A stretch of 27,815 bases of DNA from a virus. The position numbers were made by a program, and so were the translations under genes. The notes below the pieces were generated by a model. The model was given only the letters and a program-made list of their open reading frames with translations. It ran no database searches and was not told the DNA's origin. The DNA lies in IMG/VR virus record IMGVR_UViG_3300034018_000076, positions 1-27,815 of that record; one strand, written 5' to 3'. Of the stretch, positions 1-27,815 are shown piece by piece; position 1 is the first letter of the stretch; each line of letters starts with the position of its first letter.

Positions 1-2
1 GC

Positions 3-134
3 GATATGCTAGAACGTAATACTACACGGCTTGTGGTTAAGAAGAACCGTCCGTGTGGTCTTGAAGGAAACTCTGGTGAACTTCTCTTTGATGGAGAAAC
101 CTTCACCCTGACAGAAAAAGGAGTAGGATGGTGA
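3..134 (+). CDS. Replicative DNA helicase (DnaB/T7 gp4-like), C-terminal end only
   Basis: This is the last 43 codons of a gene that starts before the window; the frame is open from base 3 to the TGA at 132-134. The text NTTRLVVKKNRPCG followed by GELLFDGETFTLTE resembles the C-terminal edge of the RecA-like motor domain in DnaB and T7 gp4-type helicases, where a 'V.KNR.tG..G' strand leads into a short terminal segment. Such proteins unwind the fork and often carry a fused primase. Its position directly before small genes and a T7-type DNA polymerase supports a replication role. Only a short tail is visible, so the identification rests on that motif and on context. Confidence 0.65.
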   Translation, partial: DMLERNTTRLVVKKNRPCGLEGNSGELLFDGETFTLTEKGVGW

Positions 135-307
135 ACAGAACCGATAAGGCTTTTGAAGACTGGCTGGATGGACCTATGACTGACACTGAGAGCCGCAGGA
201 AGTTTGCACAAAACCGAGGGATAAGCCTTGATGACTTGCGCTGGGCTTTTGGTGGTGGCTGGATTTGGGGACAACGACAAGCAATAAAGGATTTGCAGAA
301 TGTCTAA
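128..307 (+). CDS. Small protein of unknown function (59 aa)
   Basis: An open frame of 59 codons starts at ATG 128, inside the end of the helicase frame, and runs to TAA at 305-307. A good ribosome binding site (AAAGGAG, about 118-122) sits 5 bases before the ATG; the GTG at 131 is a less likely start. The protein is hydrophilic in its first half (many D, E, R and K) and has a Gly/Trp-rich stretch, GGGWIWGQ, near residues 45-52. There is no signal peptide or clear membrane segment. It overlaps the next gene by 8 bases. I recognise no family. Tight packing, the RBS and direction support it as a real gene. Confidence 0.65.
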   Translation: MVNRTDKAFEDWLDGPMTDTESRRKFAQNRGISLDDLRWAFGGGWIWGQRQAIKDLQNV

Positions 308-494
308 GGTAACAGTCGAACTGGATCACGACACTGTTGATGGAATCTTCCTCAATCAAGTCAACTATTGGCTAGAACACCACAAACAGCAAGTGATGGG
401 AAATCCCACTTGGTATGTTCACCCAGATGATCGGGAAGAGTCTATCGAATACTATGTGGCCTTCAAAAAGGTAAAGGAGTTCCTAGAAGCATGA
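300..494 (+). CDS. Small protein of unknown function (64 aa)
   Basis: This 64-residue acidic, soluble protein lies between the preceding small gene (8-base overlap) and the DNA polymerase (ATGA overlap at 491-494). Its C-terminal half (REESIEYYVAFKKVKEFLEA) looks helical. There is no membrane segment and no motif I can assign. An AAGG element about 10 bases upstream is a modest ribosome binding site, and the ATGA junction suggests that the polymerase is translationally coupled to it. Small genes of this kind just before the polymerase are common in T7-like replication modules. Confidence 0.7.
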   Translation: MSKVTVELDHDTVDGIFLNQVNYWLEHHKQQVMGNPTWYVHPDDREESIEYYVAFKKVKEFLEA

Positions 495-2368
495 AAATCA
501 TTGTGCTGGATAGTGAAAGTGATGGTCTGTGGAAAGAGGCTACTAAACTTCATGTGGTTGCTTGGACTGAGGATGGGGAAACCTACCACCACACCAATGA
601 CTACGAAGTAATGAAGTCTCTGTTGTTGGAGAAAGATACGCGGATTGTTGCCCACAACTCTATCCGGCACGATCTTCCTACCTTCAACAAAATCCTTGGA
701 CTGAACCTGAACCACACAAAGTTCATCGACAGTCTGGCCTTGTCTTGGTACGTCAACTTTGAACGGGACAAGCACGGTCTAGAGGGCTACGGCATCGAAT
801 ACGGTGTGCCTAAGCCAAAGGTCGAGGATTGGTCAAGCCTGTCCTACGAAGAGTATGCCCATCGCTGTGTGGAAGACGTGAAGATCAACTGGCGTCTCTG
901 GAAAGACCTAGAGCGTAAACTTCTTAAGCTGTATGGCAACTGGGATGAGGCTGTTCGTATTGTGGACTATCTTGGGTTCAAGATGGACTGTGCAAGGGAA
1001 GCAGAAGAGGTTGGTGTACGCCTTGATGTAGAACGCGCACAGAAGAACTTTGACGAACTGGAACGTCTGCAACAAGAGAAGTTCGAGGAACTGGTCAAGG
1101 CTATGCCTAAACAGCCTGTCTACAAAACCTTCAAGAAGCCTGCCCAACAGGTCAAGAAGGATGGGACTATGACCGAGGCTTGGAAGAAGTGGCTGAACAT
1201 CCTCTTCCAATCTGAACTGCCCTCTAACTTCGAGGGGGAGACAGTGGAAATGGTCGTGGACTGGGAAGACGCTAATCCCAACAGCGATGCTCAGGTCAAG
1301 GATTGGCTCTACAGACTTGGCTGGGAACCCCAGACGTGGAAATACGACAAGAACAAGCAGACTGGTGTAGAGAAGCGTATTGCCCAAGTGCGTTATCCAG
1401 CCACCCACGCAGAAGGTGGTCAACTGTGTGCCAGTGTCACTAGCCTCAAGGACAAGGCCCCCGGCGTGGAAATTCTGGAAGGTCTGACTGTTATCCGACA
1501 TCGCAAGGGCTTCTTCAAAGCTATGCTAGAGAACCACACAGATGGCTGGCTTGTTGCTTCTGTGGCAGGACTGACCAACACGTTCAGGTTCAAACATGCC
1601 AAGCCCCTAGCTAATATCCCAAAGGTGGACAAGCCTTGGGGTGCAGAGATCAGAGGGTGCCTTATTGCCCCTGATGGCTTCGATCTGGTAGGGTCTGACA
1701 TGGTTTCCCTAGAGGATACCACAAAGCGCCACTACATGAAGCCCTACGATCCTGCCTATGTGGCAGAGATGAGCCTACCGGGATTTGACCCCCACCTTAA
1801 TCTTGCGGAGTTTGCAGGTGCTATCACCGCAGAAGATGCAGAGAAACATGCAAGAGGGGAGATTAACCTGAAACCTATTCGTAGCAAGTACAAGGCTGCG
1901 AACTACAGTTGCGTCTACGGTGTAGGTGCAGCTAAACTTGCCAGAGAGATTGGTGTGACCCCTAAAGAGGCTACAGCAATCATTAAGGCTTACTGGGAAC
2001 GGAACCATTCTGTGGTCAAAGCAACAGAGAGTTTCAAGGTCAAACTTGTGGGCAACTCTATGTGGCTACAGAACCCTGTCTCTAAGTTCTGGCACAACCT
2101 ACGATCTGAGAAGGATCGTTTCTCTACTGCTAACCAATCAACAGGTGTCTACTGCTTTGATACTTGGTTGTCGTTCTGTCGCAAGGCTGGCATCAAGATT
2201 GCTATGCAGTTTCACGACGAGGTTGGCTTCTATGTGAAGGAACAAGTGACCGAGTATATCGCAGACATTCTTAAGGGGTCTATCAAGAAGACCAACGACA
2301 AACTTAATCTGAATGTCCTGCTAGACGTAGACGTGCAGATCGGAAAAAATTATGCCGAAACGCACTAA
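491..2368 (+). CDS. Family A (T7-type) DNA polymerase with 3'-5' exonuclease
   Basis: This is the replicative polymerase: it extends primers on phage DNA and proofreads. The N-terminal exonuclease shows ExoI as D7-S-E9, ExoII as VAHNSIRHDLP (about 54-64) and ExoIII around YAHRCVEDVKINW (about 124-136). The polymerase domain shows motif A with catalytic D403 (GSDMVSLED), motif B with K468 and Y472 before VYG, and motif C as H575-D576-E577. Tyr at motif B is the T7-like state (T7 Y526), which in that family goes with weak discrimination against dideoxynucleotides. An oddity is that the motif A arginine of the classical 'ELR' is replaced (SLEDTT). At 625 residues it is slightly shorter than T7 gp5 (about 704). 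It is coupled to the upstream gene by ATGA. The same module carries T7 gp2.5-, gp3- and gp6-like genes. Confidence 0.97.
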   Translation: MKIIVLDSESDGLWKEATKLHVVAWTEDGETYHHTNDYEVMKSLLLEKDTRIVAHNSIRHDLPTFNKILGLNLNHTKFIDSLALSWYVNFERDKHGLEGYGIEYGVPKPKVEDWSSLSYEEYAHRCVEDVKINWRLWKDLERKLLKLYGNWDEAVRIVDYLGFKMDCAREAEEVGVRLDVERAQKNFDELERLQQEKFEELVKAMPKQPVYKTFKKPAQQVKKDGTMTEAWKKWLNILFQSELPSNFEGETVEMVVDWEDANPNSDAQVKDWLYRLGWEPQTWKYDKNKQTGVEKRIAQVRYPATHAEGGQLCASVTSLKDKAPGVEILEGLTVIRHRKGFFKAMLENHTDGWLVASVAGLTNTFRFKHAKPLANIPKVDKPWGAEIRGCLIAPDGFDLVGSDMVSLEDTTKRHYMKPYDPAYVAEMSLPGFDPHLNLAEFAGAITAEDAEKHARGEINLKPIRSKYKAANYSCVYGVGAAKLAREIGVTPKEATAIIKAYWERNHSVVKATESFKVKLVGNSMWLQNPVSKFWHNLRSEKDRFSTANQSTGVYCFDTWLSFCRKAGIKIAMQFHDEVGFYVKEQVTEYIADILKGSIKKTNDKLNLNVLLDVDVQIGKNYAETH

Positions 2369-2381
2369 ATACTGTGGTTAG

Positions 2382-2403
2382 ACAGTTGACAAGAACCAAC
2401 TGT
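2382..2403 (+). repeat. Perfect 7-bp inverted repeat, candidate operator or hairpin
   Basis: The arms ACAGTTG (2382-2388) and CAACTGT (2397-2403) are perfect reverse complements separated by 8 bases. The left arm overlaps the -35 hexamer candidate at 2386-2391 and the right arm lies in the -35/-10 spacer. A repressor or activator bound here would control the promoter; alternatively it is an RNA hairpin after the polymerase gene. There is no U-tract, so a terminator is unlikely. Confidence 0.5.
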
Positions 2404-2414
2404 ACAACTATATG
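2386..2414 (+). promoter_or_regulatory. Sigma70-type promoter candidate upstream of the ssDNA-binding gene
   Basis: The consensus -35 TTGACA (2386-2391) is followed by exactly 17 bases and a -10-like TATATG (2409-2414). It lies in the only sizeable gap (2369-2457) in the left part of this arm. Transcription would start near 2421 and read the gene at 2458, which has its own GAGG ribosome binding site before ATG. The spacing and hexamers are good; the -10 differs from TATAAT at two positions. Confidence 0.5.
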
Positions 2415-2457
2415 CAAAGACCGACCGAATCAGTTCTCCTGACAAAATGAGGAAAAG

Positions 2458-2958
2458 ATGGCTACTGCCTATAAAGAAGTGACTACGACTGGCCCGATTG
2501 AGTGGGCTAAGGTGTTCGAGAACAACCGTGAAATGGTTGGATATGAAGGTGTCTATGAACCTTGTGATGGGGCATACACTGTCACTCAAGTTCTCGACAA
2601 GTCAGAGTTTGATAAACTCAAGAAAGCGGGTTCGCAGAAGAAGCCTATCCAAAAACGTCTACTGGAAGGTGATGGCAAAATCGCTGTCAAGTTTGAGCGT
2701 AAGCACCTTGTCCAGAAAAGCGATGGTACGCCCATTCTGAAAGCTGGTGGTCCCCCGAAAGTGGTCAACAACGAAGGTAAGCCTTGGGATGTTGAGGTCG
2801 ATGGTCTGATTGGTAACGGAACTGTCGCAGAGGTTACCAACCTCATTACAACTTTCAAGGGTCAGGATGGTAAACCTATCAGCCGTACCTCTCTCACCAA
2901 AGTCAAGATCGTTGAGTTCCTGCCCTATACCCGTCCCAACCAAGAGGAAGCAGCATAA
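2458..2958 (+). CDS. Probable single-stranded DNA-binding protein (gp2.5-like)
   Basis: This 166-residue protein probably coats ssDNA at the phage fork and in recombination. It has the layout of phage gp2.5-like SSBs: a beta-rich body with a GLIGNGTVAEV strand-turn-strand element near residues 116-126, a following TSLTKVKIVEFLPY strand near 143-156, and a short tail with acidic residues (NQEEAA). Gp2.5-family proteins use an acidic tail to contact polymerase and helicase; the tail here is weaker than in T7. The gene follows the polymerase, behind its own promoter candidate, and precedes thyX, an order expected for an SSB. No catalytic motif is visible. The assignment rests on pattern and context, so a generic replication accessory protein remains possible. 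Confidence 0.6.
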   Translation: MATAYKEVTTTGPIEWAKVFENNREMVGYEGVYEPCDGAYTVTQVLDKSEFDKLKKAGSQKKPIQKRLLEGDGKIAVKFERKHLVQKSDGTPILKAGGPPKVVNNEGKPWDVEVDGLIGNGTVAEVTNLITTFKGQDGKPISRTSLTKVKIVEFLPYTRPNQEEAA

Positions 2959-3146
2959 TGCACTTCACATTTACTATGGTTGACAACGAAGATACCTATC
3001 GTCGTGTCACGGTTGAAGGTCAAGCAGAAACGGTTACAGAGGTTCTAGAACTGTTCCTGCCCTTTATGAAAGGTTGCACTTACTATTATGTGAACCAGAT
3101 GGTAGCTGTCTATGACGATGGCAAAGAAGTGGGTACATCAACTTGA
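2958..3146 (+). CDS. Small protein of unknown function (62 aa)
   Basis: This 62-residue soluble acidic protein starts at an ATG that overlaps the previous stop codon by one base (TAATG) and ends in a TTGA overlap with thyX. The sequence predicts a beta-alpha-beta pattern (HFTFTMVDN, an ETVTEVLELFLPFM helix, then TYYYVNQMVAVYDD). No motif or signal peptide is visible, and I recognise no family. Coupling on both sides indicates that it is translated with the SSB-thyX pair. Confidence 0.7.
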   Translation: MHFTFTMVDNEDTYRRVTVEGQAETVTEVLELFLPFMKGCTYYYVNQMVAVYDDGKEVGTST

Positions 3147-3808
3147 CAAAGATCAATGCCCGACTGATTGGACTTACTCAACCAACAATCGAGGCTCGTA
3201 TCCCTAATTCGGAAGGCATCCTAGCATACTGCGCTAGGGTGTCTAACCCCTCTAACCAAGATAACTTCGATACAGCAGAGAAACTCCTGAACTACTGTGT
3301 CAAGAACAAGCATTGGTCAGTCTTCGAAATGGTCAATGCTGTGGTCGAGGTAGAGGCTCCGAGGGATATTACCCGACAGTTGTTGCGTCACCGCTCGTTC
3401 AGCTTCCAAGAGTTTAGTCAACGCTACTCAGATGAAATCGAGTTTACTGAGCGTGAGTTCCGTAGCCAAGATACTAAGAACCGTCAGAATAGTATTGATG
3501 ACCTTGATCTTGGTATTAAGCAATACTTTGAACAGGGTGCCTCAAACCTTGTAAATCACATCGAAGAGGCATATGCTTATATGCGGGCAGAGGGTGTGGC
3601 TAAAGAGTGTGCTAGGGTTATCCTTCCCGAAGGTCTTACCATGAGCCGACTGTACGTCAATGGCACACTGCGTAGTTGGTTGCACTACCTTGATGTTCGT
3701 GATGATCCCGGTGTGACCCAGTGGGAACATGTTGTGATGGCCCGTAAGATCAAAGATGTGCTGGTCCCAGCATTTCCCACAGTCTTCAACCTGACAGGTA
3801 ATGCGTGA
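3143..3808 (+). CDS. thyX: Flavin-dependent thymidylate synthase ThyX
   Basis: ThyX methylates dUMP to dTMP using methylene-tetrahydrofolate, FAD and NADPH, supplying thymidine for phage replication. The diagnostic ThyX motif RHRxxSxxExSxRY is present as residues R82-H-R-S-F-S-F-Q-E-F-S-Q-R-Y95. The C-terminal substrate region (GTLRSWLHYLDVRD and TQWE, about 174-195) is also typical. The length of 221 residues matches the family. The start is a TTG that overlaps the upstream stop (TTGA at 3143-3146), with only a weak upstream purine-rich site, so translational coupling is likely. It ends in a GTGA overlap with the exonuclease gene. Phages of marine bacteria often carry thyX beside polymerase and RNR genes. 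Confidence 0.96.
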   Translation: MTKINARLIGLTQPTIEARIPNSEGILAYCARVSNPSNQDNFDTAEKLLNYCVKNKHWSVFEMVNAVVEVEAPRDITRQLLRHRSFSFQEFSQRYSDEIEFTEREFRSQDTKNRQNSIDDLDLGIKQYFEQGASNLVNHIEEAYAYMRAEGVAKECARVILPEGLTMSRLYVNGTLRSWLHYLDVRDDPGVTQWEHVVMARKIKDVLVPAFPTVFNLTGNA

Positions 3809-4506
3809 CAAAACATATCCTGATTGATGCAGACCCTTTTGCTTACAGGGCTGCTTTATCTAAAGACAATGACACTATTGGCGGGGTTCTTGAGAAGATT
3901 GATGAACTGTTCAAGGATAGTGTCGAAGCAGTCAAGGAGAGGTATGGAGATGACCTAACGTACAAAGCCTTCTTGACAGGCCCAAACAACTTCCGCAAGG
4001 AACTCTGTGAAAGTTACAAAGGCAACAGGAAAGCTGAGAAGCCTGTGTTGCTAAGTCTCGCCAGAGAGTACATCCTTGACAACTATATCTCTGAACTTTC
4101 AGACGGTGAAGAGGCTGATGATGCAATCGCTATACAAGCTACGAAGTTGTATCCTAATGCAGTGATTGTCTCTATCGACAAGGATTTCCGACAGGTTCCC
4201 TGTAAACTCTACAACCCAACTAGACGAGAGTGGTCAGATATTGAACAGTGGGAAGGTCTATTGTTTTTCTATCAACAACTGCTGATGGGAGACAGGGCTG
4301 ATAACATTGTTGGTGTCTGGAAGGTCGGTGAGATTACCTCTGAGAAAATCCTTAGAGGGGTTGCCACAGAACAAGAAATGTGGAAACGCTGTCTTGAGGC
4401 TTACGAAGGCGACTATGACCGTGCAGTAATGAATGGGAGACTGTTGTGGCTAAGACGTTACGAAAACCAAATGTGGGAACCTCCCAAGGAGAATGTGAAT
4501 GAATAA
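3805..4506 (+). CDS. 5'-3' exonuclease (T7 gp6 / FEN-like)
   Basis: This protein is predicted to remove RNA primers and trim 5' ends during replication and recombination. The conserved metal-binding acidic residues of the FEN/5'-3' exonuclease fold are visible: D8 and D10 (LIDADPFAY), E102-E103-A-D105-D106 (GEEADDAIA), D125-K-D127 (SIDKDFRQ) and D163/D166 (GDRADNI). The basic helical-gateway region around FRKELCESYKGNRK (63-76) also fits. Length is 233 residues, shorter than T7 gp6 (about 300). The start is GTG at 3805, overlapping the thyX stop. Neighbouring T7-type genes (polymerase, endonuclease I) support the role. Confidence 0.9.
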   Translation: MTKHILIDADPFAYRAALSKDNDTIGGVLEKIDELFKDSVEAVKERYGDDLTYKAFLTGPNNFRKELCESYKGNRKAEKPVLLSLAREYILDNYISELSDGEEADDAIAIQATKLYPNAVIVSIDKDFRQVPCKLYNPTRREWSDIEQWEGLLFFYQQLLMGDRADNIVGVWKVGEITSEKILRGVATEQEMWKRCLEAYEGDYDRAVMNGRLLWLRRYENQMWEPPKENVNE

Positions 4507-5017
4507 ATATCTAGCCTTCTTCCTTTTTGCCCTTACGATCCCTTTGGCAAATTGGTTTATTAGCAATATCGGCACCACCTGCATACCCGATGGCCCTTGT
4601 CTAATCCCTGTTGGATTTGGTCTTATGGCCCCAAGCGGTGTGCTGTTTATTGGATTGGCCCTTGTGCTGCGAGATTGGCTACAGGAGTTGACTGACTGGA
4701 AATGGTCACTTGTGGCAGTTCTTCTGGGTGGCCTCTTGTCCCTTATCACATCTTCGCCATACATTGCTGTCGCATCCGCTGTTGCTTTTGTTGTGGCGGA
4801 ACTTTTTGACCTTGGTGTTTACACACCTTTGCGTAAAAAAGGTAAACACCTCGCAGTGCTTGCTTCTGGCGTAGTGGGGTCTTTTGTTGACAGTGTGCTG
4901 TTTGTCCTCATTGCCTTTGGCTCTGTAGAACTTGCTTTTGGCACTGTGATAGCGAAAATGTATGCTAGTGTGGTTGTTGCAGCATACCTCTTCTGGAAAG
5001 GTCGAAGTAAAGTATGA
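4499..5017 (+). CDS. VUT family (YhhQ-like) queuosine-precursor transporter
   Basis: This 172-residue, strongly hydrophobic protein has about five or six membrane segments (roughly 3-22, 38-57, 70-88, 89-104, 118-140 and 147-166). The block VAELFDLGVYTPLRKK (99-114) followed by SGVVGSFVDSVLFVLIAFG (123-141) carries the conserved acidic, Tyr, Arg and Asp pattern of the VUT_1/YhhQ family. YhhQ-type proteins move 7-deazaguanine precursors such as preQ0 and preQ1 across the inner membrane. It is shorter than E. coli YhhQ (about 220 aa). Its stop overlaps the start of the DpdA-like gene (ATGA, 5014-5017), which links transport to DNA insertion of the same base. Substrate specificity is inferred from family and neighbour. 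Confidence 0.8.
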   Translation: MNKYLAFFLFALTIPLANWFISNIGTTCIPDGPCLIPVGFGLMAPSGVLFIGLALVLRDWLQELTDWKWSLVAVLLGGLLSLITSSPYIAVASAVAFVVAELFDLGVYTPLRKKGKHLAVLASGVVGSFVDSVLFVLIAFGSVELAFGTVIAKMYASVVVAAYLFWKGRSKV

Positions 5018-5706
5018 TACACTACCACGGAACCCCAATCACAAAGCGTGACCCACACCTTGAAAAGTTGCGCGGCAGGCACTTCTGCGTATCTTATGCC
5101 CACCCCTATGATGCAAAATGGTGTATTGAACATGCACAAAGCATTATGTGGGACAACGGGGCTTTCACCTCTTACACTAGAGGCAGAGAGTTCGATAAGA
5201 GTGGGTATATAGGCTGGTTAGACGACAAACTCTACGGGGCTAATTGGGCAGTTATACCTGATGTGATTGATGGTTCCGTGGAGGATCAAAGAGAGTATAT
5301 GAAAGGTTGGCCTTACCCTGTACACCTTTCTTGTGCTGTGTGGCATATGGCTTTGCCGTTGTCTTGGTTAGAAGAACTTGTCAACACTTACCCTAGAGTT
5401 GCTTTTGGCTCATCTGGTCAATACTGGAAAGTCAATTCCCCTGAGTGGCAAGATAGGTCTGACGAGGCTTGGGAGTTAATCGAAAAGACTAACACCCGAC
5501 CTTGGGTACACATGATGCGGGGGTTAAAAGTTGCTGGTAAAAGGTGGCCTTTTGCTTCGGCAGATTCCACCAACATTGCTAGGAACCACGGCAGTCATGC
5601 TATTAAAAAGTGTACGAAAGAGATGGCGGAAAGGATTGATGCAATACAGTGTCCGTTAAAACTAGAAAAACAAACCCTAAAGCCAGAGGATACCGATCAG
5701 GTCTAG
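5014..5706 (+). CDS. dpdA: DpdA-like DNA guanine transglycosylase (7-deazaguanine insertion)
   Basis: This protein is predicted to exchange guanine in DNA for a 7-deazaguanine base such as preQ0. It resembles the TIM-barrel of tRNA-guanine transglycosylase: IMWDNGAFTSY places D47 where TGT has the acid/base Asp of 'DSGGFQ', and ASADSTNIARN places D184 where TGT has its nucleophile Asp. VIPDVIDG (80-87) and VHMMRGLKV (165-173) are further barrel strands. The C-terminal zinc site of tRNA-TGT is absent, and 230 residues is much shorter than TGT (about 380), which fits the short phage DpdA group. The ATGA overlap with the transporter gene suggests co-translation, and the end overlaps endonuclease I by 58 bases. 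Which base is inserted cannot be read from sequence. Confidence 0.8.
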   Translation: MIHYHGTPITKRDPHLEKLRGRHFCVSYAHPYDAKWCIEHAQSIMWDNGAFTSYTRGREFDKSGYIGWLDDKLYGANWAVIPDVIDGSVEDQREYMKGWPYPVHLSCAVWHMALPLSWLEELVNTYPRVAFGSSGQYWKVNSPEWQDRSDEAWELIEKTNTRPWVHMMRGLKVAGKRWPFASADSTNIARNHGSHAIKKCTKEMAERIDAIQCPLKLEKQTLKPEDTDQV

Positions 5707-6047
5707 AAGACAAGGTAGCCAAGCAGTTAGAACTACAGGGTGTGAAGGTCGAGTATGAGACAACGAAGATCAAGTACGTTATCCCAGAAAGCCTTCACAC
5801 CTACACAGTCGATTTCGTGCTTCCTAACGGGATCATGGTAGAGACTAAAGGTAGGTTTGTGGCAGAGGACAGAAAGAAACATCTTCTGATCCAGAAGCAA
5901 CACCCTGAACTGGACATACGGTTTGTGTTCCAGAACTCTAAAGTCAAGATCAACAAAGGGTCTAAGACTTCCTATGCTGATTGGTGCAACAAGAATGGCT
6001 TCACATTCGCAGATAAAGAGGTGCCAGAAGAATGGTTCAAATTGTAA
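5649..6047 (+). CDS. Endonuclease I, Holliday junction resolvase (T7 gp3-like)
   Basis: This nuclease resolves branched DNA during replication and packaging, and in T7 it also degrades host DNA. The active site of T7 gp3 is reproduced at the same residue numbers: E20 (RSGLEDK), D55 (YTVDFVLP), E65 and K67 (VETKGRF), a PD-(D/E)XK nuclease. The block DRKKHLLIQKQHPELDIR (about 74-91) and the TSYADWC and FADKEVPEEW segments also match the T7 pattern. Length is 132 residues against 149 in T7. The start is a GTG at 5649, chosen because it gives the T7-like N-terminus; it lies 58 bases inside the dpdA frame. Confidence 0.96.
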   Translation: MSVKTRKTNPKARGYRSGLEDKVAKQLELQGVKVEYETTKIKYVIPESLHTYTVDFVLPNGIMVETKGRFVAEDRKKHLLIQKQHPELDIRFVFQNSKVKINKGSKTSYADWCNKNGFTFADKEVPEEWFKL

Positions 6048-6277
6048 ATGTCCTTCGTGGTCCAATCCACTCCTCTGAAATCCCTGATTGGGATATTGAA
6101 GATGATGGGTTTGGGTTGCCATATGGAGAAGGGTTTGTCCTGTCGGTGACAATTCGGGATGAACGTGGGGTTCTGAGTGAAGAAGACTTGATCTTCCAAG
6201 ACTTCGATGATGCAGTTGAGATTGTGGAACACTTCTGCGATCAGATCATTCCTCTAAACTGGGAAGACACGTTTTGA
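6032..6277 (+). CDS. Small acidic protein of unknown function (81 aa)
   Basis: This 81-residue protein is strongly acidic (IPDWDIEDDG, SEEDLIFQDFDD). It overlaps endonuclease I by 16 bases and the phosphoesterase start by 4 (TTGA). A GTGCCAGAAGAA purine stretch upstream gives a modest ribosome binding site. Predicted structure is mostly beta with a C-terminal helix (DDAVEIVEHFCDQI). I recognise no family. It is probably real from packing and from coupling on both sides. Confidence 0.7.
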   Translation: MVQIVNVLRGPIHSSEIPDWDIEDDGFGLPYGEGFVLSVTIRDERGVLSEEDLIFQDFDDAVEIVEHFCDQIIPLNWEDTF

Positions 6278-7056
6278 CAAAGACAGTGATCGTATGGACA
6301 TGCGCCCATGCACATCCAGATGTAAGCAATGAACGCTTCACTTGGTTGGGTGACTTGATCGAAGACGTAAAGCCTGACTACTGTGTTGACCTTGGTGATG
6401 GTGCTGACATGCAGTCCCTCAACACCTACGACACACGCTACCCACAGGCTATTGTCTCACAGTCCTATCAGAAGGATGTCGAGGCTTACAATGAGGCTCA
6501 GGATCGTATCTGGGGGCGCTACAAGGTCAGTAAGAAGAAGCGCCCTTATCGGATTGGTTTTGAGGGTAACCACGAAAACAGGATCAAGAAGGCTATCAAC
6601 CATGATCCACGACTAGAGGGTAGTAAATATGGAATCTCATTTTCCCACCTTCAAACAGACTACTGGTTCGATGAGTATCATGGATACAGAAACTCAGGCC
6701 CTTCACTTGCTGAGTATGACGGTGTTCTATATGGTCACTACGTCAGCAGTGGTAACTTTGGTTCAGCTATGTCTACTAAGCATCATGGCTACAGCCTTGT
6801 CGAAAAGCTGGCTCATAGTTGCACTGTTGGTCATAGCCACAAGTTCCATTATTATCGGAAGGCGGATGCTCGTCCTACTCCGCTTAATGGCCTTGTTGCA
6901 GGATGCTTCAAAGGGTCTGAAGAAAAGTGGGCAGGACAAGCCAATGCAGAGTGGTCCAAAGGAGTAGTAATTAAACGCTATGTCGAGAATGGTGACTACG
7001 ATCTGCAATGGGTTTCTCTAAAGGCTTTGGAGAAAGAGTATGGTCAAGGACGTTAA
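6274..7056 (+). CDS. Calcineurin-like metallophosphoesterase
   Basis: This is a predicted two-metal phosphoesterase of unknown substrate. Family motifs occur in order: an N-terminal AHAHPD (11-16) in place of the usual DxH, DLGDGAD (39-45) for GDxxD, EGNHENR for GNHE, a GH element (YGHYVSSG) and VGHSHKFH for GHxH near the end. Length is 260 residues. The start is TTG at 6274, overlapping the previous stop, with GGGAAG about 9 bases upstream. Phage members of this superfamily sit in replication modules and may act on nucleotides or DNA ends. Lack of the canonical GDxHG start is a divergence worth noting. Confidence 0.85.
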   Translation: MTKTVIVWTCAHAHPDVSNERFTWLGDLIEDVKPDYCVDLGDGADMQSLNTYDTRYPQAIVSQSYQKDVEAYNEAQDRIWGRYKVSKKKRPYRIGFEGNHENRIKKAINHDPRLEGSKYGISFSHLQTDYWFDEYHGYRNSGPSLAEYDGVLYGHYVSSGNFGSAMSTKHHGYSLVEKLAHSCTVGHSHKFHYYRKADARPTPLNGLVAGCFKGSEEKWAGQANAEWSKGVVIKRYVENGDYDLQWVSLKALEKEYGQGR

Positions 7057-7216
7057 AATCTTAGGGTACAGGGTCTATGTGGAAGACAAAGATTATCTGT
7101 ACTACGAAACAGAAGACACAGCTATAGCGGCTGCTAAGATGTTTGCCACAGAAAGCCGAAAGACAAAAGCAACAGTAGTTATGGAAGTAGAGGTTTATAA
7201 CAGTGGGCAAACGTGA
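7040..7216 (+). CDS. Small protein of unknown function (58 aa)
   Basis: ATG 7040 opens 58 codons that end at TGA 7214-7216. A clear GGAG sits 7 bases before the ATG, inside the end of the phosphoesterase gene. The text reads as a compact beta-alpha-beta protein: VKILGYRVYVED, then YLYYETEDTAIAAAKMF, then KATVVMEVEVYN. It overlaps the methyltransferase start by 14 bases. It fills the only gap between phosphoesterase and methyltransferase. Family unknown. Confidence 0.65.
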   Translation: MVKDVKILGYRVYVEDKDYLYYETEDTAIAAAKMFATESRKTKATVVMEVEVYNSGQT

Positions 7217-7736
7217 CAACGACAAGTTCGAGAGAAAAGGCCGTGACTTTTATGCCACAATCGACCCTGCTGCTGTAAATGCTCTGGTCGAACATCTGCC
7301 TCTACCCACAGCCTTCATCGAACCTTGTGCTGGTGCTGGTGATCTAATCAACGAACTGTGCAGGCATCACGGTGTAGTTTGTGTGGGCGCAATCGACATT
7401 GAACCACAAGCAAAGAACGTGGAACAACGAAACTGTCTTACCCTTAATTGGGTTGGACCAGAAGTAACTCACTTCATCACTAACCCACCCTTTACATGGG
7501 ACATGCTAAAGCCTATTCTAGACCACCTACCTACCCTAGCACCTACTTGGTTGTTGTTGCCTGCTGACTATATGCACAATGTACGAGTAGGCCCCTACAT
7601 GGCTAAGTGTGCTAAGGTGGTCAGTGTAGGTCGGATGTACTGGGAGAGCAACAAGAAGAAGGGTGTAGACAACTATGCGTGGTATCTCTTCACCAACAAC
7701 GAGACTGAGACAACATTCTATGGAAGAAAACCGTGA
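7203..7736 (+). CDS. Dam-like N6-adenine DNA methyltransferase
   Basis: This SAM-dependent enzyme is predicted to methylate the N6 of adenine in DNA. Motif I, the SAM-binding loop, is FIEPCAGAGDLI (39-50), preceded by the DFYATID entry typical of phage Dam-like proteins. The acidic residue after strand 2 is in AIDIEP (63-68), and the catalytic motif IV is N94-P-P-F97. Length is 177 residues, compact for the family, with no obvious large target-recognition insertion. The start is GTG at 7203 within the preceding small gene. Phage adenine methylation commonly guards against restriction. Together with the dpdA pair it suggests two kinds of DNA modification. Target sequence unknown. Confidence 0.8.
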   Translation: MGKRDNDKFERKGRDFYATIDPAAVNALVEHLPLPTAFIEPCAGAGDLINELCRHHGVVCVGAIDIEPQAKNVEQRNCLTLNWVGPEVTHFITNPPFTWDMLKPILDHLPTLAPTWLLLPADYMHNVRVGPYMAKCAKVVSVGRMYWESNKKKGVDNYAWYLFTNNETETTFYGRKP

Positions 7737-7879
7737 GTAAAGAAGACATCTTGAGGCTCATCGAAGATCGTGGGTTTGTGACTATCCTAAAGGACCATGA
7801 CCTTACTTTGTGGAAGGTACTTGAAATCCTAGACGATCTTGGTTACATCTTCTTAGAGAGGTATGAGGACGAATACTGA
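7733..7879 (+). CDS. Very small protein of unknown function (48 aa)
   Basis: A GTG at 7733 overlaps the methyltransferase stop (GTGA) and opens 48 codons to TGA 7877-7879, which overlaps the next ATG. GGAAG lies a few bases upstream. The sequence resembles a small helical winged-helix-like unit (KEDILRLIEDRG, then LTLWKVLEILDDLGYI), but it is too short to assign. Chained overlaps on both sides make it likely to be translated. Confidence 0.6.
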   Translation: MSKEDILRLIEDRGFVTILKDHDLTLWKVLEILDDLGYIFLERYEDEY

Positions 7880-8076
7880 TGAACACTAAAAACTATACCC
7901 CCGCTTTCCCCTTCTTCCCCATCTTAACCCTGATCTTCATTACCTTGAAGTTGACAGGTTACATTGCTTGGTCGTGGTTTTGGGTGTTGGCACCTCTCTG
8001 GATTCCGGCTGCAATCTTTCTGGTAATCCTTGTTGTGTTTGCTATTCTATATCTGATGGATGATAAACGTGGCTAA
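7879..8076 (+). CDS. Small membrane protein, transmembrane Fragile-X-F-like
   Basis: This 65-residue protein has two hydrophobic segments (about 10-27 and 37-59) and the block TLKLTGYIAWSWFWVLAPLW, which matches the small phage proteins annotated as 'transmembrane Fragile-X-F'. It ends in a charged tail, DDKRG. It probably sits in the inner membrane as a hairpin. Its role is unknown; such genes are common in phage nucleotide-metabolism regions. Its start overlaps the previous stop by one base. Confidence 0.75.
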   Translation: MNTKNYTPAFPFFPILTLIFITLKLTGYIAWSWFWVLAPLWIPAAIFLVILVVFAILYLMDDKRG

Positions 8077-8104
8077 ATGGTCTGTATATGATGAAGAGGA
8101 AGAC

Positions 8105-8455
8105 ATGATTAACGAAACGGATATTGATGCCTTTGCTCGAACCAGTGATTTCAACTGGTTCCAGAGTGAGTGTCAGAAGACTGCGATCTACCCTAAGCAA
8201 CAAGGTCTAGCCTACACTGCTTTGGGTCTAGCCTCTGAGGCAGGGGAATATGCAGGCAAGATCAAGAAGGGTATCCGTGATGGTTCCTTTGATGATATTG
8301 GTGCGGCTGCTGAACTTGGTGATGTGTTGTGGTACGTTGCCATGTCTGCACATGAACTGGGGTACACGATGGATGAGATTGTTCATGGTGTTGTCAATAA
8401 ACTCCGTGACCGCCAGAAACGAGACGTAATTAAAGGAAGTGGGGATAACCGCTAA
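8105..8455 (+). CDS. MazG-like nucleotide pyrophosphohydrolase
   Basis: This protein is predicted to hydrolyse NTPs or dNTPs, or possibly ppGpp, to monophosphates and pyrophosphate. The MazG helices carry the metal-binding pattern: LASEAGEYAGKIKK supplies the ExxE pair and ELGDVLWYVAMSAHE supplies the ExxD pair. ATG 8105 is chosen because GAGG lies 5 bases before it, giving 116 residues. An in-frame ATG at 8060 would add 15 residues but has no ribosome binding site and overlaps the previous gene. It ends in a TAATG junction with the next gene. MazG genes are frequent in phages of aquatic bacteria and are thought to tune host nucleotide or alarmone pools. Confidence 0.85.
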   Translation: MINETDIDAFARTSDFNWFQSECQKTAIYPKQQGLAYTALGLASEAGEYAGKIKKGIRDGSFDDIGAAAELGDVLWYVAMSAHELGYTMDEIVHGVVNKLRDRQKRDVIKGSGDNR

Positions 8456-8700
8456 TGAGTATTGATTCAACCCGCCTGACAGCCCGCCAAAACCTACAAG
8501 GCTTGAACAAGGTAGTCTACTCAGCTAAAGACACCTACCACAAAACTGCCGAGGTCTGGAAAGAAAGCCGTCAAAAGAAAGACTACGCTACCGCAGATAA
8601 ACTTCGGGGTATCTTGAGGGATTTGGAGTGGTCTTTGGTCCTATGGGGGGAGGTACCAGAGGAGGAGTCTCTTTTTAATGACGACCGCTTGAAGCAATGA
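8455..8700 (+). CDS. Small helical protein of unknown function (81 aa)
   Basis: This 81-residue, mostly helical soluble protein starts at an ATG overlapping the mazG stop. The stretch ESRQKKDYATADKLRGILRD (about 37-56) resembles the terminal helix seen in cysteinyl-tRNA synthetases ('R..KDwa.AD.iRd.L'), followed by an acidic tail. Full synthetase domains are absent, so this is only a local likeness. It lies between mazG and the RNR gene. Function unknown. Confidence 0.7.
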   Translation: MSIDSTRLTARQNLQGLNKVVYSAKDTYHKTAEVWKESRQKKDYATADKLRGILRDLEWSLVLWGEVPEEESLFNDDRLKQ

Positions 8701-8724
8701 AACACAATGCCGGGAAAGAATAGC

Positions 8725-10626
8725 ATGAATAACTACCTGCCAACCGACTATCAATCCTTCATTCACACATCACGCTATGCTCGTTGGTTGGATAAAGAGA
8801 ACCGCCGTGAGAACTGGGGTGAGACTGTCTCTCGCTACATGACCAATGTGGTTGTCCCTAAGAGCCGTGACGAGGTTATCCTTGATGATCTGGAAGAGGC
8901 TATCCTCAACCTTGATGTGATGCCTTCTATGCGGGCTGTAATGACTGCTGGCCCTGCCTTGGAGCGTGACAACACCGCAGGCTACAACTGCTCCTACCTG
9001 CCTGTGGATGATCCTAAGTCCTTTGACGAAGCTATGTTCATCCTTCTGTGTGGCACTGGTGTTGGCTTCTCTGTGGAGCGTCAATACATCAGCAAGCTGC
9101 CAGAGGTTCCTGAGCAACTGTTTGCTTCGGAAGATGTGATCGTCGTCCACGACAGCAAAGAGGGTTGGGCTAAATCTCTGCGTAAGCTGATTGCCATGCT
9201 CTATGCAGGGGAAATCCCTAAGTGGGACGTGTCTAAAGTTCGTCCTGCTGGTGCTAAACTCAAGACCTTTGGTGGTCGTGCATCTGGTCCTGCCCCTCTG
9301 GTAGAACTCTTCCAGTACACGATTGAGAAGTTCAAGGGTGCTGCTGGTCGTAAGCTGTCTTCTATTGAGTGCCACGACATCATGTGTAAGATCGGTGAAG
9401 TTGTTGTGGTTGGCGGTGTTCGTCGCTCTGCAATGATCTCCCTGTCGAACCTGTCTGATGATCGTATGCGTCATGCTAAGTCGGGCATGTGGTGGGAAGG
9501 CAATGCTCAACGTGCTTTGGCTAACAACTCTGTGGCCTACACTGAGAAGCCTGACATGGAAACCTTCATGCGTGAGTGGCTCTCTCTGGTGGAAAGCAAG
9601 TCTGGTGAGCGGGGTATCTTCTCTCGTCAGGCGTCTAAGAAACAAGCTGGAAAGAATGGTCGTCGTGATGCTAACCAAGACTTTGGCACTAATCCGTGCA
9701 GTGAAATCATCCTTCGTCCGTACCAGTTCTGTAACCTCACAGAAGTCGTGGTTCGGGCTACGGACACACTTAAGGACTTGGAGCGGAAAGTAAAGCTGGC
9801 TACGATCCTTGGCACTATCCAATCGACGTATACTCACTTCCCCTATCTGCGTAAGATTTGGCAGAAGAACACTGAGGAAGAGCGTCTGTTGGGTGTGTCG
9901 TTGACTGGGATCATGGACCACATGATGCTATCTGGTAACCCAGACCTTCCTAATATCTTGGAGCATCTGAAAAATGTCGCTGTTGCTACTAATGCTGAGT
10001 GGGCTGACCGTCTTGGTATTCCTGCTAGTGCGGCCATTACTTGTGTCAAACCAAGCGGTACTGTTAGCCAGCTTGTGGATTCCGCTTCTGGTATTCATGC
10101 TCGTCACAGCCAGTATTATATCCGCACCGTAAGGGGTGACAACAAAGACCCTCTGACGCAGTTTATGAAGGATCAGGGTATTCCGAGTGAGCCTTGTGTG
10201 ATTAAGCCTGAGACTACCACAGTCTTTAGCTTCCCACAGAAGTCTCCCGAAGGTGCTATTACCCGTAACGACATGACGGCTATCGAACAGCTTGAGTTGT
10301 GGTTGGTCTATCAGCGTCATTGGTGTGAGCATAAGCCCTCTGTCACGGTGACTGTTCGAGATAATGAATGGATGGAAGTTGGTGCTTGGGTCTACAAGCA
10401 CTTCGATGAAGTATCTGGTGTGTCTTTCTTGCCACACTCTGACCACAGCTACCAACAGGCACCCTATCAGGAAGTTAATCAGCGGGAGTATGAACAATTG
10501 CTTGCCATCATGCCACCAAAGATTGACTGGGCTAAACTAAGTGAGTACGAGACTGAGGACACTTCCAAAGGTTCACAGACTTTTGCTTGCGTTGGTGGAA
10601 CGTGTGAAATCGTGGACCTGACCTGA
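8725..10626 (+). CDS. nrdJ: Class II (adenosylcobalamin-dependent) ribonucleotide reductase, monomeric
   Basis: This enzyme reduces ribonucleotides to deoxyribonucleotides with a radical generated from coenzyme B12. The text matches the monomeric Lactobacillus-type class II enzyme: GYNCSYLP supplies the N-terminal redox Cys (about residue 89), GTNPCSEI supplies the finger-loop Cys (about 325), KPSGTVSQLVDSASGIH is the phosphate/barrel region, and ACVGGTCEI supplies the C-terminal pair (about 622 and 627) that passes electrons from thioredoxin or glutaredoxin. Length is about 633 residues. ATG 8725 is preferred because GGGAAAG precedes it and homologues begin near here; ATG 8707 would add 6 residues. 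No small subunit or activase gene follows, consistent with class II. The enzyme implies that cobalamin is available in the host. A glutaredoxin gene lies downstream. Confidence 0.94.
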   Translation: MNNYLPTDYQSFIHTSRYARWLDKENRRENWGETVSRYMTNVVVPKSRDEVILDDLEEAILNLDVMPSMRAVMTAGPALERDNTAGYNCSYLPVDDPKSFDEAMFILLCGTGVGFSVERQYISKLPEVPEQLFASEDVIVVHDSKEGWAKSLRKLIAMLYAGEIPKWDVSKVRPAGAKLKTFGGRASGPAPLVELFQYTIEKFKGAAGRKLSSIECHDIMCKIGEVVVVGGVRRSAMISLSNLSDDRMRHAKSGMWWEGNAQRALANNSVAYTEKPDMETFMREWLSLVESKSGERGIFSRQASKKQAGKNGRRDANQDFGTNPCSEIILRPYQFCNLTEVVVRATDTLKDLERKVKLATILGTIQSTYTHFPYLRKIWQKNTEEERLLGVSLTGIMDHMMLSGNPDLPNILEHLKNVAVATNAEWADRLGIPASAAITCVKPSGTVSQLVDSASGIHARHSQYYIRTVRGDNKDPLTQFMKDQGIPSEPCVIKPETTTVFSFPQKSPEGAITRNDMTAIEQLELWLVYQRHWCEHKPSVTVTVRDNEWMEVGAWVYKHFDEVSGVSFLPHSDHSYQQAPYQEVNQREYEQLLAIMPPKIDWAKLSEYETEDTSKGSQTFACVGGTCEIVDLT

Positions 10627-10790
10627 TGTTGTTTGACCTTGTACAGATTGCAGTCCTGTTCCTTCTGACCTATTTAACTTATAGGCAGGGGGACAGGATT
10701 GACGATCTAGAAACGATGGTGGGTTACATCCTTGGGAACCTTGCTAGTAAAGAGGGAGAAGAAGATGTTCTACATGATAACGAAGGATGA
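10626..10790 (+). CDS. Small single-pass membrane protein (54 aa)
   Basis: ATG 10626 overlaps the RNR stop (TGATG) and opens 54 codons to TGA 10788-10790. Residues 1-18 (MLFDLVQIAVLFLLTYLT) form one membrane segment, followed by RQGDRIDDLE and a mildly acidic cytoplasmic-looking tail. It overlaps the glutaredoxin gene by 26 bases in another frame. No family recognised; the overlap with the RNR stop and the filled gap favour a real gene. Confidence 0.6.
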   Translation: MLFDLVQIAVLFLLTYLTYRQGDRIDDLETMVGYILGNLASKEGEEDVLHDNEG

Positions 10791-10989
10791 TTGTCCTTGG
10801 TGTGATCTTGCCAAGGAACTCCTACAACAACGGAAGGCCCCTCTGGGGGTCTTTCACTACAGCGAACATCCTATGATCGTCAAACTCATGTTCAAGGGTG
10901 GGATTAAGTCTGTCCCACAAATCTGGTATGAGGGTGAATACATTGGTGGTTATGAAAATCTTGTAGAATGGTTGAATAACAATGCTTGA
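10765..10989 (+). CDS. Glutaredoxin
   Basis: This is a small thiol-disulfide oxidoreductase, likely the electron donor for the phage RNR just upstream. The active site is C10-P-W-C13, after the strand MFYMITKDD. The cis-Pro loop KSVPQIWYEG and the GGYENLVEWL C-terminal helix follow the glutaredoxin/NrdH layout. ATG 10765 gives 74 residues and has GGGAGAAGAAG directly upstream. A longer frame from 10732 would add 11 residues with no homologous look. It overlaps phoH by 8 bases. Confidence 0.87.
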   Translation: MFYMITKDDCPWCDLAKELLQQRKAPLGVFHYSEHPMIVKLMFKGGIKSVPQIWYEGEYIGGYENLVEWLNNNA

Positions 10990-11683
10990 GAAGCCCAAAG
11001 GTAAGCGACAGTCCCGTTACAAAGGTGCTGAACAAGAGGGTACAATGCGTACCGTCTCTATCAAGCCTCTTAACGACAACCAAGACACCTATCTGAAACG
11101 ATTAAAGGATTCAGATCAGATCATTGTTTGTGGTTTCTCAGGAACTGGTAAGACGTTCATTGCAGCCACCTATGCAGCGAACATGTATGCCAACCGTGAG
11201 ATCGACAAGATCATCTTGACACGTCCCAATGTGTCTGTGGGTAAAGACTTAGGCTACTTCCCCGGCACTCTAGAGGAGAAGTTTGCACCTTGGGCTGCAC
11301 CTGTCCTTGATGTTCTGAATGAACAACTAGGAAAGGGTACTGTAGAGACTGGTATCAAGAGTGGCAATATTGAAATGGCACCTCTATCTACTATGCGGGG
11401 TAGGTCATTCAAGAACGCCTTTATCATCCTAGATGAAGCGCAGAACACTTCTGTTGCAGAAATCAAGATGTTCTTGACACGGATTGGTAAGGACTGTAAG
11501 GTCGTAATCAATGGTGACGTAAAGCAGTCAGACATTGGTGGTCAATCTGGGTTGTCTAAGGTTATCCACCTTGCTAAGAAACACAATCTACCTGTACCAG
11601 TTATTGAGTTTGGTGTAGACGACATTGTTCGATCTGACATCTGTAAAGACTGGATCATTGCCTTTGAAGCAGAGGGACTATAA
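10982..11683 (+). CDS. phoH: PhoH-like P-loop ATPase
   Basis: This is a cytosolic ATPase of the PhoH family, widespread in marine phages; the phage function is unsettled (RNA metabolism or phosphate stress have been proposed). Walker A is G51-F-S-G-T-G-K-T58 and Walker B is FIILDEAQN (147-155). LTRPNVSVGKDLGYFPGTLEEK (79-100) and VINGDVKQSDIG are the conserved PhoH blocks. Length is 233 residues, the short phage form without an N-terminal PIN domain. The start at 10982 overlaps glutaredoxin by 8 bases; ATG 11045 with GAGGG upstream is an alternative start that keeps the whole ATPase. Confidence 0.93.
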   Translation: MLEKPKGKRQSRYKGAEQEGTMRTVSIKPLNDNQDTYLKRLKDSDQIIVCGFSGTGKTFIAATYAANMYANREIDKIILTRPNVSVGKDLGYFPGTLEEKFAPWAAPVLDVLNEQLGKGTVETGIKSGNIEMAPLSTMRGRSFKNAFIILDEAQNTSVAEIKMFLTRIGKDCKVVINGDVKQSDIGGQSGLSKVIHLAKKHNLPVPVIEFGVDDIVRSDICKDWIIAFEAEGL

Positions 11684-11940
11684 TGGCTAACTTAGAATAC
11701 TACGACAACGAAGCTACTACTAAAGACGCAGTAAACAGCCCACCACACTACAACACAGGGGGTATTGAGTGCATTGACTATCTCAAGGACAATATGTCGT
11801 GGGAAGGTTATACAGGCTATCTGGAAGGCAACACCAAGAAGTACCTTCATCGTTGGCGCTACAAGTCAAAACCTGTAGAAGATTTGAAGAAGGCTAGGTG
11901 GTATCTGGACCGTCTTATCACAGAGTTGGAAAGCGAGTAA
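11683..11940 (+). CDS. DUF3310 family protein
   Basis: This 85-residue protein has the DUF3310 signature: NSPPHYNTGGIECIDYL (18-34), then a helical part with TGYLEGNTKKYLHRWRYK (about 45-62) and DLKKARWYLDRLITE. Proteins of this family are common in T7-like and other phages and are sometimes annotated as nucleotide kinases without biochemical proof. The start overlaps the phoH stop (TAATG). Its place at the end of the metabolic run fits an accessory role. Confidence 0.87.
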   Translation: MANLEYYDNEATTKDAVNSPPHYNTGGIECIDYLKDNMSWEGYTGYLEGNTKKYLHRWRYKSKPVEDLKKARWYLDRLITELESE

Positions 11941-12143
11941 TGGTTACACTCTTCTTCTTAGTCTGCAACACGATGTCTGGCGTATGCTACCCAACCACAT
12001 CAGGTTTGATCTACGACACTGACAGTGATTGCCAACAGAGTGCCTTGGAGATTATTGCAAGTGTGCAAGAGGATCAACGTCTAGGGCTGTCACCACCTGA
12101 ACAAGCAGTCTACGTCTGCCACAACTGGGGTGACCCTGCATGA
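11940..12143 (+). CDS. Small exported or membrane-anchored Cys-containing protein (67 aa)
   Basis: ATG 11940 overlaps the previous stop (TAATG); an upstream in-frame ATG at 11898 lies inside the DUF3310 gene and is less likely. The N-terminus MVTLFFLVCNTMSGVC is hydrophobic and could be a signal or anchor. Four cysteines are spread through the protein (about residues 9, 16, 30 and 62), which hints at disulfides if exported. No basic n-region is present, so export is uncertain. It resembles no family I can name. It ends in an ATGA overlap with a 22-codon frame. Confidence 0.6.
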   Translation: MVTLFFLVCNTMSGVCYPTTSGLIYDTDSDCQQSALEIIASVQEDQRLGLSPPEQAVYVCHNWGDPA

Positions 12144-12208
12144 TAGGTTCGCTTATCTTTGTAGCCCTTGTCCTAGTTGTCCTCTGGTACTCTAGCGAAG
12201 CCGATTAG
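12140..12208 (+). CDS. Possible 22-residue membrane microprotein
   Basis: ATG 12140 overlaps the previous stop (ATGA) and opens 22 codons to TAG 12206-12208. The peptide is almost entirely one membrane helix (IGSLIFVALVLVVLWY) with a short SSEAD tail. It is the last frame before the terminator hairpin. The overlap and clean hydrophobic helix suggest translation, but its length makes it uncertain. Confidence 0.4.
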   Translation: MIGSLIFVALVLVVLWYSSEAD

Positions 12209-12216
12209 AAATGAAA

Positions 12217-12252
12217 AAACCCCCTTCCCGGTTAATTCCGAGAGGGGGGTTT
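12217..12252. terminator. Bidirectional Rho-independent terminator between convergent arms
   Basis: A 15-bp stem with one mismatch pairs 12217-12231 (AAACCCCCTTCCCGG) with 12238-12252 around the loop TTAATT. It is flanked by an A-run on the left and T-rich sequence on the right, so U-rich tails are available in both directions, strongest for leftward transcripts. It lies between the last + strand gene and the last - strand gene, so it can stop both arms. Confidence 0.92.
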
Positions 12253-12279
12253 CTTTATGGAATACAGTAATTTTTGTGG

Positions 12280-12522
12280 TTACGGGTGCTGATCGGGGTC
12301 GCGTTTATACAATTCGATAATATCGCGTTTCACTTCTTTAAGATCAGTCTTGATCTCGTTCATTATCTCACGATCCTCTTGACGACGAACATCACGAGAA
12401 CGTATCTCAGCTTGCATCAAAGCAATCTGTTTCTCATTTGTCAACACTCTACGGATTAACCAAGTAATACCTGAGAAGATAGCTGCCACAGCACTTCCTA
12501 TAATATACTCTAGATAATTCAT
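12280..12522 (-). CDS. Holin candidate: one membrane segment plus coiled coil (80 aa)
   Basis: This protein has one N-terminal hydrophobic segment (about residues 6-24, YIIGSAVAAIFSGITWLI), then RR, then a long charged helix likely to form a coiled coil (about 29-72). It is the last gene of the late arm, directly after the endolysin and spanin genes, and overlaps the spanin by ATGA. Position and topology suit a small holin or pinholin-type lysis protein. No holin family motif is evident, so a lysis regulator (antiholin) or another membrane protein is possible. Confidence 0.7.
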   Translation of the reverse strand: MNYLEYIIGSAVAAIFSGITWLIRRVLTNEKQIALMQAEIRSRDVRRQEDREIMNEIKTDLKEVKRDIIELYKRDPDQHP

Positions 12523-12842
12523 CTCTTAAATAGGCCCCTTATCCACCTAGCGATTTCATTTGGAGAGGGTAGTAACCACCCGAGGATCAGAAGGACCAGT
12601 ATCCATAGCGGGGTCTGTTGGATATTCACTTCTTCGATATTTTGTGCTTCTACAGGGCTAGTCTTCTGGATAATATCCCGACCAGCCTCTGTCTTTTGTT
12701 GTACAGCTACAGCCTGTTGTGTGTTCTCTTTACCAGCCTGTACATTGGCTGCGACATTAGGCCCCCCACCTGTTAAGAGGCTCAAGGGACCCCCACCACA
12801 ACCAGATAAGGCTAGGAGAGCCACCAAGAGCAAGACACGCAT
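12519..12842 (-). CDS. Candidate unimolecular spanin (lipoprotein with C-terminal membrane anchor)
   Basis: From ATG 12842 the protein is 107 residues. The N-terminus MRVLLLVALLALSGC is a lipoprotein signal peptide with the lipobox LSGC (Cys15). A Gly/Gln-rich periplasmic stretch follows, and a hydrophobic segment PLWILVLLILGWLL (about 78-91) with a basic tail (ARWIRGLFKR) lies at the C-terminus. An outer-membrane lipid at one end and an inner-membrane helix at the other is the topology of u-spanins such as T1 gp11, which fuse the two membranes in the last step of lysis. AAGGGG precedes the ATG; the start lies one base after the endolysin stop. A longer frame from 12881 would run into the endolysin gene and spoil the signal peptide. 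No separate Rz/Rz1 pair is seen. Confidence 0.78.
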   Translation of the reverse strand: MRVLLLVALLALSGCGGGPLSLLTGGGPNVAANVQAGKENTQQAVAVQQKTEAGRDIIQKTSPVEAQNIEEVNIQQTPLWILVLLILGWLLPSPNEIARWIRGLFKR

Positions 12843-12843
12843 G

Positions 12844-13317
12844 TCACAGCCCCTTCTTACAGAGCATAACCTTGCTATCAAGTCTACGGTTCTGTAGGCC
12901 CTTCACAGTCCTACCACCAGCCTTAACCCACTTACCTAATTCATCACAGGCTTCTTTGAACTTACCTTGATTGGCTAGGCGCATCATCGTAGACTTACAG
13001 ACAGCCCCAGTACCAGCATTGTAGGCCAGTTCCAGCATAGAGGCTTGTACACCCACAGGGATGTTAGGGTTAGTCATGCAAGGTTCTAGTTTAGCGTAGA
13101 ACTCTGCCACACCCTTTTCAAGCATGGCAAAGCACTGTTCTTTGGAGTAGGTATCGCCCATCTTAACACCACGAGTTTCCCCGTAGCAGACAGTAGGGAT
13201 ACCCACAATGTCCCTGTAGGCTTTCGTCTCTAGCCCTTCCCACTTAGCAATGAAAGGGGTGGCAGTGACAATTACAACGGCTGCAACAGCACCAGAGACT
13301 TTCTTTCTAAGAGACAT
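12844..13317 (-). CDS. Endolysin, GH24 lysozyme with likely SAR N-terminus
   Basis: This muramidase cleaves peptidoglycan. The T4/P21-type catalytic triad spacing E-8-D-5-T is exact: E27 (KWEGL), D36 (AYRDI) and T42 (IPTVCYGET). The N-terminus has basic residues (RKK) and then a weakly hydrophobic, Ala/Gly/Thr-containing stretch (VSGAVAAVVIVTATPFIA, 7-24), typical of a signal-arrest-release segment that lets the enzyme be exported without a holin channel for the protein. Cysteines at 44, 61, 79 and beyond could take part in activation or stability. Length is 157 residues. AAGGATTACCACA precedes the ATG. It is the first gene of the lysis cassette. Confidence 0.93.
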   Translation of the reverse strand: MSLRKKVSGAVAAVVIVTATPFIAKWEGLETKAYRDIVGIPTVCYGETRGVKMGDTYSKEQCFAMLEKGVAEFYAKLEPCMTNPNIPVGVQASMLELAYNAGTGAVCKSTMMRLANQGKFKEACDELGKWVKAGGRTVKGLQNRRLDSKVMLCKKGL

Positions 13318-13356
13318 TGTGGTAATCCTTCACGCAGCGTAGCGAGTACGTTTTGA

Positions 13357-13608
13357 TTATTCGGCGGGGTAGGGATAACGGTCGCGGATTTCCTGTCGTT
13401 TAGCAAGCCACTCAGCCTCAGTACCTTCACCAGCCTGCCACTTGAAGAATAGGGGGTCGGCTTCTGCGGTGTAGTCGGCTTGACGCTTGGCCTCTTGAAC
13501 CTCTTTTGCAGGAGGTGCCGTTGCCTCAGCGATTTCTTCGGCAGTGTAAGGCCGGATCGTCTGTTCGCCCGTGTTTGCGTCTGTGATGACTTCGAAATAG
13601 TCGGTCAT
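13357..13608 (-). CDS. Small tail-fiber-associated protein (83 aa)
   Basis: This is an acidic soluble protein. The N-terminus (YFEVITDANTGEQTIRPYT) resembles the end of phage tail-fiber-associated or assembly proteins. The C-terminal text EADPLFFKWQAGEGTEAEWL followed by EIRDRYPYP recurs in small phage and prophage genes next to tail fibers. It follows the tail fiber gene directly (stop and start 1 base apart), so a fiber assembly or chaperone role is plausible but unproven. Confidence 0.75.
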   Translation of the reverse strand: MTDYFEVITDANTGEQTIRPYTAEEIAEATAPPAKEVQEAKRQADYTAEADPLFFKWQAGEGTEAEWLAKRQEIRDRYPYPAE

Positions 13609-13609
13609 G

Positions 13610-14518
13610 TTATTTCACCCCATAAACACGGACAGAGCCCGCGTCAAAGTTTCCGGCTGAAGTTGTGAGGCTAATGCTTGTGCTGTCTGTAGTTAAACCA
13701 GATGGTGCAGCATTAACAAAGCCAGTAGACCCACAAGACACAGCGACCCCGTTAGTTAAGTCAATTTGGACACTACCAGATGCGGTGGATGATGCAGCAA
13801 TAGTAGCACTTAGGTGAGAACCTGCTAACCGCATAGCTGCCGTTACAGTAAAAGACACCACATTGTAGACAAGAAGCAAAAACTTATACGACGTTAGCGT
13901 TAGGCCAGACAGAGTAACTGTTGAGCCACTGGTTGTCGCAATGGTCCCAAGGTGGGTGTAGCTGTCCGCAGAAGCCCAACTCGGAGCCGCGCCAGAGCCG
14001 CCAGAAGTCAGCACTTGGCCGGACGTGCCGTAGTTTGCCCCGCCAATGCCGATCTGGCCTGCGGATGCGATACGCATACGCTCCGTGCTAGCAGTATACA
14101 GCAAAAGGTTGTTACCGCTGTCATATGCGATCCGGCCACCGTCAGTGTCAGACGTTTTTCCCAGATCAAGAACCGCAGTGTTGGCATCTCCGCTGGTCAC
14201 ACGGGCAACGGTGTCCCCTGTAGACAAGACATGAAGCAACGCACTTGGGCTGCTCGTCCCGATCCCTACGCTGCCTGCCGTAAACGATGGCGAACCAGTG
14301 GTTTGGTCAATCACCATCAGATCAAGCCAAGCACTGTTCGATTCGTTCCGAATGTGCAGGATATTGGTGTCCGTCTCATACCAAAACATGTTGGCGTATG
14401 TCGTGGTTGGTGCGGTAGCACTAGAGTTCTGAGTTACAATAGCAGCAAGCGCATTGTTCAAATCAGCCCTAAAGTTAGGTGCTGTCTGGTTGTCAATAAC
14501 ATAGTCATGGGTTGCCAT
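13610..14518 (-). CDS. Tail fiber / receptor-binding protein
   Basis: This 302-residue protein probably contacts the host surface. It is rich in Ser, Thr, Gly and Ala and predicted to be beta-structured. The fiber repeat VGIGTSSPSALLHV (about 93-106), and later ERMRIASAGQIGIGG, are hallmarks of phage tail fiber shafts and heads. The C-terminal third (TSGSTVTLSGLTLTSYKF onward) looks like a beta-sandwich head. No intramolecular chaperone peptidase motif was seen. It sits between the tail tip protein and the small fiber-associated gene. The start has AAAGGA followed by the ACCCGACATG context shared with two other late genes. Confidence 0.85.
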   Translation of the reverse strand: MATHDYVIDNQTAPNFRADLNNALAAIVTQNSSATAPTTTYANMFWYETDTNILHIRNESNSAWLDLMVIDQTTGSPSFTAGSVGIGTSSPSALLHVLSTGDTVARVTSGDANTAVLDLGKTSDTDGGRIAYDSGNNLLLYTASTERMRIASAGQIGIGGANYGTSGQVLTSGGSGAAPSWASADSYTHLGTIATTSGSTVTLSGLTLTSYKFLLLVYNVVSFTVTAAMRLAGSHLSATIAASSTASGSVQIDLTNGVAVSCGSTGFVNAAPSGLTTDSTSISLTTSAGNFDAGSVRVYGVK

Positions 14519-14529
14519 GTCGGGTTCCT

Positions 14530-17076
14530 TTAGTTATGTTGCACAATGGCATCAAGGCTTGTGATGCTTGGGGTGATGTTTACAGATTGGCTAGAAAGTT
14601 CAATCTTGTACTTAGCAGCCCTTGCATAAAAGTCCCCAACTTTGAGTTCTTGCCAAGCTGACCAAGTGGGGGTTCCAGCCGGATTGTCTTGTGTTGTGGC
14701 AATATAAACAACCACGTTTGTGTCGTCAATCTGAGAGCCACCAGTGAAATCATCAAACAACCCCGGCAGAGTGTCAAACAAACCGGGAAGGTTATCCCAC
14801 AAACCCGCAGACCTATCCAGACGAGTAATGTCTACGTCAACCCTAGACCTAAACCTACGAACAGAACCAGTGTCAATATAGCCACTAAACTCATAGGTCG
14901 CAGTGAAAGGGGCAGTCCCAGAGACTGTGGTGATCTCAAGGTTGCTGCCAACAACAGAACAAGCAGTTTTAGTTCCGGGGAAGGTTGGGTCTTCCGTATC
15001 GGTCAAGGTTGTGGTAAACGCTTCAAGTGCAGCAGCAGGGACTGTAACAGACGTAAAGTTCTCAGAGATGTTACCAGTCTTATCGTAGGCCCTAATCATA
15101 TAGGTTCCCGGTTTAGCAGGAACAGCCACAGAAGCACCGGGACGAGGGACTTTCTCTACATAGGTGACAGCGCCAGCCCAGTCAGCACCACTTTCATCAA
15201 CAGAGTGACGTATACGGTAAAAGGACAAATCAAGGTCAGGAACAGGGTTCCAGTTAAGATTTATTGTGGAACCATTCAACTGTGCAGAAAGACCTGTTAC
15301 ATCAGAAGGTGGGAAAGCAAGACCTGCCACAACAAAATTTGTATAGTTTTCCCAGTCACCTTTGACACCAAGGAAACTGTAAGCCCTAGCACGAATATCG
15401 TAGAAGTCGTCAAACACATCTAGGATTTCAAAGCGACCAAGATCACCAACACCAACCACAGACCAATCTGTTTCAGATGATCTTTTGAACTGAACCTCTA
15501 CTCGTTCAACAGCAAAGGGTGTAGAAGATGTCACATCAACATAGATAACATTTGTGAGGTGTTCATTGATAATCCTAACTTCACTGTCTAGGGCAATACC
15601 AATGGCAGGAACAAGGAAGGGGCTAGGAAGAGTTGTGTTGTTGCTCTCAAAGACAGAGGCACTTTCATCTGTGAACACAGCAGAACTGATTTCCCGAAGC
15701 GTCATCTGAACTTGCAGGTCAAGCCCCTCAGTCAAACCAAAGGTCCAGTTAGTCACTTCAAAGGCTTTGTTGCTCCAACCGAAACGAGTGTTGTTCACAT
15801 AGACAAAATCACCCACATCAACTTGGAAAGCCTTCAAGCCAAAGGAAGCAGAGAAGGTCAACTGTTCACGGTTACGACGAAGTGCAATGTTAGCAATACG
15901 CTGCGCAGTCTTAGATGAAGTCGTAAATGGCAACGAAAAATCAAGAGTGTTGACAAGGTTATTGTCAGCCGTCACAAAAGCAGGATCACTTACGACAGGA
16001 TAATCAGCCTCTTGCCAATCACTCTCAGCACCCTTGAACTTGCCTTTGACAGTGTTGAAGTTGCTTCTACGAGAGTGTCTAGTAGACAGGCTGATACCAC
16101 TACGAAGATCGTTCTCGTCAAGGGTGATAGTTGGTGTGGTATACCTAGCAGCCTTCATACGCCACTTGCCTTGAGAGTACCACAACAAACCCCCCATAGA
16201 GGTAAGCATGTCTGAAAGGATTTGGCTAGGCTCAAAGCTGGTTACAAAGTTACCATTGCAAGTGTAACGCTTTTGGCTGTCAACAGTATCATCGCACCAA
16301 TCAGCAGCATCTTCTACAAGATTATCTTCGATGCTACCAGAAGGTTGATCCAAACCATAATCAGAAGCGATGTAGTCTCTCAGACACAACGCCGGATTAT
16401 CTGACCAAGCAGTGGTGCTAGTACGAGGGTCAAAGACCTTCTTACCACGGATAGTTGCTGAGACAGCAGGGATACCATTAGGGAAAGCGTCTGCATTGTA
16501 TTTGAAACGGACATACAAGTAAGCGATACCTTGCAGCCTGTGGGCAGAGGTCCAACGACCATCAGTCAGGGCAGAGGTTTCACTGATAAGGTCTGCATCA
16601 GCAGTTTGTGTTGTAGTTCCAAAATAACGCTTGATACGGACAAAGCCATTATAGCGAGAGGGTGAAGTCACATTACCGTTCACATCAAGGGTAACAACTT
16701 CATCATTCAAATAGATTTCTTGATAGCTATCGACTTCGTGACCAGCAAAGGCCATGATGCGATGAAGAAACTCATTGTTTGTGCCTGTAGAGGCATCATA
16801 GACACGAACACCACCAACACGAACTTCGCCATAGATTATCTGGTGGTCTAGGGCTGCACCACTTTCACCAGCAATGCTGTAACCACGAGAAGTTGCACCA
16901 AGACTGGGTTTAGGGGTCAAGGCGTTAAGGGCCACACCCATTGCGGTAGAAATAAGGAAGTGAGTGAAAAAGGTTCCAGCCGCTCCAGCACCAAGAAGGA
17001 AACCTCCAAGAAGCGTTCCCCCTGAAAGGGCTGTCATCCCGGCAGAGACAAGTCCAATAATTGCAGATGCAGCCAT
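14530..17076 (-). CDS. Tail tip / central fiber protein (lambda J-like)
   Basis: At 848 residues this is the largest tail gene. The first 55 residues are hydrophobic and Gly-rich (GLVSAGMTALSGGTLLGGF), likely inserted in the tip. ALDHQIIYGEVRVGGVRVYD (about 74-93) and ATIRGKKVFDPRT match the hub domains of J-like tip proteins. A fibronectin III-like domain begins near residue 589 (PPSDVTGLSAQLN, then INLNWNPVPDLDLSFYRIR). Near 760-780 a short tandem of LWD/LFD units (LPGLFD repeated) occurs. J-type proteins close the tail tip and bind the receptor or eject DNA. The gene order chaperones, tape measure, minor tail proteins, J is standard. A GNAT gene is inserted just upstream. Confidence 0.9.
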   Translation of the reverse strand: MAASAIIGLVSAGMTALSGGTLLGGFLLGAGAAGTFFTHFLISTAMGVALNALTPKPSLGATSRGYSIAGESGAALDHQIIYGEVRVGGVRVYDASTGTNNEFLHRIMAFAGHEVDSYQEIYLNDEVVTLDVNGNVTSPSRYNGFVRIKRYFGTTTQTADADLISETSALTDGRWTSAHRLQGIAYLYVRFKYNADAFPNGIPAVSATIRGKKVFDPRTSTTAWSDNPALCLRDYIASDYGLDQPSGSIEDNLVEDAADWCDDTVDSQKRYTCNGNFVTSFEPSQILSDMLTSMGGLLWYSQGKWRMKAARYTTPTITLDENDLRSGISLSTRHSRRSNFNTVKGKFKGAESDWQEADYPVVSDPAFVTADNNLVNTLDFSLPFTTSSKTAQRIANIALRRNREQLTFSASFGLKAFQVDVGDFVYVNNTRFGWSNKAFEVTNWTFGLTEGLDLQVQMTLREISSAVFTDESASVFESNNTTLPSPFLVPAIGIALDSEVRIINEHLTNVIYVDVTSSTPFAVERVEVQFKRSSETDWSVVGVGDLGRFEILDVFDDFYDIRARAYSFLGVKGDWENYTNFVVAGLAFPPSDVTGLSAQLNGSTINLNWNPVPDLDLSFYRIRHSVDESGADWAGAVTYVEKVPRPGASVAVPAKPGTYMIRAYDKTGNISENFTSVTVPAAALEAFTTTLTDTEDPTFPGTKTACSVVGSNLEITTVSGTAPFTATYEFSGYIDTGSVRRFRSRVDVDITRLDRSAGLWDNLPGLFDTLPGLFDDFTGGSQIDDTNVVVYIATTQDNPAGTPTWSAWQELKVGDFYARAAKYKIELSSQSVNITPSITSLDAIVQHN

Positions 17077-17077
17077 T

Positions 17078-17521
17078 CTAGTTCAACCTCTTCTCAAATT
17101 TGGTCTCGACTTTGACATAACCAAGCCTAGACAAGAGGCTAGAAATATCAAACCTCTCTGTGTAAGTTATTTGCAACTGTTCAAACCCATCTTCTCGAAG
17201 ACATGCCTCCACAAACTTAAACAGCTTTGCCCCAACAAGACCTTTTCTGTGGTCAGGGTGAAGGAAGATAACATCATTGGCAACAATAAACTTACCTTTG
17301 GAGTGAAGGCTGGGGCTTATTACAACAGAAAAATACCCTACAAGTTTGTCCTCAGACCTTGCAGTAAACACCTTTAAGGCTTCATTGTCTTCTAAAACTT
17401 GATAAAGTTCCCAATCTGGGTCAAGAGGGAACCTGCCCACTTCTGACCAATCTAGGAACAACAGTTCAGAGACTTCTGGGATAACTTTGTATAGAGGTTC
17501 TTGTTGGTAGGTAATAGGCAT
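17078..17521 (-). CDS. GNAT family N-acetyltransferase
   Basis: This protein is predicted to transfer an acetyl group from acetyl-CoA to an amine. The acetyl-CoA site appears as FLHPDHRKGLVGAKLFKFVE (roughly residues 85-104), the R/Q-x-x-G-x-G/A loop of GNAT motif A, after the FTARSEDKLVGYFSVVIS beta strands and before the LLSRLGYVKVE motif B end. ATG 17521 is chosen because GGAGG lies 8 bases upstream within the ACCCGACATG context; an in-frame ATG at 17536 would add five residues. Length is 147 residues. It lies between tail tip genes, where enzyme genes are unusual. The substrate may be a virion protein or a host factor; sequence does not say. Confidence 0.82.
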   Translation of the reverse strand: MPITYQQEPLYKVIPEVSELLFLDWSEVGRFPLDPDWELYQVLEDNEALKVFTARSEDKLVGYFSVVISPSLHSKGKFIVANDVIFLHPDHRKGLVGAKLFKFVEACLREDGFEQLQITYTERFDISSLLSRLGYVKVETKFEKRLN

Positions 17522-17538
17522 GTCGGGTGCCTCCAATA

Positions 17539-18093
17539 TTAGCTGGCAGTTCTTCCCCAGAAGATTTCTTTGTCTTGAAGGGAAGCTACAAACTCTAGGC
17601 CCCTGTCGCTAGGGAAGCGAGACTTCTGATCCTCATTGGTAAAGCGTCTAACAACAGGGCGCTCAAGTTTAATCAAGACGTTCTCAACAGTCACAGAGAT
17701 TGTTGCAGTAGAAGACTCTTCTGAGATGTTCATCTGGTCTAGTTCACCAGCAAAGACCTCTGCGTAGTCACTAGGTGCGCTAGTCATACCAAAGTAGATA
17801 CGACACTCACGACCTTGATAAGGCTCAGTAAGGGCTAACGACAAGAAAGTGGAAGGGATACCACTCATCGTAATGGTAGCACCCTTAGCCTCAATCTCTG
17901 TGGTTTCCTCAACAGAGGATACATTCAACAGTTGACCTGCACCAAGATATGTCTTAGCACCAATCGTCAAATCACCATAGCCTGACCACACATACAGAGG
18001 GCCACTAGAGAAATCAATGTCAATGGCAAAGAAGGGGTAAACAACGCCATCGTCAAGAGAGGCTAGAAGGCTTGCAGAGATGTCTCTACTCAT
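17539..18093 (-). CDS. Minor tail / tail hub protein (DUF2163-like region)
   Basis: This 184-residue beta-rich protein begins SRDISASLLASLDDGVVYPFFAI-like text and continues GPLYVWSGYGDLTIGAKTYLG, which is typical of a phage tip-complex family found between the tape measure and J genes. Later strands (YQGRECRIYFGMTSA, AEVFAGELDQM, ATISVTVENVLIKLERP) fit a beta-barrel hub protein. It overlaps the upstream minor tail gene by ATGA. The exact family name is an inference; the position in the tail tip module is clear. Confidence 0.75.
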   Translation of the reverse strand: MSRDISASLLASLDDGVVYPFFAIDIDFSSGPLYVWSGYGDLTIGAKTYLGAGQLLNVSSVEETTEIEAKGATITMSGIPSTFLSLALTEPYQGRECRIYFGMTSAPSDYAEVFAGELDQMNISEESSTATISVTVENVLIKLERPVVRRFTNEDQKSRFPSDRGLEFVASLQDKEIFWGRTAS

Positions 18094-18674
18094 AGTGCCT
18101 CCACACAGTCAAAGGTGATGCCATACGAACTGATCTCGTTGATGCTCCACTGAGTGATGTTGTCCTTGAGACGGAACCTTCCCTTGGCTTCTGTAAGGTC
18201 TACAGCAGCATCAGTTACACTCTCACGAAGTGCAGGCCAGATTTCAATAGTACCAGTACCAGAACGATCCTGAACTACCTTGTGAAGACGAGTAGACGAA
18301 CCACTTCCAAGGGAGATATAATCACCAGCCAACAGAGTGCCAGTCATAGTGATTGTGGGAGAAGTGCTTCCAGCCGTTCCAGTAAGGGTAGCCGAGGTAG
18401 CAGTGCCACGAGGGGCAGGACAGTTAGGGTCGGACAACAAGAAAGTCCCCACCTGACCATAGAGGCTCAGAAGGAAAGCAACCCAACTCTCAGCATCCTG
18501 CCTCTTCATAGGTGGGAGAGAGATAGATGCAGCCCACCTTTGACCGGGATGGGCTACAACTTGTTGTTGGAATGTAAAGGGGGATTGACTAATAGCTACA
18601 GCGTTTTCAGCCATAAGGGTAATGTTGGCAATACCAATATTAGTCGGGGTATTCAAAGGATACGAGATCGCCAA
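18090..18674 (-). CDS. Minor tail protein, distal tail region
   Basis: This 194-residue protein starts at TTG 18674 with GGAG 7 bases upstream. The N-terminal part (SPFTFQQQVVAHPGQRWAAS) and MKRQDAESWVAFLLSLYGQ are typical of a minor tail protein that follows the tape measure in many siphoviruses. A Gly/Thr/Ser-rich beta insert (about 91-120) is followed by DYISLGSGSSTRLHKVV. The C-terminus (SSYGITFDCVEAL) is beta. It is probably part of the distal tail ring. It ends in an ATGA overlap with the next tip gene. Confidence 0.75.
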   Translation of the reverse strand: MAISYPLNTPTNIGIANITLMAENAVAISQSPFTFQQQVVAHPGQRWAASISLPPMKRQDAESWVAFLLSLYGQVGTFLLSDPNCPAPRGTATSATLTGTAGSTSPTITMTGTLLAGDYISLGSGSSTRLHKVVQDRSGTGTIEIWPALRESVTDAAVDLTEAKGRFRLKDNITQWSINEISSYGITFDCVEAL

Positions 18675-18685
18675 TTATTTTCTCC

Positions 18686-20755
18686 TCATGTAAAGGCGGC
18701 TTTCATTTGACCACCACGAAGACGGGCATCAATAACAGCAGCTTTTGTAGCATTAGTAATCTGTGGGATCATCTTAGCAACTTCGGCACGAACCATAGCA
18801 GCGTCACTACCCGTCACAGAGATGTTGTTGTTGACAACAGTAGTACCGTTACCACCAGCAGCATTAGCAGTCTGGTTAGCATTGACAACAGTGCCAGAGT
18901 GACGAGGGATGACCAGTTCAGGGCCATTCTCACCTACGAGGTAAGATTTACCCGGCATTACGGAACCACCAGTTGCCAACTGTCCAGTAAAGGCTTTGCC
19001 AAGGAAACCTACAAGACCTGAACCAGTTCCTTTAGCAACATCAAAAGAACCTACGAGACGCTGAACCACAAGGACATTATAGAGTTCTTTGATAATGTCT
19101 CGTGCCATAATTCTGAAAGCGTCCTTGACAGACTTAGTGCCATCAACCATAGCCATAAAGCCACTCTCAAGAGAGCCTTCAATAGATTGGAGGATAGTCT
19201 GTCTTTCTTTCTCAGCAGCAGTAAGTTCTTTGGTGAGTTCAATCTCTTTACGAAGGTCTGCTTGACGACCACCTCCACCACCACTGGGGGTATCAATGAG
19301 GTTTTCATCCAACAGGGCGGGGGCGCGACGAGGGCGAGTAGCAGCAGCGGGATTATTCCAGAGAGGTCCAATTGCAGAGATTTCTCTGAAGCGGTCAAAG
19401 ACACTCTTTGCATAATCCGACATGTTCTCTTGAACATTTAGGGTGACATTCAAAGCCATTCCATTGATAGTGTCAAGGACACTTTTAATACCTTCTAGAG
19501 AGGCTTTCCAACGATCAGCTTCAGCTTTGGCTTCCCGGTAAGCATTACGCTCTTCGTTTGCCCTACGTCTTGCAGCCGTTTCTAGTTGTTGCTGATAGGT
19601 GACAGCTTTGATAGCTTCATCGTTCTTGTCGATTTCAACTTGCAAGAGTGCTTTTTGTTCGTTTACTTGTTCAGCAAAACCTGCACCTCTACCACCAAGG
19701 CTTTGAAGGTCATTAAGCCTTTCTTGAAGAACAGTTCTCTGTTCTAAAAGGGTGTTCAAATTGTTCTGGACAATTTGTTCTTCCACGGTAGATATGCCAG
19801 TGGCCTCCATTTGACGAGCAAGACGCAACTGCTCTACTCTGGCAATAAGAGCATCATATGCTTGGGCTTGTTTGTCTATACCGTTAGCGGCTTTATCACT
19901 TTCAGCACCAGAGTTGGCAAAAGCCATTGCAAGCATAGCCAAGAGTGGAACTAGGATAGTTACCCCAGCAATAGCTGTTGACATACTTATGCTAAAGGCT
20001 ATAAAGCTAAGTCTGGATGCCAACAGTGCAGGGGACATGATGTAGAGTAAACCAGTCAACTGTGTGGCTTGTTGGCTAAATGCAACTAGTGGGTTTGTGC
20101 CACCCTGAATTTGAACCAAGAAGTCACTGACCTGATAGCCAGTCTGTTGTGCAGCCATGCCAAACTTGTTCATACCTGTTGAGGTCTGATTGACGTGTGT
20201 AGCAAAACGATTACCTGCTAGAGCAACTCCGTTTTGGAAGTTCTGGTACTCTACATTAAGAGATTCAACAGCAGCTTCGTGTTGTTTTACAGAAGTCACA
20301 CCAAGTATGTGAGCCTGATTAAGTTCCAACAAAGACTTCTCATACAATTGAGAGGAAGCATAGATTTGGTCATACTTCAAGCGAAGACGCTCAATTTCAC
20401 CTTCCATTGCAGAGGCACTGGCACCAGCCGAAATACCTCTTGCACCCAAACCGAGGTTTCCACCAATCTGAGACTGAAACCTTTGGGCATTAGCGCGGGC
20501 AAGTTGCTCCGCAGCACCACGTTGTTTAACCAGTTCTTGAGTGACCTTTTGTTCTTGAGCAAGACGTTTTGTGGCAGCATCACTCATATATCGAAAGGTT
20601 TCGGCAGTCTTAAGACCCGCACGTTCAAAGGCTTCAAAACTACGGGCCGCAGATTTAGCTGTGCGGTCAACAGCAGACATATCAGATTCAATTTGACGGA
20701 GGGCCTCCCGGCCACGAACTTCAATGGCAATACCAATTGTTCCGAGATCAGCCAT
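18686..20755 (-). CDS. Tape measure protein
   Basis: This 689-residue protein sets tail length and is ejected with the DNA. The N-terminal half is rich in Ala, Gln, Lys and Glu, in long coiled-coil helices (about 20-185). A hydrophobic block (about 235-285, LLYIMSPALLASRLSFIAF and GVTILVPLLAMLAMAFA) is the membrane-inserting part. The C-terminal text YLVGENGPELVIPRHSG near residue 610 is the classic tape measure end, followed by AANAGGNG-like Asn/Gly-rich sequence. At roughly 1.5 angstrom per residue, a tail of about 100 nm is expected. The start overlaps the GT stop (TAATG). Confidence 0.95.
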   Translation of the reverse strand: MADLGTIGIAIEVRGREALRQIESDMSAVDRTAKSAARSFEAFERAGLKTAETFRYMSDAATKRLAQEQKVTQELVKQRGAAEQLARANAQRFQSQIGGNLGLGARGISAGASASAMEGEIERLRLKYDQIYASSQLYEKSLLELNQAHILGVTSVKQHEAAVESLNVEYQNFQNGVALAGNRFATHVNQTSTGMNKFGMAAQQTGYQVSDFLVQIQGGTNPLVAFSQQATQLTGLLYIMSPALLASRLSFIAFSISMSTAIAGVTILVPLLAMLAMAFANSGAESDKAANGIDKQAQAYDALIARVEQLRLARQMEATGISTVEEQIVQNNLNTLLEQRTVLQERLNDLQSLGGRGAGFAEQVNEQKALLQVEIDKNDEAIKAVTYQQQLETAARRRANEERNAYREAKAEADRWKASLEGIKSVLDTINGMALNVTLNVQENMSDYAKSVFDRFREISAIGPLWNNPAAATRPRRAPALLDENLIDTPSGGGGGRQADLRKEIELTKELTAAEKERQTILQSIEGSLESGFMAMVDGTKSVKDAFRIMARDIIKELYNVLVVQRLVGSFDVAKGTGSGLVGFLGKAFTGQLATGGSVMPGKSYLVGENGPELVIPRHSGTVVNANQTANAAGGNGTTVVNNNISVTGSDAAMVRAEVAKMIPQITNATKAAVIDARLRGGQMKAAFT

Positions 20756-21491
20756 TATTTCACCGTCCTTAAGTAAATTGCGTCTATTCGTTTAACTGCC
20801 TCAATTTCCCAAGGCAGTAGTGTGTTCTGTGTCATCCGTTGCCAAGCATCAATCTCTTGGTAACTGATCGGTAAAGGTCCGTTGAACCCTTGACCTCTGG
20901 TGTTGTTGAGCAACAAAAAAGCAGTCCAGACATATTCCAGTAACTCTGGGAACTGTGGTCCCTGTAGAGCCAATGGTGTTAGTCCAGACTGCCTTTCTAC
21001 TTGTTGTAGGTGTTCACGCTCAGTTACACCATCTTTGTCAGGAATAGAGAGTTTGAAATCCCACTCTGCATACTCCTCTAGATCAAGGATCAGCCCTTCA
21101 AAAAAGCTGAGTAATCCTCTTGGGCTTCAAGCACCTGTTGCTTCAACCAAGGGAGTTTGTTGTAAAGGTCAAATGCCTCTGCAACAGAGAATTTAGGAGA
21201 CTTGCCATTAAGCTGGATTGACCAGTCTTTGGTAGTCTTTGCCAACATCTCAAGCGTAGTGTTCTCAAGTTCCTCTGCCGTGAAGGTGATCTTCTTACCT
21301 TTGGCAGCTTTCTGGATACGCTTGTTGGTTTGTTCATGCACCATTGACTTATAGACACTAGAGTGGGGAGCATAAACCGTAATCGTCATTTCCTTACCAT
21401 CATCTTTAGTAAGGGGTTCCTCAGTCAGAGGGTGTTTCAAGTTTACAACAATAGTGTCATCAGTCGGGATCATGTTGAATAGATCGGCCAT
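20755..21491 (-). CDS. Tail assembly chaperone GT fusion made by -1 frameshift
   Basis: The downstream frame is open without a stop from the slippery site (21099-21105) to TAA 20757-20755. A -1 shift there joins the first 131 residues of the G protein to 114 more (EGLILDLEEYAEW onward, ending AIYLRTVK), giving about 245 residues. A TTG at 20973 could be read as an independent start for 72 residues, but it has no convincing ribosome binding site and the open frame runs back exactly to the slip site. The T part carries LLPWEIEAVKRIDAIYL, typical of tail chaperone C-termini. In lambda the same arrangement makes gpGT, which loads tail tube protein on the tape measure. The gene directly precedes the tape measure gene, as expected. 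Confidence 0.85.
21090..21491 (-). CDS. Tail assembly chaperone G
   Basis: This is the unshifted product of 133 residues, ending DYSAFLKG and TGA at 21092-21090. It is acidic and helical in its second half (TFTAEELENTTLEML, SVAEAFDLYNKLPWLKQQVLEAQ), as for other tail chaperones. The start has AAAAGGA followed by the shared ACCCGACATG context. It sits between the major tail protein and tape measure, the usual place for lambda G. The last codons contain the slippery heptamer. Confidence 0.88.
   Translation of the reverse strand: MADLFNMIPTDDTIVVNLKHPLTEEPLTKDDGKEMTITVYAPHSSVYKSMVHEQTNKRIQKAAKGKKITFTAEELENTTLEMLAKTTKDWSIQLNGKSPKFSVAEAFDLYNKLPWLKQQVLEAQEDYSAFLKG
21099..21105 (-). promoter_or_regulatory. 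-1 ribosomal frameshift slippery site T TTT TTG
   Basis: On the coding (-) strand the bases read T TTT TTG in the G frame (gct ttt ttg), an X XXY YYZ heptamer. Slipping back one base allows re-pairing and enters the open T frame, nine bases before the G stop. The position at the end of the first chaperone gene matches programmed frameshift sites of other siphophages. Confidence 0.88.
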
Positions 21492-21569
21492 GTCGGGTGG
21501 TCCTTTTGAGTTGTGTCGGGAAGATTAATTAAACGGGTGAGCCAACCCCCGACAAGCCAGCCCACCCTA

Positions 21570-21607
21570 CCCCGCAGCGAAGCGAGGATTTGTTTACCCC
21601 AGAGGGG
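21570..21607 (-). terminator. Two short hairpins after the major tail gene, possible attenuator
   Basis: Just after the major tail stop on the - strand come a CCCC-TCT-GGGG hairpin (21607-21597) and a 6-bp hairpin CCTCGC-TTCGCT-GCGGGG (21587-21570) with one G-T pair. Neither has a proper U-run. They lie in the 117-base gap (21492-21608) before chaperone G and could reduce read-through or protect the abundant tail tube message. Confidence 0.45.
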
Positions 21608-21608
21608 A

Positions 21609-22532
21609 TTACGTAGAACGAGTGAGTTTGATGTTCGTAGCTTCTGTGGTGTCGTACAGTGCCACAAACGGCAGGGTGATGATACGCGAAGTCGGATTGT
21701 CCACAGGAACGTCAGCACCATTGATCTTGACACGGGGGAACAACCAAGTGTAGTCCGAGGAACCCGTAGGATCGTCCACAGAGACTTCCAAAGCAGTCTC
21801 AGTCTCGTTCAGGAAGCGGTTAATCAGTGCAGCATCTTCGAAGTAGGCAGTGATGGTGCCTTCAACGGTAGCCATGCCATACTCAAGCTGCGGGGTGGTC
21901 GAGGAGCCAACCACAAACGTAGGTGCCAGAGCATTGTTGATGGAGAAGTCAATACCAGTGACGATAGCAGCCGTAGCAAGCACACCACCAGCATCAGCAA
22001 TCTTCAAAGCCCCAGAGTAAGCATCGAAAGGTGCATTGCCCGAAGAAGCAGTCTTGGTTGCATCAACCGAAGTGTTGCTGATCGACATGTTCTTGCCAAT
22101 CATGGAGAAGGTACCAGTGACCATCTGGTTCGGGCGAATGGAGACAGCCAACGAAGATACGGACATACCAGTGAACAGACGGAACTGGGTAATGTCAGTT
22201 GCAGCATCTTCAATGGAGAAGAACTTAGGGGTGGTGCCAACTTTCAAGACGTTGGTCGAGAAGGTGTTAAAGAAAGCACTTTCAAGGAAGGGGTCAAAGT
22301 CTGCTTTACGCAGGTCAGCCACAATATCACCAGCAGCGGAACGGTTGCCATGACGGTCAACACGAAGCATACGGTCAGGCTGAATGTCAGTACCCGTAAC
22401 ACGCTCTTTCGTCAGGTTCAGTGACTGAGTGGTGTAGGGGAGTTGGATAAGCGAAGGAGTACCGGGAGTAGTACCAAAAGTCGATTCAACGACATACGAA
22501 AGGCCAGCACGAGAACCTTGAGAAAAAGCCAT
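21609..22532 (-). CDS. Major tail (tube) protein
   Basis: This 307-residue beta-rich protein forms the tail tube. The N-terminus SRAGLSYVVESTFGTTPGTP with the following LTKERVTGTDIQPDRM is the common start of a siphophage tail tube family. Repeated beta strands and Ala/Thr-rich composition continue through to a C-terminal domain (about 230-307, VSVDDPTGSS, PFVALYDTTEATNIKL). It lies between tail terminator and tail chaperones, where the tube gene is expected. GC-ending codons are frequent, as for highly expressed virion genes. AAAGGAAAC precedes the ATG. Confidence 0.9.
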   Translation of the reverse strand: MAFSQGSRAGLSYVVESTFGTTPGTPSLIQLPYTTQSLNLTKERVTGTDIQPDRMLRVDRHGNRSAAGDIVADLRKADFDPFLESAFFNTFSTNVLKVGTTPKFFSIEDAATDITQFRLFTGMSVSSLAVSIRPNQMVTGTFSMIGKNMSISNTSVDATKTASSGNAPFDAYSGALKIADAGGVLATAAIVTGIDFSINNALAPTFVVGSSTTPQLEYGMATVEGTITAYFEDAALINRFLNETETALEVSVDDPTGSSDYTWLFPRVKINGADVPVDNPTSRIITLPFVALYDTTEATNIKLTRST

Positions 22533-22547
22533 TTTAAGTTTCCTTTA

Positions 22548-22952
22548 TCAGTTGTAGACATACCACGCGATAGTCACGGGCGTACAGTAGAAGGGGGAGT
22601 CGAGGAAACTTGTCCTGACTTCTGAGTAATCAATAGAGATTGTAAGGCCGCTGAGGGAAATGTCTGTTGTTGCATCAAAGCGGTCAAGCAACAAGTCAGC
22701 AATATCATAACCAGCACCCGGCCCCAAATTCTCTGGTGTACAAATCAGGATACTGTAGAGGCCATCATAGCGTTGCTGTGGGTTCAAACCACGAACAGCA
22801 GGACGACGAGAAGTGGGAACCATGTCAACCTTGACGAAGGCGGTTCCTGTGGTAGGTTCATAGGGGACGTTCTGGTGGGCAACAGCAGGTAGACCAACTG
22901 TCCCTGCTAGGTGGGTGTCGAGACAGGCTCTAATGTCATTGATGATACTCAT
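22548..22952 (-). CDS. Tail terminator protein
   Basis: This 134-residue alpha/beta protein begins MSIINDIRACLDTHLAG and shows VAHQNVPYEPTTGTAFVKVD (26-45) and the RYDGLYSILICTP strand (62-74), matching the lambda gpU/DUF4128-type terminators that cap the tail tube. The C-terminus (SPFYCTPVTIAWYVYN) is a last strand. It overlaps the gp10-like gene by ATGA and precedes the tube gene, the standard order. Confidence 0.83.
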   Translation of the reverse strand: MSIINDIRACLDTHLAGTVGLPAVAHQNVPYEPTTGTAFVKVDMVPTSRRPAVRGLNPQQRYDGLYSILICTPENLGPGAGYDIADLLLDRFDATTDISLSGLTISIDYSEVRTSFLDSPFYCTPVTIAWYVYN

Positions 22953-23404
22953 TGTGAGCCTTTCACTTTATTGATTGCAGTCTGTAGATGCAAACCAGCC
23001 CTGTTAGAGACACTGCTAAAAACAGCATAAGCAGGTGTCCTACCACCACCAAACTCAACAATACGAGCATGAGGGGCATTGTTTTGGATATAAATCTTAT
23101 CTGCTTTAGGTGGCAACGCAGCAATGTCACCCATAAGGTTCGCCCTTGCCTCTGCCCTATAAGCACTAGGGTTTGTCGTTCTATCTGACCAACCCCCGAT
23201 ATTGCTTGTGAACTGTCCAGCAGAGGGGTTAGTAGAAATAGAGTGGCTTGTAATATATTGACCAGACCAGATCGGTGAAGTGTCTTGTCTAATCAAGTCT
23301 TCTGCCACTTCCTTCAAGAACTCATCTCGAACAGCTTCTAAGTCTTTTTCTACCTTAGCAAGTACAGCAGCGATATTGGTTCCTATTGCTCTACCTTGAA
23401 CCAT
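22949..23404 (-). CDS. Neck / head-tail joining protein (HK97 gp10-like)
   Basis: This 151-residue protein has a helical N-terminus and the characteristic NNAPHARIVEFGGGRTPAY (about 108-126) of HK97 gp10-type proteins, which lie between head closure and tail terminator. The stretch SGQYITSHSIS is also typical. It is thought to act in joining head and tail or in tail completion. It ends in an ATGA overlap with the terminator gene. Confidence 0.83.
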   Translation of the reverse strand: MVQGRAIGTNIAAVLAKVEKDLEAVRDEFLKEVAEDLIRQDTSPIWSGQYITSHSISTNPSAGQFTSNIGGWSDRTTNPSAYRAEARANLMGDIAALPPKADKIYIQNNAPHARIVEFGGGRTPAYAVFSSVSNRAGLHLQTAINKVKGSQ

Positions 23405-23405
23405 G

Positions 23406-23777
23406 TCACTCCCTCACTTGCAGCAAGTAGCACATAGTTCCGCTACCAGACTTAATCTCCATCACCTTAACAATGTTCACCGTATCACCGAGGCCAATGA
23501 TCTGGTCTGTGGCATCAGGCTCAGGGGTGACAGACCCGTTAATGAGTTTGCTGTCAAGGACCACACGACGATCACCACGAAGGATAGAACTGTCGTCAAT
23601 CATGTCTGGCGTAAAGTCGTAGAAATAGCCCCGTACAGCGTAATCTGTGTTTGTGGTGGTCACAGTACCCAAAGTGGCATCATACGCACTGGCGGCTCTC
23701 TTTCGAAGCGTGAGGGCCAACCCATGCTCTCTAATCATCTGTCGCAGAGTTGAGGGGTCAAACGCCATTGGGTTCAT
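23406..23777 (-). CDS. Head closure / head-tail connector protein
   Basis: This 123-residue beta-rich protein shows TLRQMIREHGLALTLRKR at the N-terminus and GTVTTTNTDYAVRGYFYDF in the middle, as in head closure or stopper proteins that plug the portal after packaging. LGDTVNIVKVMEIKSG lies near the end. It overlaps the adaptor gene by 20 bases. An ATG three codons in (23768) is an equally good start, since neither has a strong ribosome binding site. Confidence 0.78.
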   Translation of the reverse strand: MNPMAFDPSTLRQMIREHGLALTLRKRAASAYDATLGTVTTTNTDYAVRGYFYDFTPDMIDDSSILRGDRRVVLDSKLINGSVTPEPDATDQIIGLGDTVNIVKVMEIKSGSGTMCYLLQVRE

Positions 23778-24228
23778 CGGGGATGTACTGTTCCCCCGCC
23801 TCTACGTTATCGAACTGGTCAATACCAAAAGCAGGCTTGACACGATCCGGGTCTTCATTAGCAACCTGCATCGCAGATGACGAGTAACCACCACCAAAGA
23901 CACCAAGGGACTTACCAGAAGTCTTCTTACCTTGTGCTTCGACCTGTGCAGCTAGTTGCTGGTATTGTTTGGAACGAGTGGAGTACTTGGCACTCAAAGC
24001 CCCATCAAGGGTCGTATCAACCATACGGCTGAACTTAGCAGCAACAGTGCGACAAACCCAAGCAGCGGCATAGTAGATGTTGTTGTTAGCTTGACTGATG
24101 GCGAACAAGATTTCTTCGTCTTGTGCCAACTGGTCAGCACTGTCAGTGTCTCCAACAAGCAGACGGACAGAGTTTAAGCGACCAGAAGCAGTCGTAGTAT
24201 TCAAGTTAGAAGCAGAATATGACCACAT
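23758..24228 (-). CDS. Head-tail adaptor (connector Ad1-like)
   Basis: This 156-residue protein has the helical pattern of portal adaptor proteins: VRLLVGDTDSADQLAQDEEI (22-41), then AISQANNNIYYAAAWVCRTV, KFSRMVDTTLDG and YSTRSKQYQQLAAQVEAQG. The C-terminus is Gly/Ser-rich and acidic, likely extended along the portal. In siphophages this gene follows the capsid genes and precedes head closure, as here. Confidence 0.86.
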   Translation of the reverse strand: MWSYSASNLNTTTASGRLNSVRLLVGDTDSADQLAQDEEILFAISQANNNIYYAAAWVCRTVAAKFSRMVDTTLDGALSAKYSTRSKQYQQLAAQVEAQGKKTSGKSLGVFGGGYSSSAMQVANEDPDRVKPAFGIDQFDNVEAGEQYIPDEPNGV

Positions 24229-24243
24229 CTAGTCGCCCTCTTA

Positions 24244-24660
24244 TTATTCAAATAGTTCCCTGTGAGTGTCACGCCAGAACTTAATCCGACGAACTTGTGT
24301 CTCAACATCCTTCGGGACTTTAGGACATTTCTTTTCTCGAAACTCTTTTGCAGTTTTAGCCTTCTCCTGAAACCTCTCATTGAGTTTATCAATGTAGGAG
24401 TGGAGTTCTGCAAGGGTCATGCCGTCAAGGTTCTTGTTGAACACATCGGCAAGGACTTCTTTTTCATCTTCAGTATCATTAGGATCATGATAGAAGAAGT
24501 CTTGAAGGAAGAGTGTGAGAATTTTTTTATAAGTCTCAGTACCCCTCCAGTCGTAGTATTCTCCCCTCTCACGAACCCTACCACCAATATCCAAGGGAAC
24601 CTTGACATAGAGTTTCTTGGTAGGGTCGAAAGAGTGGGAGAGAAAATTAGTCGGGATCAT
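24244..24660 (-). CDS. Unknown protein in the head region (138 aa)
   Basis: This charged, mostly helical protein (GGRVRERGEYYDWRGTETYK; then HSYIDKLNERFQEKAKTAKE) lies between the capsid and adaptor genes. It has a basic, Lys-rich C-terminal half. No motif or family recognised. The position suggests a head-associated or assembly protein. AAGGGGAGA precedes the ATG, so expression is likely good. Confidence 0.72.
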   Translation of the reverse strand: MIPTNFLSHSFDPTKKLYVKVPLDIGGRVRERGEYYDWRGTETYKKILTLFLQDFFYHDPNDTEDEKEVLADVFNKNLDGMTLAELHSYIDKLNERFQEKAKTAKEFREKKCPKVPKDVETQVRRIKFWRDTHRELFE

Positions 24661-24684
24661 TCTCTCTCCCCTTTCTTTAATTAA

Positions 24685-24700
24685 GCAGTGTCCTCACTGC
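24685..24700 (-). terminator. Hairpin after the major capsid gene
   Basis: A perfect 6-bp stem GCAGTG/CACTGC with a 4-base loop lies 11 bases after the capsid stop on the - strand, followed by TTAATTAAAG. The tail is A/T-rich but not a U-run, so it may be a leaky terminator or an mRNA-stabilising 3' hairpin that lifts capsid message over downstream genes. Confidence 0.5.
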
Positions 24701-24710
24701 GTTGCGGAAG

Positions 24711-25718
24711 TTAGGCGATAACGCTGTCAATGACTGCGCCGAGGTCAGCCGAAACAACCTTGTGGTCGTAGGCCAAGTTGGCTTCCAGCACTTCGGCAAC
24801 GCCGTCGATAGCCAGATAGTCACCACGATACGACTTGATCGAAATGCCGTGGCCCGAAGCGTTTTCCAGATCGTCCCAAGTGAAGGTGTAACCAGCCGAG
24901 GGGATCATCAGGCCCGACGAGCGCGGACGGTAGTAGAAAGCAGCCAGCTTACCACCAATGAAAGCGTTCGATTCGGTCAGACCTTCAGCAGCGGTGTTCT
25001 TCACGGTTTCCATGACCATGAACTCTTCCACACCGAAGATTTCAGCCAGTTTGGCATCCGTCACCAGAGCGGTGTTCGTCACGGTAGCACCGCCATTCAG
25101 GCGAGCAAGGATCGTGGGGTGGTTGACGAGAATGTCACGAACTTCTTTGCCGACAACCATGACGTTGGGCTTGAAGCCGCCCGACTTGAGTTGCACGGTA
25201 CGCATGATGTTGGTAACGTCTTGGATCGGGGTCGAGGTCGAGTAGTTCGACCACTGGATGACCTGAACCGACGAGGGCGACGAGGCAACGCCATCCCAGT
25301 CCGTACCCCAGACACCGCCCTTGAAGTAGGTATCAGCCCACTTGATTTCACGGTCAATCAGGAGTTGGTGGGTCAGCATCTGAGCGCCAGCAGCGCGGAT
25401 GTCCAGTGCTGCATCTTCGTTAGCCAGCGTTTCGAAGTCGAAGTCGGTTGCCAGCGAGAACACGTCAGCCGAGTAGGTGTCCTGCGAGAGGGTCATGCCC
25501 ACACGAGGAGCCTGAGTGCGAGGTGCGCGAGCCTGCACCTGACCAGTGCGATTGAAGTCAGCACGGTTGTAGATGTAGTACTTGTCGGTCTTCTTCGACA
25601 CGCCAACTTTCGGGAACACACGGTCAGCAATAAAGCCGTTAGCGTCTTGCAGGAAAGCAATCGTCAGGTTGGTCAGCGGTGCGTCAATATGAACGCTGCT
25701 AGGGGTCAACATAGCCAT
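24711..25718 (-). CDS. Major capsid protein
   Basis: This 335-residue protein forms the icosahedral shell. The N-terminus (LTNLTIAFLQDANGFIADRVFP, split by a Pro-Lys turn) with KYYIYNRADFNR and RAPRTQAPRVGMTLSQDTYS matches a siphophage major capsid family with the HK97 fold. PNVMVVGKEVRDILVNHP (about 184-201) and the YRPRSSGLMIPSAGYTFTW block belong to the P and A domains. It directly follows the decoration protein gene and precedes a transcript hairpin. Codons are strongly C/G-ending relative to the left arm, consistent with high expression. AAGGATTACC precedes the ATG. Confidence 0.92.
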   Translation of the reverse strand: MAMLTPSSVHIDAPLTNLTIAFLQDANGFIADRVFPKVGVSKKTDKYYIYNRADFNRTGQVQARAPRTQAPRVGMTLSQDTYSADVFSLATDFDFETLANEDAALDIRAAGAQMLTHQLLIDREIKWADTYFKGGVWGTDWDGVASSPSSVQVIQWSNYSTSTPIQDVTNIMRTVQLKSGGFKPNVMVVGKEVRDILVNHPTILARLNGGATVTNTALVTDAKLAEIFGVEEFMVMETVKNTAAEGLTESNAFIGGKLAAFYYRPRSSGLMIPSAGYTFTWDDLENASGHGISIKSYRGDYLAIDGVAEVLEANLAYDHKVVSADLGAVIDSVIA

Positions 25719-25746
25719 TTTTGGTAATCCTTTATTAAACTAGAAA

Positions 25747-26115
25747 TTAGGCAGCAGCGGTTTCTGCACGAGACAGTTCAACCGTGATGATCTGGTTGTC
25801 AACGCCAGCTTCCAGAGCATAGCCGAGGATGATGTCCGTCGAAGCAGCAGCAACAGCTTCACCAGAAGCGTCCGAAGCGACAGCAGCACCACGAGTGATA
25901 TTGCCAGCAGCTTTAACCATCACACGGCCATCGTAGGCAACCGTGACAGCCTGACCAGCAGCGGTAGCAGCATTCAAAGCCACACCACAAGCACGAGCGC
26001 CGTCGCCGCAGGGATCAATCTGACCATCCGAGGCCGGACCAGCAACAAAGGTGAATTGAGAGATAGCAGCGCCCGAAATGGAGGTGCGGGTCTGCATGTT
26101 TTCCGTAAATGCCAT
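25747..26115 (-). CDS. Capsid decoration (cement) protein, DUF2190-like
   Basis: This 122-residue Ala- and Gly-rich protein begins MAFTENMQTRTSISGAAIS and has VTVAYDGRVMVKAAGNITRG in the middle, the pattern of DUF2190-type head decoration proteins. It lies directly before the capsid gene. AAAAGGAG sits upstream of the ATG. The composition suggests a small beta-barrel bound on the outside of capsomers, stabilising the packed head. Confidence 0.85.
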   Translation of the reverse strand: MAFTENMQTRTSISGAAISQFTFVAGPASDGQIDPCGDGARACGVALNAATAAGQAVTVAYDGRVMVKAAGNITRGAAVASDASGEAVAAASTDIILGYALEAGVDNQIITVELSRAETAAA

Positions 26116-26129
26116 AATAGAGGCTCCTT

Positions 26130-26939
26130 TTACTTTTTGTAGGTTTCAAGCACGAGGGTGCGACCCTGTGCGGTTTTGATGACAGCAGCATACGCTTTGT
26201 GGAAGTCTTTCTCTTTCTTCTCTTCCTGATAAGCCTTGACCATGTCGTTCAGCTTTTCAGTAGGAGTTTTCAGATCATTAGCTGCATCAGTTTTGCCGAC
26301 TTCTTGGTAGATGCCCGCAAAGGCAGCGTCAGCGGAACGAAGGAGTGCAAGCAGTTCTTCGTCTTGCCCAATCGACTTCAACAGTTTACCACGCTCATCA
26401 GCAGTTCCCTTGAAATTGGGGAGAACCTCATCGGCGCGTTTACGGAGTGCTTCAACTTCGAGAGCCTTTTGCACATCTTCTAGTTTTTTCAGGATCGGTG
26501 CAGGGATAGCCGACTTGGCAATCTGTTCACCTTCGACTTCGATCATCTCTTCGGCAGGCTTTGCCTTTTCGACAACAGCCACTTCAAGATCAGCGACTTT
26601 GCCTTTGAGAGTTTCGATCTCTTCCAGAAGCATCTTGTTGACTTCTTCAAGTTCAAGGGCTTCATTCTTCCAAGACTTACGGGCAGGCTTCTTTTCGCCT
26701 TCCATCTCGTCTTCCATCATGTCTTCTTCGTCGTCCATGTCGTCCATCTTGTCGGACTTCATTTCTTCCTTGTAACCCTTTTCAGTTTCTTCAACTGTGT
26801 CGAGTTTTTCTACTTCTTCATTTTCCATGTGTTCCCCTTCCGGGCTGCGCTTAAAGAGAGCAACCTTAGCGAGTGGGTCATCGCCCATATCGACCAAGGA
26901 AACCTCTTCAAGTTCCAAGTTTACGAGTTCGGTGGGCAT
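26130..26939 (-). CDS. Scaffolding protein with protease-derived N-terminus
   Basis: This 269-residue protein guides shell assembly. Residues 1-31 (LEEVSLVDMGDDPLAKVALF) look like the usual last strand of XkdF-type prohead proteases rather than scaffold. Residues 37-82 are very acidic with many Met (MDDMDDEEDMMEDEMEGE). Residues 91-130 form a coiled coil (ELEEVNKMLLEEIETLKG). The C-terminal half is helical and ends in a basic KK. The ATG overlaps the protease stop (TAATG) behind AAGGAG. A second start at residue 38, with its own strong ribosome binding site, may make a shorter 232-residue scaffold. It is expected to be cut by the upstream protease. Confidence 0.82.
   Translation of the reverse strand: MPTELVNLELEEVSLVDMGDDPLAKVALFKRSPEGEHMENEEVEKLDTVEETEKGYKEEMKSDKMDDMDDEEDMMEDEMEGEKKPARKSWKNEALELEEVNKMLLEEIETLKGKVADLEVAVVEKAKPAEEMIEVEGEQIAKSAIPAPILKKLEDVQKALEVEALRKRADEVLPNFKGTADERGKLLKSIGQDEELLALLRSADAAFAGIYQEVGKTDAANDLKTPTEKLNDMVKAYQEEKKEKDFHKAYAAVIKTAQGRTLVLETYKK
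26826..26841 (-). promoter_or_regulatory. Internal ribosome binding site and start within the scaffold gene
   Basis: Within the scaffold frame the coding strand reads GGAAGGGGAACACATG, so a strong AAGGGG element lies about 5 bases before an in-frame ATG (26828-26826, Met38). The product would lack the protease-like first 37 residues. This resembles the nested Nu3 scaffold of lambda gene C. Confidence 0.55.
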
Positions 26940-27766
26940 TACACCATCTCCTTCAAAGCACGTCCCCCAATCGAGAACGCAGCCAGTTTACCGCTTTTAA
27001 CATCTTGCCATACTTGGTCGTCGTAGACCTTGATAGCGACTAACCAGCCCTCGCGGTCAGACTGGATACCCAATGCCTTGGCAATTTCGTTAGTCAAGGG
27101 CATGGAATGGACAACTTCCCCGATCTTACCACCACTGTGCATAGCCTTGGCGGTTCTCATGGAAAGCATAAAATTAGTTGCAGCCTTTGCGATCTGGTCA
27201 GGGCGAATAAACTCTTCGCTGTGATCTAGGCTGATTTGACCGTTGACAGTCGAGACGTAAGCCCAACCAAAGGCGAGACGCTCTTCATCAAGTTGCTTGA
27301 CGATCTGACCTTCGACGGATACTTTAGTCAACTCCGAGACAGAGGTTCCACTTTCCCACATGCGACAGGACCAGTAACGGGCAGAGGTTTTGTCGGTGGC
27401 CGTGTCACAAGAATGGCGGGAACGGAAGTTAGCACGAGCATCTGGGTCGTCCCTTCGGATTTCCATGTTGGGGTCGCCAAAGGTGACTTTCTTAACCTTG
27501 TCACCAGACTTGACGTAGACACCAAACTTCTTAGTGGAGCCAGCAGGCATACGGAAAGGCTTGTCGAGTTCGACACTGCGACCTTGGTAGTCAGCTTTAG
27601 CTACAGCCTGTTTGGCTTGCGACCACGCACCAGCAAAGGCACGTCCTTCGCTCATACCTTCTTCTGCCATCATGGAGTTGAAGACGTTACGGAAGACTGA
27701 TTGCTGATTTGTTGAGAGTTTATCACGGACTGCTTTCGGGAGGTCTTCATTGCTACTGTACGGCAT
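26939..27766 (-). CDS. Prohead protease, ChaB + XkdF-like (S78_2) fusion
   Basis: This 275-residue protein is the likely head maturation protease. Residues 1-55 are a ChaB-like domain (MPYSSNEDLPKAVRDKL, GRAFAGAWSQAK). Residues 65-140 are a middle domain with FGDPNMEIRRDDPDAR and the cysteine/aromatic run RHSCD...YWSCRMW, possibly metal-binding. Residues 148-275 are the XkdF-type serine protease domain (LAFGWAYVSTVNGQISLDH, MHSGGKIGEVVHSMPL with H210, H220 and S221, and KLAAFSIGGRA). The domain ends abruptly after ALKEMV, and the segment that normally follows appears at the start of the scaffold gene. GAGGAAC precedes the ATG. The gene further upstream (probably portal) lies outside the window. 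Confidence 0.85.
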   Translation of the reverse strand: MPYSSNEDLPKAVRDKLSTNQQSVFRNVFNSMMAEEGMSEGRAFAGAWSQAKQAVAKADYQGRSVELDKPFRMPAGSTKKFGVYVKSGDKVKKVTFGDPNMEIRRDDPDARANFRSRHSCDTATDKTSARYWSCRMWESGTSVSELTKVSVEGQIVKQLDEERLAFGWAYVSTVNGQISLDHSEEFIRPDQIAKAATNFMLSMRTAKAMHSGGKIGEVVHSMPLTNEIAKALGIQSDREGWLVAIKVYDDQVWQDVKSGKLAAFSIGGRALKEMV

Positions 27767-27815
27767 TGTTCCTCACCAAAATCATAGAGAAGTTTGTGGT
27801 AACTCGTGTGTTGTT

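What the first reader, a model, noticed from the sequence alone, without database searches (positions are those of the whole stretch)
4499..5706. Transporter + DpdA pair predicts 7-deazaguanine in phage DNA
Two genes joined by ATGA encode a VUT/YhhQ-type queuosine-precursor transporter and a short TGT-like protein with both catalytic Asp positions (D47, D184) but no tRNA-TGT zinc site. Established: phage DpdA enzymes insert preQ0 or related bases into DNA and protect against restriction, and some such phages carry precursor transporters. Inference: this phage takes up or salvages preQ0 rather than making it, since no FolE, QueD, QueE, QueC or QueF gene is in the window. The close coupling of only these two genes within a T7-type replication module would be a minimal import-and-insert modification system. 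The short DpdA form and the truncated (172 aa) transporter are the unusual parts.
Basis: partly seen in the sequence, partly recalled or inferred. Interest (0 to 1): 0.82.

Follow-up and report, generated by a model that had tools for sequence, protein, structure and literature searches.

The report
Phage base-importer and DNA-base-swapper cassette
A probably marine phage carries two overlapping genes, a transporter for queuosine-type bases and a small enzyme predicted to swap guanine for such a base in DNA, and this pair recurs as a travelling unit in many unrelated phages, suggesting that they import a modified base to disguise their DNA instead of making it.

Summary
4499-5017 is a Vut_1/YhhQ-type transporter; 5014-5706 is a short DpdA-like protein; they overlap by ATGA. 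An AlphaFold model (pLDDT 92) matches viral queuine tRNA-ribosyltransferases, and the predicted catalytic aspartates are conserved. Corrections: the transporter is full length for its phage family, not truncated; D83 is a third invariant Asp; the window is a 27.8 kb fragment, so gene absence had to be tested in relatives (no FolE/QueD in 26, QueC in 1).

The main new evidence is linkage. The transporter lies within 1.5 kb, same strand, in 84 of 92 distinct IMG/VR DpdA loci (4 misses at contig ends). Conversely, 57 of 58 viral transporter loci, and 18 of 18 annotated phage records, have a DpdA-type gene beside them, from three DpdA families. In one phage lineage the pair occupies two positions and is absent from Roseobacter phage CRP-6. 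Bacterial hosts lacking QueC occur only with transporter-paired elements (small sample).

Best reading: an import-and-insert DNA-modification cassette. Base identity, DNA as target and protection are untested here; the one assayed relative (Pantoea phage MED16) has only 0.13% dADG and no clear restriction resistance from it. New variant of a known kind.

The parts
4499..5017 (+). VUT/YhhQ-type queuosine-precursor transporter, 172 aa, 6-7 membrane spans
   Evidence: Pfam Vut_1 1.6e-12 above cut-off; TIGR00697 queuosine precursor transporter 7.2e-10 but below its cut-off; phrog_4899 3.2e-37; hydropathy; 48-54% identity to VUT/DUF165 genes of Pam5, RHph_N3_2, RHph_X2_30, phiLM21
5014..5706 (+). 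short DpdA-like DNA guanine transglycosylase (phrog_887 subfamily), 230 aa
   Evidence: phrog_887 1.6e-40; AF2 model pLDDT 92.1, pTM 0.88; viral fold matches to named queuine tRNA-ribosyltransferases at E 4e-7 to 4e-4; 33-35% identity to MED16 DpdA
5014..5017 (+). ATGA overlap: start codon of dpdA and stop codon of the transporter gene (translational coupling inferred)
   Evidence: sequence; a 4-nt overlap is the commonest arrangement (41 of 91 pairs)
5152..5154 (+). codon of D47, predicted catalytic Asp (motif WDNGAF; aligns with TDSGGF of TGT)
   Evidence: invariant in 87 of 87; local profile alignment to TGT (not significant by itself)
   Evidence: invariant in 87 of 87; aligned with APDV of the mycobacteriophage DpdA family
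5563..5565 (+). codon of D184, predicted nucleophile (motif SADST)
   Evidence: 86 of 87; aligned with SADGT of the mycobacteriophage family
3805..4506 (+). flanking 5'-3' exonuclease, upstream edge of the insertion; overlaps the transporter gene by 8 nt
   Evidence: phrog_107 4.4e-63; 46% identical to CRP-6 gp20
5649..6047 (+). flanking endonuclease I, downstream edge of the insertion; overlaps dpdA by 58 nt
   Evidence: Pfam Phage_endo_I 1.6e-62; 61% identical to CRP-6 gp21, which in CRP-6 directly follows and overlaps the exonuclease

Best explanation
The two genes form a compact import-and-insert cassette. The transporter brings a free 7-deazaguanine base (preQ0 or preQ1, whichever is available) into the infected cell, and the coupled short DpdA replaces selected guanines of the phage DNA with it by base exchange, so that the phage can modify its DNA without carrying the preQ0 synthesis genes and without depending wholly on the host's. 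Shown here: both gene assignments, the overlap, purifying selection, the near-obligate two-way linkage of this transporter family with DpdA-type genes of three families, movement of the pair as one block, and absence of synthesis genes in nearly all relatives tested. Inferred: the direction and substrate of transport, DNA as the target, and protection from restriction as the benefit.
For: Forward linkage: 84 of 92 distinct IMG/VR DpdA loci have the transporter, all on the same strand and within 1.5 kb, 41 pairs with a 4-nt overlap, in both gene orders. Reverse linkage: 57 of 58 distinct viral transporter loci have a DpdA-type gene within 1.5 kb, the exception lying at a contig end; 18 of 18 phage records with a transporter hit likewise. 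Three DpdA families are involved: phrog_887, phrog_15826, PF23859/phrog_1279. The pair sits at two different positions in one phage lineage and is missing from CRP-6. No FolE, QueD or QueF in the relatives tested, QueC in only 1 of 26. Hosts: among bacterial genomes with this dpdA, those lacking QueC all carry transporter-paired elements (3 of 7 vs 0 of 17, p=0.017; 4 of 10 vs 0 of 17 with three more genomes). Mycobacterium, a host of paired phages, has none of the preQ0 genes (PMC6884629). A DpdA relative has dADG in virion DNA (PMC8306585).
Against: No chemistry was done. The assayed relative MED16 has very little modification (0.13% of G) and no clear protection from it; Mycobacterium phage Orion, with a DpdA and no pathway, has none. 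A direct profile comparison of this subfamily with tRNA-TGTs was not significant (E 0.076-0.09), and in the PDB search TGT came only 45th among TIM barrels. Six of the ten hosts of transporter-paired elements have QueC and may make preQ0 themselves. The transporter falls below the TIGR00697 equivalog cut-off. The host of the window's phage is unknown.
Confidence: 0.74

Rival explanations
1. The short DpdA acts on RNA (host or phage tRNA or mRNA) and the transporter feeds that reaction; the cassette tunes translation during infection rather than modifying DNA.
For: The fold is shared with tRNA-TGTs, and the PHROG and fold-match names are those of tRNA enzymes. In the bacterial hosts examined a TGT gene is present, so a tRNA pathway exists there.
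Against: There is no zinc site and no room for the tRNA-TGT C-terminal region (230 aa against about 350-370 aa). A relative with this DpdA has deazaguanine in virion DNA (PMC8306585). In the window the pair lies among replication genes between an exonuclease and endonuclease I.
Confidence: 0.13
2. DpdA uses host-made preQ0 as in other DpdA-only phages, and the transporter merely boosts the pool; import is accessory and not required.
For: Six of ten bacterial hosts of paired elements have QueC. The EC151 phage carries a complete preQ0 pathway and still a transporter (PMC8310023). DpdA genes in Pseudomonas genomes lack the transporter.
Against: The near-obligate two-way linkage, its occurrence in mycobacteriophages whose host cannot make preQ0, and the absence of QueC only among hosts of paired elements.
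Confidence: 0.1
3. The transporter carries another substrate, or acts as a membrane effector (for example superinfection exclusion), and is linked to dpdA only by hitch-hiking.
For: TIGR00697 score is below its cut-off, and one transporter subtype is very divergent (about 70-90 bits against 230-260).
Against: Linkage to three separate DpdA families in many backgrounds, in two gene orders and with frequent 4-nt overlap. YhhQ, the best-known member, is the preQ0 transporter (PMC6884629).
Confidence: 0.03

Closest known systems
DpdA-only phages with occasional YhhQ (group 3 of Hutinet et al. 2019, PMC6884629)
   Same: DpdA without preQ0 synthesis genes; uptake of external precursor was suggested; some phages noted to carry YhhQ.
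   Different: That paper states no correlation of YhhQ with any phage group; here the transporter family is almost always beside a DpdA-type gene, often overlapping by 4 nt, and the pair moves as a block.
Pantoea phage vB_PagS_MED16 DpdA (DpdA/TGT_1 cluster, PMC8306585)
   Same: Homologous short DpdA (33-35% identity), no synthesis genes, dADG found in virion DNA.
   Different: No transporter within 3 kb; modification very low (0.13% of G).
Enterobacter phage EC151 / Seuratvirus deazaguanine cluster (PMC8310023)
   Same: Transporter for preQ0 plus DpdA in a phage.
   Different: Also encodes FolE, QueD, QueE and QueC; here none of those tested (FolE, QueD, QueC) is found.
Mycobacterium phage StevieRay gp53-gp54 and Arthrobacter phage Aoka gp38-gp40
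   Same: Same transporter family (phrog_4899 for StevieRay) next to a gene annotated DpdA-like tRNA-guanine transglycosylase.
   Different: DpdA of another family (phrog_15826) that aligns only weakly with the window protein (E 0.0013 in a single comparison).

Membership tests
DpdA / TGT superfamily (short phage subfamily phrog_887) | TIM-barrel fold of the TGT type | tested here: met
   Model pLDDT 92.1; viral library: 23 matches at E<=0.001, all functionally named ones are queuine/queuosine tRNA-ribosyltransferases, TMq 0.54-0.63. PDB: generic TIM barrels first, TGT 5v3c at rank 45, TMq 0.52.
DpdA / TGT superfamily (short phage subfamily phrog_887) | Two catalytic aspartates | tested here: met
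   D47 87/87, D184 86/87, plus D83 87/87. The correspondence to TGT residues rests on motif alignment only.
DpdA / TGT superfamily (short phage subfamily phrog_887) | Significant direct profile match to tRNA-TGT or to Pfam DpdA (PF23859) | tested here: inconclusive
   No such Pfam match for the window protein or its 86 relatives; hhalign to 16 host TGTs E 0.076-0.09. The published HHpred match of the MED16 relative to TGT is E 1e-9.
tRNA-guanine transglycosylase (tRNA enzyme) | Zinc site and tRNA-binding C-terminal region | tested here: not met
   No conserved cysteine cluster; 230 aa against about 350-370 aa. So it is not filed as a tRNA-TGT.
DpdA (DNA enzyme) | Inserts a 7-deazaguanine base into DNA | not testable with these tools
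   Needs LC-MS; the only relative I found assayed is MED16 (PMC8306585).
VUT/YhhQ queuosine-precursor transporters (Vut_1, COG1738) | Vut_1 domain above the curated cut-off | tested here: met
   48.4 bits vs 27.2.
VUT/YhhQ queuosine-precursor transporters (Vut_1, COG1738) | Complete set of membrane spans | tested here: met
   6-7 hydrophobic spans; length close to that of other phage members.
TIGR00697 queuosine precursor transporter (equivalog) | Score above the equivalog cut-off | tested here: not met
   39 vs 50.95 bits: superfamily member, substrate not assigned by this model.
VUT/YhhQ queuosine-precursor transporters (Vut_1, COG1738) | Transports preQ0/preQ1 | not testable with these tools
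   Needs an uptake or complementation assay.

The most novel reading that the evidence does not exclude
A widespread mobile two-gene cassette lets phages, including those of hosts that cannot make preQ0, decorate their DNA with a 7-deazaguanine base scavenged from the surroundings, so that DNA modification and any protection depend on base released by other members of the community.
Probability: 0.4. Interest if true: 0.8.

Novelty: new variant of a known kind. Interest (0 to 1): 0.62.

Why it matters
A published survey lists DpdA-only phages whose modification is hard to predict, and saw no pattern in which phages carry YhhQ (PMC6884629). A near-obligate transporter-DpdA pair gives a testable rule: such phages should carry deazaguanine DNA that depends on external base, and hosts without preQ0 synthesis should still yield modified phage when base is supplied. 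It also puts a likely function on phrog_4899 and phrog_15826 (both listed as unknown), and would be a phage DNA modification governed by a diffusible metabolite.

Tried and rejected
Direct profile comparison with tRNA-TGTs from 16 hosts: not significant (the first attempt, used a wrong reading frame for at least one TGT and is discarded). PDB sequence search with the 38-sequence profile: no match. A first AF2 model from 38 sequences (pLDDT 79.6) gave only generic TIM-barrel matches; replaced by the 87-sequence model. preQ1 riboswitch search in the window and seven related loci at gathering threshold: none. PF03883, the family given for DpdC, which would make dADG: none in 14 records. Defence-system models: no hit for the pair. 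tRNA genes in the window: none. The idea that the pair is a chance neighbour was rejected by the linkage tests. 'Bacteriophage sp.' MT837598, a transporter hit without DpdA, was set aside because its ORFs look like bacterial chromosome genes (grpE/dnaK/hemH-like; my reading of the sequences, no profile search).

Full report
What is there. The window is a 27,815 bp viral record that stands alone as its assembly. Its left part carries a T7-type replication set on the + strand: DNA polymerase, a weakly matched Gp2.5-like protein, ThyX, exonuclease, endonuclease I, then a metallophosphoesterase, a DNA-methyltransferase-like gene, MazG, ribonucleotide reductase and PhoH. Between exonuclease and endonuclease I lie the two genes in question. 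Gene 4499-5017 is a Vut_1 protein above Pfam's cut-off, below the TIGR00697 equivalog cut-off, and a member of phrog_4899, which PHROGs lists as unknown function. Gene 5014-5706 is a phrog_887 protein, 'queuine tRNA-ribosyltransferase', E 1.6e-40. They share ATGA, and both outer neighbours also overlap the pair.

Is the second gene a DpdA? Sequence profiles of Pfam and NCBIfam do not recognise it, and its alignment to tRNA-TGTs is not significant. With 87 diverse homologues, AlphaFold2 gave a confident TIM barrel (pLDDT 92.1, pTM 0.88). Against predicted viral structures all functionally named matches below E 0.001 are queuine or queuosine tRNA-ribosyltransferases, including that of Dinoroseobacter phage R5C and several actinophages. 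Against the PDB the first matches are generic TIM barrels, with TGT at rank 45, so the PDB search alone would not settle it. D47, D83, H111, G132, H166 and R169 are invariant; D184 is missing only in L112. A relative, Pantoea phage MED16 gp38 (33-35% identity), is described in the literature as DpdA, with an HHpred match to TGT at E 1e-9 and dADG in its virion DNA (PMC8306585). I therefore place the gene in a short DpdA subfamily, not among tRNA-TGTs, whose zinc site it lacks.

Is the transporter truncated? No. Other phage members are 175-177 aa and the sequence holds 6-7 hydrophobic spans.

Linkage. In IMG/VR, 84 of 92 distinct DpdA loci carry a transporter within 1.5 kb on the same strand; 4 of the 8 misses lie at contig ends, and one of the others is a divergent type. 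The commonest spacing is a 4-nt overlap (41 of the 91 pairs when 7 bacterial-genome loci are included). The transporter is upstream in 65 and downstream in 19. In reverse, 57 of 58 distinct transporter loci have a DpdA-type gene within 1.5 kb: 47 of the window's type and 10 of the mycobacteriophage type. Among annotated phages, all 18 phage records with a transporter hit have a DpdA-type neighbour: Pam5, RHph_X2_30, RHph_N3_2, phiLM21 (two records, PF23859-type DpdA), Aoka, and 12 Mycobacterium records whose DpdA-like gene directly follows. 'Distinct' here means differing DNA, not independent evolution. Independence is better shown by the three DpdA families, the two gene orders, and movement within one lineage: exonuclease-[pair]-endonuclease I in the window, L012, L015 and (endonuclease I not detected) L020; [pair] just before ribonucleotide reductase in L017, L023, L026, L027 and L029; no pair in CRP-6 (L114), where exonuclease and endonuclease I overlap directly. 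Many other carriers share no other tested window gene in the stretch held. The rule is one-sided outside this subfamily: many DpdA genes, such as those in Pseudomonas genomes and MED16, have no transporter nearby.

Where does the base come from? No FolE or QueD gene was found in the window or in 26 relatives' records, several of them 44-60 kb long, and QueC only in the record of L068; QueF was absent in the 16 viral records tested. QueE was not tested. In bacterial genomes carrying this dpdA, full-length QueC is absent in 3 of 7 with a transporter-paired element and in 0 of 17 without (p=0.017); the same 3 also lack QueD. Three further genomes from the family of G001, all paired, add one more without full-length QueC (4 of 10 vs 0 of 17, p about 0.012 by hand). 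This is post hoc, small, not corrected for phylogeny, and some genomes are incomplete MAGs. Mycobacterium, host genus of 12 paired records, has none of the preQ0 genes (PMC6884629). These facts fit import, but 6 of the 10 paired hosts have QueC.

Prior art. Hutinet et al. 2019 defined DpdA-only phages, suggested host-made or imported precursor, and noted YhhQ in some phages with no correlation to any group. EC151 and Seuratvirus phages combine a transporter with the complete pathway, and haloarchaeal viruses HCTV-1 and HCTV-16 carry YhhQ with the preQ0 pathway. I found no paper in the held library that describes the transporter-DpdA pair as a linked unit; most subscription papers and all preprints outside PMC are missing, so this is not proof of novelty.

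Verdict. I rate it a new variant of a known kind.

Noticed in passing
L012 4834-8072 against window 2458-5706: L012 has transporter 99% and DpdA 100% identical to the window, but exonuclease 70% and the Gp2.5-like protein 57%, while other genes are 85-94%: a sign of recent recombination around the cassette.
   Followed up: no
L068 (record G050): A viral record with the pair and also a QueC gene on the record's minus strand.
   Followed up: no
L002 6678-6938 and L003 5512-5757: A small protein matching phrog_9572 lies between DpdA and transporter in Pam5 and RHph_X2_30; a possible third component absent from the window.
   Followed up: partly
L006 4705-5726: Caulobacter phage DMCA has a QueD-annotated gene overlapping this type of DpdA by one base, a different solution to base supply.
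   Followed up: no
genomes G003, G004 and G008: In G004 and G008 host QueC and Vut_1 genes lie within about 1 kb of each other; in G003 a host Vut_1 gene lies beside tgt.
   Followed up: no
window 7203-7736: DNA-methyltransferase-like gene (phrog_799, 7.8e-28; PADLOC MTase_II 2e-4) that may be a second DNA-modifying function.
   Followed up: no
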